Part shown: positions 1 through 64,000 of the stretch, piece after piece
Numbering within the stretch: position 1 is the stretch's first letter
Layout: every line of letters begins with the position of its first letter
Origin: Balneola sp.
Lineage (GTDB): Bacteria; Bacteroidota; Rhodothermia; Balneolales; Balneolaceae
Assembly: GCA_002694685.1 (NCBI GenBank)
Contig: NZMW01000004.1
Span: 306,632 to 370,631, forward strand
Direction: 5' to 3'
Length of the DNA stretch: 64,000 bases
The notes under the pieces: model-generated
What the model was told of the DNA's origin: nothing
The model's database searches: none
The model's input: only the letters and a program-made list of their open reading frames with translations
Translations under genes and position numbers: made by a program

Positions 1-51
1 ATCTACAGGCAAGTGGTTCGGGTTTTGAAAGAAGCAAATTACATACACTAA
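1..51 (+). CDS. 3' end of an unidentified gene (partial)
   Basis: The first 17 codons of the window are open in frame 1 and end at a TAA at 49-51, only 4 bases before the ATG of the channel gene. The visible C-terminus reads ...RVLKEANYIH. This is too short for a family assignment. The spacing suggests that it is the preceding gene of the same transcription unit. It could also be chance reading frame in a leader. Confidence 0.35.
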   Translation: MYRQVVRVLKEANYIH

Positions 52-55
52 AGAC

Positions 56-1126
56 ATGCATATACAAACACACATATCGCGATTGCTTTTGCTTCTTGTA
101 ATGAGTTTTGTCTTGTATTCGACTCAAGCTGTAGCTCAAGAAACAGTGTCGATTTCTGACAGCATTAGTGTTTCCAACACCGATACAGCGTTCGTTCAAA
201 AAGTGGACTCATTGCTGAATGCCCGCCTGAACCGCCTCGATTCCATTACTAAAAACTTAGAAGAACGACTAGGGATTTCCCAGGAAGACTCTTCAGCCGT
301 TGGCGGAGATGCCGAGCAAGCTCTCGCACAACTGGAACAGGTTATCTCGTGGCCGAAGGTCATTACAATTATCCTGTTCTTTATTGCAACATACTATGTC
401 ACGGTTTTTGTAAGTACGATACTGGACAATTTTTCGGAGCGGATTTCAAAATACCGCCTTCGCATAAAACGGACGGTGCCCATCTTCAGAGTTGTGCTAT
501 GGACAGTCGCCATATACGTTGCCATTGCAGGAATTATTCAGCCTCCGTATGCCACGGTTATTACGGTGATGGCATCGGTCGGTATTGCTGTGGGACTAGC
601 TTCTCAGGATGTGCTTAAAAATTTGTTTGGCGGGGTGATGTTAATTCTGGATCGACCGTTTCAGGTTGGCGATAAAATTCAATTTCAGGATCACTATGGG
701 GAAGTACAGCAAATCGGTCTTCGCTCAAGCAGAATTGTAACACCGGGTGATTCTGTAGTCACCATTCCCAATGGCGAGTTGATACGCACTGCTGTCTCCA
801 ATGCCAATACCGGCGCGCTGGATTGCCTGGTAGTCACCGATATCTATTTGCCGGCTGAAAGCCCTGTCGAACTTGTTAAGGATGTAGCATATAAAGCTGT
901 AGTGGCTTCAAAATATGTATTCCTGAAAAAGCCAATCAGTATTATGACGGAGAACCAAATGCACGAACGCAGGTTTATCCTTAAGCTGAAGGTTAAGGCG
1001 TATGTGCTGGATATTCGATATGAGTTCCCTTTCCAAAGTGATGTAACAGAACTGATTTTAACGGAATTGAAGAAGCAGGGGATTATTAAAGATGAGCTGC
1101 TTCATAATGAAATTTCAAAGCAATAG
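56..1126 (+). CDS. MscS-family mechanosensitive ion channel
   Basis: This 356-residue protein is a small-conductance mechanosensitive channel of the MscS family, which opens under membrane tension to release solutes on osmotic downshock. A cleavable signal peptide is visible (residues 1-28, ending AVAQ), then a short periplasmic stretch, and transmembrane segments at about 101-122, 141-161 and 165-183. The pore-lining helix with its Gly/Ala pattern (SVGIAVGLASQDVLKNLFGG) is followed by the conserved beta domain (DRPFQVGDKI, then TIPNGELI), the core MscS signature. The C-terminal cytoplasmic domain is complete. ATG 56 is chosen because it starts the signal peptide. It is close to the end of the preceding partial gene. 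Family call is firm; gating properties cannot be read. Confidence 0.93.
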   Translation: MHIQTHISRLLLLLVMSFVLYSTQAVAQETVSISDSISVSNTDTAFVQKVDSLLNARLNRLDSITKNLEERLGISQEDSSAVGGDAEQALAQLEQVISWPKVITIILFFIATYYVTVFVSTILDNFSERISKYRLRIKRTVPIFRVVLWTVAIYVAIAGIIQPPYATVITVMASVGIAVGLASQDVLKNLFGGVMLILDRPFQVGDKIQFQDHYGEVQQIGLRSSRIVTPGDSVVTIPNGELIRTAVSNANTGALDCLVVTDIYLPAESPVELVKDVAYKAVVASKYVFLKKPISIMTENQMHERRFILKLKVKAYVLDIRYEFPFQSDVTELILTELKKQGIIKDELLHNEISKQ

Positions 1127-1286
1127 TTTTAATACCTAACATCCTTAATTATTGAATGATGAATAGAACATTAAAACAACTCCCGTTTTAATAGTAATCC
1201 TATTCTTCATGTAACACACAAATAGTATCTACTTAGAAAAAAGAATAGCGGGTATTTGGATTATCTTTACTGGTGTTAAAGAGTAA

Positions 1287-2039
1287 TTATTTTGCTGTTT
1301 TAACTTTTGCGTTTTCAGCAATTTGCTTGACATATTTCGTTTTGTATGCGATAAAAAGAAAAAGTTTATTGAACCAATCAATAGACCAGTGAAATTTGCG
1401 TACGACGTCGATAAATAAAACTACCCTTATTTCTTTGGATTCATTTGCAGCATCGTGTAGATATACATCATTAAACATGATTCCCTTACCATTTTTCCAG
1501 TAATAGGATTCCCCCTTTTCAATTTCTGACTTGTCTTCGCAGTTAAATGTCTCGCAATCAGCGTTAATACGAATCCTGCAATTTTTATCTTCGTTGTTAT
1601 TCGGAATAATAACCCCAAGGTGGTACCGAAGAAAGCCTTTATAATATCCGTAATGAGGTTTAATGTATTGTTCAGGATCCAGAATTGAAAAGAATGCTTG
1701 CTTTATCCGTGGTACTCCGCGTAAGAGATCCGCGGTTTCCGGACAAAGTCTGCAATTCTCTTCTATGAATCCTCCAGATTTGAACATAAAAGATTTCCAT
1801 TTGATAGCCTGCACTCCACCCTTGGTTTTTGTACCTGCCAATCCATCTAGATCTGGGATATTATCCTTTATGTTTAGTAGTTCTTTACACTCTTTTTGAA
1901 TGATTTCGGCGTGATCTTCCAGAACCTGAAATTGAGGGTAATCTTTCTGATAATCGTAAATAAAGGCAGGCGTTTGTGTTATCCAACCTTTTTTTTCTAA
2001 TATGAATATGAGTTTGTTGAGCTGTCTGAGTGGATCCAT
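1287..2039 (-). CDS. aspartyl/asparaginyl beta-hydroxylase-like 2OG-Fe(II) oxygenase
   Basis: The 250-residue protein carries the aspartyl/asparaginyl beta-hydroxylase fold (a 2-oxoglutarate and Fe(II) dependent oxygenase). The key pieces are IKPHYGYYKGFLRYHLG near residues 127-142, with a candidate iron ligand at His129, and MFNDVYLHDAANES near 188-201, with a second candidate ligand at His195. IRVVLFIDVVR follows, whose Arg204 would hold 2-oxoglutarate. Families of this type use only two His ligands, as here. No signal peptide is seen, so it should act in the cytoplasm; substrates range from proteins to lipid A acyl chains and cannot be told here. The gene is monocistronic on the minus strand between plus-strand units. 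Confidence 0.8.
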   Translation of the reverse strand: MDPLRQLNKLIFILEKKGWITQTPAFIYDYQKDYPQFQVLEDHAEIIQKECKELLNIKDNIPDLDGLAGTKTKGGVQAIKWKSFMFKSGGFIEENCRLCPETADLLRGVPRIKQAFFSILDPEQYIKPHYGYYKGFLRYHLGVIIPNNNEDKNCRIRINADCETFNCEDKSEIEKGESYYWKNGKGIMFNDVYLHDAANESKEIRVVLFIDVVRKFHWSIDWFNKLFLFIAYKTKYVKQIAENAKVKTAK

Positions 2040-2269
2040 AAATAATTAATGCCGTTTTTTATACTAATAACCCTATGATTATGTAAATAATAGCCAATTT
2101 ATTTTAAGGTTAAAAGGTGGTATAAAGTTATTTTTTATTGAGCATGTAAAGAAAATTATAAATCTTAATTCTTTCATTCAGAGGAGCACAATGTCAAGTC
2201 TTTTACAAGACCATTTATGTTATGATAATAAAAGGGGTTTTTGCAACGACATAGGTCTCTGAACCATAA

Positions 2270-2500
2270 ACAGGTACTTATGCTATCAACTTTGATAAAG
2301 TGGGAGAAGCAGTCAGCGCTCTTTCTTTAAAGATATTGACCTTGCAAGGTGATGGCGATTATGAAGCAGTAGATGCTTTCGTGCAAAAATACGCCGTTGA
2401 AACCGATCAGTTAAAGGCTTCATTGAATAGACTTTCAGAACAAAGTATCCCTGTTGATATCACGTTTAATCAAGGGGTAGATGTTTTAGGATTGGAATAG
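2270..2500 (+). pseudogene. C-terminal remnant of a dipeptidyl-peptidase III-like (M49) metallopeptidase
   Basis: The frame is open from 2270 (TAA at 2267) to the stop at 2498-2500 and reads TYAINFDKVGEAVSALS, then ILTLQGDGDYEAVDAFV and IPVDITFNQGVDVLGLE. From memory, the pattern of a GDGDY segment followed by IPVDI near the last 25 residues matches the end of the M49-like zinc peptidases (DPP III family, long enzymes of 500-700 residues) common in Bacteroidota. The catalytic HEXXXH part is absent, and the upstream 200 bases are AT-rich noncoding DNA, so this is a decayed gene end. A GTG at 2300 could start a 66-residue product, but there is no reason to think it is used. Confidence 0.55.
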
Positions 2501-2549
2501 AAAGCCGGAAAAACTAAAATGGAATATGAGGCGTCGGTTAATTAGTTAA

Positions 2550-2954
2550 CTACTCTATCGGCGTTAGCTTAGCGATACCTTCATCCGGTGCATAGGTAAT
2601 TCGGATATTGGTATCGTTATCCTCATCAAAAACAGTGAGAGCGATTTCCTGGTTAAACTCGATTTCATCAATCTCATGAGGCTTAATCATCAGAGGCTCT
2701 AAGAACTCAGCATCCAGTCCACGCATGGTTTTTAGCTCTTCGTTAAGGAAGTCCATGTATTCCAGCTTCAAATTTCCTTCACTTATATAGGTTATAATAA
2801 GAGAGTAGGCTACTTGTCCTGCATACGCAAAGCGTTCTCGGATTTGTGAATTAAGCTTTCGTACATCTTGTTGACGTAAATAGAAATAGAGCTTTAGGGC
2901 TTTCTCAAATAAAATTTTGTCACGATCATTCAATATCTTTGTCTTTGTGTCCAT
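2550..2954 (-). CDS. hypothetical protein, 134 residues
   Basis: No family is recognised. The protein is soluble, with a helical N-terminal half (DKILFEKALKLYFYLRQQDV) and an acidic beta-like C-terminal half (IALTVFDEDNDTNIRITYAP). There is no signal peptide, Cys pair or metal motif. It diverges from the thioredoxin-like gene at 2998, with 43 bases between the two ATGs, so the promoters overlap. Coding character (codon use, clean start, acidic tail) supports a real gene. Confidence 0.7.
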   Translation of the reverse strand: MDTKTKILNDRDKILFEKALKLYFYLRQQDVRKLNSQIRERFAYAGQVAYSLIITYISEGNLKLEYMDFLNEELKTMRGLDAEFLEPLMIKPHEIDEIEFNQEIALTVFDEDNDTNIRITYAPDEGIAKLTPIE

Positions 2955-2997
2955 ACACCTAAGTTAAAACCAATAATCATAAAAAGTCAGTAACATT

Positions 2998-3567
2998 ATG
3001 TCTGCAACTCCATCAACAATGCTGGAATTAGGAACAGAAGCTCCCGACTTCAAACTGCCGAGTGTAAACGGTGGTAATCTTTCACTTACCTATGCGGATC
3101 AGAGTAAAGGGTTTGTGATTATGTTTATCTGTAACCATTGTCCATACGTCTTGAACATTGAGGATGAGCTCGTAAATGTAGCTGAGGAATATATCTCAAG
3201 AGGGGTAGGCTTTATAGCAATTAGTTCAAATGACGTTGAAAAATATCCGCAGGATAGTCCAGAGAAAATGGCGGAAAAAGGGTATCCTTTTCCGTACCTG
3301 TATGACGAAAGTCAGGATGTTGCTAAATCTTACAAAGCTGCTTGCACTCCAGATATTTTTGTGTTTGATGAAGACCGGAAGTTAGTCTACAGAGGTCAAT
3401 TTGATGATAGCAGACCAAGCAAGGATGCGCCTGTTACAGGTAATGACTTAAGGAAAGCACTCGACACTATGCTTGCCGGAGAAACAATCCCGGAAGATTC
3501 GCAAACACCGAGTATGGGTTGTAACATAAAATGGAAGCCGGGCAATGAACCCGAATATTTTGGCTGA
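2998..3567 (+). CDS. thioredoxin-family (AhpC/TSA-like) protein
   Basis: A 189-residue protein with a thioredoxin/peroxiredoxin fold. It starts with the AhpC/TSA-type APDFKLPSVNG strand (residues 15-25). A C-x-x-C motif follows in FICNHCPYV (Cys45, Cys48), and the cis-Pro segment is ACTPDIFVFDE. The long form with CNHCPYV and the late VTGNDLRKALD..., SMGCNIKWK segment is a common subgroup annotated as thioredoxin family protein in many bacteria; its physiological partner is not established. There is no signal peptide, so it is cytoplasmic. It is followed after 4 bases by pdxH and then trmB, a likely three-gene transcription unit. Confidence 0.85.
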   Translation: MSATPSTMLELGTEAPDFKLPSVNGGNLSLTYADQSKGFVIMFICNHCPYVLNIEDELVNVAEEYISRGVGFIAISSNDVEKYPQDSPEKMAEKGYPFPYLYDESQDVAKSYKAACTPDIFVFDEDRKLVYRGQFDDSRPSKDAPVTGNDLRKALDTMLAGETIPEDSQTPSMGCNIKWKPGNEPEYFG

Positions 3568-3571
3568 ATAA

Positions 3572-4216
3572 ATGAATAAAGAAAAACTTCAAAAACTGCG
3601 TGAAGACTACTCTAAGCACTCGTTAGACGAATCTGATGTAAACCAAGATCCCTTTAAACAATTTGAGCAGTGGATGACAGAGGCTCTGGAGTCCGAAATT
3701 CCCGAGCCTAACGCCATGACGTTGTCTACGGTTGATTTCAATAATAAACCTCACTCCCGTATAGTGTTACTGAAGGGGCTGGAAGACGGTGGATTTATTT
3801 TTTACACGAATTATGCCAGCAATAAAGGTGAACAGATGGAGCAGAATCCAAATGTTTCCTTATGCTTTTTATGGCTAGGTCTTGAACGCCAAGTTCTAAT
3901 AGAAGGGAAAGTTGAGAAACTATCTAAGGAAGAGAGTGATGCTTACTTTAGTCAGCGCCCTTATAAAAGCCAACTGGGAGCGTTAGCATCTAATCAAAGT
4001 GCAGAAGTGCCCAACAGAGCTTTTTTGGAAAAGAAGTTTGCCGAACTCGAGGAGAAATATGAAGAAGGAAATGTTCCCAAACCAGAAAGCTGGGGTGGGT
4101 ACAAGGTGACTCCGGAAGCTATAGAGTTTTGGCAGGGAAGAAGAAGTCGGCTCCATGATCGAATAAAATATGAGCTTGTTGCTGATAAGTGGAACATTAA
4201 AAGACTGTCTCCTTAA
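3572..4216 (+). CDS. pdxH: pyridoxamine 5'-phosphate oxidase
   Basis: PdxH oxidises pyridoxamine or pyridoxine 5'-phosphate to pyridoxal 5'-phosphate with FMN and O2, the last step of the vitamin B6 pathway and of salvage. The 214-residue length is standard. Visible landmarks are the FMN-binding PHSRIVLLKGL (60-70), FYTNYASNKGEQ (78-89), RPYKSQLGALASNQS (129-143) and the C-terminal substrate-binding EFWQGRRSRLHDR (185-197), ending RLSP as is typical. The ATG is 4 bases after the preceding stop. The many PLP-dependent aminotransferases of the polysaccharide locus would use its product, but the link is only general. Confidence 0.96.
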   Translation: MNKEKLQKLREDYSKHSLDESDVNQDPFKQFEQWMTEALESEIPEPNAMTLSTVDFNNKPHSRIVLLKGLEDGGFIFYTNYASNKGEQMEQNPNVSLCFLWLGLERQVLIEGKVEKLSKEESDAYFSQRPYKSQLGALASNQSAEVPNRAFLEKKFAELEEKYEEGNVPKPESWGGYKVTPEAIEFWQGRRSRLHDRIKYELVADKWNIKRLSP

Positions 4217-4219
4217 TTT

Positions 4220-4873
4220 ATGCCCAAGGTAAAAGAAGAACGTATGGAAGAGCTGCCCAAGCTTAATAATACACTGGTCTACACAGACTTCGACGAAGGG
4301 AATCCCGCTCCAAAAGGAAAATGGAATTCCGAGATTTTTGAAAACGAGAACCAAATAGTTTTGGAGTTAGCCTGTGGCAAAGGAGAATATTCGGTTGGAC
4401 TTGCTCAACTTCACCCCGAGAAAAACTACGTCGGCTTAGATATTAAAGGAAATCGATTATGGGTAGGAGCAAAGGAAGCCCTGGATAACAATCTGGAAAA
4501 TGTCCGATACCTTCGTTGTTATATCGACCACTTAGACCAGTTTTTTGGAAAGAATGAAGTCGATGAAGCATGGATCGTTTTTTCAGATCCATATATAAAG
4601 AAAGAGAGGAAAAGGCTTACTGCTCCTAAATTCTTAAAAGTGTATCGAAAGGTAATGAAGCCTGGAGCAATCATAAATCTAAAAACAGATAGTGATGTGC
4701 TCTATGAATACACGAAAGAGATCATCGAGCAAGAAAATTTAGAGCTGTTAGATGACGAAGCCAATGTCCATAAAAATCGCCCAAATGACCCTGAGCTTTC
4801 TATTATCACTTATTATGAAAGCATGCACCTCGAAAAAGGGAAAACGATCAAATATTTGAAGTTTAGGATCTAG
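4220..4873 (+). CDS. trmB: tRNA (guanine-N7-)-methyltransferase
   Basis: TrmB transfers a methyl group from SAM to N7 of G46 in tRNA variable loops. The 217-residue protein has the SAM-binding ELACGKGEYSVGLAQ and the acidic end of strand 2 (YVGLDIKGNRLW). The TrmB hallmark FSDPY.KKERKRL aligns with the usual FPDPWPKKRHHKRR loop, although the second Pro/Trp positions are replaced. The start at 4220 leaves 3 bases after pdxH; the internal ATG at 4244 is an equally good start because the family core begins later. Translational coupling with pdxH favours 4220. Confidence 0.92.
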   Translation: MPKVKEERMEELPKLNNTLVYTDFDEGNPAPKGKWNSEIFENENQIVLELACGKGEYSVGLAQLHPEKNYVGLDIKGNRLWVGAKEALDNNLENVRYLRCYIDHLDQFFGKNEVDEAWIVFSDPYIKKERKRLTAPKFLKVYRKVMKPGAIINLKTDSDVLYEYTKEIIEQENLELLDDEANVHKNRPNDPELSIITYYESMHLEKGKTIKYLKFRI

Positions 4874-4990
4874 CAGCTATCAGTTTTTTGAAGCTGTCTT
4901 TTAACTTTAGGTAAGACGTCCTTATTGAATGCTACACTATGCGCCAGGGTAATGGGACGCCTTTGTGAAATTTGAGTTCCATAAAAATGA

Positions 4991-5048
4991 CCATCTGACG
5001 ACTGGATAAAGGGATAGGTTATCAAACCGACAAAGAGTCGTCCGATGG
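4991..5048. repeat. imperfect inverted repeat (13-bp arms)
   Basis: The arms CCATCTGACGACT (4991-5003) and AGTCGTCCGATGG (5036-5048) pair at 12 of 13 positions around a 32-base loop. No T-tract follows, so it is not an obvious terminator. It lies about 120 bases after trmB and could be a processed 3' structure or part of a small RNA. Neither can be shown from sequence. Confidence 0.5.
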
Positions 5049-5269
5049 CTGGGATGGATCAAAATTATAATGTTCCTTGTACAATCACCGGTCCGCTCAG
5101 GGTTGAAACCCATTCGCTTGTGTAAAGGAAATCATTTTACCCGTATCGTCGCATCCTGGCTGGGGGGATTTTAGGTATTCTATAATTCGGTGAAACTATT
5201 GCTAGTCAACGCATCGTAGTCTCCCTGAATCTCAAAATAGCGCAAGCGTCCGATTGTGCGGTGGTTGAT

Positions 5270-5600
5270 TAGGGAGCGAATCCAATGACCCTCTCTGTCT
5301 TTCCCCTTGAATAAGGGGAAAGGACTCTATGGTGAGATGGGATGTAGCTTAATCCGGCGCATTTTTTAGCAACACTTTTGCGAGGAGACTAGGTTGCTTG
5401 AATGTAGATTTGGGATAGCTAACGACGAAGCAATCTAGTTAAATATGGAAACCAAGCCGAACAACACCAGCGCCCTAATCCTGAGATTGCCACGCAGTGT
5501 ATTCATTTCACTCATTGTACTGCTCGATGGTGGATGCCTTTGCGAGATGCCCTGCCATAAAGCCAAAAACATCTGTCTTGATTTTCGCTTTGGAATGGTT
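5270..5600. repeat. dispersed repeat island 1 (three families)
   Basis: Contains the AAGGGGAAAG palindrome (5299-5322), one TTTGCGAGGAG/GACGAAGCAATC element, and the GAGATTGCCACGCAGTG-type block that recurs near 11425 and 44215. The order of parts resembles the island at 11126-11530. It ends just upstream of the candidate operator of the TetR gene. Confidence 0.75.
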
Positions 5601-5611
5601 ACATTGTAGAA

Positions 5612-5626
5612 GTTAACACCGTTAAC
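5612..5626. promoter_or_regulatory. candidate TetR-family operator upstream of the tetR-fadE pair
   Basis: A 15-bp palindrome GTTAAC-ACC-GTTAAC lies 12 bases before the regulator's ATG. TetR-family repressors often bind such palindromes over their own promoter. The position would allow autoregulation and control of the downstream acyl-CoA dehydrogenase. Binding is inferred only. Confidence 0.45.
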
Positions 5627-5638
5627 CAAATGAATTAA

Positions 5639-6238
5639 ATGAGCGAAGAAGTTCCACTAAGAGATCAGATTTTAGACATCAGCCGACATTTACTTTATCA
5701 GGAAGGTTATAAGGCGCTATCAATGCGGAAAATTGCCAAACAGGCAGATGTGACTGCAACAAGCATTTATTTGTACTTCGAAAACAAAGATCACTTGTTA
5801 CATACACTCATTGAAGAGTCTGTGGAAGATCTGAGCCAATTTATTGAAACAAGATCGCTCCCAAAAACTGATAGTATTGAACGCTTTAAAGCGATAACTG
5901 AAAGCTATGTTCAATTTGCCCTGGAATATCCGGAGAAGTATAAAATTATATACAAAGTCCGGTCTGATTCAATGGCCAGGTATCCAAAAGAGAAGTTTCG
6001 GAAAGCCCGGCGCGCTTACGAATTGTTAGTGAAAACAATTGAAGAAAGTGTAACTCAGGGACTTATGGAAGTGGAAAAACCAGTAGTTGCGGCCTATTCA
6101 ATATGGGCACAATTGCACGGTGTAGTATCGGTTGTGCTAAATAAAAGGCTGGATAGCCGAATAAACAGTGATCAATTTATAGAGGATTCTATTGAACTGG
6201 TAGTTCAGGGATTCTTGGTTCGAACAACAGTATCATAA
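5639..6238 (+). CDS. TetR/AcrR-family transcriptional regulator, probable regulator of fatty-acid degradation
   Basis: The 199-residue protein has an N-terminal TetR HTH at about residues 7-54: ILDISRHLLYQEGYKALSM, then IAKQADVTATSIYLYFENKD, the classic recognition helix with F/Y-x-F-x-N-K. The C-terminal helical ligand domain resembles the WHG/TetR_C type (YAIWAQLHGVVS-like segment at about 163-174). It is followed after 13 bases by the FadE-type dehydrogenase, so a role in sensing acyl-CoA and repressing beta-oxidation is a reasonable inference. A palindrome just upstream may be its operator. Confidence 0.88.
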   Translation: MSEEVPLRDQILDISRHLLYQEGYKALSMRKIAKQADVTATSIYLYFENKDHLLHTLIEESVEDLSQFIETRSLPKTDSIERFKAITESYVQFALEYPEKYKIIYKVRSDSMARYPKEKFRKARRAYELLVKTIEESVTQGLMEVEKPVVAAYSIWAQLHGVVSVVLNKRLDSRINSDQFIEDSIELVVQGFLVRTTVS

Positions 6239-6251
6239 ACGAGGAAACGTC

Positions 6252-8747
6252 ATGGAAGCAATAATGGAATTATTTGGATTTTTTAGTGAGGTCCCACTTT
6301 GGGCATCGATAGGGTCAGCATTTTTATTGATGCTGATATTAGGATATACAGGAGCTCCGTTGTGGTTATGGGCTGTAGCAGGTTATGTAGGTTTAGCCGG
6401 ATTGAATGCGCCTGCTTGGGCTTATATCACTTATACAGCTTTGGTATTGGTTTTCAATATAAAACCGATTCGAAGAGTTGTGTTGAGTGGTCCGATCATG
6501 AAATTGCTGGATGCACTGAATTTCCTTCCCAAAATATCACAGACAGAACAAACAGCTATTGAAGCTGGTAATGTTTGGGTTGAAGGAGAACTGTTTTCAG
6601 GAAAGCCAGATTTTAAGAAAATTTTGGACCAGGATTACCCTGAGTTGGATAAAGAAGAACAGGCTTTTCTTGACGGACCGGTGGAAGCGCTTTGCGGCAT
6701 GGTCACCGATTGGGATGTGATGGTTCGAAAAGGATTTACGGAAGAAGTATGGGAGTTCATGCGCAAAGAGAAGTTCTTTGGACTGATTGTTCCCAAGAAG
6801 TATGGCGGACTTGAATTCTCTGCCACTGCTCATAGTGCTATTGTAGCAAAGCTGGCCTCAAGGTGTGGGCCATTAGCCACCACGGTAATGGTACCTAACT
6901 CGTTAGGCCCTGCAGAATTGTTACTTCATTATGGAACTGAAGATCAAAAAGATCACTACTTACCAAGACTTGCAAGCGGAGAAGAAATGCCGTGCTTTGG
7001 CCTGACTGAAGCAAATGCAGGATCAGATGCAGGAAGCATGAGATCTGAAGGTGTAGTTTTTAAAGGGGATGATGGAGAGTTATACCTCAAAATGAATTTC
7101 GAAAAACGCTATATCACACTGGCCGCTATTTCTACGGTAATTGGCTTAGCGTTCAACCTTAAAGATCCCGATCACCTAATTGGGGATGAAGAAAATCGTG
7201 GTATAACCTGTGCACTTATTCCTTCAGATACAGATGGAGTCACTTTAGGAAGACGCCATGATCCTCTTGGAATTCCGTTCTACAACTGCCCAATTGATGG
7301 AAAAGATGTGATTGTACCAATTGACGCCATCATTGGTGGCAAAGAAGGAGCCGGAAATGGCTGGAGAATGCTGATGGAGTCACTGGCAGTAGGACGTGGA
7401 ATCTCATTACCGGCGCAAAGTGTGGGTGGATCTAAAATGGCAACTCGCGCAATCGGTGCTTATACAGCGATCCGTAAACAATTTGGATTGAACATCGGGA
7501 AATTCGAAGGTATCGAAGAACCCATGGCTCGAATCGGTGGGTATACGTACTTAATGGAAGCCGCTCGAAGATATACTACCGGTGGACTAGATAGTGGGCA
7601 AAAACCTGCCGTTGTAACAGCTATCGCAAAATATAATTTCACTGAGTTAGGTCGTGAAATTGTGACCGATGCAATGGATATTGTAGGCGGTGCAGGAATT
7701 TCCCGAGGTCCCCGAAATATCTTTGCAAGCAGCTATACTGCGATGCCAATCGCCATTACTGTTGAGGGAGCTAACATACTGACTAGAACACTCATGATCT
7801 TCGGTCAGGGTGCAATTCGTTGCCATCCCTACGCATACAATGAAATAGATGCACTGATGAACAAAGATGTGAAACAGTTCGATGATAACTTCTGGAAGCA
7901 TATTGGTCACGTTGCCAAGAATAAATCAAGAGCTTTCTTATTAAGCTTAACAAGAGGCCGATTAGCCTCATCACCGGTAAGCGGACCTTCAGCTAAGTAT
8001 TTTAGAAAACTAGCCTGGACATCAGCATCCTTTGCTTTCTTCTCAGATATCGCATTGGGATCATATGGTGGAGCTCTCAAAATGAAAGAGAAAATAGCCG
8101 GTCGCTATGCCGATATTTTAAGCTATATGTATTTAGCTTCTGGAACACTCAAACGATTTGAAGCGGAAGGAAGACGAGAAGCGGACCGTCCATATTTTGA
8201 ATGGGCTATGGAATATAGCTTCTGGAAAATTCAGCAAGCCTTTGAAGGGATCCTGCGAGAAATTCAGGTACCCGGATTAAGCTGGGTATTTAGATTAGCC
8301 GGAGTTTGGGGGAGATTGAATCCAATTGGAACCTATCCCTCAGATAAACTCGGTCATAAGGTTGCTCAAGCTATGCAAACTCGCGGAGAAGACCGGGATC
8401 ATATGACAGATGGAATTTACCTTCCGGAAGATAAAGAGTCTGCTGTCGGCCGATACGAACATACCATGAAGTTGGTTGAAGAAGCCTGGCCGGTATTCAA
8501 GAAGCTCTATAAAGCCATTAAGGCAAAAGAGCTGCCTAAAGAACCCTATTTAGAAATCGCAGATCTTGCAGTTGAGAAAGGAGTACTTAACAAAGAAGAA
8601 GGCGAGTTAGTCAAAAAAACCGAAAAAGCTCGAAACGACGCTATTCAAGTAGATGAATTCACGCTCGATGAGTATGATAACGAAACACCGACCAAACCTT
8701 ATGGCGATGGCAAGAAACCGGAAGAAGCTCCGCAGGCGATGGTTTGA
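6252..8747 (+). CDS. fadE: FadE-type acyl-CoA dehydrogenase
   Basis: This 831-residue enzyme catalyses the first oxidation of fatty acid beta-oxidation, acyl-CoA to trans-2-enoyl-CoA with FAD. It follows E. coli FadE (814 residues) throughout. There are two N-terminal membrane segments (about 13-33 and 37-68), then ISQTEQTAIEAGNVWVEGELF, EEQAFLDGPVEALC and GGLEFSA. The FAD/substrate block ITVEGANILTRTLMIFGQGA lies near residue 505, and a long C-terminal extension ends in KPEEAPQAMV. A Shine-Dalgarno-like GAGG precedes the ATG. It forms an operon with the TetR gene. Its last 249 bases exist as a decayed second copy at 10821-11069. Confidence 0.94.
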   Translation: MEAIMELFGFFSEVPLWASIGSAFLLMLILGYTGAPLWLWAVAGYVGLAGLNAPAWAYITYTALVLVFNIKPIRRVVLSGPIMKLLDALNFLPKISQTEQTAIEAGNVWVEGELFSGKPDFKKILDQDYPELDKEEQAFLDGPVEALCGMVTDWDVMVRKGFTEEVWEFMRKEKFFGLIVPKKYGGLEFSATAHSAIVAKLASRCGPLATTVMVPNSLGPAELLLHYGTEDQKDHYLPRLASGEEMPCFGLTEANAGSDAGSMRSEGVVFKGDDGELYLKMNFEKRYITLAAISTVIGLAFNLKDPDHLIGDEENRGITCALIPSDTDGVTLGRRHDPLGIPFYNCPIDGKDVIVPIDAIIGGKEGAGNGWRMLMESLAVGRGISLPAQSVGGSKMATRAIGAYTAIRKQFGLNIGKFEGIEEPMARIGGYTYLMEAARRYTTGGLDSGQKPAVVTAIAKYNFTELGREIVTDAMDIVGGAGISRGPRNIFASSYTAMPIAITVEGANILTRTLMIFGQGAIRCHPYAYNEIDALMNKDVKQFDDNFWKHIGHVAKNKSRAFLLSLTRGRLASSPVSGPSAKYFRKLAWTSASFAFFSDIALGSYGGALKMKEKIAGRYADILSYMYLASGTLKRFEAEGRREADRPYFEWAMEYSFWKIQQAFEGILREIQVPGLSWVFRLAGVWGRLNPIGTYPSDKLGHKVAQAMQTRGEDRDHMTDGIYLPEDKESAVGRYEHTMKLVEEAWPVFKKLYKAIKAKELPKEPYLEIADLAVEKGVLNKEEGELVKKTEKARNDAIQVDEFTLDEYDNETPTKPYGDGKKPEEAPQAMV

Positions 8748-8770
8748 GTTTTAAACCTGTCTATAATTTA

Positions 8771-8814
8771 AGAAGCTGTGGGCTGTTTTAATTAAGCTGA
8801 CAGCTTCTTTTCTA
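8771..8814 (+). terminator. rho-independent terminator after fadE
   Basis: Arms AGAAGCTGT (8771-8779) and ACAGCTTCT (8800-8808) pair perfectly over 9 bp around a 20-base loop and are followed by TTTTCT. It lies 24 bases after the fadE stop, in the right place to end the tetR-fadE transcript. Confidence 0.7.
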
Positions 8815-9154
8815 CTTTGGACATGCTGCAGTAAATAGTTAGCTCTGGAGATTTCTAATAAGTCAATATTCTTTGACATATTCAAAACGCTTCAAAATAT
8901 GATTTTGGCTTCTGCCATCGTTTTAATTATGGCTCTAAGATATTAGCTTCTATTTGAGGAAGATTATGGCATTTAACTTTGTGATAATCTATTCAATAAA
9001 GATTATAAGTTGCAGTTGTTAATCTCTAATCCCTTATAGTTTGAAAGTTTTGCAGTAAAAAGATGTGATGAATCCGCTTTAACTATTATTGATCTTCGGA
9101 TACCATTCTTATCTTAGCTACTCAAATAATCCAAACTATATAATTAAGGAATAG
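8815..9154. other. AT-rich spacer, 340 bp
   Basis: No gene is seen. A 7-bp inverted repeat AGATTAT / ATAATCT (8961-8967, 8984-8990) is the only clear structure. The last 100 bases should hold the promoter of the Wzi-like gene, but no full Bacteroidota-type -33/-7 pair stands out. Confidence 0.6.
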
Positions 9155-10690
9155 GTGAATAAATACCCAAGCTTACACGAATTTATAAAGTGGGTGCTGC
9201 TGTTGGTGGTAGTGTTTATGAGTCAACAGTCTTTTGGTCAAATTAAAAAGCCTGATTTGAGTATATCATCCCAGAATTTAGTTTCAGTAAAGGGATATCA
9301 GCCGATATGGCTAACGGCCAACCGAAACGGTAAATTTGATTCGTTCAGCCGTTATAATAGTGCATGGAGTTTTTCATTGGAATCGGTGCTGGATAATAAT
9401 AAAACCTTCGATTACAGTTATGGTGCCGAAGTCTTGGTCCGCGGAGCAGATCAGTCGGAATTGTACATTCATCAGGGATATGTTCGTTTAAAAGGAGGGG
9501 TGTTTAGGCTTGATGCAGGAAGAATAGAGCAAACCTTTGGTGAACATTTAAAAGGCCTTTCCTCAGGTTCCCTACTGATAAGTAACAACACCACCCCTAT
9601 CCCTATGGTGAATATATCCATGCCCGAATATGAGACCATTCCATTTACCAATGGCTTATTGAAATTAAGGGGAAACCTGTTGCACGGTTGGCTGGAGGAT
9701 TCGCGCTATGTAACGGATGTATATCTGCATCAAAAAAGTTTATACTTGCAGGCTGGTTTTGATCATTGGCCCTTGCAGGCATATGGTGGAATGGTACACG
9801 CAGTGCAGTGGGGGGGGAATTCACCACAATATGGAAAGTTACCTTCTTCTATTTCTGATTATACCAGAATTTTTTTTGCAAGAGGAGGGGGTAGTTCATC
9901 TCCACGTGGCGAGTCAATTAATGCTTTGGGTAACCATTTAGGTATATGGGACTTTGGTTTAAAAGGCGAAGTAGAAAAGTGGAATTTTAAGTTGTATTGG
10001 CAGCATTATTTTGAGGATAGCAGCGGAATGGAGTTCCAAAATATAGGGGATGGCTTATTTGGTATTGGAGTATTAACCCAAAAAAAACAGTTTATAACAG
10101 GTGTTCTGGTAGAGTATATACGTACCATAAACCAATCCGGGGCAGGACTGCACGACAAGCCGGGGGACGTTTCCTTTTGCACAGAGGAAAATTGTGGTTA
10201 TAAATATGGAGGAAGGGATAACTACTATAACAATAGCATATATCGGAGTGGATGGTCGTACAATGGAAATATTTTAGGTAATCCACTTATGCTAACAACC
10301 CACCAGATCTCAGTTTACTTACCTGATTCTGAAATTTATCAGCCCTTTGTAGAAAACAATCGCATCGCAGCTCATCATATGGGTATTGAGGGATATGTGA
10401 GTTCACAATTAAATTACCGTTTGTTGGCCACCTACACTCTCCATCATGGTAATTACTCTGGAGCAAACTTCGGGCAGGAGTGGGGGAGTAAAGATCCGGC
10501 CAATAACCGAAAAGATTATACTTTTTACCCGGCTCTGGAACAATGGAATTTCTTACTGGAGATGAACTATGATCCATTAACCCTGCAAAATGTATCTTTT
10601 AAAACCGGTCTTGCATTAGACACGGGTCAGGTAACAAACAATCTAGGTCTAATAATAGGTGTGACCTGGAACATTAAGGATCTTAAGTAA
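9155..10690 (+). CDS. capsule assembly Wzi-family outer-membrane protein
   Basis: The 511-residue protein begins with a hydrophobic signal (about 1-28, ending SFGQ). Alternating, aromatic-rich strands follow that suit an outer-membrane beta barrel. QPIWLTANRNGKF, the repeated GG/GN turns, and the central HGWLEDSRYV and FFARGG segments match the Wzi-like capsule assembly family as I know it in Bacteroidota. In enterobacteria Wzi binds capsular polysaccharide at the cell surface. The start is GTG at 9155, with AAGGA 8-12 bases upstream. It sits near the chain-length gene and the polysaccharide locus, which fits. The C-terminus ends in a strand (GVTWNIKDLK), somewhat unlike a classical terminal Phe. 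Confidence 0.75.
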   Translation: MNKYPSLHEFIKWVLLLVVVFMSQQSFGQIKKPDLSISSQNLVSVKGYQPIWLTANRNGKFDSFSRYNSAWSFSLESVLDNNKTFDYSYGAEVLVRGADQSELYIHQGYVRLKGGVFRLDAGRIEQTFGEHLKGLSSGSLLISNNTTPIPMVNISMPEYETIPFTNGLLKLRGNLLHGWLEDSRYVTDVYLHQKSLYLQAGFDHWPLQAYGGMVHAVQWGGNSPQYGKLPSSISDYTRIFFARGGGSSSPRGESINALGNHLGIWDFGLKGEVEKWNFKLYWQHYFEDSSGMEFQNIGDGLFGIGVLTQKKQFITGVLVEYIRTINQSGAGLHDKPGDVSFCTEENCGYKYGGRDNYYNNSIYRSGWSYNGNILGNPLMLTTHQISVYLPDSEIYQPFVENNRIAAHHMGIEGYVSSQLNYRLLATYTLHHGNYSGANFGQEWGSKDPANNRKDYTFYPALEQWNFLLEMNYDPLTLQNVSFKTGLALDTGQVTNNLGLIIGVTWNIKDLK

Positions 10691-10739
10691 TCACTTTTAA
10701 AATCTTATTATGAGGTCACCATAGTTGTGAATAAACCTT

Positions 10740-10775
10740 TTCAGTCTTTACACTTTTAAGAGGTAAAAGACTGAA
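10740..10775. repeat. hairpin after the Wzi-like gene
   Basis: Perfect 10-bp arms TTCAGTCTTT (10740-10749) and AAAGACTGAA (10766-10775) flank a 16-base loop. No T-tract follows on either strand, so it may be a processing or stability structure rather than an intrinsic terminator. Confidence 0.5.
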
Positions 10776-10820
10776 CGAATACGATACATTTACTCTGCAT
10801 GAAGCGGATATCGTAGACAA

Positions 10821-11069
10821 AAAAAGCTCTATAAAGCTATTAAAGCAAAAGAGCTGCTCAAAGGACCCTATTTAGAAATTGCAGATCTTGCAGTCGAGAA
10901 AGGTATACTTACCAAAGAAGAAGGTGAGTTAGTCAAAAAAACCAAAAAAGCTCGAAACGACGCTATTCAAGTAGATGAATTCACGCTCGGTGAGTATGAT
11001 AACGAAACACCGACCAAGCCTTATGGTGATGGGTAGAAACCGGAAGAGGCACCGAAGGCGATGGTTTGA
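10821..11069 (+). pseudogene. decayed duplicate of the fadE 3' end
   Basis: This stretch repeats the last ~249 bases of fadE (8499-8747) with only scattered changes, including the stop codon context ATGGTTTGAG. In the shared frame it reads KLYKAIKAKELLKGPYLEIA..., GELVKKTKKARNDAIQ, FTLGEYDNETPTKPYGDG. An in-frame TAG replaces the Lys codon before PEEAPKAMV. Upstream of 10821 the match is lost, so only about 80 codons survive and there is no start. The Wzi-like gene lies between the two copies. It is either the tail of a former tandem paralogue or a local duplication. Confidence 0.88.
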
Positions 11070-11843
11070 GATAGGTTTAAGGGGTAAGGAGTTAGGTTTG
11101 ATTAATACTGCATAGTTTTAAAAAATCCGCTTTTGCGAGGAGAGTACATTGCTGAACACAGGATTGGGATGGCTGACGACGCGGCATTCTCGATGAATCA
11201 ACTTGGGATATTTAAGAACGCCAACTTGCCCTGAAACACAGACCCCTTTCTGTCTTTCCCCTTCAACAAGGGGAAAGGACTCCTTGATTAATTACCTGCG
11301 CCCATAAAAGCGCCGTCTTTGCGAGGAGAGTACACTACTGAACGCAGGATTGGGTTGGATAACGACGAAGCAATCTCCAAGAATCGGTTTGGGATATTGA
11401 ACAAGGTTCGTGCCATTATACCGAGACTGCCGCGCAATGTATTCGTTTCACTCATTGCATTGTTCGCAGATGGATACCTTTGCGAGTAGGCAAGTAAGGG
11501 TAGGGTGGTTAACAACGAACAATCTCATAATTAAAAGCCAGTCATCGCGGAAATATATTATCCGCGATCTGCCTTGTGGACATCCCAAGCTGATTAAGGT
11601 GATCCCGCATCTCCGTATTCACTTCGTTCGGGATGACATGTTGCAATTATTAATACCTAATGCCACAGAGCGGCAATGCCTTTCGGTATATAAACTACGG
11701 CTCCAAGAAAGGTCTCTTTCTTAACTAACCGTTATACTCGAGTCTCAAAACTAAAATCTCTTATCTCACATCTAGCCAACAATTACCTCTTTATATAGAA
11801 GGTCAAACTTCGTATTATAGTTGCTTAACAAAATTTTGAAAAA
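11070..11843. repeat. dispersed repeat island 2
   Basis: No gene is supported. The stretch holds a TTTGCGAGGAG ... GACGCGGCATTCTC element (about 11128-11195), the CTTTCCCCTT/AAGGGGAAAG palindrome (11254-11277), a second TTTGCGAGGAG ... AACGACGAAGCAATCTCC element (11319-11379), a GAGACTGCCGCGCAATG block (11420-11480) leading into another TTTGCGAG element, and a different family at 11541-11637. The last ~100 bases before the Wzz-type gene are AT-rich and should contain its promoter. Confidence 0.8.
11541..11637. repeat. type II palindromic repeat (GTCATC...GATGAC ends)
   Basis: The element starts GTCATCGCGGA and ends TTCGGGATGAC. Inside, TCGCGGA (11545-11551) pairs with TCCGCGA (11561-11567) and CCCGCATCTCCG lies near the right end. 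Related, more degraded copies occur at about 14230-14357, 44365-44402 and 46850-46965. This is a family distinct from the TTTGCGAGG repeats. Confidence 0.65.
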
Positions 11844-13058
11844 GTGAGCGAAGAGAATAAGTCAAATAACGAAAACGGGGATAAAAAATCGGGTAAAAGA
11901 AGCTCGGAGAATTTTCCAATTCAGGAATACCGGCTTGTACCTGCAGATCAGGGCTATGAAAGATATGAAGAAGACGAAATTGACCTGATTGAACTGGCCA
12001 AAACCATTTGGGATAACCGAAAAATTATATACCGATTTGTTGCGGTAGGTGTGATTCTTGGTGTGGCGGTAGCCTTGCTCAGCCCTAAGGAATATGTCAG
12101 TGATGCTACTCTTATGCCGGAATACAGTACCGAAAGTCAGGGTGGAGCTTCAAGTCTTTTACAACAATATGGTGGGTTGATAGGTTTAAGCGGAGGAGGA
12201 ACCTACAACTCTGCCAGTAATGCGATAAGGGTAGACTTATATCCCAAAATTGTACAAAGTCTGAGTTTTCAAGATAAACTGGCTAGAGAGCAATTTTATT
12301 TTTCGGATTATGATACTACTACCTCTATGTATCAATATTATTTAGAAATTCAAACTCCTGGGTTCCTCGGGTACATTAAGAAGTTTACCATAGGACTGCC
12401 AGGTACGATTATTGGAGCTTTTAAGACTGAAGAGACAGCTCCTCCGAGTGCCGGCATCACTAACGAAACAGAGATAGTTGAGTTGAGTAAATCAGAGATG
12501 GCAGTAATTGGAAGTCTTCGTTCCCGCATCACGGCCAGCCTTGATGAAGAATCAGGGGTTGTAACAGTTAAGGCTCAGATGGGTGATCCTAAGCTGGCTG
12601 CAAATGTTGCAAAATATACTATCGAGGAGCTAACTGTGTACTTGACTGAATATCGTACAGAGAAAGTCCTTAGAGATTTAGAATTTATAGAAGAACAATT
12701 AGCTAAAGCAGAAGATCGCTTTCAAAAAGCTCAACTTGCGCTGGCGGAATTCAGAGACAGTAATCAAGGTAATTTAACAGCAAAAGCTCGAACTGAAGAG
12801 CAACGATTAAATTCTGAGTATGATTTAGCTTTTAACCTATATAACGGGCTGACTCAGCAATATGAAGAAGCCAAACTAAAAGTACAGGAAGAAACTCCGG
12901 TGTTCAAAGTGCTTCAGCCAGTACAAGTACCCGTGAATGATGAAACCAGCGGAGCCATGATCCTAATAGTATTTGTGATGCTGAGTGGCATCGCCTCTAT
13001 TGGGTGGATTTTCATCCGTCAGTTTTTGGCATCAAATCCATTTTCTTCTAAAGATTAG
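11844..13058 (+). CDS. Wzz-type polysaccharide chain-length determinant (polysaccharide co-polymerase)
   Basis: The 404-residue protein has the PCP/Wzz layout. After a charged cytoplasmic N-terminus comes EIDLIELAKTIW and a first membrane helix at 61-80, then the conserved entry to the periplasmic domain (PKEYVSDATLMPEY). A long coiled-coil domain (FIEEQLAKAEDRFQKAQLALAEF near 281-303) leads to VFKVLQPVQVP before a second helix at 371-391. No cytoplasmic tyrosine-kinase domain follows, so it is a class-1/2 type rather than Wzc. Such proteins set chain length with Wzy. The start is GTG at 11844; no earlier in-frame ATG is seen. It is isolated from the main locus by repeat islands on both sides. 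Confidence 0.88.
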   Translation: MSEENKSNNENGDKKSGKRSSENFPIQEYRLVPADQGYERYEEDEIDLIELAKTIWDNRKIIYRFVAVGVILGVAVALLSPKEYVSDATLMPEYSTESQGGASSLLQQYGGLIGLSGGGTYNSASNAIRVDLYPKIVQSLSFQDKLAREQFYFSDYDTTTSMYQYYLEIQTPGFLGYIKKFTIGLPGTIIGAFKTEETAPPSAGITNETEIVELSKSEMAVIGSLRSRITASLDEESGVVTVKAQMGDPKLAANVAKYTIEELTVYLTEYRTEKVLRDLEFIEEQLAKAEDRFQKAQLALAEFRDSNQGNLTAKARTEEQRLNSEYDLAFNLYNGLTQQYEEAKLKVQEETPVFKVLQPVQVPVNDETSGAMILIVFVMLSGIASIGWIFIRQFLASNPFSSKD

Positions 13059-13086
13059 TAGTGCGGCCTCTGCGGTCCACGAAATT

Positions 13087-13120
13087 ACACAAGCGAAGCC
13101 CTGAACGGCTTCGCTTGTGT
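13087..13120 (+). terminator. 14-bp perfect hairpin after the Wzz-type gene
   Basis: ACACAAGCGAAGCC and GGCTTCGCTTGTGT pair without mismatch around the 6-base loop CTGAAC, 28 bases after the stop. A T-rich stretch (GGTTTTTAATT) comes only 15 bases later, so termination is likely but not textbook. The right arm and following sequence recur at about 15824-15838, where the left arm is missing. Confidence 0.6.
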
Positions 13121-13157
13121 ACTGGAAGACTGTTGGTTTTTAATTATGCAGTCTTCC

Positions 13158-13830
13158 AATTAAAAGCCCGTCTTTGCGAGGAGCTCTTGTTGTTGAATGC
13201 AGGGTTAGGATGGATAACGACGAAGCAATCTCCATGGAATAGCAACTAAGCAGAATAACGTCCATCTGGCCATTCCAAACAGAACCCAATCCCTGTCCCT
13301 TGCCCTCCGGCACATCGATAAAACAATAAAACCATTACTACCGCCGCAGGGTAAGGGAACGCTTTGGTGAGTTGATGGGTGGTTTATACTTCATAATTTG
13401 AAAAAGGCCGTCTTTGCGAGGAGACGTGTTGTTGAATACAGGGTTGGGATCGATAAGGACGAAGCATTCTCCCTGGAATAGTAACTAAGCAGAACAACGT
13501 CCATCTGGCCATTCCAAACAAAACCCAATCCCAATCCCTGTCCCTTGCCCTCCGGCCCATCGATAAAACAATAAAACCTTCACTACCGCCACAGGGTAAG
13601 GGAACGCTTTGGTGAGATGATAGGTGGTTTATACTTCATAGTTTTAAAAAGGCCGTCTTTGCGAGGAAGTTGGATTGCAGAATGCAGGGTTGGGGTGAAT
13701 AACGACGAAGCAATCTCCATGAATCGAATTAGGATATTGAACAACGCACCTTCTCCCGCTATACAAACCCCTTTCTGTATTTCCCTTTCAACAAGGGGAA
13801 AGGACTCCTTAGTAATTTAGTTACCTGTAA
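13158..13830. repeat. tandem array A, ~240-bp units
   Basis: TTTGCGAGGA occurs at 13173, 13413 and 13658, spacings of 240 and 245 bases. Each unit has TTGAATGCAGGGTTGGGATG-like and GACGAAGCAATCTCC sequence, then a long body (AACTAAGCAG, CGTCCATCTGGCCATT, TTGCCCTCCGGC, GGGTAAGGGAACGCTTTGG). The third unit changes after the GACGAAGCAATCTCC core and ends in the AAGGGGAAAG palindrome family. Short open frames inside follow repeat sequence and are not genes. Confidence 0.9.
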
Positions 13831-14537
13831 AAAGCTCACAAAAACATAAAACCCGTAATCGCTGTAGATATTATGTAATTTGGAGACAACATTTTGTGAT
13901 GTTTCGGTACCCACAAATGCTTAGTAAAAGATCTGCATTTTTTGAGTTAATATTAATTGCAAAGCTACGTAAATATTCCAAGCCCAATACTCCGACCTCT
14001 CTAAATCTCTCCTTCTCAAGGAGAGACTTGTCGGAGCCTATTAATAGTATTTATACCGAATTAAAGTATAGACAGTTTATCAAAGCGTCCTTCTCCTTGT
14101 TGAAGGACGCCTGTGCTGAACTCGATTCAGTAAAGACAGAAGAGGTCGTGAGCTCCTTAAGAAAGTAATAGGTAATCATTCTGGATGACTAAGATGTGTT
14201 AACTAAAAAATTGTCCTCGAATTACATGACATCTACAATCGCGTGCTCAGACCCGCGATCTCCCTATCGATATCCTAAGCTGATTAAGGAGATCCCGCAT
14301 CTTAGTATTCTCTTCGTGCGCGATTACTGCCAAAACAGGCAGGTTCAGGATGATAGTTAGCTAATTAATATCTCTAATGCTGCTGAGCGGCAATTCCTAG
14401 TGCCCCAAAAGAGTACTATTTAATGATTTAGCATCAGTTTTAATGAACAAATAATTTTGTAAACCGGTTGTCTGTTATTACATTCGTTTATGTCATGAAA
14501 TTATAATTATACCTTTACTTCTGAAGTTTAAGAACAT
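13831..14537. other. 707-bp spacer with remnants of several palindromes
   Basis: No gene is supported. The stretch holds a GCGTCCTTC / GAAGGACGC hairpin (14085-14110), directly followed by a CTGAACTCGATTCAG palindrome (about 14115-14130), a CTCTCCTT/AAGGAGAG palindrome (about 14006-14026) and a degraded type II repeat (about 14230-14357). The 90-codon open frame at 13896-14168 runs through these palindromes and lacks gene-like composition. Confidence 0.65.
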
Positions 14538-14571
14538 AAAAAAAGCCCGACCGCGTGAGAGGCGACCGGGC
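14538..14571 (-). terminator. rho-independent terminator of the 14610-15020 gene
   Basis: Read on the minus strand, GCCCGGTCGC pairs with GCGGTCGGGC (10 bp including two G-U pairs) around a short loop and is followed by seven T residues. It lies 39 bases after the stop of the minus-strand gene. Confidence 0.8.
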
Positions 14572-14582
14572 ATGACTTGAGG

Positions 14583-14611
14583 GCTTGTAAAGAAATTTAC
14601 AAGCTCTTTTT
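14583..14611 (+). terminator. plus-strand terminator facing the minus-strand gene
   Basis: Perfect 9-bp arms GCTTGTAAA and TTTACAAGC with a GAAA loop are followed by TCTTTTT. The T-tract is on the plus strand, although no plus-strand gene lies in the preceding 1.5 kb. It overlaps the stop codon of the convergent gene. It would stop transcripts leaking out of the repeat island. Confidence 0.6.
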
Positions 14612-15020
14612 ATATACCACCGTTTTCTTCTTCAGTTACCGGATCTTCCGAAAATGCTTCGGGATCGTGGGTAACAGGTCGAATATTGCGGTTACGGATG
14701 TTGCTTTTTCGGGTTCCGCCTACCATTTCATACTCTATGGAATCTCTTCCATAAAGCGTAATGATACCGGAAAAAACCCGTTCGTTAGCGTCATCCAGTT
14801 GCTTTTCCAACTTACGTACTACGCTACGCTGATTATCCACGTCAGAAAGCATCGCGTTATAACGATTTAGCTGCTCCTGAGCGGTTTGTACCAGGGTTTG
14901 GTAGCTGTTGGTTGAAAATCCTGCTCCAAAATCGAGATTTTCATCGATATTTTGCAGGGCATTGAGTCGGAATTCAGCGGTCTCTAAGCTACGCGACCGC
15001 TTTTTCTTACGTCTAGCCAT
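14610..15020 (-). CDS. hypothetical protein, 136 residues
   Basis: No family is recognised. The N-terminus is very basic (MARRKKKRSRSLE). A coiled-coil-prone middle follows (LVQTAQEQLNRYNAMLSDV, VVRKLEKQLDDANERVF, residues about 43-82) and the tail is acidic (PEAFSEDPVTEEENGGI). GIITLYGRDSIEYEMVGGTRKS resembles a conserved patch in small proteins of unknown function in Bacteroidota. No membrane segment or signal is present. A strong terminator follows it and it stands alone between two repeat arrays that are copies of each other. Confidence 0.75.
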   Translation of the reverse strand: MARRKKKRSRSLETAEFRLNALQNIDENLDFGAGFSTNSYQTLVQTAQEQLNRYNAMLSDVDNQRSVVRKLEKQLDDANERVFSGIITLYGRDSIEYEMVGGTRKSNIRNRNIRPVTHDPEAFSEDPVTEEENGGI

Positions 15021-15492
15021 GGCTATGTATGGTTTATTTATGTGGTCTCTGTTTTTCTATTCCGAACAGAGTTGTATCCGGATATTCTTTATGAACCATG
15101 GCGATTTAAGATCTTTCTTTATGTTAAAGATAGACTTGTGACTTATATTGCAGGCTTTAGGCCTTAAGGCTCGGAGCCTAAGACTACAGCCCCTGAACCT
15201 GCAAAAAAATTGATAAGTCCTGCATCTTTTGTTTTGTTCAATAATCGAACAGTTGCGCCATTCAAAACTGGGATAGCAAGCGTTAAAGCTTTTCGGGTAT
15301 TTCATGGAGCTCCCATATTATAATCCGCAGCTTTTATCATGAAGTATAATCTTCAAGCAACATAAGTATTCGTTTCAGTAAAATGTTATGCCTTTTCAGA
15401 ATATTGTTCAGAAAAGGAAGGTCAATTTTTTTACCGGGAAAAAAGAAGTGAAATCATCCAAATATGAATAGTCAATATGTCAAAGTACGGCT

Positions 15493-15529
15493 TAGCATTA
15501 GTATATATTTATACTTAACACTAATGCTA
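15493..15529. repeat. perfect 10-bp inverted repeat
   Basis: TAGCATTAGT (15493-15502) and ACTAATGCTA (15520-15529) flank a 17-base AT-only-like loop. No T-tract follows and no gene adjoins, so its role is open. Confidence 0.6.
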
Positions 15530-15566
15530 TTAAATAATGAGGAATACTGGGTCTCTCTGCAAGTAA

Positions 15567-15650
15567 AAAAACAATTACTTTTCCACAAAATTTGAGGCTT
15601 TTCCACATCTGTCATTTCTGAAAAATAAAATGATGTAAGTAATTGTTTTT
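15567..15650. repeat. 14-bp inverted repeat enclosing two TTTTCCACA boxes
   Basis: AAAAACAATTACTT (15567-15580) and AAGTAATTGTTTTT (15637-15650) are exact reverse complements. Inside are two direct CTTTTCCACA decamers (15578-15587 and 15598-15607), spaced 20 bases apart, each containing TTTTCCACA, one base from the DnaA box TTATCCACA. The surroundings are AT-rich. Whether DnaA binds here is unknown; there is no dnaA or other origin gene nearby. Confidence 0.55.
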
Positions 15651-15811
15651 ATATACACTTTATTTTCAATTTATAATGAAAAAAATATTACTATTAACAT
15701 TTTTTAGTGTATTTGAGCTAATATTCACAATTAAAGCTTATGTTTTATTTGTGACAAGTTGATGTCACCTGTGCGTGATATGTGTAGGCTTGGGTATATA
15801 GCAAAAGAAAA

Positions 15812-16440
15812 GTGGAGCCCTTAACGGCTTCGCTTGTGTACTGGAAAGTGGTTGGTTTTTAATTATGCAGTCTTTCCAATTAAAAGCCCGTCTTTGCGAG
15901 GAGCTCGTGTTGTTGAATGCAGGATTAGGATGGATAACGACGAAGCAATCTCCCTGGAATAGTAACTAAGCAGAACAACGTCCATCTGTCATTCCAAACA
16001 AAACCCAATTTCTGTCCCTTGCCCTCCGGCACATCGATAAAACAATAAAACCTTCACTACCGCCGCAGGGTAAGGGAACGCTTTGGTGAGTTGATAGGTG
16101 GTTTATGCTTCATAGTTTTTAAAAAGCCGTCTTTGCGAGGAAGTTGGATTGCAGAATGCAGGGTTGGGATGGATAACGACGAAGCAATCTCCCTGGAATA
16201 GTAACTAAGCAGAACAACGTCCATCTGGCCATTTCAAACAGAACCCAATCCCTGTCCCTTGCCCTCCGGCACATCGTTAAAACAATAAAACCTTCACTAC
16301 TGCCGCAGGGTAAGGGAACGCTTTGGGGAGTTGATAGGTGGTTTATACTTCATAGTTTTAAAAAGGCCGTCTTTGCGAGGAAGTTGGGTTGTTGAATGCA
16401 GGGTTGGGATGAATAACGACGAAGCAATCTCCAAGAATAA
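15812..16440. repeat. tandem array B, ~240-bp units (copy of array A)
   Basis: TTTGCGAGGA occurs at 15893, 16132 and 16372, spacings 239 and 240. The unit bodies match array A closely. Even the 60 bases before the first unit are shared (AACGGCTTCGCTTGTGTACTGG, here split as AACGGCTTCGC then TTGTGTACTGG), so the duplicated block starts at the hairpin of the Wzz-type gene. As in A, the third unit changes after its GACGAAGCAATCTCC core. Confidence 0.9.
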
Positions 16441-16668
16441 GTTTAGGATCTTCAACAGTGCTTACAAAAGAATGGATTTGCGAATGATCGATAGATCGAG
16501 TGACCGATTTACGAAGTATACCCTAATTAAACCCCGCAACCCATTCACATTCATAATTTCCAATCCAAAATTTCGAATGCCTATTGATCGCGTAAAATAT
16601 CCTCCGTATCATTGAGTAAAATTATTACTCGTTAAACCGCAACAAAGTTGCGTAATGTTAAATGCTGA

Positions 16669-16770
16669 ATTTTAAATGGGGTATAGCAAGGGTGCCTGAT
16701 TTATCGTACTACCGATACATAGTATTCAATCGACTTTGATGCTCAGAACCACCCATAACCCATTTAAAAT
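16669..16770. repeat. 12-bp inverted repeat before the polysaccharide locus
   Basis: ATTTTAAATGGG (16669-16680) and CCCATTTAAAAT (16759-16770) are perfect reverse complements 78 bases apart. The right arm runs into TTTAACATTCAGAATTTAAAA, a sequence style that recurs in other spacers (e.g. around 19797-19825). The regulator gene begins 36 bases later. It may be part of the leader. Confidence 0.55.
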
Positions 16771-16806
16771 TTAACATTCAGAATTTAAAATTCCTTTCGG
16801 GAAAAC

Positions 16807-17331
16807 ATGCTCGATACCCTAATTCAATCCAAAACCCGGCTAAAGCTCCTACTCCGCTTCTTCCTGAACCCGGACAGCAGCGCCTATCTGCGCGGACTGG
16901 CTCAGGAGTTTGATGAAAGCACTAACTCGGTGCGGGTAGAATTAAACCGATTTGAAGAATCCGGATTGATTGAAGGGCATAAGGAAGGGAATAAAAAAAT
17001 GTACCGCGTAAACCGGAAGTTCCCTATGTTTGACGAGCTCCAGAAAATTGCCTTTAAGCATTTTGGCATTGATCAGATCATAGAGCAGATTGTGGAGAAT
17101 TTAGGGGAAGTACATGCCGTATATTTGACCGGGGATTTGGCGCGGGGCTTGGAAACTACTATTGTTGATGTAATTATTATAGGGGAAGATATTGATACCC
17201 AATACCTGGCGAAGTTGGTAGAAAAAGCGGAAAAACTCGTTGATCGAAGAATACGGACTTTAGTTTATGAACCAAACGATAAAATTGAAATAGAAGAGCC
17301 TAAATTGTTGGTTTTTGGGGAAGGGATATAA
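16807..17331 (+). CDS. winged-HTH protein with nucleotidyltransferase-like domain, head of the polysaccharide locus
   Basis: The 174-residue protein has an ArsR/MarR-like winged HTH (about residues 8-72: RLKLLLRFFLNPDSSAYLRG, LAQEFDESTNSVRVELNRFEE, then a basic wing GHKEGNKKMYRVN). A C-terminal domain starting VHAVYLTGDLARGLE follows, which resembles the minimal nucleotidyltransferase G-S/D-x-A-x-G helix. The acidic pair expected next is reduced to one Asp in TTIVDVIIIG, so catalysis is doubtful. Proteins of this design often stand first in Bacteroidota surface-polysaccharide loci, and it is followed after 8 bases by the first sugar gene. A role in locus regulation is inferred. Confidence 0.75.
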   Translation: MLDTLIQSKTRLKLLLRFFLNPDSSAYLRGLAQEFDESTNSVRVELNRFEESGLIEGHKEGNKKMYRVNRKFPMFDELQKIAFKHFGIDQIIEQIVENLGEVHAVYLTGDLARGLETTIVDVIIIGEDIDTQYLAKLVEKAEKLVDRRIRTLVYEPNDKIEIEEPKLLVFGEGI

Positions 17332-17339
17332 GTAATTTT

Positions 17340-18320
17340 ATGAAAGACAGTAAAAAGAATATTGTTGTTACAGGCGGCGCGGGATTCATAGGTAGCCATT
17401 TGGTAGATCGGTTGCTTGCAGAAGGTCATTCTGTAACCAATATTGATAACTTTGATCCATTCTACGATGAAAGTATAAAGCGGGAGAATATAAAAGGTCA
17501 TTTGGAATATGATACTTATACACTTCATGAAGTAGATATAAGAGACAAAGAAACCCTCGATAAAGCTATTCCAAAAGAAGCTGATGTGATCGTACACCTG
17601 GCCGCCAAAGCCGGAGCACGGCAGTCCATTGAAGACCCAATCAGTTATCAGGAAGTTAATGTCGCTGGAACACAAAATATGTTGGAAGTGGCTCGTGAAA
17701 AAGAAATTAAACAGTTTGTATTTGCTTCCTCCAGCTCGGTGTATGGCAAGAATCCGAATGTACCCTGGAAGGAAGAAGATGTGGTGTTACAGCCAATCAA
17801 TCCTTATGCCAGTACCAAGGTGAGCGGGGAGTTGTTGGGACATGTGTACAGCCACTTGTATGATATACGTTTTTTAGCCCTGCGATTTTTCACCGTTTAT
17901 GGTCCCCGACAGCGGCCTGATCTGGCCATTCATAAATTCCTGAAGCTTATGAGCGATGGGAAGGAGATCACCCTGTATGGAGATGGTTCCAACCGCCGGG
18001 ATTACACTTATATTGATGATATTGTTGACGGTGTAATGGCTGCCATAGATTACAATGATTCTATTTATGAAGTGATAAACCTCGGTAATAACCAAACGGT
18101 GGAGCTTCTGGAGTTGGTGGAAGCAATTGAAGAGGCTTCCGGGATTACAGCAAAGAAAGCCTTTGGGCCTGAACAGCCTGGGGATGTGAAGCAGACTTGG
18201 GCTGATGTGGGGAAGGCAGGGAAAATTTTACACTACAACTCAAATTATTCAATTAGTAAAGGTTTGATGGTATTTAATGAATGGTTTGAAAATAATAAAG
18301 TAAAGGTTGCTACTAAATGA
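17340..18320 (+). CDS. UDP-glucuronate 4-epimerase-like SDR enzyme
   Basis: A 326-residue extended SDR. NAD binds at VVTGGAGFIGSHL (9-21), and the catalytic Tyr156/Lys160 lie in PYASTK. The substrate-side block LALRFFTVYGPRQRPDLAI is typical of UDP-glucuronate 4-epimerases (UDP-GlcA to UDP-GalA) and of close relatives. UDP-GlcA could come from the UDP-glucose dehydrogenase at 44776. The enzyme is cytoplasmic. Other UDP-hexose 4-epimerase activities cannot be excluded by motif alone. Confidence 0.82.
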   Translation: MKDSKKNIVVTGGAGFIGSHLVDRLLAEGHSVTNIDNFDPFYDESIKRENIKGHLEYDTYTLHEVDIRDKETLDKAIPKEADVIVHLAAKAGARQSIEDPISYQEVNVAGTQNMLEVAREKEIKQFVFASSSSVYGKNPNVPWKEEDVVLQPINPYASTKVSGELLGHVYSHLYDIRFLALRFFTVYGPRQRPDLAIHKFLKLMSDGKEITLYGDGSNRRDYTYIDDIVDGVMAAIDYNDSIYEVINLGNNQTVELLELVEAIEEASGITAKKAFGPEQPGDVKQTWADVGKAGKILHYNSNYSISKGLMVFNEWFENNKVKVATK

Positions 18321-18400
18321 ATATTGATCTTCGGGGAAGAGGTAGTTAGAGCATCAAAACCAAACTAACGATAAGTAAAGAATAGCACATAGTATATTAA

Positions 18401-19735
18401 ATGAATCAATTAGAAAATCTTTTAAATAAAATCACCGATAAAACCTACACCATAGGTATTGTAGGATTAGGGTACGTAGGTTTACCACTAATGTGGACCT
18501 TCCACCAGGTCGGAATGCCCGTCATCGGCTATGATATAGACGAGAAAAAAGTAGAAAACCTCAAAAACGGCATCCCCTACATCAAGCACCTCGGAACCGA
18601 GATGATGGAAACCCTCGCCAACTCCGACAAGGCCGATGCCACCACCGATTTTTCCCGGTTGGATGAAGCCGATGCTATACTACTTTGCGTGCCTACTCCT
18701 TTAGACCACCACCGCGAGCCGGATATGAGCTATGTGGAGCAGACCACGGAAACCGTTTCGAAATATTTACGCAAGGGGCAGCTCGTGATCCTCGAATCAA
18801 CAACCTGGCCGGGAACAACTGAGGAGCTGATGATGCCCATCCTTGAGAAGAACTCCGGGCTGAAAGCAGGAAAAGATTTTTATGTGGCCTACAGCCCTGA
18901 GCGCGAAGATCCGGGTAACCCGAATTTCAATACGGCTAAAATCCCCAAAGTGGTGGGTGGACTTGGAGAAGAGGCCCTAAATTTAGCTTTGGCTATGTAC
19001 GATACCGCTATCGTACAAACGGTACCAGTAAGCGATTGTAAAACCGCGGAAGCTGTAAAGCTGACCGAAAACATCTTCCGCTCGGTGAATATTGCCCTGG
19101 TGAATGAGCTGAAGGTGGTGTACGAAGCCATGGATATTGATGTACACGAAGTGCTGGATGCCGCTGATACCAAGCCCTTTGGCTTCATGAAATTTACGCC
19201 CGGGCCCGGACTGGGCGGTCACTGTATTCCCATTGACCCGTTCTACCTCACCTGGAAAGCCCGCGAGTTTGAGAAGCACACCCGCTTCATTGAGCTGGCC
19301 GGAGAGGTAAACACGAATATGCCCACCTACGTGGTGGACCGAACCATGCACGCCCTCAATACCCACAAGAAAGCCATGAACGGCAGCATGATCCTCGTGA
19401 TCGGCCTTGCCTACAAACCGGATGTGGATGATATGCGCGAATCCCCGACCTTCAAGATCTTTGATCTGCTGAAGAAAATGGGAGCCGAGATTTCTTATTA
19501 CGACCCGTTTATTCCTGAAGTGATGCCGACCCGTGAGCATGGAGAGTACACAGGAATGCAAACTGTAGACTGGAACAAAGAAACAGTGTCAGGTTTTGAT
19601 GCAGTGTTGATCTCTACTAATCATTCGACAATTGATTATGCTGAACTAGCTGTGTGGAGTGATTGTATAATTGATACACGAAATGCAATGGCAGGTATTG
19701 AGGCCAAAGATGGGAATCATATTTTTAAAGCCTAA
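18401..19735 (+). CDS. nucleotide-sugar dehydrogenase, WbpA/WecC type (UDP-HexNAc 6-dehydrogenase)
   Basis: The 444-residue protein belongs to the UDP-glucose/UDP-ManNAc dehydrogenase superfamily. It has NAD-binding IGIVGLGYVGLPL (18-30), the central ESTTWPGTTEE and YSPEREDPGN, and the catalytic Cys in GPGLGGHCIPIDPFYLTWKA. The RED/RxDPG pattern and the GHCIPIDP form are typical of the UDP-N-acetylhexosamine 6-dehydrogenases (WbpA, UDP-GlcNAc to UDP-GlcNAcA; WecC, UDP-ManNAc to UDP-ManNAcA) rather than of Ugd. The central ~1.05 kb is visibly GC-richer than both ends, a mosaic look discussed under findings. Confidence 0.88.
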   Translation: MNQLENLLNKITDKTYTIGIVGLGYVGLPLMWTFHQVGMPVIGYDIDEKKVENLKNGIPYIKHLGTEMMETLANSDKADATTDFSRLDEADAILLCVPTPLDHHREPDMSYVEQTTETVSKYLRKGQLVILESTTWPGTTEELMMPILEKNSGLKAGKDFYVAYSPEREDPGNPNFNTAKIPKVVGGLGEEALNLALAMYDTAIVQTVPVSDCKTAEAVKLTENIFRSVNIALVNELKVVYEAMDIDVHEVLDAADTKPFGFMKFTPGPGLGGHCIPIDPFYLTWKAREFEKHTRFIELAGEVNTNMPTYVVDRTMHALNTHKKAMNGSMILVIGLAYKPDVDDMRESPTFKIFDLLKKMGAEISYYDPFIPEVMPTREHGEYTGMQTVDWNKETVSGFDAVLISTNHSTIDYAELAVWSDCIIDTRNAMAGIEAKDGNHIFKA

Positions 19736-19835
19736 ACCAGTAATCCTAAGGGTACGCCCGAAGGAGCTACAAAAATTGACTACAGGGCACTCATTTTTAA
19801 TTTTAAATTACTCACTTTGAATTCCTGTAAGGAAA

Positions 19836-20795
19836 ATGGATAAACAAGCAAAAATATACATAGCCGGACACCGAGGCATGGTAGGTTCCGCGATCATGGA
19901 GAACCTCAAAGAGAATGGGTACTCCAATTTTGTAACTGCCACCAGCAGTGAACTTGATTTGCGTAATCAACAGGCTACCAATGACTTTATAGCCGAGCAT
20001 AAGCCTGATGTTGTTATAATTGCCGCAGCAAGAGTGGGCGGAATTTTGGCCAACAACGAATATCCCTGGCAGTTTTTGTATGATAATTTGATGATTGAGG
20101 CTAATTTGATCAATGTGGCACATGAAAATGATGTTCAGGATCTTATCTTTTTGGGAAGTTCCTGTATTTACCCCAAGATGGCTCCACAGCCGATGAAAGA
20201 AGAGTATTTACTGACCGGCCCACTTGAACCTACGAATCAGTGGTATGCGGTGGCTAAGATCTCAGGTATTAAATTGTGTCAAGCTCTGAATCAGCAGTAT
20301 GGAAGGAACTATATTTCTATGATGCCCACCAATTTATATGGGCCAAGAGATAATTTTGATCTGAAAACGTCCCACGTACTTCCTGCAATGATCCGTAAGT
20401 TTCATGAAGCAAAGAAAAACGATCATGCAACAGTTCCTTTATGGGGAAGTGGCTCTCCAATGCGTGAATTTTTGCATGTGGATGACTTGGCTGAATCGGT
20501 TCGGTTTGTGATGGAATATGAAGGCAAACTGGAATACGACCTGATTAACGCCGGAACTGGAAAAGACCTTACCATCAAAGAACTTGCTGAAACCGTACAA
20601 GAAGTAGTGGGACATGAAGGTGATATCAATTGGGATTCTTCAAAACCGGACGGCACCCCAAGAAAACTCATGGATGTTTCCCGTATGTCTGAGTTAGGCT
20701 GGGAGTCGAAGATTGGATTAAAGACTGGTATAGAAGACACGTATAAATGGTTTTTACAAAATATTGAATCGATCAAGGAAGTAGAGATTAACTGA
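19836..20795 (+). CDS. fcl: GDP-L-fucose synthase
   Basis: Fcl (WcaG) epimerises and reduces GDP-4-keto-6-deoxy-D-mannose to GDP-L-fucose with NADPH. The 319-residue length is standard. Landmarks are IYIAGHRGMVGSAI (7-20), AARVGGILANN, LGSSCIYPK, the catalytic Tyr-x-x-x-Lys in QWYAVAKISG and MMPTNLYGPRDNFD. It lies directly before its pathway partner gmd, the reverse of the enterobacterial order. It is separated from the preceding dehydrogenase by about 100 noncoding bases with a TTTTTAATTTTAAATT repeat-like stretch. Confidence 0.95.
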   Translation: MDKQAKIYIAGHRGMVGSAIMENLKENGYSNFVTATSSELDLRNQQATNDFIAEHKPDVVIIAAARVGGILANNEYPWQFLYDNLMIEANLINVAHENDVQDLIFLGSSCIYPKMAPQPMKEEYLLTGPLEPTNQWYAVAKISGIKLCQALNQQYGRNYISMMPTNLYGPRDNFDLKTSHVLPAMIRKFHEAKKNDHATVPLWGSGSPMREFLHVDDLAESVRFVMEYEGKLEYDLINAGTGKDLTIKELAETVQEVVGHEGDINWDSSKPDGTPRKLMDVSRMSELGWESKIGLKTGIEDTYKWFLQNIESIKEVEIN

Positions 20796-20807
20796 ATAAA
20801 GAATACA

Positions 20808-21962
20808 ATGAGTAAAGGAAAAGTAGCACTGATAACCGGAATAACAGGGCAAGACGGCGCCTACCTCGCCGAACTCTTGCTTGATAAAGGGTACATCGTT
20901 CACGGTATAAAACGAAGAGCTTCTCAGTTTAATACTGATCGGATCGATCACCTCTACCAGGATCCGCATGAAAAAGATCAGCGACTCGTACTGCACTATG
21001 GTGATATGACCGACTCGCTGAATCTGACACGTATTATACAGGAATCCCAGCCGGATGAAATTTATAACCTGGCAGCACAGAGTCATGTACAGGTAAGCTT
21101 TGATACTCCGGAGTACACCGCAAATGTAGATGCCTTGGGAGTTCTTAGGATTTTAGAAGCGGTGCGGTTGCTAGGTATGACCGAGAAAACCCGCATTTAT
21201 CAGGCCTCTACTTCTGAATTGTATGGATTAGTTCAGGAAGTACCTCAATCAGAAACAACTCCTTTTTATCCTCGTTCACCGTATGCTGCGGCCAAGCTAT
21301 ATGGTTATTGGATAACAGTTAATTATCGAGAGGCTTACGACATGTATGCTTGCAACGGCATTTTGTTTAATCATGAATCTCCATTGCGGGGCGAGACTTT
21401 TGTTACCCGTAAAATTACTCGGGCTGCTGCTAAGATTGCCTTGGGTCTGCAAGACAAAATGTTTATTGGAAACATGGACGCCAAGCGCGACTGGGGCCAC
21501 GCCAAAGATTATGTAGAAGCCATGTGGCTCATGCTACAACAAGATAAACCCGAAGATTTCGTTATTGCCACCGGTGTAACCACCAAAGTACGCGACTTCA
21601 TAACCGCGGCCTTTAACGAAGTAGGCATCAAATTGAGATTTGAAGGCGAAGGCGTTGAAGAAAAAGGTATTATTGACTCAATAGACGAAACCAAGTACGA
21701 AAAGGCAACAGGGCAAACAACCCGCAGCCCGCAACTCGAAACCGGCAACACCTTAATCGAAGTCGACCCTCGCTATTTCCGCCCTACCGAAGTAGAACTA
21801 CTAATCGGCGACCCAACCAAAGCCAAAGAAAAACTGGGATGGGAACCGAAGTTCGATCTGCAGGGATTGCTGGAAGACATGGTGCAAAGTGATGTGAAGC
21901 TGTTTCAGAAGGATTTGGATTTGAAAGAGGCTGGATATAATGTATTAAATCAAGCCGAATAA
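20808..21962 (+). CDS. gmd: GDP-mannose 4,6-dehydratase
   Basis: Gmd converts GDP-D-mannose to GDP-4-keto-6-deoxy-D-mannose, the precursor of GDP-L-fucose. The 384-residue protein shows [19 protein letters not shown] (7-25), [14 protein letters not shown], the YGDMTDS strand, [13 protein letters not shown], the catalytic [12 protein letters not shown] and [16 protein letters not shown]. An extended loop near 275-315 ([14 protein letters not shown]) is common in Bacteroidota versions. It is 12 bases downstream of fcl. GDP-mannose must be made elsewhere, possibly with help of the isomerase-like cupin at 53083. Confidence 0.95.
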
Positions 21963-21988
21963 CAAAAGAAAGTACAAAAGAGAAAGAA

Positions 21989-23164
21989 ATGTCTAAAAAG
22001 ATATTGGTGATTTTTGGAACTAGACCAGAAGCCATTAAAATGGCACTTTTGGTCAAAAAATTAAAAAATAACAAGAACTTTGATTGTGATTTATGTGTAA
22101 CAGGCCAACATCGAGAGATGTTAGATCAGGTGTTAAATTTGTTCGATTTAGAACCTGATTATGATATGGACATTATGGAACATGGACAAGATTTATATGA
22201 TGTAACATCAAAAGTATTGTTAGGTCTAAGAGAAATATTAAAAACTCAAAGTTATGATTTAGTTCTAGTACACGGTGATACCACGACATCTATGGTTGGT
22301 GCTTTAGCAGCTTATTACGAAAGAATTCCTGTTGGACATGTTGAAGCTGGACTGAGAACTTATGATAAATATAGTCCATGGCCAGAAGAAATAAACAGAC
22401 AAATTACAGGTAGAATAGCTTCAATTCACTTTGTACCAACAGAAAAGAGTAAAGAAAACCTGATACATGAAAACGTATCAAAAGAAAATATATTTACTAC
22501 GGGTAATACTGTGATCGACTCTTTACAATGGGTTATCAATAAAATAAAAAATAATGAAACTTTATTTAAAGAAATTTCGCAGGTCTTTATGAATAATGGT
22601 ATAAGCAAAGCATTATTAAAATCGTGGGGAGATGGAAAGCGTAAAATTGTATTGATAACTGGTCATAGAAGAGAAAATTTTGGAGAAGGTTTCGATAATA
22701 TTTGTTCAGCTATAAAATATTTGAGTAGTCAATTTCCAAATGTTGACTTTGTATACCCAGTTCATCTGAATCCAAATGTTAGGAATTCAGTTCAAGAAAA
22801 TTTTGGAGAAAATTTTCTTGAACAAGATAAATCAAATATCTACTTCATTGAGCCACTTGAATACCTTCCATTTGTTCAATTACTACAACTTTCAACCATA
22901 GTCTTAACCGATTCTGGAGGAATCCAAGAAGAGGCTCCAGGTTTGAGTAAGCCTGTTTTGGTAATGCGTGATACCACTGAAAGGCCTGAAGCTGTAGATG
23001 CAGGTACAGTAAAGTTAGTTGGAGCTAATTCAGAAAAAATCATTAACAACGTAACTAAATTATTAACTGATCAAGAATTATATCAGTCAATGTGTAAAGC
23101 ATCCAATCCATATGGGGATGGAACTGCTACTGATAAAATTATTAAAGTATTGCAGAATTATTAA
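21989..23164 (+). CDS. wecB: UDP-N-acetylglucosamine 2-epimerase (non-hydrolysing)
   Basis: This 391-residue enzyme interconverts UDP-GlcNAc and UDP-ManNAc. It has the canonical start VIFGTRPEAIKMALLVKKL and CVTGQHREMLDQVL. LVHGDTTTSMVGALAAYY and PVGHVEAGLRTYDKYSPWPEE follow, with the C-terminal LTDSGGIQEEAPGLSKPVLV and TTERPE. Together with the dehydrogenase at 18401 it could supply UDP-ManNAcA. It is the first gene of the strongly AT-rich part of the locus; base composition drops sharply at its start, unlike gmd just before. A second, divergent 2-epimerase lies at 35985. Confidence 0.93.
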   Translation: MSKKILVIFGTRPEAIKMALLVKKLKNNKNFDCDLCVTGQHREMLDQVLNLFDLEPDYDMDIMEHGQDLYDVTSKVLLGLREILKTQSYDLVLVHGDTTTSMVGALAAYYERIPVGHVEAGLRTYDKYSPWPEEINRQITGRIASIHFVPTEKSKENLIHENVSKENIFTTGNTVIDSLQWVINKIKNNETLFKEISQVFMNNGISKALLKSWGDGKRKIVLITGHRRENFGEGFDNICSAIKYLSSQFPNVDFVYPVHLNPNVRNSVQENFGENFLEQDKSNIYFIEPLEYLPFVQLLQLSTIVLTDSGGIQEEAPGLSKPVLVMRDTTERPEAVDAGTVKLVGANSEKIINNVTKLLTDQELYQSMCKASNPYGDGTATDKIIKVLQNY

Positions 23165-23213
23165 ACCAAATAAATCTGCTATATATAAAGTCATATTAAA
23201 ATAGAATCCAAAA

Positions 23214-24416
23214 ATGGTTAATATTGCAATAGTTACTAATTGGTTTCCGGCAGGTGCAGGTTATGTTTCAAAATCATATCGTGACTCATTAGAGGCGCAA
23301 GGGGCAAATGTTTTTATTTATGCACGTGGTGGTAAAACGATGAGTGGCGATAAAAACTGGGATGATGATTCTGTGACTTGGGCTCCTTTACATAACGGCG
23401 ATATTATCGTACGACATTTTTTGAAATGGCTAGACTCAAAATCAATCCATGTCGTTTTTTTTAATGAGCAACGCTATTGGAAGCCAGTAATTGAAGCAAA
23501 AAAACACGGATATTGTATTGGGGCTTATATAGATTACTATACTCAAAAGACCGTACCAGCTTTTGAAATTTATGATTTTTTAATATGTAACACTGAAAAA
23601 CATTTTTCAGTGTTTAATTGGCATGAAAATGCATTTTATATTCCTTGGGGTACTGATATTGAGAAGTTTAAACCCGAATATACAGAGCAAAGAGGTTTAG
23701 TTAAGTTTGTCATAAGCGCTGGATGGCAACTTACTAAGAATGCAGATCGAAGGGGATCAATTATCGGGCTTGAAGCTTTTTTGCAAACAGAGGGTGATGC
23801 AGAACTCCAATTTTATAGTCAGTCTGGATATGAAGAAACTCCAAATGAGTTCAAGAGTCTGATTGAATCTGACAATAGGGTCAAATTTATAACAGGTACA
23901 TTTGACCCCTTTCCGTTCTATCAAGGAGATGTTTATTTGTATCCATCAAGATTAGATGGAATTGGACTTACAGTGCCGGAAGCATTGAGTTCCGGGTTAG
24001 CTGTTATAACTACAAATAATGCACCTATGAATGAATTTGTAAAAGATAATTTTAATGGAAAAACAGTTGACGTTGCAAAGTACCTGGGTCGATATGATGG
24101 GTATTATTGGGCTGAAAGCTTAATTAATAAAAAAAAGCTAATCGAGGCTATTCAATCTTATATAGATAATCCTGAAACCTTGAAAAAACACAAAGAAACT
24201 GCAAGAAGAGATGCGTGTAAAAGATTGGATTGGCGTAAAAATTCTAGTCAAATATTAAATCGAATCGAATCAATTTATTCTTCTGAAAGAAAAAAAATAA
24301 GTAGAAACATATTTGAAAAATGTAGGGAACTAGATAGAATTTATAAGCCAGGTATTAAAGATCATTTGAAAAAAGCTTTAAGTGTGTTTAAAAAAGATTT
24401 GATTTACAGGTTATGA
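23214..24416 (+). CDS. glycosyltransferase, GT4-like (GT-B fold)
   Basis: The 400-residue protein starts with IAIVTNWFPAGAGYVSKSYRDSL, the usual beginning of GT4-family retaining transferases. The nucleotide-sugar part has VYLYPSRLDGIGLTVPEALSSGLAVITTNNAPMNEFV, the E-x7-E type motif with Glu in PEAL. No membrane helix is visible, so it should work at the inner face of the membrane. Donor and linkage cannot be predicted. Its last 4 bases overlap the flippase start. Confidence 0.85.
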   Translation: MVNIAIVTNWFPAGAGYVSKSYRDSLEAQGANVFIYARGGKTMSGDKNWDDDSVTWAPLHNGDIIVRHFLKWLDSKSIHVVFFNEQRYWKPVIEAKKHGYCIGAYIDYYTQKTVPAFEIYDFLICNTEKHFSVFNWHENAFYIPWGTDIEKFKPEYTEQRGLVKFVISAGWQLTKNADRRGSIIGLEAFLQTEGDAELQFYSQSGYEETPNEFKSLIESDNRVKFITGTFDPFPFYQGDVYLYPSRLDGIGLTVPEALSSGLAVITTNNAPMNEFVKDNFNGKTVDVAKYLGRYDGYYWAESLINKKKLIEAIQSYIDNPETLKKHKETARRDACKRLDWRKNSSQILNRIESIYSSERKKISRNIFEKCRELDRIYKPGIKDHLKKALSVFKKDLIYRL

Positions 24417-25846
24417 GCTTAAAGCAGAAAACTTTAAGTAGTTTTAAATGGACATCACTGGATCAGGGTTTAGCCCAAGGCATTAATCTTATATTCGGAA
24501 TAGTTTTGGCGAGGTTACTAATGCCATCAGATTTTGGATTAGTAGCAATGGTAACGGTATTTACCGGTTTTTTAAATCTATTTATAGATAGTGGGCTGGG
24601 GGCTGCCTTGATTTACACAAAAGAAATAACAGAGGGAGACAAAAGCTCAATGTTTTGGTCCAATATTGGAATCGGTATTTTGTTATCTGTTTTACTTGTA
24701 CTTTCAGCACCCCTCATAGCAAATTTTTATGGTGAACCGATTCTTACCATAATTACTTATTTTATTGCTTTTAATTTTATTATAAGTAGTACTACTCCCG
24801 TCCAAATTGCACTCTTTAAAAAAGAACTGAATTTTAAAAGTTTATTTTTAGCGAGAATCATAGCATTAATACTATCTGGCATCATTGGCATTGTGATGGC
24901 ATATAATGGATACGGTGTTTGGAGTTTGATAGGAAAATTATTGTTGATGACAGCACTATATTCGTTATTACTTTGGTTGTTTTCGGAATGGAAACCTAAA
25001 AAAGTGTTTGATTGGGTTAGGATGAAAGATTTATTGAATTACTCTTTGCCATTATTAGGGAATAATATTTTGGGGTATGCAAAAAACAATCTCGATACAA
25101 TAATTGTCGGAAAAGTTTTGGGTTCATCCAGCCTGGGGATTTACAATAAAAGTTATCAACTTATGGTTTTACCTGGAAATCAAATTACCGGGGTAATGGG
25201 TGAAGTTCTGTTTTCGTCATTCTCGAAGGTTAACCATGATATTGATAAGTTATGGCATGCTTACCTTAATGCTACAAAAGGAATACTGATACTTTCAGTT
25301 TTTATGTCATTATCAATTTATTTTGCCGCTGATAGTTTTGTAATGAATGTACTTGGTGAACAATGGTCTAGAGCTATTCCAATAATAAAAATAATGGCGC
25401 TGGTGGGTTTAATCTTGCCGACAGCTAAATCAATTGGTGCCTTATTTAATGCTACAGGCAAAACAAAATTAGCATTAAAAATTAGTTTAGTCACTACTCC
25501 TATTTATTTAGGATGTGTTATAACTGGAGCTTTTTGGGGTTTAGAAGGAGTAGCTTATGGTGTAGTTTTAGCAATAATAGGGACAGCGGTTCCTCAATTA
25601 CATTATGCTGTAAAGCTAGTTAACAGAACGGTATTTGAACTATTCAGTGAAAATAGAAGGATACTATTTTCAAGTGTTTTATGCTTTGCAATAATGCACT
25701 TAATTGTAAGTGTTATAAATGATCAAAGCGAACTAATTTGGCTATTTGTAATGCCTATCTCAGTGTTAATAATATTAACTTTATTAGGATGGACAATCTT
25801 TCGAAAAGATTCGAAAATGATATATAGCATTTTAAAAAATAGATAA
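24413..25846 (+). CDS. Wzx-type O-unit flippase (MOP superfamily)
   Basis: A 477-residue polytopic protein with about 14 hydrophobic segments, opening with LKQKTLSSFKWTSLDQGLAQGINLIFG. ARLLMPSDFGLVAMVTVFTGFLNLFID and the GAALIY region are the signature of the polysaccharide transporter family next to Wzx/TuaB. It would move undecaprenyl-linked repeat units to the periplasmic face. The ATG overlaps the preceding stop (ATGA). It is one of the expected components of a Wzx/Wzy pathway, alongside the polymerase candidate at 27166 and the chain-length protein at 11844. Confidence 0.9.
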   Translation: MSLKQKTLSSFKWTSLDQGLAQGINLIFGIVLARLLMPSDFGLVAMVTVFTGFLNLFIDSGLGAALIYTKEITEGDKSSMFWSNIGIGILLSVLLVLSAPLIANFYGEPILTIITYFIAFNFIISSTTPVQIALFKKELNFKSLFLARIIALILSGIIGIVMAYNGYGVWSLIGKLLLMTALYSLLLWLFSEWKPKKVFDWVRMKDLLNYSLPLLGNNILGYAKNNLDTIIVGKVLGSSSLGIYNKSYQLMVLPGNQITGVMGEVLFSSFSKVNHDIDKLWHAYLNATKGILILSVFMSLSIYFAADSFVMNVLGEQWSRAIPIIKIMALVGLILPTAKSIGALFNATGKTKLALKISLVTTPIYLGCVITGAFWGLEGVAYGVVLAIIGTAVPQLHYAVKLVNRTVFELFSENRRILFSSVLCFAIMHLIVSVINDQSELIWLFVMPISVLIILTLLGWTIFRKDSKMIYSILKNR

Positions 25847-25907
25847 GATGCGTGCCAAGTTTAAAACATCAAAAATTAGTAATATTAATAGTAATTAGAT
25901 TTAATTC

Positions 25908-27158
25908 ATGATTAATGTAACTCATCTTGTTGCAGGTAATTTAAATGGGGGGGCTGCCAAGGGTGCATATATATTACATAAGGGCTTGTTAAATCTAAAT
26001 CAAGGTATTCAATCAAAAATATTAACTAACTCAAGAGTTACATTTAATGATCCAACTATCGTAACAATTAATAACAGTAAAATTGACTGGATCAAAGTAG
26101 CTATCAGGGGGAAAATAGATAACCTGCCAACAAGGTTATATAGAAATAAAGAAAAAACAATATTCAGTACTGGTATCTTTGGGTATGATTTTACAAAACA
26201 TGAGTTATATCAAAAAGCTGACATTATTCATCTGCATTGGATAAATGATGGTTTTGTAAATATGAAACATCTTAATCATGTAAAAAAACCCATTGTGTGG
26301 ACGGTTCGAGATATGTGGCCATTTACCGGGGGCTGTCATTACAGTATGGGTTGTAATCGATATACAACAGGATGTGGTCAGTGTCCCCAGCTTGGAAGCT
26401 CCTATGAAAATGATCTGTCAAAATATGTGTGGAAGAGAAAATCAAAATACATTCCTGAAAATATTACAGCCGTAGGCATAAGCCCTTGGATAAGTGAAAA
26501 GCTTAATGAAAGTAAATTATTTAATAACAAAGCTGTAAAATCAATTTTTAATAATATTGATTGTGATGAGTTTTTCCCAGTTGATAGAGACTTTTCAAAA
26601 AAGGCGTTGAAAATTGATACAAATAAAAAATTAATACTAGTAGGTGCTCAAAATCCAGGAGACTATTACAAAGGATTTAATAAATTTATTGATTCATTAA
26701 AAAGCCTTGACCCTCATAAAGTACATTTAATTTTTTTTGGCAACCTAAACCAAAATATCGTGGAAAAATTAAATTTTGAATATAGCAGTTTTGGTTTTTT
26801 GAATGACTCAATTTCACTCAGATTATTATACTCTGCCGCTGATGTGTTTGTTGCTCCTAGCTTAATGGAAGCATTTGGAAAAACAATCGCAGAATCGATG
26901 GCATGTGGTACACCAGTAGTGGCGTTTAATGCTACAGGTCCTAAGTATATGATAGACCATAAAAAAACAGGTTATTTAGCTGAACCATACAATCCGACTG
27001 ATTTAGCTAAGGGAATTGAATGGATTCTAAATGATGCTGATAATATTTTGCTAGCTAAATCTGCCCGGAATAAAGCATTGAAAAATTATGATGTCAGCAT
27101 TATTGCAAGTAAATATATTAGGCTTTACGAAAGCATAATTAAAAAAGCAAACAAATAG
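25908..27158 (+). CDS. glycosyltransferase, GT4 family (WcaC-like)
   Basis: The 416-residue protein opens with VTHLVAGNLNGGAAKGAYILHKGL and contains the WTVRDMWPFTGGCHYSMGCNRYTTGCGQCPQLG cluster, of which the Cys-rich part (GCHY...GCGQCPQLG, residues 137-159) is typical of WcaC-like transferases. The donor domain has LVGAQNP, DVFVAPSLMEAFGKTIAES and MACGTPVVAFN. It is very AT-rich, like its neighbours. Acceptor and donor are unknown. Confidence 0.88.
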   Translation: MINVTHLVAGNLNGGAAKGAYILHKGLLNLNQGIQSKILTNSRVTFNDPTIVTINNSKIDWIKVAIRGKIDNLPTRLYRNKEKTIFSTGIFGYDFTKHELYQKADIIHLHWINDGFVNMKHLNHVKKPIVWTVRDMWPFTGGCHYSMGCNRYTTGCGQCPQLGSSYENDLSKYVWKRKSKYIPENITAVGISPWISEKLNESKLFNNKAVKSIFNNIDCDEFFPVDRDFSKKALKIDTNKKLILVGAQNPGDYYKGFNKFIDSLKSLDPHKVHLIFFGNLNQNIVEKLNFEYSSFGFLNDSISLRLLYSAADVFVAPSLMEAFGKTIAESMACGTPVVAFNATGPKYMIDHKKTGYLAEPYNPTDLAKGIEWILNDADNILLAKSARNKALKNYDVSIIASKYIRLYESIIKKANK

Positions 27159-27165
27159 ATCATTT

Positions 27166-28296
27166 GTGAAATACAGTAAGGCCTTAAATTTCGAGATATT
27201 CATTCTGTTTTATGTACTAATATCATGGTCCACTTATGTTAATCTATTTCTTTTAAATAGTATAATAGTATATTTTTCAATCACTATTCTATTGATAACG
27301 TACTATGCAGTTTTAGATGGTGAAAACAAAAAAGGTTATTTAATTTTATCTTTTATCTGTTTGGCATCTATTGTTATTGTGGCATTTGGTAAAAATGAAA
27401 TACAGCTTATCAATAGAAATCTATGGTTCCCATTGTCAGTTTTTGTTGTTTATTATATTAAAAAGAACGTTTCGGAAAACTTTTTCCGTAAATCATTAAT
27501 ACTAATTTTAATAATATACGTTCTATCTGCAATAGATTTCTTGTATGCTTTTGGGGGAAATAATCATACAGAAGTGATAAGAAATGTTGGTCGAGAATAC
27601 AATCATATTTATAAATATTTATTCACTATTACGAATAGTAGAATAGGGGATATAATTAGAGTTGCAGGAATATATGATGAACCCGGAGCATTGGTATTCG
27701 TGCAGTGGTTAGTAGTTTTGACCAATAGTTATAAAAAAAATCATAAACTAATAAATACAATCAATATTCTTAGTTTATTGACATTCAGTGTAGCGAACTT
27801 AATAATCTTGGTTGTCTACTATGGAGGAATTTCAATAAGAAATAAGAAATCGATTTACAAAATTATTGCAGTAGCATTATTGGGTATTATTTTAATCCAA
27901 AACTATAGTAATCTAAAAGATTTTGAATTTATTATTAATAGATTCGAGATAGAAAATGGAGAATTGGCTGGTGACAACCGGTCTAAGCAAATTGAAAATT
28001 TTTTAAATAGAGTTGATGCTAATATTTTCATGTTTGGTCAAAGTGTCAATAAGGTAAATGAAGTAGATGTATCCTCCAGCTTTGTTACCCCGATTTACTA
28101 CAATGGTATTTTGATAAGTTGGCCTTACTATGTTTTGCTGCTATTGTTATTTTATTACACCTTAAAATATCGCAACGAAAAGTATTTAATCTTGCTGCTC
28201 CTACTACTGCAAAGACCATATTTGATGGAGATGGGGTATTCATTGCTTATTGTAATGACATTTCTGAACCTTAAGAAAAGAAAATTTTATGACTGA
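27166..28296 (+). CDS. probable O-antigen/capsule polymerase (Wzy-like)
   Basis: The 376-residue membrane protein has about ten hydrophobic segments. A periplasmic-side loop near residues 155-180 (IGDIIRVAGIYDEPGALVF) is positioned like the P-x-x-A/E loop of Wzy polymerases. Sequence conservation in Wzy is poor, so the call rests on topology, on position between glycosyltransferases, and on its being the only large unassigned membrane protein of the locus. The start is GTG at 27166, 7 bases after the preceding stop. It overlaps the next gene by 8 bases. AT content is among the highest in the window. Confidence 0.75.
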   Translation: MKYSKALNFEIFILFYVLISWSTYVNLFLLNSIIVYFSITILLITYYAVLDGENKKGYLILSFICLASIVIVAFGKNEIQLINRNLWFPLSVFVVYYIKKNVSENFFRKSLILILIIYVLSAIDFLYAFGGNNHTEVIRNVGREYNHIYKYLFTITNSRIGDIIRVAGIYDEPGALVFVQWLVVLTNSYKKNHKLINTINILSLLTFSVANLIILVVYYGGISIRNKKSIYKIIAVALLGIILIQNYSNLKDFEFIINRFEIENGELAGDNRSKQIENFLNRVDANIFMFGQSVNKVNEVDVSSSFVTPIYYNGILISWPYYVLLLLLFYYTLKYRNEKYLILLLLLLQRPYLMEMGYSLLIVMTFLNLKKRKFYD

Positions 28297-29089
28297 ACCA
28301 TTGGTATCAATTTATACCGTAGTATATAATGATGAAACTGGTATAAGAAAGACTATAGAGAGTGTTTTAAATCAAACATATAAGAACATTGAATACATTA
28401 TAGTTGATGGTGGATCAACGGACAGCACAATTGACATTATTAAGGAATACGAAAAAGAGATTTCAATCTTCATATCGGAAAAAGATGATGGAATTTATGA
28501 TGCAATGAATAAAGCTATAGAAGTCTCAAATGGTACATTGATAGGGCTATTAAATTCGGGTGATTCATTTCATTCAGATGCAGTAGAAGATATTATTCAG
28601 TTGTATAATGAAAATAATAGCCGCAACGATATTATTTACAGCGGTGCAATGAATAAAGTTAATGATAAAGGTGAAATAGTATATACCGTCAGGTTTAATC
28701 AAAAAAGTTTAGAAAATAAGTTTTATACGATGCCTATTAATCACACTTCTACATTTGTACCAATGAAGGTTTTTGATAAAATTGGGGTATATAATTTAGA
28801 TTTAAAAATTACGGCTGATTATGAATTTATATTGAGAGCTCTTCACTATGGTGTTAAAATTAAATATACAAATAAAGTACTTGCCGATATGCAGATGGGA
28901 GGAGTATCAGATGATAGAATTTATAAGCCAAATAGATTGAAGGAGGAGTATCTTTTGCGTTATAAATATTGCAGCTCGTTTAAAACTATATTAATTATTG
29001 CAAAACAAACTATTAACTCACTTTTGAAGACATTTATACCTAACAAAATACTTTATACTATTTATAATAGTAGATATAGAAAAAACTAA
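28289..29089 (+). CDS. glycosyltransferase family 2
   Basis: A 266-residue GT-A fold enzyme: PLVSIYTVVYNDETGIRKTIESVL, then IIVDGGSTDSTIDIIKEY with the nucleotide-binding Asp. ISEKDDGIYDAMNKAIEVSNG (the extended DxD-region signature of this GT2 subgroup) and IGLLNSGDSFH follow. It is inverting by family. It overlaps the neighbour upstream by 8 bases and touches the next gene at one base, a tight translational cluster. Confidence 0.92.
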   Translation: MTEPLVSIYTVVYNDETGIRKTIESVLNQTYKNIEYIIVDGGSTDSTIDIIKEYEKEISIFISEKDDGIYDAMNKAIEVSNGTLIGLLNSGDSFHSDAVEDIIQLYNENNSRNDIIYSGAMNKVNDKGEIVYTVRFNQKSLENKFYTMPINHTSTFVPMKVFDKIGVYNLDLKITADYEFILRALHYGVKIKYTNKVLADMQMGGVSDDRIYKPNRLKEEYLLRYKYCSSFKTILIIAKQTINSLLKTFIPNKILYTIYNSRYRKN

Positions 29090-30192
29090 TGGCTACTAAC
29101 AAGAAATTAGGGTTCATTTATCTTGGTTCACAGGGTAATGCAGGCTCATACACCAAACAATTTGTAGATAAGTTAAGTCCACACTTTGATGTAACTGTGT
29201 TTGTCCATAGTCAATACGATTTTGATCATGAGAAAGAAGTTAAAGTTCACGAATTAGGCTATCCTTTTACTGATAGTATTTTAAAAGACTCGTTCTTACG
29301 GAAACCAATAAGATATTTTGAGCTTATATTCTTTTACCTAACCACTTTCTTAATTTTAAAGAAATCAGGTATTCGATATATAATCAATAATCCGGTTACT
29401 AATCTTAGACTTGATAAATATTTTATACAGTTATGCAGTCTTACAAAAATTCATATCACTTCTGTGGTGCATGATGCTACCAGTCATTATGATAGGAGAG
29501 AACAGTATCGAGATTACGTCTTCATTAACTCAGATCATCTGATATTTCATAATGAGCACTCTCAGATTACTTTAGTTGAAAGACTCAATATCAAAACCAT
29601 GTATTCTTTAATAAACTTCCCATGGTTTCACCATTATCCAAGTAATAATCTCGAAAAAGAGAAATCTTTTCTATTTATAGGTCATGACCGACCATCAAAA
29701 GGCTTAGACTTATTAATTGATGCTTATAAAGATCTGCAAACAGAGTATAATTTAATTATTTCTGGACAGATAACTGATGAAACGAAAAGTAGAGTAAAAA
29801 AGATTGAAAATTCAGGTATCAAATTAATTGATAAATACCTTTCTGACGAAGAATTCATGAAATTGATAAGTGAGGCTTCTTTTGTTGTTTTGCCATATAG
29901 ACATTCATACTCAAATAGTAGCATACATTACAATACTTACCTAAACTCCAAAACGCCAATCATTTGCTCTGATATTCCACTATTTGATCAGTTTAAAGAC
30001 GAAGTGCATTGTATTAAATTTCCAAAAGAATCATTATCAGGATTAAAAAAAGCTTTAAACAAAGTGAGCTCATTATCCAGTGATAAGCGTAATAAATTAG
30101 CTGAAAATGGTTTCAACCTACTACTTGAGTCACAAAAAAGAATAGATGATCAAATATTGAACTTTAAAAATAATATTGATCACCATAACTAA
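29089..30192 (+). CDS. glycosyltransferase, GT-B fold
   Basis: The 367-residue protein starts KLGFIYLGSQGNAGSYTKQFVDKL and has a C-terminal donor domain with SFLFIGHDRPSKGLDLLIDAYK, then FVVLPYRHSYSNSSIHYNTYL and TPIICSDIP. This resembles GT4-like enzymes acting on lipid-linked oligosaccharides. The E-x7-E motif is not clear, so the family assignment is looser than for its neighbours. A weak hydrophobic patch at about 75-95 could mediate membrane contact. Confidence 0.75.
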   Translation: MATNKKLGFIYLGSQGNAGSYTKQFVDKLSPHFDVTVFVHSQYDFDHEKEVKVHELGYPFTDSILKDSFLRKPIRYFELIFFYLTTFLILKKSGIRYIINNPVTNLRLDKYFIQLCSLTKIHITSVVHDATSHYDRREQYRDYVFINSDHLIFHNEHSQITLVERLNIKTMYSLINFPWFHHYPSNNLEKEKSFLFIGHDRPSKGLDLLIDAYKDLQTEYNLIISGQITDETKSRVKKIENSGIKLIDKYLSDEEFMKLISEASFVVLPYRHSYSNSSIHYNTYLNSKTPIICSDIPLFDQFKDEVHCIKFPKESLSGLKKALNKVSSLSSDKRNKLAENGFNLLLESQKRIDDQILNFKNNIDHHN

Positions 30193-30221
30193 AAAGAAAT
30201 ACAAGAACGAAGTTTTAAATT

Positions 30222-31526
30222 ATGAATTTATTAAAAGATCTTTTATTGACCTACAAGGGTATTAGGTTTTATGATGATACTTTAAAAAAGACACAGTATC
30301 TCGATAAAGAAAGCATTAGGAAACTGCAATTTGAGAAAATTAAGATACTACTTGTAAAATCATTCAATGAAATAAAATTTTACAGAGATTTATTTCAGTC
30401 AATTGGATTCGATCCTAATTCGGATTTTAATTCTCTTGATGACTTGGAAAAAATTCCCATCCTTACCAAGGAGACGGCAAGAGAGAATCAGTCAAACTTG
30501 ATTAATCCTAATTACTCTGATACTTCTCTTGAATTCAGAACCAGTGGCACAACCGGGGATAAATTTGTTTCATATGTAAGTGAGAATCAATGGATTGTAG
30601 AGCAAGGAATAGTTTGGCGTCATTGGAAATGGGCTGGATATAAGTTCCGTGATAAAATGGCTATCATAAGGTCATATGTGCCTGAAGGCGAAGATGAAGG
30701 ATTATGGAAATATGAAAGAATGCGGAATTTTCTCTTCTTCTCTGCATATCATTTAAACGCTAAAAATTCTAAAATTTATTTAGATAAGATCAAGGATTGG
30801 AAACCTAAATTCTTAAGAGGGTACCCATCCTCGTTATATATTTTGGCTAAAATGGCTGAGAAATATGAAATTAAATTAGATGGACTCAAAGGAATATTAA
30901 CAGCTTCAGAAACACTTTTACCTCATTACCGAGAAAAAATTGAATCTGTTTTTGGAACTAAAGTATTTGACTGGTATGGTCAAGCAGAAGCTACCATTGT
31001 ATTTACAGAATGTGAAGCACATGAAGGCATGCATATTAACTCAGAATACGGATATTGTGAGTTAATAGAAGATTCAAGTCTTGATAAAGGCGAATATAAG
31101 ATTGTTGCCACCAATTTGAATAATTATGCAATGCCTTTAATAAGATATGATACAGGAGATGTAGCTGTAGTTGAAGATCAAAATAAATGTTCATGCGGAA
31201 GAACATTACCTTTAATTAAATCAATTAAAGGTAGATCTGATGACTTCTTATTTGGAGATGATGGAAGGGAAATACCTAGTGTGAATCTTTATACTATGAT
31301 GTACAAATTTGATGGGATTGTTTCATTTCAATTTGTTCAAGAAAAAGAACAAGAAGTGATACTTAAGATTGAAGGAACCAATATTACAGATGAGGTATTA
31401 GATACGCTTAGAAACAAGATGCTTAAGAGATTTGGTAAAGACATGAAGATAAATATTGATACATCCGGTGACTTTATCCTTTCAGGCGAGGGAAAGAAGA
31501 ACCCCATTATAAATCGATTGAATTAG
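30222..31526 (+). CDS. CapK-like adenylate-forming enzyme (phenylacetate-CoA ligase family)
   Basis: The 434-residue protein has the adenylate-forming signature FRTSGTTGDKFVSYV near residues 110-124. DWYGQAEATIVFTECEAHEGMH and PLIRYDTGDVAVVE follow, then the Cys-containing CSCGRTLPLIKSIKGRSDDF, typical of PaaK/CapK-type ligases. CapK-like genes occur in many capsule loci, but their substrate is unknown; activation of a carboxylic acid as acyl-AMP or acyl-CoA for decorating the glycan is the usual guess. It is the first of a tightly packed series with the PHP and aminotransferase genes. Confidence 0.85.
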   Translation: MNLLKDLLLTYKGIRFYDDTLKKTQYLDKESIRKLQFEKIKILLVKSFNEIKFYRDLFQSIGFDPNSDFNSLDDLEKIPILTKETARENQSNLINPNYSDTSLEFRTSGTTGDKFVSYVSENQWIVEQGIVWRHWKWAGYKFRDKMAIIRSYVPEGEDEGLWKYERMRNFLFFSAYHLNAKNSKIYLDKIKDWKPKFLRGYPSSLYILAKMAEKYEIKLDGLKGILTASETLLPHYREKIESVFGTKVFDWYGQAEATIVFTECEAHEGMHINSEYGYCELIEDSSLDKGEYKIVATNLNNYAMPLIRYDTGDVAVVEDQNKCSCGRTLPLIKSIKGRSDDFLFGDDGREIPSVNLYTMMYKFDGIVSFQFVQEKEQEVILKIEGTNITDEVLDTLRNKMLKRFGKDMKINIDTSGDFILSGEGKKNPIINRLN

Positions 31527-32342
31527 ATGATTAATATAGATTTTCATCTTCATACTCATAAATCTTTTGATGGGTATAATAGCTATAACCAAATATTAAA
31601 GCAGTGTATATTAAAAAACATACATGCCGTGGCATTTACTGACCACGATGTTATTAAAATACCACAAAAAGTTTATAGACTTTTTGAAAAAAATAACATC
31701 AAAATTATTTCAGGTTGTGAATTTACAACAGATAAAGGTGCCCACATAATTGGTCTGTTCATAGATCAATGTAAAATTAATCTTTCTCTTGAAGAATTAG
31801 TAGAATATGTGAAGAAACAAAATGGCTTGCTTTATATCCCACATCCATTTAAGCAGGAATCGGGTGTATTTGATGTATATTCTCTGCAAAATGATTCTGT
31901 TGAAAAATTATTACTCAATTCTTCATTTATCGAATTGTACAATGGTGGGTGGGATTCAGAAAAATATGGTAATGAAATAAAAAAAATTTCAAAGAAGTAT
32001 GATTTAAGATTAGTTGCTGGGAGTGATGCACACAAACCTTGGCAAATAGGATATTACCTTAATGCTTATAATCAAAAAGACAACAAAGACATAAGGGGTT
32101 TAATACTTCAAGAAAACCCAAAGCTGCTAAAAATTAAGACAGGTAAAACTGTTGTGAAAAGGTCCGATGAAAAAAAATACTTTGTTGGTTTAAGAAATAG
32201 CACACTTATTAAAAGGGGGAAAAAAATTGTGCCTTTCAAATTAAGACAGTCAATTAAAAAGTTCTTTACTTACCCAAAAATTTATTTTAAGAACTTAAAT
32301 AAAACAAATTCAAAAGTTAAATATTCCCAGTTAAATGATTGA
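31527..32342 (+). CDS. PHP-domain metal-dependent phosphoesterase/hydrolase
   Basis: The 271-residue protein carries all PHP metal motifs: DFHLHTHKSFDG (5-16), AVAFTDHDVIKIP, SGCEFTTDKGAHIIG, IPHPFKQESG and AGSDAHKPWQIG. These belong to a trinuclear-metal phosphoesterase domain, related to HisK-type histidinol-phosphate phosphatase and to nucleoside 3',5'-phosphatases. It begins directly at the stop of the CapK-like gene. The C-terminal 60 residues are basic and unassigned. Being next to a HisC-like aminotransferase, it could dephosphorylate a product of that enzyme, which is inference. Confidence 0.85.
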   Translation: MINIDFHLHTHKSFDGYNSYNQILKQCILKNIHAVAFTDHDVIKIPQKVYRLFEKNNIKIISGCEFTTDKGAHIIGLFIDQCKINLSLEELVEYVKKQNGLLYIPHPFKQESGVFDVYSLQNDSVEKLLLNSSFIELYNGGWDSEKYGNEIKKISKKYDLRLVAGSDAHKPWQIGYYLNAYNQKDNKDIRGLILQENPKLLKIKTGKTVVKRSDEKKYFVGLRNSTLIKRGKKIVPFKLRQSIKKFFTYPKIYFKNLNKTNSKVKYSQLND

Positions 32343-33426
32343 GCCTGTAAAATTTATTGAGGATTTGAAAGCCTATAATGTGACCTCACAGGAAGTATGG
32401 CGGGTTCAAGATAATTCCAAAAGTTTAAAACTGGATTGGAACGAATCTGTTGAATCACATAGAATAGTAAAAAAGGCACTAATAGATTTCATAGAGAATA
32501 ATGAGGGTGCCATAAAATGGTATCCTGATGTAGAGGCTGCGGATCTTAGGGAATCATTAAGTGACTATCTAAATGTTTCAAGACTAGATATATCTGTATT
32601 TGGAGGATCAGACGTAGCACTTGAAACGGTTGCTAGAACTTATTGTGGACCAGGCGACAAAGTAGTATCTGTTGTTCCTTCTTATGATAATTTTAGGGTA
32701 TATATTGAATCCACGGGTGCTGAAATCTATAATATTTATTTTAATCCTATGGATAAAGACATTGATGGGTTATCAACGAAATTTCAAAGCTTAGACTTTA
32801 CTCCAAAACTTATTTATATAAACAATCCAAATAATCCTATTGGATATCATATTTCTATAGATGAAATAGAGTCTTTATTAATAAAATTTAAAGATTCCCT
32901 TTTTATTATTGACGAAGCATATATTGAATTTTTAGGCAAATCACATTCTACGGTTTCTTTAGTTGAAAACTATGAAAACATAGTTGTTGCTCGTTCATTT
33001 TCAAAAGCTTTCGGTTTAGCAGGTTTAAGATTGGGATATATTGTCTCTAATCGTGCAAATTTATTGCATATCAATAAAATTAGAAATGGGAAGAATATCT
33101 CTATGTTTGCTCAAATAGCAGGTAAAGTGCTTATTGATAATTCTCAATATGTGACTGCGTATGTAGAAAAGGTCAATGAATCAAAAAAATGGTTTCTACA
33201 TAATCTAAAGAAGCATGGAATAACAGCCCATGGTAGCAAGGCGAATTTTGTTTTGGTGGAAGTTACAAATCCAGAGCAGGTTCTTATGCAGCTAAAGAGA
33301 GAGAATATTTATGTTAGAAATAGAAGCCATATGGAAGGGTTAGAAAACATGATTCGGATTACTATAGGCAATAAAGAAGTAATGAAAAGAACTTTTGACG
33401 TATTAAAACAGGTCACAAAAAGATAA
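32335..33426 (+). CDS. HisC/CobD-like PLP aminotransferase
   Basis: A 363-residue fold-type I aminotransferase of the histidinol-phosphate aminotransferase group. It shows LKLDWNESVESH, WYPDVEAADLRESLSDYL, FGGSDVALETVARTYCGPGD, YINNPNNPIGYH, and the PLP lysine in ARSFSKAFGLAGLRLGY. No other histidine gene is near, and it overlaps the PHP gene by 8 bases and abuts the next gene, so it most likely serves the polysaccharide locus. HisC-like proteins in such loci have also been found to be amino-acid phosphate decarboxylases or transaminases; the substrate is open. Confidence 0.87.
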   Translation: MIEPVKFIEDLKAYNVTSQEVWRVQDNSKSLKLDWNESVESHRIVKKALIDFIENNEGAIKWYPDVEAADLRESLSDYLNVSRLDISVFGGSDVALETVARTYCGPGDKVVSVVPSYDNFRVYIESTGAEIYNIYFNPMDKDIDGLSTKFQSLDFTPKLIYINNPNNPIGYHISIDEIESLLIKFKDSLFIIDEAYIEFLGKSHSTVSLVENYENIVVARSFSKAFGLAGLRLGYIVSNRANLLHINKIRNGKNISMFAQIAGKVLIDNSQYVTAYVEKVNESKKWFLHNLKKHGITAHGSKANFVLVEVTNPEQVLMQLKRENIYVRNRSHMEGLENMIRITIGNKEVMKRTFDVLKQVTKR

Positions 33427-35571
33427 ATGAAACAAATCATCCAAGACCTCAAATCCGGCGACACTATTTTAGAAGAAGTACCTGTACCCCGAGTCGGTTC
33501 CGGTAAAGTGCTCATCAAAACCCACCGCACCCTTGTTTCCCTGGGAACAGAAAAAATGCTGGTCAGCTTTGGACAGGCCAATCTGTTAGATAAAGCACGA
33601 TCACAGCCTGAGAAAGTCAAACAAGTAATTGATAAAATGAAAACCGATGGTATCCAACCCACGTTGGAGGCGGTATTTCGTAAGTTGGGAACGCCCTTGC
33701 CGTTAGGCTACAGTCAGGCCGGTGAGGTGGTTGAAGTGGGAAAAGGCGTAACGGAATTCAGTCCCGGAGACCGGGTGGTATCCAACGGCAATCATGCTGA
33801 GTATGTAGCGGTCCCCAAAAACCTGGTGGCTAAGATCCCAGAAGGCGTTTCGTATGAAGAAGCCTCCTTTACTGTAGTTGGCGCTATCGGTTTACAGGGT
33901 ATTCGCTTGGTTCAGCCTACGTTGGGTGAAACGGTAGCTGTAATCGGCTTGGGACTTATCGGACTCATTACAGCCCAGCTTCTCAAAGCTAACGGTTGCA
34001 AGGTAGTTGGGTTTGATCTCGATGAAGATAAGCTGAAACGGGCAGAAAGTTATGGCATCACCGCCGTCAATTCCGGCAAGCAAGACCCGGTTCGCTTCAT
34101 GGAAGAATTTACCGGTCAGGTAGGAGCGGATGCGGTGATCATTACCGCTAGTACCAAATCCAATGATGTGATCAAGCAGTCCGCCAATATGAGTCGCAAG
34201 CGCGGGCGAATTGTGCTGGTAGGTGTTGTGGGCCTGGACATCGACCGGGCAGATTTTTATGAGAAAGAGCTGAGTTTCCAGGTAAGCTGTTCCTATGGAC
34301 CCGGCCGCTATGATGAAGAGTACGAGCAGCGCGGAAATGATTACCCACTGCCTTTTGTACGTTGGACCGAAAAGCGAAATTTTGAAGCCATACTGGAAGC
34401 CATACGAAACGGCAGCCTGGATGTACAATCCCTGATCACCGAAAGGGTGAAATTGGAAGATTATTTGGAGATCTATGGGGATATGGGGAGAGGGAATAGC
34501 ATAGCTTCTATTTTAGAATACCCGGGTTCGAACATCGAACAAGGAACATCCAACATACAACGGCGAACGATTTCGATTTCGAGTCCGAGTTATAAATCTT
34601 CAAAAGGCACGATTGCGATCGTGGGGGCTGGAAACTTTACGCAAGCGATGATTTTGCCAGCATTGGATAAGGTTGGAGCTTCCATGAAATATGTCGTGAG
34701 TTCTGGTGGTCTTTCTTCTACCACTCTTGCCAAAAAATATAAGATACCAAACAGCACTACGGATTTGGATGCAGTGTTAAGTGATGAGGAAGTGGATGGG
34801 GTGGTTATAACTACTCAACACAACCTGCACGCCGGAATGACGATTCAATCCTTGAGAGCCGGAAAGCAGGTGTTTGTAGAAAAACCGCTGGCACTGAAAC
34901 CGGAAGAGCTGGATGAGATCATTTCCTCAGTGGAAGAAACAGGAAGTACGGTGACGGTTGGTTTCAACCGCCGTTTCTCACCCCATGCCGAGAAAATGAG
35001 AGCATTGATTGGTGAACGACCGGGCCCCATGAATGTCATCGCTACCATGAATGCCGGACATATTCCACCGGATGTATGGGTTCACGATTTGGAATCCGGT
35101 GGGGGACGCATTGTCGGCGAAGCCTGTCACTATGTAGATCTGATCACCTACCTGACCGGCTCCAAAGTGATGGAAGTCAGCATGCAGGCCATGGGCACCG
35201 ATCCCAAAGAAAACACCGATAACGCCTCCATCCACCTGAAATACGAAAACGGGTCGCTCGGCGTGATCAACTACTTTGCCAACGGCAACAAATCTTACTC
35301 CAAAGAACGGGTGGAAGTGTACTACCAGGGCAACAACCTCATCCTCGACAACTTTCGCCGTCTGGACGGCTACGGTTTCGGAGGCGGCTTTACCAGTAAG
35401 ATCCTCAAAACCAAACAAGACAAAGGCCACCACAAGCAATTCGAGCTCCTAACCAAACGCTGGAAAGAAGGCGGAGAGCCACTAATTCCATTTGATGAAA
35501 TTGTGAATACAACGAAGGCAACCTTTGCGGCTATTGAGAGTTTGAAGCAAGGTAAGCCGGTGAGGATTTAG
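33427..35571 (+). CDS. two-domain oxidoreductase: zinc-type alcohol dehydrogenase fused to Gfo/Idh/MocA
   Basis: The 714-residue protein has an N-terminal medium-chain dehydrogenase domain (about 1-355: PLPLGYSQAGEVVEVGKGV, AVIGLGLIGLITAQLLKANG). A C-terminal Gfo/Idh/MocA domain follows (about 390-714: TIAIVGAGNFTQAMILPAL, VFVEKPLAL, GFNRRFSPHAEKM, GGRIVGEACHYVDL). This fusion is a recurrent type found with heparinase-like and 2-epimerase genes in polysaccharide loci; its reaction is not established, probably redox steps on a nucleotide sugar or uronate. The ~30-residue linker (364-395) is coded by sequence that looks like an intergenic repeat. GC content rises sharply at its start. Confidence 0.9.
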   Translation: MKQIIQDLKSGDTILEEVPVPRVGSGKVLIKTHRTLVSLGTEKMLVSFGQANLLDKARSQPEKVKQVIDKMKTDGIQPTLEAVFRKLGTPLPLGYSQAGEVVEVGKGVTEFSPGDRVVSNGNHAEYVAVPKNLVAKIPEGVSYEEASFTVVGAIGLQGIRLVQPTLGETVAVIGLGLIGLITAQLLKANGCKVVGFDLDEDKLKRAESYGITAVNSGKQDPVRFMEEFTGQVGADAVIITASTKSNDVIKQSANMSRKRGRIVLVGVVGLDIDRADFYEKELSFQVSCSYGPGRYDEEYEQRGNDYPLPFVRWTEKRNFEAILEAIRNGSLDVQSLITERVKLEDYLEIYGDMGRGNSIASILEYPGSNIEQGTSNIQRRTISISSPSYKSSKGTIAIVGAGNFTQAMILPALDKVGASMKYVVSSGGLSSTTLAKKYKIPNSTTDLDAVLSDEEVDGVVITTQHNLHAGMTIQSLRAGKQVFVEKPLALKPEELDEIISSVEETGSTVTVGFNRRFSPHAEKMRALIGERPGPMNVIATMNAGHIPPDVWVHDLESGGGRIVGEACHYVDLITYLTGSKVMEVSMQAMGTDPKENTDNASIHLKYENGSLGVINYFANGNKSYSKERVEVYYQGNNLILDNFRRLDGYGFGGGFTSKILKTKQDKGHHKQFELLTKRWKEGGEPLIPFDEIVNTTKATFAAIESLKQGKPVRI

Positions 35572-35583
35572 GGAGCGTAACTG

Positions 35584-35620
35584 TTAGCTGTTGGCTTTTA
35601 GCAAAAAGGCCAACAGCTAA
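35584..35620 (+). repeat. 12-bp perfect hairpin before the four-helix-bundle gene
   Basis: TTAGCTGTTGGC (35584-35595) and GCCAACAGCTAA (35609-35620) are exact reverse complements with a 13-base loop. The next gene's ATG is 11 bases after the right arm. It could weaken read-through or mask the start of that gene. Hairpins of this wording are common beside four-helix-bundle genes in Bacteroidota, as far as I recall. Confidence 0.7.
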
Positions 35621-35631
35621 AAGCCAAAAAA

Positions 35632-35985
35632 ATGAGAAACTTCAGAAAATACGAGGTATGGAAACGGGCAATTCAATTGTCTAAGGACATCTATACATTA
35701 ACCGAATCATTTCCTGATAAGGAGAAGTTTGCTCTTAGTAATCAAATCCAAAGGGCTGCAGTATCTGTAGCATCAAACATTGCTGAAGGTTCGTCCCGAA
35801 ATTCTGAGATTGAGTTTGTTCGATACTTAGAAATAGTAATGGGCTCTGCTTTTGAGGTAGAAACACAATTGATTATTGCTAATGAAATTGGTTATATCTC
35901 AAATAATAGATTAGAAGGAGAAGTTGAGAAACTGCACACCCTCCAAAAACAATTAAACCAATTCATTCAAAAAGTTAAAAGCTAA
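35632..35985 (+). CDS. four-helix bundle protein (S23/avd-like)
   Basis: A 117-residue all-helical protein with FRKYEVWKRAIQLSKDIY, FALSNQIQRAAVSVASNIAEGSSR and EFVRYLEIVMGSAFEVETQL. This is the hallmark of the family first known as the 23S rRNA intervening-sequence protein and related to the diversity-retroelement accessory protein Avd. Function is unknown; members bind nucleic acids in the retroelement cases. It sits alone inside a sugar operon, behind a hairpin, and its last base overlaps the ATG of the next gene, which suggests insertion into an existing operon. Confidence 0.88.
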   Translation: MRNFRKYEVWKRAIQLSKDIYTLTESFPDKEKFALSNQIQRAAVSVASNIAEGSSRNSEIEFVRYLEIVMGSAFEVETQLIIANEIGYISNNRLEGEVEKLHTLQKQLNQFIQKVKS

Positions 35986-37088
35986 TGCCAAAAGCTATCT
36001 ACATAGACCTAATCGCCGGAGCAAGACCAAATTTCATGAAAATTGCTCCCATCATTGACGCCATCAAGAAAGAGCAAAAACAGGGTACAGATATAGACTT
36101 CAGGCTGGTTCACACCGGTCAGCATTACGACAAAAACATGAGCGGGTCCTTCTTTGAACAACTCGGCATACCGGCCCCGGATGAAAATCTCGGAGCCGGT
36201 GGTGGAACCCAAGCCGAGCAAACGGCAGCCATTATGACCGGCTATGAAAAATTGCTAATGGATAAGCCATCCGATCTTTGTTTGGTGGTTGGAGATGTAA
36301 CTTCAACGATGGCTTGTGCCATTACCGCTCAAAAAATGCATATTCCTGTTGCTCATGTGGAGGGCGGAATTCGTTCCGGTGACTGGAAAATGCCGGAGGA
36401 GATCAATCGTTTGGCGACTGATGCTGTAACGAATTATTTTTTTACGACTTCAGATGTAGCCAATGCAAATCTGAAGAAAAGTGGAGTCGGGGACGAGCGC
36501 ATTTTCTTCGTGGGAAATACCATGATTGATACATTGCTGAAACACCGCCCAAGATTTCAAAAACCTCCTGTTTGGGACGAAGTTGGGCTGAAAGAAGGTA
36601 ATTACATCGTAATGACTTTACATCGCCCCTCCAATGTGGATGAGGAAGAAATTCTGAAATCCCTGATGGATGAGATCATTGCCAATACGCAAGATCTACC
36701 CTTGGTATTTCCGGTCCACCCCAGAACCGCTAAAATTTTGAAGAATCTGGGCATTTCCTATGAGCGATTGCATATGATCGAACCATTGGGCTATTTGGAA
36801 TTCAATTATTTGGTAGAGCGATCAAAGGCGGTTATTACAGACTCCGGCGGCATTACCGAAGAAACCACGGTAATGGGAATTCCCTGTATGACCCTTCGCA
36901 ATAGTACCGAACGCCCCGAAACGGTAGATATCGGCACCAATGAAATACTCGGCGTAAACCCTAAATCCATCCAGCCTGCCCTTGAAAAACTCTTCGCCGG
37001 TGAGTGGAAAAAAGGGGCAATACCGGAGCTTTGGGATGGAAAGACTTCTGGCAGGATTGTGAAGCACATCATTGAGTTGTTGAGTTAG
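35985..37088 (+). CDS. second UDP-GlcNAc 2-epimerase-like enzyme (WbpI-like group)
   Basis: The 367-residue protein is of the 2-epimerase family, but with DLIAGARPNFMKIAPIIDAI instead of GTRPEAIKMA. It also has LVHTGQHYDKNMSGSFF, VVGDVTSTMACAITAQ, VAHVEGGIRSGDWKMPEE and ITDSGGITEETTVMGIPC. The GARPNFMK form is seen in epimerases of 2,3-diacetamido uronates (WbpI) and in variants of unknown specificity. It therefore may act on UDP-GlcNAc3NAcA made by the WbpA/B/E-like enzymes of this window; this is inference. Its start overlaps the four-helix-bundle gene by one base. Confidence 0.87.
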   Translation: MPKAIYIDLIAGARPNFMKIAPIIDAIKKEQKQGTDIDFRLVHTGQHYDKNMSGSFFEQLGIPAPDENLGAGGGTQAEQTAAIMTGYEKLLMDKPSDLCLVVGDVTSTMACAITAQKMHIPVAHVEGGIRSGDWKMPEEINRLATDAVTNYFFTTSDVANANLKKSGVGDERIFFVGNTMIDTLLKHRPRFQKPPVWDEVGLKEGNYIVMTLHRPSNVDEEEILKSLMDEIIANTQDLPLVFPVHPRTAKILKNLGISYERLHMIEPLGYLEFNYLVERSKAVITDSGGITEETTVMGIPCMTLRNSTERPETVDIGTNEILGVNPKSIQPALEKLFAGEWKKGAIPELWDGKTSGRIVKHIIELLS

Positions 37089-37096
37089 CTCATTTC

Positions 37097-37257
37097 CCCT
37101 TTTTTGTCATTTTGAGCGTAGCTTTGCAATCCCGTGAAACGGGAGCGGCAAACGGAGCCGAGAAATCTAAGGAGTATGCCACTGTTTGGGAGGCATAATC
37201 AAACTCCGTAGATTTCTCCGCTCCGTATTCACTCCGGTCGAAATGACAAAAAAAGGG
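37097..37257. repeat. type III palindromic repeat, likely bidirectional terminator
   Basis: A ~160-bp near-palindrome. The ends are CCCCTTTTTTGTCATTTTGA and its counterpart TCGAAATGACAAAAAAAGGG. Inside, GGAGCCGAGAAATCTAAGGAG pairs imperfectly with CTCCGTAGATTTCTCCGCTCC across the centre near 37180. The GAAATGAC / AGAAATCT wording is that of a repeat common in Bacteroidota spacers. The T-runs at both ends would give a terminator on either strand. It is the only repeat island inside the main sugar operon. Confidence 0.85.
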
Positions 37258-37279
37258 TTGGGAAGAAATTGGGAGAAAG

Positions 37280-38899
37280 TTGAAAAAAAAAAAAATCCTT
37301 ATCATTGAGCCGTCATTAAACACAACTATGCTCAAAAAACTCTCTCGATACTATCACACCCTTAAGCACCTCAAGCCGATACAAATACGGTATCAGGTGT
37401 GGTATAGACTACGGAACAGGTTCTTTCCTATAAAGTATCCAGAAGAGGTAAAGCCATCAACCTTTCAAAAACTAAAACTCGCCCCATTCCCTGATCAATA
37501 CACTCACTATCTTGGAGATAATCATTTCCAGTTCCTCAATTTAGATCAGACCTTCAAAGAAGAAATAAACTGGAATTATGTAGGCCATGGTAAACTCTGG
37601 GTATACCATCTGAACTATTTTGACTATCTCCATCAACCTGAAATGGATTGGGAAACAGGGGAAGAACTGATTGAATCCTTTCTCCAAGATCTGCAAAACC
37701 GCCCGGAAGGATTGGAGCCCTATCCCGTTTCACTAAGAACTATTAACTGGATCAAGTTCCTTTCCAAACATGATCGATATCCACAGGAAATTGTTGATTC
37801 ATTATATGCACAATATCAGGTATTGACCAAAAAACTGGAATATCATTTGCTGGGAAATCACCTGTTGGAAAATGGATTTTCGTTGCTATTTGGAGCAATA
37901 TTTTTTCAAGATGAAAAATTGAATCGACTCACTCGAAAAATTCTAAAATCCGAACTGGAAGAACAAGTACTGGAAGACGGCGCTCATTTTGAACTGTCCC
38001 CAATGTATCATCTGATATTGTTACAACGGGCACTGGATGGATACAATCTACTCATCAACAATAAACATGAGCTTCAGGTTGTAGAGGAGCAATTAAAGGA
38101 AGCGATACAAGAAATGGTTAATTGGCTTCATACAATAATGTTCAGCAATGGAGACATTCCAATGCTCAATGACAGCACCGGAGGACAAGCTCTTGAACCC
38201 AAAGTAATCTTAAACTATGCAGAGCAGTTGGGTTTCTTACCTGAAAAAGTTCATCTTAAAGAATCCGGTTTTCGAAAGTTTGTAGCCGGAAATTTTGAAG
38301 TAGTGGCAGATATTGGGCAAGTAGGCCCAACATACCAGCCCGCACATGCCCATTCAGATACACTGTCTTTTGTATTATATCATCAAGGGAAGCCTGTCAT
38401 AGTAGATCGCGGAATTTCAACCTATGAAAAAAACCAAATTCGGGAAGATGAAAGGGGGACTGCCTCACATAATACTGTAATGATTAACAGTAAAGAGCAG
38501 ACCGACGTATGGGGTGGATTCAGAGTAGGGAGGAGGGCAAAGCCTTTTATCCTGGAAGAGTCAGAATTAATGTTGATGGCAAGTCATACTGGGTATGATA
38601 GAATGGGTATAGGACATATTCGGGAATGGCAGGTTCAGGAAAATAAGATTCAAATCATAGATCGAATTGAAGGAGATAAAGCAGAGGGACTGGCTTTTTT
38701 ACACCTTCATCCAGATATCGAACCTGAACAAACAGAAGAAGGGATTTTCAGACTAAATAACCATATTTTAAGCTTTGATAATTTTAAATATGTGAGAAAA
38801 GAAAAATATGCCTTTTGCTTAGGTTTTAATAAAAAGGTAATAGCTTATAAAATTAGAATAGAATTTAAAGGGGTATTAAAAACAACAATTAAAGAATGA
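37280..38899 (+). CDS. heparinase II/III-like protein of polysaccharide loci
   Basis: The 539-residue protein has the alpha-barrel and beta-sheet layout of heparinase II/III-type lyases. The N-terminus has LKHLKPIQIRYQVWYRLRNR, the middle has NHLLENGFSLLFGA and EDGAHFELSPMYHL, and the C-terminal domain has HAHSDTLSFVLYHQGKPVIV then GTASHNTVMIN. No signal peptide is visible, so it probably stays in the cytoplasm, unlike degradative lyases. Start choice is uncertain: TTG 37280 has GGGAG upstream but runs into 13 consecutive A, whereas ATG 37328 begins at the point where homologues usually start. It overlaps the next gene by 4 bases. Substrate is unknown. Confidence 0.85.
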   Translation: MKKKKILIIEPSLNTTMLKKLSRYYHTLKHLKPIQIRYQVWYRLRNRFFPIKYPEEVKPSTFQKLKLAPFPDQYTHYLGDNHFQFLNLDQTFKEEINWNYVGHGKLWVYHLNYFDYLHQPEMDWETGEELIESFLQDLQNRPEGLEPYPVSLRTINWIKFLSKHDRYPQEIVDSLYAQYQVLTKKLEYHLLGNHLLENGFSLLFGAIFFQDEKLNRLTRKILKSELEEQVLEDGAHFELSPMYHLILLQRALDGYNLLINNKHELQVVEEQLKEAIQEMVNWLHTIMFSNGDIPMLNDSTGGQALEPKVILNYAEQLGFLPEKVHLKESGFRKFVAGNFEVVADIGQVGPTYQPAHAHSDTLSFVLYHQGKPVIVDRGISTYEKNQIREDERGTASHNTVMINSKEQTDVWGGFRVGRRAKPFILEESELMLMASHTGYDRMGIGHIREWQVQENKIQIIDRIEGDKAEGLAFLHLHPDIEPEQTEEGIFRLNNHILSFDNFKYVRKEKYAFCLGFNKKVIAYKIRIEFKGVLKTTIKE

Positions 38900-40080
38900 G
38901 AATATTATTACTAACATTTTATTTTGAACCGGATCTTTGCGCCGGCTCATTTAGAAATACGGCATTAGCTGAAGCATTTTCAAAACACCTTAAAAAAGAG
39001 GATCACCTTGATGTAGTAACTACGATGCCCAACAGGTATTCTACATACCAGGCAGATGCTTCAGAGTTTGAAAAATACGCTTCGAATATTCATGTATATA
39101 GAAGCGAATTGCCGGAACATAAAAGTGGTTTTTTTGATCAGATCAATTCTTTTAAAGCATATTACATTAGTGCCCGAAAGCAAGTTAAGGATAAAGAGTA
39201 TGACTTGGTTATTGCATCATCTTCAAGGTTGTTTACTGCATTCTTAGGAGCACGCGTTAGTTCGAATAAAAAGGCTCCTCTCTTTTTAGATATGAGGGAT
39301 CTTTTTCGTGAAAACATGCAGGAAATTATTAAGAATCCGCTTATCAATTATCCTTTAGATATATTTCTAAGCTTTATTGAAAAATATACCTTTAATAAAG
39401 CGGACCGAATCAACATTGTCTCAGAGGGTTTTCGTGATTTCTTTGACAAATTTGATTCCCAAATATCATTTTATCCGAATGGAATTGATGAAGTATTCTT
39501 AATGAATGATTTTTCAAATAATACAGAATCTAAAGGAAAACGTATTATCACTTATGCTGGAAATATCGGTGATGGACAGGGGTTGCATAAAATCATTCCG
39601 CAAACTGCTAATCTTCTCAAAGACACTGATTATGTTTTCAGGATTATTGGTGATGGTGGAACTCGTCATTTGTTAGAAAAAGAGCTAAATGTACGTAAAA
39701 TTACGAATGTCGAATTAATCGACCCTGTTAACAGAGACAATCTGCTAAACTACTACAAAGAAACAGATTATCTATTTTTGCATCTGAATGATTATGATGC
39801 GTTTAAAAAAGTATTGCCATCGAAGATCTTTGAATATGCAGCTACCGGAAAACCAATGATTGCAGGAGTTGGTGGATATGCTAAAGAATTTCTAAGAGAA
39901 AATGTTGAAGGCTTATTATTGTTTGAGCCTTGTAATGAGAATGAATTAGCCGAAGCTCTAAAAAGTAATGTATTGCCAAAAGATGCAGTAGACAGGAATG
40001 GTTTTATAAATAAGTTCGCCAGAAGCTCTATCATGAATGAAATGGCAGAATATATTCTGAAAAGTTATCGGGAAGATTAA
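38896..40080 (+). CDS. glycosyltransferase family 4
   Basis: The 394-residue enzyme opens ILLLTFYFEPDLCAGSFRNTAL, the start typical of the WcaI/GT4 group working after Wbp-type initiation. The donor half has TYAGNIGDGQGLHKIIPQTA, FRIIGDGGTRHLLEKEL, and DYLFLHLNDYDAFKKVLPSKIFEYAATGKPMIAGV with the E-x7-E-like Glu. It is coupled to both neighbours (ATGA overlap upstream, stop/start TAATG downstream). With the SDR and WbpL-like genes after it, it may add the second sugar. Confidence 0.88.
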   Translation: MRILLLTFYFEPDLCAGSFRNTALAEAFSKHLKKEDHLDVVTTMPNRYSTYQADASEFEKYASNIHVYRSELPEHKSGFFDQINSFKAYYISARKQVKDKEYDLVIASSSRLFTAFLGARVSSNKKAPLFLDMRDLFRENMQEIIKNPLINYPLDIFLSFIEKYTFNKADRINIVSEGFRDFFDKFDSQISFYPNGIDEVFLMNDFSNNTESKGKRIITYAGNIGDGQGLHKIIPQTANLLKDTDYVFRIIGDGGTRHLLEKELNVRKITNVELIDPVNRDNLLNYYKETDYLFLHLNDYDAFKKVLPSKIFEYAATGKPMIAGVGGYAKEFLRENVEGLLLFEPCNENELAEALKSNVLPKDAVDRNGFINKFARSSIMNEMAEYILKSYRED

Positions 40081-41015
40081 TGAATGATATACTGATTACT
40101 GGGTCAACTGGATTTGTCGGTGCTAACTTACTACCTGAATTAACAGAGAATTATTCAGTACTTAGATTAGACCGAGCACAATCATTAACTTCAGATCATA
40201 AGATCGAATCATTGAGTTATGATGATTTCTGGGATAAAATAATTGAGGCACAACATTACATTCACTTAGCCGGTAAAGCTCACGATCTAAAAAATATTTC
40301 GGATGACTCTGAATACTTTACAGTGAATTATGAGCTTACAAAAAAACTTTATGATCGATTTCTTGATGATGAAAAAGCTCAAACTTTTATCTTTATAAGC
40401 TCGGTTAAAGCCGTTGCAGATGAAGTACATGGAGAGCTGACCGAAGATCATGGTGCTGATCCTGTTACAGCCTATGGTCGTTCAAAGCTAAAAGCAGAAC
40501 AATATATACTAGATAACTTACCGGATGATAGAACAGTAGTTATTCTAAGGCCCTGCATGATTCATGGGCCGGGAAATAAAGGAAATCTAAATTTACTTCA
40601 TAGCATTATCAGTAAGGGGATACCCTGGCCCTTAGGTTCTTATGATAACTTCCGGTCTTTTCTATCCATAGAGAATTTATGTTTTGTGATTAAAGAGATC
40701 CTGGAAGGGAAAGTATCTTCCGGTGTTTACAACGTTGCAGATGATGGGGCACTTTCAACCACAGAATTGGTTTCCATCATTGCAGAAGTAAGCAATAAAA
40801 GAGCACAAATTTGGAATGTCCCCAAACCTCTCATTCAAATGATTGCAAAAGTCGGCAATGTACTTCCTCTTCCCTTAAATGATGAGCGTTTAGAAAAGCT
40901 CACCGAAAATTACCTCGTTTCTAATGAAAAGCTAAATAAGGAACTTGGAATAGAACGAATGCCCGTTTCAGCGAAAGAAGGGATGATCAAAACCCTTAAA
41001 AGTTTTGAGTCATGA
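40080..41015 (+). CDS. SDR epimerase/reductase, WbpV/WbpK-like
   Basis: The 311-residue extended SDR has DILITGSTGFVGANLLPEL (3-21), YIHLAGKAHD, FISSVKAVADEVHGEL, the catalytic Tyr/Lys in TAYGRSKLKAEQYI and LRPCMIHGPGNKGNL. This subgroup sits next to WbpL-like transferases in Pseudomonas and Bacteroidota loci. There it reduces or epimerises UDP-4-keto-6-deoxy-GlcNAc to UDP-D-QuiNAc or UDP-D-FucNAc. With the 4,6-dehydratase at 42153 it would make the initiating sugar; which epimer forms cannot be told from sequence. Confidence 0.82.
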   Translation: MNDILITGSTGFVGANLLPELTENYSVLRLDRAQSLTSDHKIESLSYDDFWDKIIEAQHYIHLAGKAHDLKNISDDSEYFTVNYELTKKLYDRFLDDEKAQTFIFISSVKAVADEVHGELTEDHGADPVTAYGRSKLKAEQYILDNLPDDRTVVILRPCMIHGPGNKGNLNLLHSIISKGIPWPLGSYDNFRSFLSIENLCFVIKEILEGKVSSGVYNVADDGALSTTELVSIIAEVSNKRAQIWNVPKPLIQMIAKVGNVLPLPLNDERLEKLTENYLVSNEKLNKELGIERMPVSAKEGMIKTLKSFES

Positions 41016-41974
41016 TGAGCTATCTCTATTTATTTATTATGTTTTCCGGGGTGATGGTTGGATATATAATTCTCGCAAAAAAAATGGGGATTATTGACAA
41101 ACCCAACGAGCGAAGTTCACATAAAAAACCTACGGTAAGGGGCGGTGGTATTATATTTCCAATTGCGGTATTGTTATGGGCATTCCTGTTTGAACAAACG
41201 GATTGGTACTTTGTATCAGCTGTACTGTTAATGGGAATCATAGGATTTCTGGATGACCGCTATTCTTTATCGCAACTACCCCGTTTAATTATCCAATCCC
41301 TGGGAGTGCTGTTAGTACTGGTGGAAATGGGATTGTTAGCACTGCCTCTTTTCTATGCCGGTATTGCATTTATCTTGATCACAGGATGGCTAAATACCTT
41401 TAATTTTATGGATGGGATCAATGGAATTTCGGTGTTATATGCTGTAGCTATTTTAATAGGAGTATATCTATTCAAAGATTCCATTCCCGAGATTCAGCTT
41501 TCACTGATATATACAATAGGATTATCACTGCTGATCTTTGGATGGTTTAATGTGCGTAAGAATGCGTTAGCCTTTGCAGGGGATGTCGGAAGCTTAACAA
41601 TGGGGCTAATCATGGCTTACCTTGTTTCAACCCTTATCCTTTCAACAGGCCGGTGGGAATTTATATTATTCTTCAGTGTCTATGGAATTGATTCAGTACT
41701 TACTATTTTTCATAGACTGATAAAGAAAGAGAATATTTTCGAAGCTCACCGGACACACTTATATCAGTATTTAGCAAATGAAGTAAGAGTACCTCATTTA
41801 GTAGTATCTGCCATCTATAGTCTATTGCAATTTTCAATAATATTAGGTCTATACAGTTTGAGTTCTGAATATTGGGTCATTTATGCCATTTCAGTTTTAC
41901 TCATTTTAAGCCTTATATATGTAGGGGTAAAATCTTTTATTTTTTATAAGTATCGTATACCGAGAAGTGTTTAG
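41012..41974 (+). CDS. WbpL/WecA-type undecaprenyl-phosphate glycosyl-1-phosphate transferase
   Basis: A 320-residue membrane enzyme of the MraY/WecA (PNPT) family with about ten helices. The family motifs are present: DKPNERSSHKKPTVRGGG (29-46), GFLDDRYSLSQLPRL, NTFNFMDGINGISVLY and FAGDVGSLTMGL, then HRLIKKENIFEAHRTHLYQYL, the basic loop with the H-R-x-H set. It moves a HexNAc- or QuiNAc-1-phosphate from UDP to undecaprenyl phosphate and so starts the repeat unit. Its 4-base overlap with the SDR gene fits a joint role. Confidence 0.93.
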   Translation: MMSYLYLFIMFSGVMVGYIILAKKMGIIDKPNERSSHKKPTVRGGGIIFPIAVLLWAFLFEQTDWYFVSAVLLMGIIGFLDDRYSLSQLPRLIIQSLGVLLVLVEMGLLALPLFYAGIAFILITGWLNTFNFMDGINGISVLYAVAILIGVYLFKDSIPEIQLSLIYTIGLSLLIFGWFNVRKNALAFAGDVGSLTMGLIMAYLVSTLILSTGRWEFILFFSVYGIDSVLTIFHRLIKKENIFEAHRTHLYQYLANEVRVPHLVVSAIYSLLQFSIILGLYSLSSEYWVIYAISVLLILSLIYVGVKSFIFYKYRIPRSV

Positions 41975-42152
41975 GTGAATTGAAAACTAGTCAGATCAAT
42001 ACTTTTTAATTACAGATAGGAGTCTATTATTATAGACTTCAGTAGTCTTGTAACTTCTTAAAATCAACGGGTTAAAACTCGTTAATTCTTTTTTATAATA
42101 TTATTTGTATTATTACGGCTCTTGAGGGTAGAAGAGTTGAATACAACAATGG
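41975..42152. other. spacer with probable promoter before the dehydratase gene
   Basis: 178 noncoding bases interrupt the otherwise tight operon. A small hairpin AGTCTA/TAGACT lies at about 42022-42039 and is not followed by a T-tract. The following AT-rich stretch (TTTTTTATAATATTATTTG, about 42090-42108) looks like a -7 region, though not an exact TAnnTTTG. The WbpM-like gene may therefore have its own promoter. Confidence 0.4.
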
Positions 42153-44045
42153 ATGATGAAAAATAAAATATTCGAGCACAAGAGCTTTTTCAAAGGGGTT
42201 GCAGATTTAGCCATTTGGACCGGGATCACACTTCTGGCTTTTTTATTGCGCCTGGATGGAGACCTAAATGGATTCTTTATTTCAGCACTTCAAGCTACCG
42301 GAATTCTTTTCATAGTTAAAACCGCGCTCATTTATTATATGGGCAGCTACCGACAGTCATGGAGAAATACCGGTTTCAATGATATTTTTCACATTGTGGC
42401 TATGGTATCCATTCTGACGATTCCATATACCATGATTGTGTTGTTGGGAAGGTCTGTAATCAATGTTCCATTATCTATACCTATCATTGAGTTCTTTTTA
42501 TCTATTCTTGCCCTTACTTCTCTCCGGGCCGGCACCCGCTTTTTTATTAAGTATCGAATCCCACGGATTAAGAATAACGGTGATACTCGCCGGATTCTAA
42601 TTGCCGGTGCGGGGGAAAGTGGTACGATGGTTGCGAAGGAAATGCTCAAAAATAAAGATGCCCAAATGCAGCCGGTGGCTTTTGTGGATGATGACCTTTC
42701 AAAGCGGAACCAAAAATTTATGGGTATACCGGTCAAAGGAACTATTTTTGATATTCCGAATATTGTTCGCCGGATGAATATTGACGAGATTATTATTTCG
42801 ATGCCTTCTGAATCGGGAGAAGTAATACGGAGGATAGTTGAGAAATCGAGACAGACGGATGCAAGCTATCGTATTATTCCTGCAATGTATGACCTGTTGA
42901 GCGGAAAAGTCTCTATTAGTCAGATACGGAATGTTGATGTGGAGGATTTACTTCGTCGCAAGCCTATACAGCTTGAAACACAGGAAATTCGTTCATATAT
43001 ACAAAACAAACGAGTCTTGGTTACCGGTGCGGGTGGTTCTATTGGCTCAGAAATTGTACGTCAGATTTCAAGGTTTAATCCCAAACATGTAATACTTTTG
43101 GGGAGAGGGGAAAACAGTATTCATCAATTGGTACGTGAGATTAATAATGAAATTCCGGACCTAAAATACTGCATCCGTATTTGTGATGTGCGAGACCTAA
43201 CGACATTGAGCAAAATTTTCGAGAATGAGAAACCTGAAGTAGTATTCCACGCTGCAGCCCATAAACATGTTCCTCTGATGGAAGAAAACCCATCCCAGGC
43301 TATTTTTAATAATGTGATGGGAACACGTAATTTGATTAATCTTTCCGTTGAGCACCATATATCTCATTTTGTAAACATTTCTACGGATAAAGCTGTGAAC
43401 CCAACATCTGTGATGGGCGCAAGCAAGCGTATTGCAGAGCATATTGTGGAATGGGGCTCAAGTCAGGCTAAGAACGGCGAGATTTTTGTATCGGTACGTT
43501 TTGGTAATGTATTGGGTAGTCGTGGTAGTGTGATTCCAATTTTTAAAGATCAAATCCAAAAAGGCGGTCCTGTGACGGTTACTCACCCGGATATGGTGCG
43601 TTACTTCATGACCATCCCTGAAGCCTCTCAGCTGGTATTACAGGCTGGCGCTCTTAACAATAATGGTGCAGTCTATGTGTTGGATATGGGCGACCCTGTT
43701 AATATTGAAAAAATGGCTAGAGACCTCATAAAACTTAGCGGTCTTGAACCTGATTTGGATGTTAAGATTAAGCATACTGGTATTCGCCCCGGGGAAAAAC
43801 TATTTGAAGAGTTACTTACTGCTGAAGAAGGAACAGATATGACTCGTCATGAGAAAATCTTTATGGCCCGTAAGCATGGAGTTTTAGACAATCTGGAGCA
43901 ACGATTGAATCAGCTCAAGAAAGTAGCAGAAAGCGGAAACAAAGAGCTTATCAAAGAAGCCATCTATAACTTCGTGCCTACCTATTCTGGCTTTAAAAAC
44001 GGGGTTAATAGAAAGAAGGAAGAAGCCGAGGATATGTTAGCTTGA
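42153..44045 (+). CDS. membrane-bound UDP-GlcNAc 4,6-dehydratase (WbpM/CapD/PglF type)
   Basis: The 630-residue protein has four N-terminal membrane helices (about 13-125), a first Rossmann domain (RRILIAGAGESGTMVAKEML, about 146-165) and a catalytic SDR domain (RVLVTGAGGSIGSEIVRQISRF, about 289-310). That domain also has EVVFHAAAHKHVPLMEENP, the NISTDKAVNPTSVMGASKR catalytic stretch, and a C-terminal IRPGEKLFEELL. This is the full-length WbpM layout. It turns UDP-GlcNAc into UDP-4-keto-6-deoxy-GlcNAc, feeding the SDR at 40080. Homologues are often essential for the whole surface polysaccharide. Confidence 0.94.
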   Translation: MMKNKIFEHKSFFKGVADLAIWTGITLLAFLLRLDGDLNGFFISALQATGILFIVKTALIYYMGSYRQSWRNTGFNDIFHIVAMVSILTIPYTMIVLLGRSVINVPLSIPIIEFFLSILALTSLRAGTRFFIKYRIPRIKNNGDTRRILIAGAGESGTMVAKEMLKNKDAQMQPVAFVDDDLSKRNQKFMGIPVKGTIFDIPNIVRRMNIDEIIISMPSESGEVIRRIVEKSRQTDASYRIIPAMYDLLSGKVSISQIRNVDVEDLLRRKPIQLETQEIRSYIQNKRVLVTGAGGSIGSEIVRQISRFNPKHVILLGRGENSIHQLVREINNEIPDLKYCIRICDVRDLTTLSKIFENEKPEVVFHAAAHKHVPLMEENPSQAIFNNVMGTRNLINLSVEHHISHFVNISTDKAVNPTSVMGASKRIAEHIVEWGSSQAKNGEIFVSVRFGNVLGSRGSVIPIFKDQIQKGGPVTVTHPDMVRYFMTIPEASQLVLQAGALNNNGAVYVLDMGDPVNIEKMARDLIKLSGLEPDLDVKIKHTGIRPGEKLFEELLTAEEGTDMTRHEKIFMARKHGVLDNLEQRLNQLKKVAESGNKELIKEAIYNFVPTYSGFKNGVNRKKEEAEDMLA

Positions 44046-44735
44046 AAAAGGTGTAAGGTATTAGTGGTAAGGTTTTGGGTTTTTCTACGCTTTAAATATC
44101 CGTTAAATTCCTTTTCTACTCTACTAAAAGCCTGCATTGCTGAATATTGGTCGGGATAAACAACGACGCAGCAACCTCCCTGAATTGAATTAGGATGTTG
44201 AGCAACGTCTCGTTACCCCGAGACTGCCACGCAATGTATTTGTTTTACTCATTGTATTGCTCGCAGATGGATACCTTTGCGAGGAGTTTGCGTTACTGAA
44301 TATTGGTAGGGGATGAACAACGACGAAGCAATCTCCCTTTTATGACAACTGATATAAACAACGACACCGGTTCATCCGGATCTCGCATTCACTCGGGGAT
44401 GACAAATAGTTGAGTAGAGACGACTTTCTTCCAGTAAACAAGAGAAGGGGTTCAGCCTTTCAACCCTCAAGGTTGGTTGAATGATTATTTCTTTTATAAG
44501 ATAATGAACGTGGAATAACTCCAAGAGCTGATAATGGGACAAGATAGGGTGAGAGGTAGTGTCAAGAATATGTAGCAATTTGGTATTTTGAGCTATATCT
44601 ATCTCAAAGATAAAAGAAGTTAAAATCAAAATTAGAGAATGTGACGATATTAAAACCCAAAAAACTTATTATCGGCCGTTTTAAGTACCACTCACATTAT
44701 CAACTTTAGTATAAGTTTGAAAGTCATAAAACTTC
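44046..44735. repeat. dispersed repeat island 3
   Basis: No gene is seen. The stretch has a GACGCAGCAACCTCC-type element (44130-44185), a GAGACTGCCACGCAATG block (44219-44275), a TTTGCGAGGAG ... AACGACGAAGCAATCTCC element (44276-44336) and a type II fragment (GGATCTCGCATTCACTCGGGGATGAC, split as GGATCTCGCATTC and ACTCGGGGATGAC, 44378-44402). A GGGTTCAGCCTTTCAACCCTC / GGTTGGTTGAA palindrome-like stretch follows (44449-44481). The remaining ~200 bases are AT-rich and lead into the ugd promoter. Confidence 0.75.
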
Positions 44736-44743
44736 TATATTTG
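44716..44743 (+). promoter_or_regulatory. candidate Bacteroidota-type promoter of ugd
   Basis: TATATTTG at 44736-44743 matches the -7 consensus TAnnTTTG exactly, with TTTG at 44716-44719 upstream. The spacing of 16 is shorter than the usual 19-21, so only the -7 part is convincing. Translation starts 33 bases later. Confidence 0.45.
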
Positions 44744-44775
44744 TGGCCTTATTATAAATCAGAAAAATATTGAAC

Positions 44776-45948
44776 ATGAAGATTGCTGTTGCCGGAACCG
44801 GATATGTTGGCCTTTCACTTGCTGTATTGTTATCACAAAATCATGAAGTGGTAGCCCTTGATATACTCGAAGAAAAAGTTAATCTGATCAATAATGGTAT
44901 ATCGCCTATTACCGATCGGGATATTGAAAAATTTCTTAAGGAAGAGAGTCTGCAACTTAAAGCTACACTTGATAAAGAGGAGGCTTATAAAGGTGCCGAG
45001 TATGTGATTATCGCCACTCCCACAGACTATGATCCGGAAACCAATGAATTCAATACCAGATCTGTAGAAGCAGTTATTCGGGATGTGAATAAGATCAACC
45101 CTGATGCTACTATGGTTATCAAATCAACTATTCCGGTGGGTTATGTGAAAGAAATTAAAGAGAAATTTGGGATTGATAACCTGATATTTTCGCCAGAATT
45201 TCTCAGAGAGGGGAAAGCTCTGCATGATAATTTATATCCATCCCGAATAGTAGTGGGAGAACAGTCAGAAAGAGCCAGGGTTTTTGCCAATTTATTAATT
45301 GAGGGTGCAAAGGAGAATGCTGATAACATCCCTGTTCTTTTTACCGATAACACCGAGGCTGAGGCTATTAAGCTGTTTTCAAATACCTATCTGGCTATGA
45401 GGGTTGCTTATTTCAATGAGCTTGATTCTTATTGCGAATCACACAATATGAGTTCAAAGCAGGTGATCGAAGGGGTAGGGCTTGACCCAAGAATAGGAGA
45501 TCATTACAATAATCCATCTTTCGGATATGGAGGTTATTGTTTACCTAAAGATACTAAGCAGCTTTTAGCAAACTTTCATGACGTACCTAATAACTTAATT
45601 AGGGCTATAGTGGATGCTAACTCTACCCGAAAGGATTTTATAGCCCGCCAAATTTGGAAGAATGACCCTAAAATAGTTGGGGTTTACAGACTGGTTATGA
45701 AACAGGGGTCTGACAATTTCAGACAAAGTGCGATTCAGGGAATCATGAAGCGTATAAAGGCGAAAGGAATTGAAGTTGTGGTTTATGAACCCTACTTGGA
45801 ACAGGAAGAATTTTATCATTCTCGGGTTATTAAAGATCTGGATGAGTTTAAGGAGATTTCAGAAGTAATTATTGCCAACCGGATGGTAGAAGAGATCCGG
45901 GATGTTAAGGACAAGGTGTACACTCGGGATTTGTTTGGAACAGACTGA
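44776..45948 (+). CDS. ugd: UDP-glucose 6-dehydrogenase
   Basis: Ugd oxidises UDP-glucose to UDP-glucuronate with two NAD+. About 390 residues, like E. coli Ugd (388), with [72 protein letters not shown], and the catalytic Cys in [15 protein letters not shown]. An upstream TTG at 44770 is in frame, but ATG 44776 gives the normal start MKIAVAG. It has its own promoter and lies between two repeat islands, apart from the main operon. It supplies UDP-GlcA, and through the SDR at 17340 perhaps UDP-GalA. Confidence 0.95.
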
Positions 45949-46028
45949 TGAATATTATGAATGTTGAACCCTGAACATTCAACATTGAATGGTGAAGTTT
46001 TTGGTTTAGGAGTTTTAAAAAGTCAACA
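45949..46028. other. short spacer with inverted repeats of AACATTCAACATT type
   Basis: The stretch after ugd contains GAATGTTGAACCCTGAACATTC (45958-45979), an imperfect palindrome, directly followed by AACATTGAATGGTGAAG. Similar wording occurs inside the coding linker at 34530-34569 and in other spacers. It may serve as the 3' structure of the ugd transcript. Confidence 0.5.
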
Positions 46029-46740
46029 TTTGCGAGGAGAGTAAGTTGTCGAATGCAGGATTGGGATGAATAACGACGTGGCAATCTCGACACCATGGCT
46101 ACCAAGTATAACAACGAAGCTTTTGAGAAAGAGAGGGTGAATTAGTGAGATTGCTTCGGCTGGTAAGTTGGTAATTTGATTGTAGGATTGGCCTGCCTCG
46201 CAAAGGGATGTTTCACAAAAGCCCGCCTTTGCGAGGAGCCTGTATTGTTGAAAGTAGGTTTGGATTACTGACGAAATGGCAATCTCAACGCCATGGCTAC
46301 CAAGTAATAACAACGATACTTTGGAGAATGAGAGAGTGTATTAGTGAGATTGCGTCGGCTGGTAAGTTGGTTATTTGATGGTAAGCCTGGTGTGCCTCGC
46401 AAAGGGATGTTTCACAAAAGCCCGCCTTTGCGAGGAGCCTGTATTATTGAATGTAGGGTTGGAATTGCTAACGACGCGGCAATCTCGATGCCATGGCTAT
46501 CAAGTATAAGAACAAGGCTTTTGGGAATGAGAGCGTGAATTAGTGAGATTACGTCGGCTGGTAAGTTGATAATTTGATGGTAGGCTTGGTGTGCCTCGCA
46601 AAGGGATGTTTCAAAAAGCCCGTCTTTGCGAGGAGCCTGTATTGTTGAATGCAGGATTGGGATGAATAACGACGCGGCAATCTCGACGCCAGGCCTCTAA
46701 GTATAACAAAGATACTTTGAACCATGATTTAACTGATTAA
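46029..46740. repeat. tandem array C, ~199-bp units with nested inverted repeats
   Basis: TTTGCGAGGAG occurs at 46029, 46228, 46427 and 46625 (spacing 199, 199, 198), giving three full units and a partial fourth. Each unit begins CCTTTGCGAGG and ends CCTCGCAAAGG (perfect 11-bp inverted ends in units 2 and 3). Further in, GACGCGGCAATCTC is mirrored by GAGATTGCGTC about 60 bases later. So one unit is two copies of the TTTGCGAGG...GCAATCTC element facing each other, a REPIN-like design. Short open frames here follow repeat sequence and are not genes. Confidence 0.92.
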
Positions 46741-46971
46741 AGGATTAACAGGATTGATTGGTAGTAATCAAGAAATTCAAATAATCCTATAAATCAAGGT
46801 TCAAAAAGAAGGTGAAGAAGTCAGTTTCTTTAACTCCTTTATCGCAGTCAAAGATCGTCTTTAGCTATCTCCCTGCCGATCAGTGACCTTTTTTTTTAAA
46901 AAAACTTCTAACATAGGATAAGGAGATCCCGCATCTTCGCATTCACTTGGTACTGAATGACTTGGTGGCTA
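46741..46971. other. spacer with degraded type II repeat
   Basis: After array C come ~100 AT-rich bases, then a degraded type II repeat (about 46850-46965) with GGAGATCCCGCATCTTCGCATTCACTTGG, seen as GGAGATCCCGCATC then TTCGCATTCACTTGG. A run of TTTTTTTTTAAAAAAAAC lies at 46892-46910. It lies at the 3' side of the minus-strand exporter and could end its transcript. Confidence 0.55.
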
Positions 46972-49416
46972 CTAATTCCTTCGAATTTGGAAGATGGTAT
47001 TTGTTACTATTGCAGCCAAAGAAACAATAGTCGATAATACTGTAATACGTTCTGCAGTGCTTAGCTTTTGCTTCTCTTCTTTTGGAGGAATAATTAAAAC
47101 GGAGCCAGGTTTCACTTTAGGATAAGATTTAAAGAAAAGGAACTTCTTGGTTCTGTCCACTTCACCATTAGCATAAACTATATATCCTTTCTTTGTATTA
47201 GCTTGTTCCGTAAAGCCACCAGCTGCACTTACATACTTACGAAAAGACTTACGATCTTCATATCGGGCATTAATTGGGTAGAGTACTTCACCTCGAATTT
47301 GTACCGTCTGTAGCCTTTTGGGGATGTTTATCACATCCCCGGGTTGTAATAGTAAGTCATATTCCGAATTAGGCGCGTTTATTGCTTCTTTAAGCTGAAT
47401 TCCAACTTGGGACAGTGAGTTTGTTTCCTGAGTAGTTACCGAATCTTCAAGATTGATATCTAAGTCTTCGAGATCTTCCTCGTAGTTTCTGGTTAATGAA
47501 GCACCTTCTATATAAGCAAAGTCAGTAGGGCCACCACTATTCTCTACAAGGTCGCTTAGCCTAAAGTCGCGTGTACTTATTGCGTATTCACCGGGGTACA
47601 TGACTTCACCTTTAATCTGAACGGTTTTTTGAACTTCATAAGAAGGAGATTTTCGAACAAAAACCTGATCAAATGGATGCAGCTCTATCTCTTCTAATTC
47701 TTCAGAATATTCAAGCCCATTTTCGATATTTACAGTAATTATTTCTGCAATTCTATTATTCATCTCCCTTGACTTTGTGTCAGGTACCCGACGGGCAATT
47801 TCGATATTGTGAGGGGCTGCTTCTTCTTTAAAGCCATTAGCCTGATAAATCAGGTCTTTAAGTGAACTATTTTCAACAAACTTATACGTTCCGGGATTAA
47901 GTACAGACCCACTGATCTTAATGGTTCTGAATTCGCGTAAATCAAAAATAGATGAAATCTGCACGACATCATCTTTGATAAGCTCAACTGATGCTGCTGA
48001 AGTGTCTGCCATTAGTTTATTTAAATTGACCGGAATAGCTTCAATGCTGTAATCTTTCTGTGTACGGAAAATAACCGCCCGTTCCATGAAGGCATCACCC
48101 ATTAGTCCTTCAGCATTTTCTATGAGTTGAGAAAGGGTGGGGTTTTCTTCAAGCTGATATTCACCGGGTCTGAAAACAGGTCCTTTTATTTCCACTTTAT
48201 TTGCAAAGCGATCTAAAATCCGGCCAACAGTAATGATATCTCCTGATTGTAAAACAGTATTCCCATTATCTGGAAAGGGAATATCAACAATCTTTCTTTC
48301 GGTATCTGTTTTACGTTCAAGTTTTATTCTTTTTTTGTAAGCAAATTGATTGAAACCTCCGGCATACTCTAACAAATCATTGAAAGTCTCACCTTCAATT
48401 GTCTCAAACTTGCCAATATTTTTCGTTTCGCCTTTTAGGGTAATTCTATTTACATATGGATCTATCTTTATGATATCCTGATCTTTCAAAATAATATTAT
48501 CCGCAAGATTACCGGATATAAGAAAATCGTAAAGATCTACGGTTCTAAATACTTTCCCATCTCTAAGAACTTTAATAGCCCTATAGGTACCATCATTATT
48601 AGGGCCTCCGGAAGCATACAAGGCATTAAAAACCGAAGAAAGAGAACTTAAGGAATAAGTGCCAGGGGCTGCTACTTCACCTACTATACTCACTTTTATG
48701 CTTCTTACATCTCCTAAAGTAATTTGCATAAAGGTAGTTTTATTATTTCCTGATAAACCGGAATAGATATTTGAAAGCTTAGCTAAAAGTCTTTCCCTTG
48801 CTTCTTCTATTGTAAGTCCATTTAAAAAGACTGGTCCAATATTACTTATTTGAATAGAACCTTCCGGACTAATCATTAGTTGATAGGTCGTTTCTGTTGC
48901 ACCCCAAATATCAATAAAAAGCTCATCCCCTGGTCCTAGCGTATAATTTTTTGGGGTAGGGATGTTTAGAGAGGGTTCAAAAGTAATTCTTGGATTTGAA
49001 AAAATGTCTGAACCAAAAATGTTGGAAGTATCTTTTTCTGCAGAATCAAGAAGTACGTCCATAGTATCAGGCTGGAAACCTGAAGATCTTAATGAAGAGT
49101 CACCTGGCTTTTCAACTCTCATACGACCTTGCCTTGAAGCACCCGTTCCAATGCTTTCAGATGTAGAAGATCGTACTTGGTTTATTCTGGATCTGAGTTT
49201 ACTTACTTCTGCCGGATTCATCCCTCGCGCCAGAGCAAGAGTTTCGACTTCAGAAATCGAGAGCCCACGATCCTGCATTCGCTCATAAAGCTGAGAGATT
49301 TGCTGATCGCTTAAGTCATTTACACGAATGTTTTCAAAGTCGATACCGAAGTCTTGTGCCTGTATCGATACGGATATAAGAACAAACAGAATAAAACTCG
49401 CTAGACGCTTAATCAT
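46972..49416 (-). CDS. Wza-like polysaccharide export protein with multiple SLBB domains
   Basis: The 814-residue protein has a signal peptide (1-20, ending SIQAQ) and an N-terminal helical segment. The Poly_export domain follows (NYTLGPGDELFIDIWG near 158-173, SPEGSIQISNIGPVFLNGLTIEEA, split as SPEGSIQISNIGPVF and LNGLTIEEA). Then come about six SLBB repeats, each with the V-x-G-x-V-x-x-P-G-x-Y pattern (VSIVGEVAAPGTYSL, VEIKGPVFRPGEYQL, IKISGSVLNPGTYKF, VQIKGEVMYPGEYAI and others). A hydrophobic C-terminal helix with a basic end (TIFQIRRN) closes it. It should form the outer-membrane/periplasmic export channel for the polysaccharide. It is more than twice the length of E. coli Wza, as usual in Bacteroidota. 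Divergent from the WlbA-like gene. Confidence 0.92.
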   Translation of the reverse strand: MIKRLASFILFVLISVSIQAQDFGIDFENIRVNDLSDQQISQLYERMQDRGLSISEVETLALARGMNPAEVSKLRSRINQVRSSTSESIGTGASRQGRMRVEKPGDSSLRSSGFQPDTMDVLLDSAEKDTSNIFGSDIFSNPRITFEPSLNIPTPKNYTLGPGDELFIDIWGATETTYQLMISPEGSIQISNIGPVFLNGLTIEEARERLLAKLSNIYSGLSGNNKTTFMQITLGDVRSIKVSIVGEVAAPGTYSLSSLSSVFNALYASGGPNNDGTYRAIKVLRDGKVFRTVDLYDFLISGNLADNIILKDQDIIKIDPYVNRITLKGETKNIGKFETIEGETFNDLLEYAGGFNQFAYKKRIKLERKTDTERKIVDIPFPDNGNTVLQSGDIITVGRILDRFANKVEIKGPVFRPGEYQLEENPTLSQLIENAEGLMGDAFMERAVIFRTQKDYSIEAIPVNLNKLMADTSAASVELIKDDVVQISSIFDLREFRTIKISGSVLNPGTYKFVENSSLKDLIYQANGFKEEAAPHNIEIARRVPDTKSREMNNRIAEIITVNIENGLEYSEELEEIELHPFDQVFVRKSPSYEVQKTVQIKGEVMYPGEYAISTRDFRLSDLVENSGGPTDFAYIEGASLTRNYEEDLEDLDINLEDSVTTQETNSLSQVGIQLKEAINAPNSEYDLLLQPGDVINIPKRLQTVQIRGEVLYPINARYEDRKSFRKYVSAAGGFTEQANTKKGYIVYANGEVDRTKKFLFFKSYPKVKPGSVLIIPPKEEKQKLSTAERITVLSTIVSLAAIVTNTIFQIRRN

Positions 49417-49662
49417 GGAATATTTTTTTAAAAAAAGAAAATAGTTAACAAGTCTGAATAATAAGGGTTTTCATCGAAAGAGTAACAATAAAAAAAGCAA
49501 AATCAAGTACTATGAACAAAAATAGGAAGTAAACACCATCTGTTTTGAGAGTACAAGTAAAGGTCTAATTTGATAATTTAGGATCAAAATTCAGTACTTG
49601 CTTTAATAGAATAGAAAGATCAATTTCTGTACCTTTGAACTCACAAATTCCTCAAATATTTT
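49417..49662. promoter_or_regulatory. divergent promoter region between exporter and WlbA-like gene
   Basis: 246 noncoding bases separate the two ATGs. TACCTTTG at 49630-49637 matches the -7 consensus TAnnTTTG and lies 26 bases before the plus-strand start; no good -33 element is at the right distance. CAAGTACT (49504-49511) and AGTACTTG (49593-49600) form an 8-bp inverted repeat that could bind a regulator of both genes. Confidence 0.4.
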
Positions 49663-50682
49663 ATGCGTAACATAAATTTTTCGGTTATTGGTTTTGGACG
49701 GATTGGAAAGCGCCATTCAAAAATTATCCATGAATATGAGTATAGTTCTTTGATATCTATAGTTGATATAGATGAGCAGCAACTAGACGGGGCGGCAGAT
49801 CTTGATATTACTGCAAAGAAGCATTCTTCTATTGAGAACTTTTTAGAAAATGATGCTCATAGCAGTGATGTTGTCTGTATAGCGACTCCCAACGGCCTTC
49901 ACACTAAATATGCTACTCAATTATTGAATGCCGGTTATCATGTTGTTATCGAAAAACCAATGGGTATAACTAAAGAGGCTTGTCTTGAAGTTATTGGAGC
50001 TCAGGAAGCTTCCGGGAAAAGGGTTTTTGTTGTAAAACAAAACAGATATAGCCCACCTTCTGTATGGATGAAAGGAATTATAGATAAAAAGCTCATTGGC
50101 GACGTGCTGATGGTTCAGGTTAATTGTTACTGGAACCGGGATGAAAGGTACTACGGTAATACTACCTGGAGAGGTACTAAAGACATGGACGGCGGGGCAT
50201 TATATACACAGTTCAGTCACTTTGTAGATTTAATGTATTGGGTTTTTGGTGATATCAAAAAGCCTAAGTCCGTCATAAAAAACTTTACACACCCCGACCT
50301 TAAAGATTTTGATGATTCAGGTTTTGCACAATTCGAGTTTGTGGAAGGAGGGATCGGCAGCATGAATTACTCTACTTCGTGTTGGGATAAGAATATGGAG
50401 AGCAGTATCACCGTTGTTGGAACGAAAGGAAGCTTTAAGGTAGGTGGACAGTATATGAATGAAGTTGAGTACTGCCACATTGAAGATTATGAAATGCCGG
50501 TTTTAGAGGAAACCAATCCCCCTAATGACTATGGTCCTTTTAAAGGTAGTGCTGCCAATCATCATTATGTTATAGAGAATGTACTTGAAACTCTGAATGG
50601 TAAAAGCGAAGCAACAGCAAATGCTTTTGAAGGGATGAAAGTGGTTAGTATTATTGAACAAATTTATAATGCTTCAAAGTAA
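49663..50682 (+). CDS. Gfo/Idh/MocA oxidoreductase, WlbA/WbpB-like
   Basis: The 339-residue protein begins INFSVIGFGRIGKRHSKII (NAD-binding). VIEKPMGITKEACLEVI (Lys of the EKP motif), KQNRYSPPSVWMK, and TTWRGTKDMDGGALYTQFSHF follow, in the layout of WlbA/WbpB. Those enzymes oxidise C3 of UDP-GlcNAcA to the 3-keto form. The next gene is the matching WbpE-like aminotransferase, and a WbpA-like dehydrogenase is at 18401. Together these give UDP-GlcNAc3NA. An N-acetyltransferase (WbpD) is not found in the window. Confidence 0.87.
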   Translation: MRNINFSVIGFGRIGKRHSKIIHEYEYSSLISIVDIDEQQLDGAADLDITAKKHSSIENFLENDAHSSDVVCIATPNGLHTKYATQLLNAGYHVVIEKPMGITKEACLEVIGAQEASGKRVFVVKQNRYSPPSVWMKGIIDKKLIGDVLMVQVNCYWNRDERYYGNTTWRGTKDMDGGALYTQFSHFVDLMYWVFGDIKKPKSVIKNFTHPDLKDFDDSGFAQFEFVEGGIGSMNYSTSCWDKNMESSITVVGTKGSFKVGGQYMNEVEYCHIEDYEMPVLEETNPPNDYGPFKGSAANHHYVIENVLETLNGKSEATANAFEGMKVVSIIEQIYNASK

Positions 50683-50732
50683 TTTTAATCAATCATTCTT
50701 TTTTGAAGTGAATTTTTATAGTTAAAGAGATT

Positions 50733-51968
50733 ATGTCTATACCCTTACTTGATTTAAATCGGCAGTACGAGTCTATTAAGCCTGAAATAAAAGAAGCGAT
50801 AGATGAAGTGCTTGAGAGCCAGTATTTTATTATGGGTGATCAGGTTAAAGATTTTGAAGAGAAAGTCGGGGCTTACTGTAAAGCAAACTATACATATGGA
50901 TGTGCATCCGGATCTGATGCCCTTTTGTTAGCCTTGATGGCCATTGACCTGCAGCCTGGAGATTACGTGTTAACCAGTCCATTTACCTTCTTTGCCACGG
51001 CCGGAGCTATTTCTCGGTTAGGTGGAATTCCCGTTTTTCTTGATATTGAAAAAGACTCTTTTAATCTGGATCCGGTTCAAATTAAAAGATTTATGGAGGG
51101 AGAGCATCCTGTTTACAAAAAGTTGAATCCCGATCCTGAAAAAATAAAAGCCATAATACCGGTTCATTTGTATGGACAAATGGCTGATATGGATCCAATA
51201 ATGGCTATCGCTAAAGAGTATGGATTAAAAGTGATCGAAGATGCTGCCCAGGCTATTGGTGCTGAATATAAGGGACAACGGGCTGGTAGCATTGGTGATT
51301 TTGGATGTTTTAGTTTTTTTCCAAGTAAAAATCTGGGTGCATTCGGTGATGCAGGCTTAGTTACTGTAAAGGATGAGAAGCGAGCTAAAGAATTGGACAT
51401 TCTTCGATTACATGGAGCAAAACCCAAATATCATCATAGTTTAGTAGGCATAAACAGTCGTTTAGATGCCATTCAGGCTGCTGTGCTATCTGTGAAGCTT
51501 AAGTATCTAGATGATTGGTCTGATCGGAGAAAAGAAATAGCAAGTCAGTACAAGAGGCTTTTTACGGAAGCGGGTGTGGTTGGTGATCTTGGTAATTGCG
51601 CAGGAACCTGTCAAGCTATGGGTGGCAATGATTGTAACTTGGAGGACACGAAAGTTATCCTTCCCAGCGAAACTACAGGGTCGGAAGGTACAGACGGAAG
51701 GCATATCTATCATCAGTACACTATTAGGACAAGCAGAAGAGAGGCTGTAGCAAAAGCACTTTCCAATCATAATATCGGACACTCTGTGTACTATCCAATT
51801 CCACTGCATGAGCAGGAGTGCTTTGCTTATTTGGGATATGAACCTAAGGATTGTCCTGTTTCTCACTGCGCCAGCAAGCAGGCTTTATCTATTCCAATTT
51901 TCCCGGAACTAAGAGATAATGAGATGGAGAAAGTAGTTGAGGTAATTACACAGGCTTTAAAAAGGTAA
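50733..51968 (+). CDS. DegT/DnrJ/EryC1-family sugar aminotransferase, WbpE-like
   Basis: A 411-residue PLP enzyme: IPLLDLNRQYESIKPEI, ASGSDALLLALMAIDLQPGD, TSPFTFFATAGAISRLGG, IEDAAQAIGAEYKGQRAGS, and the PLP lysine in FSFFPSKNLGAFGDAGLV. This is the usual C3-aminotransferase of 2,3-diamino-uronate synthesis when next to a WbpB-like gene. It is longer than typical (about 360-380) by a loop at about 285-315, which contains three Cys (289, 293, 301, pattern C-x3-C-x7-C) and Gly/Thr-rich sequence before HIYHQYTIRT. The loop is noted as unusual. Confidence 0.88.
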   Translation: MSIPLLDLNRQYESIKPEIKEAIDEVLESQYFIMGDQVKDFEEKVGAYCKANYTYGCASGSDALLLALMAIDLQPGDYVLTSPFTFFATAGAISRLGGIPVFLDIEKDSFNLDPVQIKRFMEGEHPVYKKLNPDPEKIKAIIPVHLYGQMADMDPIMAIAKEYGLKVIEDAAQAIGAEYKGQRAGSIGDFGCFSFFPSKNLGAFGDAGLVTVKDEKRAKELDILRLHGAKPKYHHSLVGINSRLDAIQAAVLSVKLKYLDDWSDRRKEIASQYKRLFTEAGVVGDLGNCAGTCQAMGGNDCNLEDTKVILPSETTGSEGTDGRHIYHQYTIRTSRREAVAKALSNHNIGHSVYYPIPLHEQECFAYLGYEPKDCPVSHCASKQALSIPIFPELRDNEMEKVVEVITQALKR

Positions 51969-52040
51969 TTATTTTTAAATTTATTACTGCAAGAAGGAAT
52001 CTTAAATTTCTATCTTAAGGCTTCATAAATACTTTATTCT

Positions 52041-53063
52041 ATGATCTGGGAACAGTCTTTATTTTTGTGGTTTCTTGCTTTGATACCTGCAGGTATTGCA
52101 CTTGCTTGGTGGAGATCAAATAGAGCCAGAAGTTTAAAAGAGCAATATTTTGGGAAAGAACTCTTTTCTGCTCTTAGGAACGGATATTGGTCTTTGGGGA
52201 ACAGTTTAAAAACTGTATTTATACTATCAGGTTTGTTCTTCCTGATTGTTTCATTAGCCGGGCCAAAAATTGGAACCGAAGTTCGGGAAGTAAAGCGACA
52301 GGGTATTGATATGCTGGTTGCCTTGGATCTTTCAGCAAGTATGAATGCTGAAGATGTTCGCCCCAGCAGATTGGAGAAAGCTAAGTTTGAGATCAATAGA
52401 TTGATAGAGCGACTAAAGGGTGATCGTGTTGGTTTAATTGTTTTTACCGGGGAAGCGTATCTCCAAAGTCCTATGACGCTCGACTATTCTGCCCTTAGAT
52501 TATTCCTGGATATTGCAGATACTGATCAGATGCCAAGCTCGGCGACAGATTTTAAATCAGCTATGGAAACTGGTTTGGAAGCTTTTCAGGCACTTGATGA
52601 AAATGCGACGGAAGCAGCCAAGGTTCTTTTGATTATATCTGACGGAGAAGATCATGGTCAGTCTTACGAGGAAGCACTAAACAATTTGGTGAATGAGGGC
52701 ATTTCAGTTTATACGCTGGGTGTTGGTACTACTGAAGGAACGACAATACCACTATACGAAGAAGGTTCGGATGAACTGATTGGATATAAGCGAGATAATG
52801 AAGGCCGTGTTGTAACCACGAAGCTGCAGACTCAAACCCTTAGAAGTATAGCCAATCAAGCTGAAGGAGAGTATTACTCTATAGAGCGTGGAAATGACGG
52901 GATCGATGGTTTTTTAGCCCGAATGGATGATCTTGAAAAAGGAGAGTTTGCCAGCCAGGAATATGCCGACTATAAAAACCAATATCAGTGGATGGGATCT
53001 TTGGCTTTATTATGCTTGGTGGTTTCAGTTTTGATCCCCTCTTACACTTCTAAAAAAGACTAA
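52041..53063 (+). CDS. VWA-domain membrane protein, BatA/BatB-like
   Basis: The 340-residue protein has N-terminal membrane helices (about 5-24 and 56-75) and a von Willebrand A domain whose MIDAS is complete (D96-x-S98-x-S100 in ALDLSASMNAED). Other conserved parts are RPSRLEKAKFEINRLIERL, GDRVGLIVFTGEAYLQSP and IISDGEDHGQSYEEAL. A C-terminal helix (about 316-334) closes it. BatA/BatB proteins of the aerotolerance operon of Bacteroidota look like this, but here no MoxR, BatC or BatD gene adjoins. The role is therefore unassigned; the domain probably faces the periplasm. Confidence 0.85.
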   Translation: MIWEQSLFLWFLALIPAGIALAWWRSNRARSLKEQYFGKELFSALRNGYWSLGNSLKTVFILSGLFFLIVSLAGPKIGTEVREVKRQGIDMLVALDLSASMNAEDVRPSRLEKAKFEINRLIERLKGDRVGLIVFTGEAYLQSPMTLDYSALRLFLDIADTDQMPSSATDFKSAMETGLEAFQALDENATEAAKVLLIISDGEDHGQSYEEALNNLVNEGISVYTLGVGTTEGTTIPLYEEGSDELIGYKRDNEGRVVTTKLQTQTLRSIANQAEGEYYSIERGNDGIDGFLARMDDLEKGEFASQEYADYKNQYQWMGSLALLCLVVSVLIPSYTSKKD

Positions 53064-53082
53064 TACATCAAATATTTTCGAA

Positions 53083-53586
53083 ATGACGAATAGCGATAAG
53101 GAGCAGCTTTTTAAAGATGTGGAAAAGAAATTAAAGGACCAGGGATTTGAAATAGATGATCACGACTTTGGGCGCCCATGGGGTGGATTTTTTGTTATAA
53201 ACGAAGATCAGGCTCAGAAATTTATAGATACTTATTTCGATGATGAAGTTGAAATGAGCGATGTCAATATCTCCGGTAAACTAAGCCCTAAGATCTTATT
53301 GGTTGAACCCGGTAAAAGACTTTCATGGCAATATCACCACAGGCGAGCGGAAATGTGGCAGGTTGTTGAAGGACCTGTAGGCGTAGTTCGCAGTAAAACG
53401 GATGAACAAAATGAGGTGAAGACATATAAAGCGGGAGACCTAATTACCTTAGAAAAAGGAGAGAGGCATCGTCTGGTCGGTCTTAAAAATTGGGGAATAA
53501 TTGCTGAAATATGGCAACATACTGATCCCAAGAACCCATCAGATGAGGAAGATATTGTTCGACTCGAGGATGATTTTGGTAGATAA
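53083..53586 (+). CDS. cupin protein, mannose-6-phosphate isomerase-like
   Basis: A 167-residue single cupin domain: HDFGRPWGGFFVIN, KILLVEPGKRLSWQYHHRRAEMW (metal ligands His-His and Glu, then a third His at KGERHRLVGLKN), and VVEGPVGVV. This is the pattern of the C-terminal phosphomannose isomerase domain (MannoseP_isomer) without the nucleotidyltransferase half. It could feed mannose-6-phosphate into GDP-mannose for gmd/fcl, but stand-alone members may have other sugar-phosphate roles. The N-terminal ~25 residues are helical and unassigned. Confidence 0.75.
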   Translation: MTNSDKEQLFKDVEKKLKDQGFEIDDHDFGRPWGGFFVINEDQAQKFIDTYFDDEVEMSDVNISGKLSPKILLVEPGKRLSWQYHHRRAEMWQVVEGPVGVVRSKTDEQNEVKTYKAGDLITLEKGERHRLVGLKNWGIIAEIWQHTDPKNPSDEEDIVRLEDDFGR

Positions 53587-53636
53587 ATTATTTCTCTCAT
53601 TGTCTCACTTATTAATTTACTCACTTAAAAAATATT

Positions 53637-54395
53637 ATGATCAAGCTATTCATCACTGATTTGGATGGGTGTATTTCCCACCCTTTTATAAGTCCGGATT
53701 GGGAAGCTATTTCAAAAATAAAAGAGTTAAATATCAGAAGTAAGGAAGTTGAAGAAATTCCGGCTCTTACCATCTGCTCAGGCAGGCCATTTCCTTATGT
53801 TGAAGCAGTAGCTCAATGGTTAGATATTGACACTCCGATGGTATTTGAAAGCGGGGGAGGTATGTATGATATTAAAACAAATGAAATAACATGGAATTCT
53901 CACTTTGATGATCAGGCAAAATTGGCTGTTACTGAAATCAAAGAATGGATCGACAATACGCTGATCAAGAATTATAAAGGCACGTATCCAGAATTCTCTA
54001 AATATACGGATGCCGGCTTGGTCAATCCTGATCCTGCTAAAGTAGCTCACATGCATGAGGAGATTTTGAACTACATCCCGGAGAGATATCCTATGTTCGA
54101 GGTTCATGCTACTGATATATCCGTGAACATCATCCTGAAAAAAGCCAATAAAGGAGAGGGGATTACAAATCTATGTGAATTGCTTAATCTCGATTTAAGC
54201 GAAGTAGCTTATATCGGAGATAGCAGTGGAGACCTGCCGGGTTTAAAGATTGTTGGGAAGTCGTTCGCCCCAATAAATGCTAAGTCGTTTGTGAAAGACA
54301 CAGCTGAGATTGTAACTAAAGAGACCACAGCAGGTGTACTTGAAGCTTACGAGTATCTAGTTGAGCATAATAAGAAAGAGCTTCAATCAGTTTGA
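53637..54395 (+). CDS. HAD-family phosphatase (type IIB cap)
   Basis: The 252-residue protein has HAD motif I in LFITDLDGCISHPF (Asp8, Asp10), motif II near TICSGRP, a IIB-type cap domain in the middle, and motif IV in AYIGDSSGDLPGLKIVG. It ends a plus-strand series that starts at 49663. HAD-IIB enzymes hydrolyse small sugar phosphates or phosphoglycolate; with sugar genes around, a sugar phosphate is the likely substrate, unproven. It ends 17 bases before the convergent DUF4175 gene. Confidence 0.85.
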   Translation: MIKLFITDLDGCISHPFISPDWEAISKIKELNIRSKEVEEIPALTICSGRPFPYVEAVAQWLDIDTPMVFESGGGMYDIKTNEITWNSHFDDQAKLAVTEIKEWIDNTLIKNYKGTYPEFSKYTDAGLVNPDPAKVAHMHEEILNYIPERYPMFEVHATDISVNIILKKANKGEGITNLCELLNLDLSEVAYIGDSSGDLPGLKIVGKSFAPINAKSFVKDTAEIVTKETTAGVLEAYEYLVEHNKKELQSV

Positions 54396-54412
54396 TCTGC
54401 CCTAAATATTTT

Positions 54413-57400
54413 TCAGAGAACACTTTGACGTTCTCTAAGCTCTTTCAATAACTCAAAGTAGTTTTCAATTAGGCGCTGATAGTCAGGAGAATATTTGGTG
54501 AAGTTGGGATCGTTGAGACGATTCCGAATCTGTTTCTCAAGCTCCTCAAGGGTCAGTTCCGGAGGTCGGTTCTGATCGTAATTCTCGGCAATGTTTCCTT
54601 CTCGCTTGTCTTCTTCATCCCGCTCTTGCATAGCCTGTTCAGCTTGTAGCATTCGTGATAAAATATTTTGCTGGCGCTCAATCATAATGGGGTCTGTAGA
54701 ACCTCCTCGGAGATCGTTGATGGTATCTTCCATGTCTTCAATCATGCGCTGCAATTCACTGCCAATCTGATCTCCGTCCATTTCGCCTTGTTGCTGGAGC
54801 TGCTGCAGTTGTTTGCGAATCTGATTTTGTTGTTTGGCGATTTGATTCAAACGCTCCATTTGGTCCTGAGAGAGTCGTTCTCCCTGCATGTCGTTGATCA
54901 TGTCCTGCATCATCTGATTGAGCTTCTGCTGCTGCTCACCGGACTGACTAAGCTGTTCCATCATCTGCTGCATGCTCATACTTCCTGCACCGCCCCCGCT
55001 GCTATTTTGGGAGTTCTGCAACTGCTCAAGCAAAGAAGCAATCATAAAGGCAATATCGTTGATTCCACCCAAAGCCTGCCGGGATGCAACGGATGACTGA
55101 CTTCTATTTCGTTCTGACATCTGTTCTAATGAACGCTGCAACCTCTTTTCAACCTCTAATTTCTTCTCATTGATTTGATTAGAAAACTGAGGAATTTGAG
55201 CAGAAAGTTGGTAAAGAGAATCAGAGACAGCCTTAAAAATACCTTCCACATTACGCTGATTTCGTGCATAGCTTACATAAGCCTGACTTCTATTTTCTGT
55301 TGCAGAGGCAAGAGTGGTCAGATCTTCTTGTTCCAGGGAAAGATTTAATAATGAATATAAAATGTATTGAAGTCCAGCGATATTAATCTGCTGCTGTTGT
55401 TGCCCCATGCTTTGCATCATGCTTCGGGTTTTCTCAGCCATTTGCTGATACTGCTGCTGACGTTGTTGCTGTTGATTCTGATCTTGCTTTTGTCCCTGTT
55501 GACCTTCCTGCTTTTCGCCTGAATTATCACCAGAATTTTTCTCGCCTATTTCCTTCTCAAGTTGTTCGCTAATTTTTTCAAGCTCCTGTTTTGTTTGCTC
55601 CTGATACTCACTTACAGTTTGTTTATTTTTATCTGAAGTATTCTGAGACAAAGAATCGACCTGGCTTTTAAGCTGTTCATTTTCTTTGAGCGTTTGTTCA
55701 AGTGCTTGTTGTTCTTTGGATGTTTGGGGTTCTCCATCTGTTTCTTGTCGCTCTTGCTCTTTTCGAGCCATATCTTCGAAAGACTTTGCCAGCTTGTCTA
55801 AGTCAGAATTCAACTTCAGCTCTTTGAATAGTTCAATGGTTCTTTCAAGGCGCTCTTTGTACAGCTTTTCATTGAACTCCAGGTTTTCAATAGCTTCACT
55901 CATCTGTTCCGGATTCATTTGGCTGAGCTGTTCTTTCAACTTCTCCATAGCCTTCAGGTACTCAGGGTCATCAATTTCCTCCATCAACTTTTGAAGTTCT
56001 TCATAAGCTTTTTGAGTTTCTTCAGAGAGCATATTGTCTTTGCTTAGCTCTTCCTTCAGCTCACTAAACTTCTTATTGAGTTCATCAATTTTCTTCTGGA
56101 CTTCTTCCTGCTGTTTTTGAACCTGCTCTAACTCTCTTCTCTCTTCATAGCCAGCGTTTTCAGGATTGTCCTTCATTCGTTCTTTGAACTGCTCATATTG
56201 TTTTTGAGTTTGTTCAAAAGCTTCCGAGATTTCATCAAGGTCAGTTTCAACATCCTCCTCTTTCTTGTCGATGTCTTCAAAATAATCTACCAGAGAAGGT
56301 ACGGTGAGAACCAGTTTTTGAGAATTTGCAGACTTAAAGCCATTGTATCCATCGTTATCACTAACGGTAATCCAGAAGGTGAGTTCATCCTGAGGTTTTA
56401 GTCCAAAGGACTCCAATCCCCAAACGAAAGGTTGTAATACCGACTCTTGCGGTCTGTCTAATGCTATAGATCCGGTTAATGGTTCTTCTACATAAGCTCT
56501 TCGCAATTCATAGTTGAGTGATGCAGCAGTAAGCCCAAAGTCATCTGTAGCACGAAACAGGATTTCAATTTCAGTAGGATTTACTTCCTGAATGGATTGT
56601 TCGGGCTCAATAATTTCCACTAAAGGATATTGATCAAATTGGGGGGCTACTACTATTTGAAATGGATTTTGACTGGTAAGTCCGTTTTGATCTTCTATAT
56701 GAAAACCAAGTGTATCGGGTTCTTTAACCGGAATCTGATACTTGAAAGTGCTGTCGTTCTGCACATATAGATCCAACAGCTCATTAGTAGTGTAAAGTTG
56801 AAGGAAAGAGACGGACTTATTGAGTCTGCCTGATAGTTTTAAAGTTGAGCCTTCATAAGGTCTTATTTGTGAAATTGGGTAGGTGACGGTTGTCGAATCT
56901 AATTCTGTATAGGAAGGCGGAATGATGGTGGCCTGTAACTCACTGAACCTTGGGCGAAGTTGCACATCTGCTTTAAATACTTCGCTTTTGTATCCGTCCA
57001 TCTGCACGTAATACTGTAAATCATTATTCAGGTCTAGTGGTATAGAACTAAAGCTAAGCCCCGATAACTCCATGGCACGCGTTCTGAAATTTTCTTCAAC
57101 AGAAGTTTTAATCTGAAGGCTTACGTTATCGGGAACTAAGTCGCCCTGAAATTCTATATCAACCTGAAATGGACTTCCCTGTTCAATGGTGATATTTCCA
57201 GGATTGATGACATATTGGTAAGGATTTGGTTTCTCAAAACTTTCCCAAAATGAAAAAGAGCGCTGTGTTGCTGCATTGAAGTTGATAGCTGTAAAACAAA
57301 ACACAATAAGAGAGGCTATAGATAAGCCTATAAATAGCGTGTAATACTTGTAATAGGCAGATTCTCTGATATAATTATTAAGGATATCTTCAAGCCGTTT

Positions 57401-57802
57401 TGGCTCAATTTTGCTAAGATTCTGGATAATAGCAGCGTCAACTAAAGCCCGATTACCCTGTGTTGATTTCTCTAAGTCTAAAGTGTCTTTTAGTTCGGGT
57501 AGATTACTCTCACGGCTAAAGGTTCTATAGAATTTTTTAAAACCGGTGGGATCAATCTTAGCATAGTCTTTCCAAAGTGAGAACCCGGATGCTGATATCA
57601 GAAGGAGGAGCAAAACAGATTTGGTAGCTATCGACAAGTAGAATACATGCTCAAGTATGACGAAAGCCGTTACTCCAATGAGAAGAATGAAAGCAGACCT
57701 CAGAAAAGAACTGATGTTCTTCTTTACAAGCAGACTTTTATAAGCAGCTTTTAGCTGTTTCTCAACAGATACCGAAGAGTGTTGTTGATCAGAATTTTTC
57801 AT
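54413..57802 (-). CDS. DUF4175-like giant membrane/coiled-coil protein
   Basis: The 1129-residue protein starts with membrane helices (about 31-70 and 152-171) and then a large beta-rich region (about 190-500, Ig-like wording such as TIIPPSYTELDSTTVTYPIS). The rest (about 510-1129) is extremely rich in Gln, Glu, Lys and Met, with heptad-like helices (VQKQQEEVQKKIDELNKKF, GQQGQKQDQNQQQQRQQQYQ). This matches the DUF4175 family, widespread in Bacteroidota, of unknown function and often near MoxR/VWA genes; the VWA protein at 52041 is indeed close. A possible role in cell envelope stress is only association. Low-complexity Gln runs may vary in length. Confidence 0.85.
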   Translation of the reverse strand: MKNSDQQHSSVSVEKQLKAAYKSLLVKKNISSFLRSAFILLIGVTAFVILEHVFYLSIATKSVLLLLLISASGFSLWKDYAKIDPTGFKKFYRTFSRESNLPELKDTLDLEKSTQGNRALVDAAIIQNLSKIEPKRLEDILNNYIRESAYYKYYTLFIGLSIASLIVFCFTAINFNAATQRSFSFWESFEKPNPYQYVINPGNITIEQGSPFQVDIEFQGDLVPDNVSLQIKTSVEENFRTRAMELSGLSFSSIPLDLNNDLQYYVQMDGYKSEVFKADVQLRPRFSELQATIIPPSYTELDSTTVTYPISQIRPYEGSTLKLSGRLNKSVSFLQLYTTNELLDLYVQNDSTFKYQIPVKEPDTLGFHIEDQNGLTSQNPFQIVVAPQFDQYPLVEIIEPEQSIQEVNPTEIEILFRATDDFGLTAASLNYELRRAYVEEPLTGSIALDRPQESVLQPFVWGLESFGLKPQDELTFWITVSDNDGYNGFKSANSQKLVLTVPSLVDYFEDIDKKEEDVETDLDEISEAFEQTQKQYEQFKERMKDNPENAGYEERRELEQVQKQQEEVQKKIDELNKKFSELKEELSKDNMLSEETQKAYEELQKLMEEIDDPEYLKAMEKLKEQLSQMNPEQMSEAIENLEFNEKLYKERLERTIELFKELKLNSDLDKLAKSFEDMARKEQERQETDGEPQTSKEQQALEQTLKENEQLKSQVDSLSQNTSDKNKQTVSEYQEQTKQELEKISEQLEKEIGEKNSGDNSGEKQEGQQGQKQDQNQQQQRQQQYQQMAEKTRSMMQSMGQQQQQINIAGLQYILYSLLNLSLEQEDLTTLASATENRSQAYVSYARNQRNVEGIFKAVSDSLYQLSAQIPQFSNQINEKKLEVEKRLQRSLEQMSERNRSQSSVASRQALGGINDIAFMIASLLEQLQNSQNSSGGGAGSMSMQQMMEQLSQSGEQQQKLNQMMQDMINDMQGERLSQDQMERLNQIAKQQNQIRKQLQQLQQQGEMDGDQIGSELQRMIEDMEDTINDLRGGSTDPIMIERQQNILSRMLQAEQAMQERDEEDKREGNIAENYDQNRPPELTLEELEKQIRNRLNDPNFTKYSPDYQRLIENYFELLKELRERQSVL

Positions 57803-57860
57803 AGAATTTTATAAGGCATAAAGGTGCAATAAAAACTGAAATCATTGCTCTTTATTTCAA

Positions 57861-58736
57861 TTAAAGATCATTTAGGCTCAAAGTTTCTGCAACAGAAAAT
57901 CTTCCTTCTTCATGTTGGACACGGATAACTTCTTCATGAGCATCATGTTCCAAATACAGATACCATTCATTCTTTGATGCCTGCTTTAAAAACGCTTCTT
58001 TTTCGTCCAGCGTTTGCACAGGATACATATCATACCCCATTACCCAAGGAAGTGGAACATGAACGTGGGTAGGTAAAAGATCGGCAACAAAAACGAGTGT
58101 TTTCCCATCAGCTTTAATTACCGGAAGCTGTTGCCCAATTGTATGTCCATTTACACTAAGGGCAGAGAGTCCTTTTTCATACTCGTGATTCTCGGCTACC
58201 AGGTTCAGCTTACCGGAATCTTTGATCGGTTGAATATTTTCAGGGAGAAAACTGGCTTTCTCCCGGGCATTGGGATTATTCGCATTATCCCAATGTTTGT
58301 CTACAACGTGATAATTGGCATCAGGGAAAGTGAGCTCAAGTTCTTCAAATTCATTATAGAAACTGCTGCCCCCACAGTGATCGAAGTGAAGATGGGTGAA
58401 AATGATATCTGAAATATCTTCAATAGAAAACCCATGATATTTCAGTGAATTTTCAAGATTCTTGTCTTTATACTTCAATTGATAGATGCCTTCCATCTTA
58501 TCACTAAACTTGGTGCCGGCTCCATTATCAACCAAGTAAACCTTACCGGTATTATTTGATTTAATTAGGAGGCATCGCATGGTCATTGGGATTCGGTTGT
58601 TATCATCCGCAGCAAGGCCTCTTGACCAGAGGGTTTTAGGAACCACTCCAAACATGGCACCTCCATCAAGGCGAAAGTCTCCCGTTTCTATGGTATAGAG
58701 TTCAAATGGACCTAAAGTAGTTTTTGATAAGCTCAT
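57861..58736 (-). CDS. MBL-fold metallo-hydrolase
   Basis: A 291-residue metallo-beta-lactamase-fold protein with THLHFDHCGG (His114, His116, Asp118-His119 region), the downstream NGHTIGQQLPVI, VFVADLLPTHVHVPLPWVMG and a final YLEHDAH. All metal-binding positions of the family are present. It has no signal peptide. It is likely a cytoplasmic esterase or lactonase-type hydrolase, with substrate unknown. It lies between the DUF4175 gene and the oxidase operon terminator, so it is probably transcribed on its own. Confidence 0.85.
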   Translation of the reverse strand: MSLSKTTLGPFELYTIETGDFRLDGGAMFGVVPKTLWSRGLAADDNNRIPMTMRCLLIKSNNTGKVYLVDNGAGTKFSDKMEGIYQLKYKDKNLENSLKYHGFSIEDISDIIFTHLHFDHCGGSSFYNEFEELELTFPDANYHVVDKHWDNANNPNAREKASFLPENIQPIKDSGKLNLVAENHEYEKGLSALSVNGHTIGQQLPVIKADGKTLVFVADLLPTHVHVPLPWVMGYDMYPVQTLDEKEAFLKQASKNEWYLYLEHDAHEEVIRVQHEEGRFSVAETLSLNDL

Positions 58737-58825
58737 GTACTGTCTTTTTTAGTTATTCGAATATAACAATCAGAGAAGAGGATTCAGAATAGGCTATAAT
58801 TATTTACAAGCATAATTCAGCCAAT

Positions 58826-58856
58826 AAAAAAACCCGATTCATAAAATGAACCGGGC
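58826..58856 (-). terminator. rho-independent terminator of the cytochrome oxidase operon
   Basis: On the minus strand CCCGGTTCAT pairs with ATGAATCGGG (10 bp, one G-U) around a TTT loop and is followed by TTTTTTT. It lies 27 bases after the stop of the subunit IV gene. Confidence 0.85.
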
Positions 58857-58882
58857 TTAAAAATATTGCTTCTTCTAAAGAT

Positions 58883-59200
58883 TTAGAAGGAGGGTACTAC
58901 ATCATTTCTATACATAGTATCTAGCAGTGTAACAGCTACCATCAAGATGAAAAAAGTAGCTGCCATGATTAGTAACATGGCATTGAATTTTACATCCCAA
59001 TAAAGGTTCATGAAAAATGCGGCTACCAAAAATGCTTTAACCAATGCAACAGCCATTGCTGTTACTACATCAAATGGAGGTGGTATAGCTACAAATTTAG
59101 CAAGGACTACCGTAATGATAGTCAAAATTAATAATGCAGTACCTACGGCCCAAAGCTGGCCTGCAGAAGAAACATGATGTTCGTGATTATGTTCGCTCAT
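58883..59200 (-). CDS. ctaF: caa3-type cytochrome c oxidase subunit IV
   Basis: The 105-residue protein starts with a His-rich MSEHNHEHHVSSAGQ and has three membrane helices (about 15-34, 42-63, 71-92). The family pattern ALVKAFLVAAFFMNLYWDVKFN in the second-third helix region (seen as ALVKAFLVAAFF then MNLYWDVKFN) matches the small prokaryotic subunit IV (COX4_pro). It is the last gene of the oxidase operon. Its role is structural in the inner membrane complex. Confidence 0.9.
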   Translation of the reverse strand: MSEHNHEHHVSSAGQLWAVGTALLILTIITVVLAKFVAIPPPFDVVTAMAVALVKAFLVAAFFMNLYWDVKFNAMLLIMAATFFILMVAVTLLDTMYRNDVVPSF

Positions 59201-59226
59201 AGTTAAAATCGTTTAGAGTAAATGGG

Positions 59227-59877
59227 TCATTCAATAAGATAGAGAAGTGGGAACAGGAAGATCCAGATAAGGTCAACCAAGTGCCAGTACAGCCCGGTAA
59301 TCTCAACAGGAGTGTAGTATTCACTACTGAATTCTCCTTTACTGGCGCGTCTGTAAATCCAGTAAATAAGACCGATTCCAATAATTACGTGCAATGCGTG
59401 AACGCCTGTAAGCATGTAATAAATACTAAAGAATACAGCGGCCTGAGCGTGCTCTAATCCCTCATAGGTGTAATATTCACCTGGGAAAATACCAAGTTCA
59501 AACTTGTGTGCGTACTCAAATCCTTTAATTACCATAAAGACAACTGCGAGTCCAATAGTGATTAAAAGGTTTTTCTTGAGCCCTTCAATTTGGTCTTTCT
59601 GGGCAGACCGGATAGCCATTGCAACCGTTAAACTACTACCAATAAGGACAACGGTATTGACCGCACCCCAAAAGGTATTGAGCTCGAGTGCTGCTTCGGT
59701 GAAGAGTTCCGGATACCATGCTCTGTATATAATGTAAGCACAGAATAATCCGCCAAAGAAAAGGATTTCGTTTACCAAGAACACCCACATACCCATTTTC
59801 GCAGTATCAAATTGCTGATCGGAGTCAACAAAGTGATGCTGTACATGCGTGGGGTGTGAAGTCGAATGATTCGCCAT
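59227..59877 (-). CDS. ctaE: cytochrome c oxidase subunit III
   Basis: The 216-residue protein has five membrane helices, the short form of subunit III. It shows KMGMWVFLVNEILFFGGLFCAY, the conserved Glu in EYAHKF, LTGVHALHVIIGIGLI and a C-terminal YWHLVDLIWIFLFPLLYLIE, the signature end of the family. It acts in the inner membrane oxidase, where subunit III supports stability and proton uptake. It follows the subunit I gene after 36 bases. Confidence 0.94.
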   Translation of the reverse strand: MANHSTSHPTHVQHHFVDSDQQFDTAKMGMWVFLVNEILFFGGLFCAYIIYRAWYPELFTEAALELNTFWGAVNTVVLIGSSLTVAMAIRSAQKDQIEGLKKNLLITIGLAVVFMVIKGFEYAHKFELGIFPGEYYTYEGLEHAQAAVFFSIYYMLTGVHALHVIIGIGLIYWIYRRASKGEFSSEYYTPVEITGLYWHLVDLIWIFLFPLLYLIE

Positions 59878-59913
59878 TTACTTCCCGAGTTGTGTTTTTT
59901 GTGTTAACATTTT

Positions 59914-61650
59914 TTAGTTGGATTCTACCGCTTTTGCAGCTGAAACTGCTTCGTGGCTTGGATCATGCCCGTTATGAGAATCAGCGAGACCAAGCTGGAA
60001 TTCTTCCATTGGCTTGTGATAGTCATAAGGTCCGTTGATTACAACCGGTGTATGATCAAAGTTGTGGAAGTCGGGCGGTGATGTTGCCTGCCATTCAAGT
60101 CCACGACTACCCCAAGGGTTAGCACCGGCTTTTTCTCCTCTAAACAAAGAGACGAATAGATAGTAGGCGATCAATAAGAACCCAACGCCAAGGATATAAG
60201 ATCCTATGGTAGAAGTTTGGTGAAATACTGTAAACTGATCGATGTAGTTATAATATCTTCTTGGCATTCCCTGTGAACCCATAATAAACTGAGGGAGGAA
60301 GGTCATGTTGAAGCCGATGAAAATTAAAGCAGCTCCAATCTTAGCCTGAAACTCGTTATACATTTTACCGGTCATTTTTGGCCACCAGTAATGTAATCCA
60401 GCGAGCAGTGCAATCAGTGTTCCACCCATCATCACATAGTGAAAGTGAGCTACAACGTAATAGGTATCGTGCAGGTGAATGTCTGCAGAGAGAGCACCCA
60501 ACATAATTCCTGTAAATCCACCAATAGAGAATAGAAATAAGAAGATGAATACATAAATCATCGGAGTCTTCATCTCAATGGAGCCCTTATATAGCGTGGC
60601 TACCCAGTTTAGGATTTTAATACCTGTCGGGATACCTACAAGGAAAGTCAGGAATGAGAATACAGTTGTTGCTACAGCAGACTGACCGGATGTAAACATG
60701 TGGTGCCCCCATACGAGGAAACCGATGAACGCAATAGCCAGTGAGGAAAGAGCAATCGCCCAGTATCCAAAAATGTGTTTCTTTGAGAAAGTGGTAATAA
60801 CTTCAGAAATAATACCAAACCCAGGTACAATCATAATGTACACTGCTGGGTGGGAGTAGAACCAGAAGAAATGCTGGAAGAGAACAGGATCACCGCCTAA
60901 AGCAGGATCAAAAATACCAATTCCGAGTGTACGCTCCATAGTAAGTAAAAGCACAGTAATAGCTAATACCGGAGTTGCAAGAATCTGAATGATACTGGTT
61001 GCATACAAAGCCCAGATATTCAACGGAAGTTTACCCCAGGTAATACCGGGAGCTCGCATTTTATGAATCGTCGAGATAAAGTTAGTTCCGGTTAAAATGG
61101 AGGAAAATCCAAGTATGAAGACCCCCATGGTAACCCATATTACACTCGAGGTTGAAGTGGTACTGTAAGGAGTGTAAAAAGTCCATCCGGTATCAAGCCC
61201 ATTATTAGCGAGTGCGATGAAGGTGAAGATGGCTCCAATCCAGTAAATATATAAACTGGCGAGGTTCAACCTCGGGAATGCAACGTCTTTTGCTCCAACC
61301 TGCATCGGTAACACAAAGTTACCTAAGGCTGCAGGTATAGAAGGCACAAGCACGAAAAACACCATAATGGCGCCGTGTAAAGTGAAAAACTGATTGTAAG
61401 TATCAGCTTCGATAAAAGTTTTAGCAGGAGTTAGGAGTTCCGTTCTTAATAATAATGCTAAAACACCACCAATTAAGAAAAATAGAGCAACAGAACCCAA
61501 GTACATGAGTCCGATTTTCTTATGATCTACAGTCGTCATCCAAGCCCAAAGACCTTTCTCATCGGTCAGGTAGGTATTCTTAGGGTCTTCAGAAGGCTTA
61601 AACCGCTTAACTTTTAGTGTTTTTGTATTAGATACTTCAGCTGTTGCCAT
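59914..61650 (-). CDS. ctaD: cytochrome c oxidase subunit I, A2-type (YSHPxVY)
   Basis: The 578-residue catalytic subunit reduces O2 at heme a3-CuB and pumps protons. Visible ligands are His92 in [11 protein letters not shown] (heme a), the CuB His and cross-linked Tyr in YSHPAVY (265-271), the His-His pair in [10 protein letters not shown] and the heme ligands in [11 protein letters not shown]. The key residue Glu of GHPEVY enzymes is replaced: the sequence reads YSHPAVY, the Tyr-Ser form of A2-type oxidases such as the Rhodothermus caa3 enzyme. The C-terminal tail after the last helix is soluble and His-rich near the end. It lies between subunit II and III genes. Confidence 0.96.
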
Positions 61651-61651
61651 G

Positions 61652-62596
61652 TTATTCTTCTAACGTTTTAATGTATTCAATAATATCGGAGATGTCGTCA
61701 TCACTGAGACGTCCCTCATAACTAACCATTTGATTTTGGTAACCTTCAACAATTTTTGCAGCAGGGTCAAGAATGGATTCACGGATGTAATTATCATCGG
61801 CTGTTACGGAAGTTCCATCTTCCATTTGACGTTCAGCACCATAAAGACCTGCCCAAGATGGGCCGATTTTTTCCGAACCATCTACAGAGTGGCAGGTAAC
61901 ACATCCCTGAAGGGTTGATAACTGTTCGCCACGCTCAACAGGAGTTCCACCTGAACCTGTTCCTTGTTCAGCAAGCCAGGTTTGGAATCCTTCTTCGGTA
62001 TGCACAACTACTTTAGCTAACATATCGGAGTGGGATGTACCACAATATTCGGTACAGAAAACTTGTGATTCGCCAGGTTCTTCAGCCTGGAACCAAACAT
62101 AAGTATATCGGTTTGGAAGCACATCGTGCTTAATACGGTAATCCGGAACAAAGAAAGAGTGGAGGACATCCTGTGATTGCATCACCAATTTAACGGGACG
62201 GCCTGCTGGTACATGGACTTCATTACCAACTTGGGCGCCTGTTTCATATTTGAAGGTCCAACCCCATTTGTATGCAGAAACCTGAATTTCGTATGCGTTA
62301 TCAGGGACTGTTTTAAGGTTTAACCAGCCTTTATATCCCCATCCAAATACAACAAATACTAAAAGCAATGGAATGACCGACCAAGTAATTTCCAGCGTAT
62401 TATTGTGGGTGATAAGCGGTGTTTCGTCGTCTTCTGATTTGCGTTTGTACTTAATTGCGAAATAAATCATCGCAATGGTAACGCCGGCTAGTATAATAAA
62501 ACTTACGATGTGTATGAAAGCCATCAGCGCATCGGTACTTGCTCCCGTCATCGGAGATTTAAGCTCCGGAAGCATAAAATCGAATAAACTGCCCAT
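61652..62596 (-). CDS. ctaC: cytochrome c oxidase subunit II with fused cytochrome c (caa3)
   Basis: The 314-residue protein has two membrane helices (about 25-49 and 70-88) and a CuA domain with His146, Cys181, Cys185, His189, Met192 (in [15 protein letters not shown]). A C-terminal cytochrome c domain follows with the heme site CVTCH (232-236) and a Met in [10 protein letters not shown]. The fusion defines a caa3-type oxidase, which can take electrons directly, for example from alternative complex III. No lipoprotein cysteine is seen at the N-terminus. The gene is one base from subunit I's start. Confidence 0.95.
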
Positions 62597-62621
62597 TAGT
62601 AAAATTCAGTTTTGAGGTTGG

Positions 62622-63425
62622 TTATTTGCGTTTTTCGCGAAGCCAAAGCACGCCGAGGAATATACCGAGAATAATCAGTGTAGCCAAGCCACCAAGCTTC
62701 ATAATATTAATTGCTACCGGCGTATAACTACCGGAATCGGGATCATATTGATAACAGAACATAACGAGTTTATCGACGGTGTTACCAATTTTTCCATCCG
62801 CAGATTCATACAAGGCACTGCGTACATTAAATTCATCATAGGAAATACCGTACAGATAACGGGTTATTTTCCCTTTTGGACTCAGGAGTGTAATTGCAGC
62901 ACTGTGCGCATATTCTCCGGTCTCTTCAATTTCTTTATACTCAAAACCAACCGCATCAACGACCTTATCAATTTGGTCTTTGTTGCCAGTCAAAAAGTGC
63001 CAGCCGGCTTTGGCCGTTGAATCCATCTGACCCAAGTAATTTTCCTTTGATTTTGCCGCTAATGCCGCATCCTCCTTAGGGTCAATACTGATGGAGATGA
63101 CAATAAATTCTTTGCCGGGCTTCCAAATCAGTTCATCAACAACATTAATCACTCCATCAAGAACAAGGCCACACAACATTGGGCAATCGTAATAGAGTGG
63201 ATTTAATAAAACGGGTTTTCCTTCTTCCAATAAGTCACCAAGAACAACGCTGTCGCCATTTGATTTGGCAAACTTAGCATCCAAAGGGATGAAATCTCCC
63301 AGATGTTCATTGATGCCTAAATCTTGCAGCGCATCCGGTGTTTCACGATTTACCTGCGCAAATGCAGATAGTGAAGTCAGAAACACTGCAAGCAAACTAA
63401 TTGCTAACAGTGTAAAGCGTCTCAT
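62622..63425 (-). CDS. SCO1/SenC-family copper chaperone
   Basis: A 267-residue protein with a signal peptide (1-24, ending AFAQ) and a thioredoxin-like domain. It has the copper-binding Cys81-x3-Cys85 (YDCPMLCGLV) and His174 (EYAHSAAITL). A C-terminal membrane helix (about 243-261) follows and ends in a basic tail. Such proteins help to build the CuA site of subunit II, whose gene comes next. The C-terminal anchor is a variation found in some Bacteroidota members. Confidence 0.92.
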   Translation of the reverse strand: MRRFTLLAISLLAVFLTSLSAFAQVNRETPDALQDLGINEHLGDFIPLDAKFAKSNGDSVVLGDLLEEGKPVLLNPLYYDCPMLCGLVLDGVINVVDELIWKPGKEFIVISISIDPKEDAALAAKSKENYLGQMDSTAKAGWHFLTGNKDQIDKVVDAVGFEYKEIEETGEYAHSAAITLLSPKGKITRYLYGISYDEFNVRSALYESADGKIGNTVDKLVMFCYQYDPDSGSYTPVAINIMKLGGLATLIILGIFLGVLWLREKRK

Positions 63426-63433
63426 GATGATTA

Positions 63434-63967
63434 TTAGTCTTGTGCTATTTTGCTAATAGCACTGTCAATAGGAATTCTGTAAATACCTTCCTCTAAATCA
63501 ACAACACCAAAGCTATTCAATTCTTGATCTTGCTGAGCTTTTAATTCTTTAATCTCTGAATACGTGCTATTAGTCGAAACTTGTTTTTGAGTTTCAAACA
63601 GGCTGTATTGTGAGAAGTAAACCAAACCTATAACGAAAATAACTACAAGAGAAGTCCCAAGTGTGGACCAAAATATGAGTTTTTTATAGTTGAGAGTATC
63701 ACTCATCACCCCATGTCCAACTGCATAGGCAAATTCTTCATCCTCAGTAGTAATATCTACATGTTCAACTAAGTCGTGATCGGAATCACCGGCAGCTTCT
63801 GTAGTAAAGATTTGAGAAGCTTCGTCTTGAAGTTGTGCTGCCCAAGAAATGATTTCTTCTTCAGAAACATCATGTTTCTTGGCAATTTTCTCAATCACAG
63901 AGCGACCCTGAGACACTGCTTCGAGTGCTACTTTCGCTTTAAATTCTGAACTATACTTTTCTGACAT
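63434..63967 (-). CDS. HTH (IS3 OrfA-like) domain fused to a membrane helix, in the oxidase operon
   Basis: The 177-residue protein starts with KYSSEFKAKVALEAVSQGRS and VIEKIAKKHDVSEEEIISWA (residues 4-43), which reads like the HTH_Tnp_1 domain of IS3-family OrfA transposases (YSxEFKxKVALEAL..., helix-turn-helix). After an acidic linker comes one membrane helix (about 97-119), a 40-residue outer segment and a C-terminal EGIYRIPIDSAISKIAQ motif. No catalytic transposase part is present. It is the first gene of the window's oxidase operon, 8 bases before the SCO gene. A domesticated transposase domain is inferred; function is unknown. Confidence 0.8.
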   Translation of the reverse strand: MSEKYSSEFKAKVALEAVSQGRSVIEKIAKKHDVSEEEIISWAAQLQDEASQIFTTEAAGDSDHDLVEHVDITTEDEEFAYAVGHGVMSDTLNYKKLIFWSTLGTSLVVIFVIGLVYFSQYSLFETQKQVSTNSTYSEIKELKAQQDQELNSFGVVDLEEGIYRIPIDSAISKIAQD

Positions 63968-64000
63968 CGGTAAATTCGATTATTGGTGATATGATTTAGA

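Follow-up and report, generated by a model that had tools for sequence, protein, structure and literature searches.

Known routes to amino-alcohol decorations

Serinol amides are carried by Escherichia coli O143 and Shigella boydii type 8. The closest described biosynthetic system is that of the Campylobacter jejuni capsule, in which, according to published biochemistry, a transaminase, a TupA-like ATP-grasp enzyme and a HAD enzyme produce the serinol amide of glucuronic acid: an amino-alcohol phosphate is made, attached by an ATP-dependent ligase and then relieved of its phosphate. Cj1436 is reported to supply ethanolamine phosphate to the same ligase. The module comprises Cj1437, Cj1436, Cj1438C and Cj1435, with HS19.09–HS19.12 as the HS:19 counterparts. 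Related chemistry is found in the N-terminal domain of RtxA from Bradyrhizobium elkanii, which is reported to convert dihydroxyacetone phosphate to serinol phosphate, dephosphorylation following (PMC3222319). This is the conversion that we propose for the aminotransferase discussed below, to which RtxA is likened by description, although RtxA itself serves the rhizobitoxine pathway. The transaminase of a phosphate-bearing substrate is likewise paired with a phosphatase in HisC and histidinol phosphatase, but the genes described here differ from that pair in their separate aminotransferase clade, their locus and their scores below the curated cut-offs.

A three-gene cassette in a surface-glycan locus

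In the 64,000-nucleotide stretch of Balneola sp. DNA analysed here (the window), three tightly packed genes on the forward strand encode a PaaK-like adenylate-forming ligase (CapK; 30222..31526, 434 aa), a PHP-family phosphoesterase (31527..32342, 271 aa) and a HisC-like PLP aminotransferase (32335..33426, 363 aa). The stop codon TAG of CapK occupies 31524–31526 and the ATG of the PHP gene follows directly at 31527, while the aminotransferase ATG at 32335 precedes the end of the PHP stop codon TGA at 32342, giving an overlap of 8 bases. The preliminary description had placed the three genes, with this contact and this overlap, amid glycosyltransferases; open reading frames lie at exactly these positions on that strand, and the family assignment of the flanking genes agrees: besides a Wzx-type flippase and a heparinase-like protein, they comprise glycosyltransferases and genes for sugar nucleotides. 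Promoter and terminator scans performed no better than on shuffled sequence (21 against 19.0 and 4 against 4.1, respectively).

In the published description of the C. jejuni module, too, the genes belong to a surface polysaccharide locus and encode a PLP enzyme for an amino-alcohol phosphate, a phosphatase and an ATP-dependent ligase that activates a carboxylate. The Balneola cassette differs in having a PHP enzyme for the HAD enzyme and CapK for the TupA-like ATP-grasp ligase, the aminotransferase being likened to Cj1437 by description.

Downstream, the stop codon of the aminotransferase abuts a bi-domain oxidoreductase (zinc ADH plus GFO_IDH_MocA; 33427..35571, forward strand), followed on the same strand by a WecB-type UDP-GlcNAc 2-epimerase (35985..37088; TIGR00236, 309 bits, above the cut-off) and a heparinase II/III-like protein (37280..38899), a homologue of which also lies downstream of the aminotransferase in SAR86. 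The oxidoreductase was considered as a fourth member of the module and set aside, as it occurs without an adjacent aminotransferase in three genomes (G293, G183 and G053) and its GC content is sharply different; it probably belongs to the backbone of the locus. The order aminotransferase–oxidoreductase–heparinase is nevertheless kept in SAR86.

Two forward-strand nucleotide-sugar dehydrogenases in the window, judged by their sequences, may supply uronic acid: one at 18401..19735 (TIGR03026, 422.8 bits, above the cut-off) and another, with UDPG_MGDP_dh domains, at 44770..45948 (TIGR03026, 342.9 bits). No nucleotide-sugar dehydrogenase scored above the cut-off in the 1.1 Mb SAR86 genome, which may be incomplete and in which the upstream end of the cluster lies off the contig; this counts against a strict requirement for a uronate.

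Conservation of the triple and identity of its enzymes

The preliminary description proposed a search for the same triple in other genomes, and the arrangement is indeed conserved. A SAR86 metagenome-assembled genome (locus L018) has the same CapK–PHP–aminotransferase order at 43, 37 and 40% identity, and its PHP and aminotransferase genes also overlap by 8 bases, provided that translation begins at GTG 6001. In Rhodohalobacter the same order is found at 92, 87 and 89% identity, spread over two contigs (L006 and L017). Because the order recurs in these two lineages, the cassette is more than a chance juxtaposition.

The aminotransferase has an Aminotran_1_2 domain (PF00155), and its best curated match is a HisC-like transaminase model (TIGR01141), at 257.7 bits against a cut-off of 276.55. 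The CobD model TIGR01140 scored 171.8 bits against a cut-off of 290.55. In a tree of 22 of 30, 13 of 80 and 2 of 30 loci from three sets, together with the window enzyme, L132, L145 and two sequences from the window's own genome (L002 and L003), it falls in a clade (support 100/99) apart from HisC and from nine CobD rows. Among the members of this clade that were aligned, S223-K224, D193, R328 and R341 are invariant. The genome has its own hisC elsewhere, in a hisD-hisC-hisB run. An assignment to histidine biosynthesis was thus rejected on the score, the hisC elsewhere and the tree, as was an assignment to CobD on the score and the tree; the earlier view that these are not histidine genes holds, and the phylogeny against HisC and CobD that it called for separates the enzyme from both. 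Neither outcome named in the preliminary description as contradicting it, a triple conserved nowhere or a grouping with HisC in a genome with no other hisC, was observed.

The clade is small, with eight known loci only. A profile of it, run against sets of 394, 398 and 398 genomes, found no member in further genomes, at most five candidates per genome being scored, so that members may have been missed; five further Bacillota matches at 240–247 bits are apparently ordinary HisC-family enzymes, two of the five lying in his operons. A search for the aminotransferase on plasmids gave no match at E up to 1e-40, and comparison of the L020 enzyme with a phage collection gave only 24–31% relatives.

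The phosphoesterase matches PF02811 (PHP; 49.7 bits against a cut-off of 26.4) and PF13263 (PHP_C). Residues H7, H9, H40, E65, H106, D167 and H169, which we take to be the PHP-family metal ligands, are invariant across the proteins of the window, L018 and L006. The HisJ model TIGR01856 gave 28.5 bits, below its cut-off of 90.2, and no CpsB/CapC model matched at E up to 0.001, so that a CpsB-type assignment was rejected. The structure predicted from a two-row alignment reached a mean pLDDT of only 38.8.

CapK is a PaaK/CapK-like adenylate-forming ligase by both similarity and adenylation motifs (TSGTTG, YDTGD, GRSDD and a C-terminal GK). It matches AMP-binding PF00501 at its cut-off (29.9 bits), and among solved structures it finds PaaK-like chains with E values as low as 2.6e-25, whereas its matches to PaaK-like NCBIfam models all stay below their cut-offs, including that to the phenylacetate-CoA ligase PaaK (TIGR02155, 101.1 bits against 646.3). 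Relatives are common, 40 of 118 genomes in a sample of the phylum having one at E up to 1e-20. To our knowledge, no CapK-like gene of a polysaccharide locus has a demonstrated function, and none surfaced in our literature search. In a 33-row tree, the CapKs linked to the aminotransferase in three distant lineages form one clade (support 98/96); the tree includes 29 non-window loci from among 44 matches listed, one of them the window's and all from the window's phylum, and L018 is its only gammaproteobacterial source of CapK.

Exchange of partners around the aminotransferase

An adjacent phosphatase (three PHP, four HAD) and an adjacent carboxylate-activating ligase (four CapK, three TupA-like ATP-grasp) are present in the same seven of the eight loci of the aminotransferase clade: the window, Rhodohalobacter, L018, L019, L020, L021 and the E. 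coli locus L145. The last, the O-antigen locus of E. coli Combat11I9, has the order aminotransferase–HAD–ATP-grasp just after galF; its aminotransferase belongs to the same clade as the window's (434 bits to the clade profile), but its partners are HAD and ATP-grasp enzymes. HAD-IB phosphatases adjoin the aminotransferase in this locus, in Lachnospiraceae and in a Bacteroidetes metagenome-assembled genome, and TupA-like ATP-grasp amidoligases lie near it in the E. coli and Lachnospiraceae loci. The Bacteroidetes genome presents an intermediate set of CapK, aminotransferase and HAD. Four of the clade's genomes carry CapK; in three of them (the window's own, G401 and G402) a search of the entire genome found no TupA-like ATP-grasp gene (PF14305), and the fourth has one, on a different contig. 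The exception among the eight is L132, which has no phosphatase beside its aminotransferase and lies in a phosphonate cluster, next to a phosphonopyruvate decarboxylase and a PEP-mutase fusion; the clade may therefore not share one substrate.

Alternative readings

PaaK-like enzymes usually yield CoA thioesters, and it is conceivable, if rather unlikely, that the cassette combines two separate functions, CapK delivering an acyl-CoA or other acid for sugar acylation while the aminotransferase and phosphoesterase make an amine or amino sugar. The occurrence of CapK in L236 beside the same type of bi-domain oxidoreductase, without aminotransferase or phosphatase, indicates that its role may be separate, and no PHP, HAD or TupA gene lies within about 1.4 kb of the 29 sampled non-window CapKs, seven of which have weak aminotransferase matches nearby (22–28% identity, E 5e-11 to 4e-4). 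Against a division of labour stand the single clade of aminotransferase-linked CapKs, the position of CapK in the place of the ATP-grasp ligase beside this aminotransferase clade, and the lack of a match to any acyltransferase family in the flanking window genes examined. We also regard as unlikely that the same module logic serves another amine, the PLP enzyme being a phosphoserine decarboxylase like Cj1436 or another maker of an amino-alcohol phosphate. The ethanolamine phosphate route of C. jejuni is a precedent, and the sequence features used do not separate transaminase from decarboxylase; the curated model that fits best, however, is that of a transaminase, and the enzyme stands apart from the CobD decarboxylases in the tree, Cj1436 being known by description.

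The phosphonate setting of L132 raises a highly improbable third reading, amination of phosphonoacetaldehyde or a similar phosphonate, which is opposed by the phosphatase partner, suggestive of a phosphate ester, and by the lack of a PEP mutase or phosphonopyruvate decarboxylase match among the window genes scanned. PHP phosphatases of the CpsB/YwqE type are known from capsule loci, and the probability that the window's enzyme is such a protein tyrosine phosphatase, regulating export and unrelated to the aminotransferase, is very slight given its Pfam matches, the overlap of its gene with that of the aminotransferase and the HAD phosphatases that fill its place beside related aminotransferases. 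Displaced histidine genes, with HisC and a HisJ-type phosphatase, would explain the HisC-like best match, yet this explanation is largely refuted by the sub-threshold scores, the hisC in the his run and the separate clade, and its probability is close to nil.

Proposed role and implications

The chances are, in our judgement, about even that the cassette is a variant module for serinol-type amide decoration in an O-antigen or exopolysaccharide locus, with PHP replacing HAD and CapK replacing ATP-grasp. The aminotransferase would aminate a small phosphorylated carbonyl, most likely dihydroxyacetone phosphate to give serinol phosphate, acting as the proposed maker of the amino-alcohol phosphate. 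CapK, as the putative amide-forming ligase, would activate the carboxylate of the glycan's own uronic acid, rather than a free acid, as an acyl-adenylate and hand it to the amine, and the PHP enzyme, as the proposed amino-alcohol phosphate phosphatase, would strip the phosphate before or after attachment. Such a module may be exchangeable between surface-glycan loci. Of the amino-acid or amino-alcohol decoration put forward in the preliminary description, the general idea gains from the conservation of the cassette, its non-histidine character and its likeness to the published capsule route, and an amino alcohol is now favoured over an amino acid.

A broader proposal, which we make tentatively and consider somewhat doubtful, is that at least this clade of CapK consists of direct amide ligases joining amines to glycan uronic carboxylates, in a module independently assembled and moved between Balneolaceae and SAR86. 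If true, these CapKs would be the equivalent, in another enzyme family, of the TupA-like ATP-grasp amidoligases. The cassette offers one CapK clade a concrete, testable job. The aminotransferase clade, easily mistaken for HisC, would be a marker of amino-alcohol amide decoration outside Campylobacter, and its distribution suggests that marine bacteria and an E. coli O-antigen bear substituents of this type.

Organization of the cassette

The preliminary description noted a packed three-gene cassette, which the present analysis confirmed, and read it as possibly making and attaching an unusual amino-acid or amino-alcohol decoration to the glycan, a reading that is supported in part and can now be stated more specifically. 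Domain searches identify a PaaK/CapK-like adenylate-forming enzyme (CapK, 30222-31526), a PHP phosphoesterase (31527-32342) and a class I/II aminotransferase (AT, 32335-33426), in exactly the open reading frames first described. The TAG stop of CapK (31524-31526) is followed directly by the PHP start at 31527, the AT start at 32335 and the PHP end at 32342 overlap by 8 bases, and the AT stop abuts the next gene, which starts at 33427. The flanks do carry glycosyltransferases, together with a flippase, WecB-type epimerases, a heparinase-like protein and sugar-nucleotide enzymes that include GDP-fucose genes and two nucleotide-sugar dehydrogenases.

A separate aminotransferase clade

The cassette does not serve histidine synthesis. 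It lies away from the histidine genes, as first described: in the window's own genome (99.7% complete; his gene names assigned by eye from translations) hisC lies between hisD and hisB on a different contig, and one more HisC-like gene is present besides this hisC and the AT. Candidate assignments of the AT as HisC (TIGR01141, 257.7 bits; cut-off 276.55) and as CobD (171.8 bits; cut-off 290.55) both fell below threshold and were rejected. A maximum-likelihood tree of 42 rows, including nine CobD rows and HisC-family rows, places the AT and six relatives in one clade separate from both families (100/99). A profile of six clade members scores 434-594 bits inside the clade, whereas the remaining two HisC-family proteins in the window's genome reach 203 and 209 bits; the ATs of an Escherichia coli locus and of locus L132 were left out of this profile, yet fall within its range.

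When AT relatives were listed from named genomes and their neighbours compared, the CapK-PHP-AT triple proved to be conserved, in the same order, in a SAR86 metagenome-assembled genome (MAG; L018), with identities of 43% (CapK), 37% (PHP) and 40% (AT), followed as in the window by the bi-domain oxidoreductase (48%) and a heparinase-like protein (31%), and again with an 8-base PHP/AT overlap if the AT starts at the GTG at L018:6001. One Rhodohalobacter contig (L006) carries CapK (92%) and PHP (87%) and ends within the AT, and a separate contig (L017) carries the AT (89%), oxidoreductase (89%) and heparinase (66%). Since G231 and G405 agree in these places, they were counted as a single genome. 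The clade is rare: no new member turned up when three phyla were searched (394, 398 and 398 genomes, with at most five candidates scored per genome). The PHP protein (E up to 1e-8) was found in 12 of the 394 genomes, at full length only in the window's genome and G231, and was not found in the six other same-genus genomes in that search.

Substitution of partner enzymes

Seven of the eight clade loci have an adjacent phosphatase (three PHP, four HAD), and the same seven an adjacent carboxylate-activating ligase (four CapK, three ATP-grasp). The order is CapK-AT-HAD in a Bacteroidetes MAG (L019), and HAD, TupA-like ATP-grasp (PF14305) and AT are contiguous in two Lachnospiraceae loci (L020, L021); L020, L021 and E. 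coli have HADs of the HAD-IB type, and that of L019 is a Pfam HAD family match. PF14305 was not found in three whole genomes carrying CapK with the AT (G000, the window's own, G401 and G402), and Rhodohalobacter has one PF14305 protein, on another contig. A tree of 33 CapKs groups the AT-linked ones in a single clade (98/96). Its 29 remaining rows all come from the window's phylum, and the program gave a long-branch warning, L018 being among the long branches that meet inside the AT-linked clade.

The exception is L132, where the clade AT lies in a Lachnospiraceae phosphonate cluster (L142:5507-12892) beside a phosphonopyruvate decarboxylase, an iron alcohol dehydrogenase, an NTP-transferase/CTP-transferase/PEP-mutase fusion and an asparagine-synthetase-like protein. 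This AT could be an unrecognised aminoalkylphosphonate transaminase.

Proposed pathway and known counterpart

In the proposed pathway the AT would form serinol phosphate or a close relative, CapK would activate the carboxylate of a uronic acid and then form the amide, and PHP would remove the phosphate. CapK has adenylation motifs, and PHP has conserved residues that we take to be metal ligands; the solved PaaK-like chains matching CapK include AjiA1 and a 'PaaK-like ligase', both presumably direct bond-forming ligases. A nucleotide-sugar dehydrogenase scored above cut-off in five of the six genomes tested, on the AT contig in G000, G231, G402 and G403 and on other contigs in G404. None was found above cut-off in the SAR86 genome (1.1 Mb), a result that speaks against uronate being strictly required, unless it is due to missing sequence.

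Searching DNA with the L020 AT (E limit 10; matches at E 2e-3) revealed an O-antigen locus of E. coli (L145:8439-17499), present in 2 of 5,426 complete E. coli genomes, in which AT, HAD and an ATP-grasp amidoligase immediately follow galF and precede a flippase, glycosyltransferases and a polymerase. Protein comparison confirmed the relation of its AT (434 bits to the clade profile); its HAD and ATP-grasp are 26-37% and 45-47% identical to their counterparts in other clade loci. By family, the sets of E. coli and of the Lachnospiraceae correspond part for part to the published Campylobacter jejuni capsule set. There, (S)-serinol phosphate arises from dihydroxyacetone phosphate through the transaminase Cj1437, and ethanolamine phosphate from phosphoserine through the decarboxylase Cj1436; Cj1438 has a TupA-like ATP-grasp domain that makes the amide with glucuronic acid, and Cj1435 is the HAD phosphatase that takes off the phosphate (PMC11800397, PMC11800379). 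In serotype HS:19 the phosphatase is HS19.09 and the ligase is the C-terminal domain of HS19.11; serinol phosphate and UDP-GlcA are the predicted products of HS19.10 and HS19.12 (PMC13276843). The kind of system is already known, and the use of PHP and CapK with the AT is, within the open-licence literature searched, a new variant.

At L020:9393-12801 the set is accompanied by a relative of gamma-glutamyl-CDP-amidate hydrolase (111 bits against a cut-off of 250) and by a large fusion protein, in which a part that is cytidylyltransferase-like by eye is joined to a PRK05849/PEP-synthase-like part; this is reminiscent of the C. jejuni phosphoramidate genes.

An apparent site of exchange in the glycan locus

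In the window, CapK-PHP-AT and then the bi-domain oxidoreductase occupy 30222-35571, and GC content steps from 0.28-0.32 in the three cassette genes to 0.489 in the next gene, exactly at 33426/33427. A 117-aa open reading frame (35632-35985; four-helix-bundle/S23 type by eye) lies between the oxidoreductase and a WecB-type gene; a relative (40%) follows the oxidoreductase in L236, and L234 gave no match. Upstream of the oxidoreductase, one same-genus genome (G293; L234:7352-12043) has a WbuX-type N-acetyl sugar amidotransferase-HisH-HisF set directly before its oxidoreductase (oxidoreductase identity 91%). In another (G183; L235:3901-9698; 39-40%) such a set, judged by eye from protein starts only, is separated from the oxidoreductase by one glycosyltransferase-like gene. 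In G053 (L236:8503-11934) CapK precedes the oxidoreductase, and the 19 kb examined there contain neither an AT nor a phosphatase. Since different nitrogen-linked sets stand before the oxidoreductase in these three genomes and in the window, the place is an apparent swap site: the oxidoreductase is probably part of the locus backbone, and the position before it looks like a site at which nitrogen-bearing decorations are exchanged.

Follow-up and report, generated by a model that had tools for sequence, protein, structure and literature searches.

A tandem array of long-loop CGTC-type REP units in Balneola sp. and small GIY-YIG nucleases as their candidate mobilisers

Within a 64-kb stretch of Balneola sp. 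DNA (hereafter the window), three and a half 199-bp units, each containing nested inverted repeats, occupy positions 46022-46719 between ugd and the gene for a polysaccharide export protein. The array and its neighbours are laid out as follows.

44770-45948, plus strand: ugd (UDP-sugar dehydrogenase), upstream neighbour of the array
46022-46211, plus strand: unit 1; head TTTGCGAGG at 46029, inner GCAATCTC at 46081-46088 and GAGATTGC at 46147-46154, tail CCTCGCAAAGG at 46196-46206
46221-46410, plus strand: unit 2; head CCTTTGCGAGG at 46226-46236, tail CCTCGCAAAGG at 46395-46405, inner pair at 46273-46286 and 46346-46359
46420-46609, plus strand: unit 3; head at 46425-46435, tail at 46594-46604, inner pair at 46473-46486 and 46545-46558
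46621-46719, plus strand: half unit 4; CGTC tag at 46621-46624, TTTGCGAGGAG, and GACGCGGCAATCTC at 46671-46684, no tail
46972-49416, minus strand: polysaccharide export protein gene, convergent neighbour of the array

An earlier, sequence-only reading of this DNA had described four sites spaced 199, 199 and 198 bases apart between ugd and the exporter gene. We recovered the same spacings for TTTGCGAGGAG, with starts at 46029, 46228, 46427 and 46625, and the placement holds, as ugd ends at 45948 and the exporter gene spans 46972-49416 on the minus strand. TRF called a repeat of period 199 at 46046-46719 (3.4 copies, 84% matches). The facing copies reported for units 2 and 3 were confirmed at the unit ends, where CCTTTGCGAGG at the head and CCTCGCAAAGG at the tail form an 11-bp perfect terminal inverted repeat; the inner motif had to be corrected, to GACGAAATGGCAATCTC in unit 2 and GACGCGGCAATCTC in unit 3, with mirror copies GAGATTGCGTC and GAGATTACGTC. 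The inner inverted repeat of the array units is GCAATCTC / GAGATTGC. Unit 1 has the tail of units 2 and 3 and the head CATTTGCGAGG, and the fourth copy, which bears a genuine CGTC tag, amounts to half a unit. The units have diverged by ~16%, so the array is not fresh.

Three congeners (G023, G026 and G029) lack the array in their orthologous ugd-exporter interval, which is filled by other repeats, some of them from the same superfamily; the window array probably arose in this lineage, in this interval. The array gives way at 46720-46812 to an inverted repeat, TTGAACCATGATTT...AAATCAAGGTTCAA, that is conserved: the congeners L258 and L259 have it in their orthologous interval too, and it is perhaps a bidirectional terminator.

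The motifs of the array are enriched across the window. With one mismatch allowed, TTTGCGAGGA has 19 matches (4.05 expected), and with two mismatches GACGNNGCAATCTC has 22 (2.6 expected); in neither case did any of 100 shuffles reach as high a count. Two more arrays and several single copies, all absent from the sequence-only reading, account for further members of the family.

5377-5546, plus strand: dispersed single unit
11132-11488, plus strand: two dispersed half units (copies at 11132 and 11318)
13162-13721, plus strand: second window array, period 245; three CGTC-TTTGCGAGGA...GACGAAGCA(A/T)TCTC half units with unrelated spacer between them
15882-16432, plus strand: third window array, period 240; a 90.5% copy, flanks included, of 13091-13743
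44135-44335, plus strand: dispersed half units upstream of ugd

The second and third arrays sit within a block of 650 bp, with three half units in each copy, that is duplicated at 90.5% identity 2.7 kb apart (13091-13743 and 15810-16457), and the two copies flank a small ORF of the polysaccharide locus (14610-15020, minus strand). A separate direct duplication of 250 bp (8499-8748 and 10821-11070, 91.6%) involves the acyl-CoA dehydrogenase gene at its end and an intergenic stretch downstream.

In the 3.95-Mb genome, exact TTTGCGAGGAG occurs 15 times, 11 of them inside the window, a single polysaccharide region. The array unit recurs at C1:775691-776700 on the minus strand as three full units plus a weaker fourth head, and sister dimers with canonical ends (CGTCATCGCGAGGAG ... 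CTCGCAATGACG) are found elsewhere. The end GTCATYGCGAGG occurs 30 times, many copies forming facing pairs 127-146 bp apart. Being dispersed, as a second array and as sister dimers, the units are not a local duplication. Their dispersal bears out the earlier proposal of a REPIN-like family of inverted pairs; the outcome named as fatal to that proposal, a unit found only here with no inverted pairs elsewhere, is not what the whole genome contains.

The units belong to a known class of repeat. Di Nocera et al. (2013, PMC3733652) described CGTC-tagged REPs, which include dRS3 of Neisseria and RPE-4/RPE-6 of Rickettsia, with stems of 8-9 bp starting AT and loops of 4-5 nt. They reported that these REPs "apparently lack a dedicated transposase", saw no association with transposase genes and found none of the REPs beside tyrosine transposases, and suggested either that the CGTC REPtrons have been lost or that the REPs are moved by transposases of many kinds. 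Our repeats share with this class, in some members, the CGTC end tag (half unit 4, the sister units and the two window arrays near 13 and 16 kb), and more generally palindromic arms (AT-YGC / GCR-AT), head-to-head dimers, dispersed intergenic copies and the lack of an adjoining Y1 transposase. They differ in having a loop of ~45 nt and a stem of 4-5 bp, which lie outside the published ranges and are why we name the array units a long-loop variant of CGTC-tagged REPs, in the tandem arrangement of whole dimers and in having a candidate dedicated enzyme. Units 1-3 have a weak tag (CGCC or none) and a T-T mismatch in the REP stem.

The stem is TTGC/GCAA in the window units and ATYGC/GCRAT in the sister units. 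The arms covary (ATTGC/GCAAT, ATCGC/GCGAT, ATTAC/GTAAT and ATTTC/GAAAT), 37 of 41 being complementary with four pair types, which indicates that arm pairing has been kept; we looked for covariation between the CGTC tag and the inner GACG and saw no signal. The suggestion that the units could fold as cruciforms or RNA held in part: a whole unit folds better than shuffles by a modest margin (RNA z -2.9, DNA z -2.2), whereas 60-nt half units do no better than shuffles (z ~0 or positive), so that a stable hairpin per half unit was rejected. A known RNA family was also rejected, as there was no Rfam match.

The second array revealed a possible partner gene. A 99-aa GIY-YIG nuclease gene (C1:776076-776372) lies between two ~200-bp units of the C1:775691-776700 array, which was found by sequence alone. 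This genome thus has a small GIY-YIG gene with copies of the array unit on both sides, and the locus is its closest putative autonomous relative. The genome contains nine small GIY-YIG genes. Seven of these, judged by eye, have CGTC-type repeats close by, and genes or gene groups have REP types of their own (TTGCGAG/GCAATCT, GTCATCCTGAACTTGTTTCAGGAT, GTCATTCCCGCG..GGGAAT and GTCATCCCGAACGAAG..GGGATCC, with a GTCATTCTGAG type that is less clear); the other two, a UPF0213-type gene and a broken frame, have no CGTC-type repeats close by.

An AlphaFold2 model of the nuclease predicts a confident single domain (pLDDT 92), and the catalytic residues Y10, Y21, G23, R31, H35, E68 and N87 are invariant in a 20-sequence alignment (A1). 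Among solved structures UPF0213 BH0048 is nearest, followed by Slx1, and UPF0213 (PDB 1zg2, 1ywl) and Slx1 are nearest by both sequence profile and fold. Each also differs from the nuclease: the UPF0213 genes most closely related to the copy in the present genome (L284-L287) have no flanking repeats, and Slx1 is a eukaryotic nuclease that acts on branched DNA.

Using A1 as the query, we assembled 80 loci from a genome contig collection and 114 from Bacteroidota genomes, one genome per species, and scored bracketing as a repeat common to the 500-bp left and right flanks, with control positions ~3 kb away in the same loci. Shared flanking repeats were present at 52 of 79 GIY-YIG loci compared with 2 of 125 control positions (Fisher p = 8e-26), and at 93 of the 114 Bacteroidota loci. 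The 80 loci span 32 phylum-level groups, 21 of which have flank repeats. Within 100 bp of the gene the GTCAT/ATGAC tag reaches 11.2 and 9.7 per kb in the two sets, compared with 1.3-1.9 per kb beyond 500 bp (background 1.8), and a reversed control 5-mer was flat around the same genes. As REPs bracket GIY-YIG genes across many phyla, the small nuclease is, on this genomic evidence, the leading candidate for the enzyme behind their spread.

Many of the nuclease elements are minimal, comprising the gene and two inverted REPs. Tandem arrays of period 100-300 adjoin GIY-YIG genes at 13 of 80 and 26 of 114 loci, compared with 3 of 124 control windows; the constant-period tandem form, which had been called unusual, is thus a recurring state of this system. 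Matches in a plasmid collection lie in hosts that PMC3733652 names for CGTC REPs (among them S. meliloti, A. lipoferum and Neisseria), and no phage record encoded the nuclease at E 1e-12. In Neisseria gonorrhoeae (NZ_CP119140.1, L283), a small GIY-YIG gene lies inside a dense dRS3 repeat array.

We next compared REP type with nuclease lineage, using the five bases after GTC as the label of REP stem class. On the nuclease tree the label needs 22 changes, compared with 42.9 when shuffled (0 of 200 shuffles as low), and the nearest nuclease from another genome has the same label in 100 of 127 cases (45% by chance) and, outside the largest class, in 22 of 45; because close relatives inflate such counts, we take them as support for, and not proof of, the conclusion that REP type follows nuclease lineage. 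Among genomes in the family, those with a close nuclease have a median of 7 GTCATYGCGAGG ends and those without have 0 (p = 1e-8). The clearest exception is G023, with 37 ends and no close nuclease, and G014 and G041 have a close nuclease and zero ends. G023, which has no close GIY-YIG gene, also contains five tandem units of period ~183 (C2:672357-673239), a possible orphan array like that of the window.

Comparisons of single sites show presence and absence of the ends and the gene. Azospirillum lipoferum 4B has, between sufB and sufC, a block of the form REPIN-gene-REPIN; in A. ramasamyi, A. oryzae and strain B510 the two genes form a plain operon without REPs. The fnrL/response-regulator interval of Sphingobium plasmids occurs in three states: GTCACCCCGGG...gene...CCCGGGGTGAC in TomTYG46, TomMM7A and TomTYG73, a solo REP at the same place in TomTYG64 and TomTYG74, and no REP in TomTYG72 and TomTYG65. 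The solo REP of TomTYG64 (GTCACCCCGGGTCAAGCCCGGGGTGAC) is the exact product expected from deletion between the two ACCCCGGG octamers of the flanking REPs. Sinorhizobium arrays beside the nuclease gene differ by whole units of 216 and 224 bp; the pair CP090106 and M103 was rejected as an empty site, as both have the gene and differ in REP units only. Among the sites compared, no target-site duplication could be defined and no nucleotide-exact empty site was recovered.

From these data, we consider it probable (roughly 0.65) that the window array consists of non-autonomous mobile elements that lack the gene and have expanded in tandem, and whose autonomous form encodes a GIY-YIG nuclease. Each unit would consist of head-to-head CGTC-type REP ends, that is, the ends of the autonomous element minus its gene, and the autonomous form would be one ~100-aa GIY-YIG gene set either between a REP and an inverted REP or with whole units on both sides. 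By analogy with Slx1, the nuclease may recognise the REP end as a hairpin, a cruciform or a branched replication structure and would cut in or close to the tag; an attractive possibility is that it would act like Slx1 on a REP that is extruded or single-stranded. Host repair would then copy or move the element, and recombination or slippage between units, perhaps helped by breaks, could make an array grow or shrink. The window array itself is probably without a function of its own, except for possible effects on the 3' ends of the two convergent genes.

A different enzyme had been proposed at the outset, when the units were likened to REPINs and linked to RAYT transposases, with the remark, which our search of the 64-kb window upholds, that no RAYT is encoded there; neither a Y1 transposase nor a GIY-YIG gene was found in it. 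The array units do have the REPIN geometry of two inverted REPs around a spacer, and a genome-wide check for a Y1 partner returned five Y1_Tnp genes, but none has CGTC-type hairpins beside it or carries the units. Around the Y1_Tnp genes of the phylum the GTCAT tag forms no peak (flat at ~1.7/kb), and the failure of Di Nocera et al. (PMC3733652) to find CGTC REPs beside tyrosine transposases points the same way. Flanking repeats without GTCAT tags accompany 15 of 29 Y1 loci, which fits two parallel systems. The published REPIN/RAYT system (GTAG REPs with a Y1 tyrosine transposase; Bertels and Rainey 2011, PMC3116915) is similar in outline, with non-autonomous inverted REP pairs and an autonomous partner gene that has those REPs on both sides, but our units end in CGTC or CGCC or lack a tag (CGTC in sister units), a GTAG-type tag was not found, and the partner is a GIY-YIG nuclease of unrelated fold with no Y1 link. 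It is therefore very improbable that the array is a RAYT-mobilised REPIN.

The most serious remaining rival keeps the nuclease and changes its role. GIY-YIG enzymes include known homing nucleases, and the gene might be a homing-type selfish gene for which CGTC REPs are safe target sites, the REPs spreading otherwise and the array having no mobilising partner; or the nuclease could be a passenger gene at REPs. The genes often lie inside REP arrays, as in Neisseria, the genome of G023 is rich in ends without a close nuclease, and REP type would likewise track the nuclease tree if the target preference were fixed. Homing endonucleases such as I-TevI, free-standing or intron-borne, share the catalytic residues and a selfish mobility tied to the nuclease, whereas here we find a bare ~100-aa domain, short palindromic bracketing ends and many gene-less derivatives. 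Moreover, the ends travel with the gene, as in the A. lipoferum operon whose congeners are REP-free at that place, the Sphingobium solo REP fits a deletion between 8-bp repeats of flanking REPs and not an empty target, and many elements consist of the gene and two inverted REPs; we therefore regard homing as unlikely. That slippage or unequal crossing over duplicated the unit passively in tandem, leaving an inert array or just a 3'-end RNA structure between convergent genes, strikes us as quite improbable as the whole account: the age implied by unit divergence, the folding of whole units, the position between convergent genes and the whole-unit copy-number changes in Sinorhizobium all suit it, but it leaves the dispersed copies and the nuclease association unexplained. 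As the history of this one locus, it is compatible with mobilisation by a GIY-YIG-encoding element.

Beyond this locus, we think it rather likely that small GIY-YIG nucleases are dedicated mobilisers of CGTC REPs throughout bacteria, in minimal elements of CGTC REP, GIY-YIG gene and inverted REP with REPIN-like and tandem derivatives, parallel to RAYT/REPIN and using an unrelated enzyme, and that a second REP superfamily may be paired with at least one more GIY-YIG clade. Few bacterial repeats have a wider distribution than CGTC REPs and their relatives, and the 2013 classification did not settle their means of spreading (PMC3733652). Clade-specific pairing with a ~100-aa nuclease makes this spread directly testable with one protein and one short DNA substrate. 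If the proposal is true, REP mobility has had at least two origins that involve unrelated enzymes, and the very common annotation "GIY-YIG nuclease family protein" gains a function. We found no earlier report of a GIY-YIG/REP link in the open-access literature, to which our search was confined, and novelty is therefore provisional; a term search of the 2006 GIY-YIG phylogenomics paper gave no hits, and GIY-YIG goes unmentioned in the 2025 RepRanger paper, which only cites the CGTC paper.

A second clade of small GIY-YIG genes (L288-L293), with GSTxDL...GEGANHTKKR/GANYTKTR motifs, is flanked by a different palindromic superfamily, of the GGTGRCTGAG...CTCGAAGYCACC type or CCTCGATACTCAGCC..GGGGAC, and not by CGTC REPs. 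This suggests that the pairing of nuclease and REP is broader than CGTC REPs.
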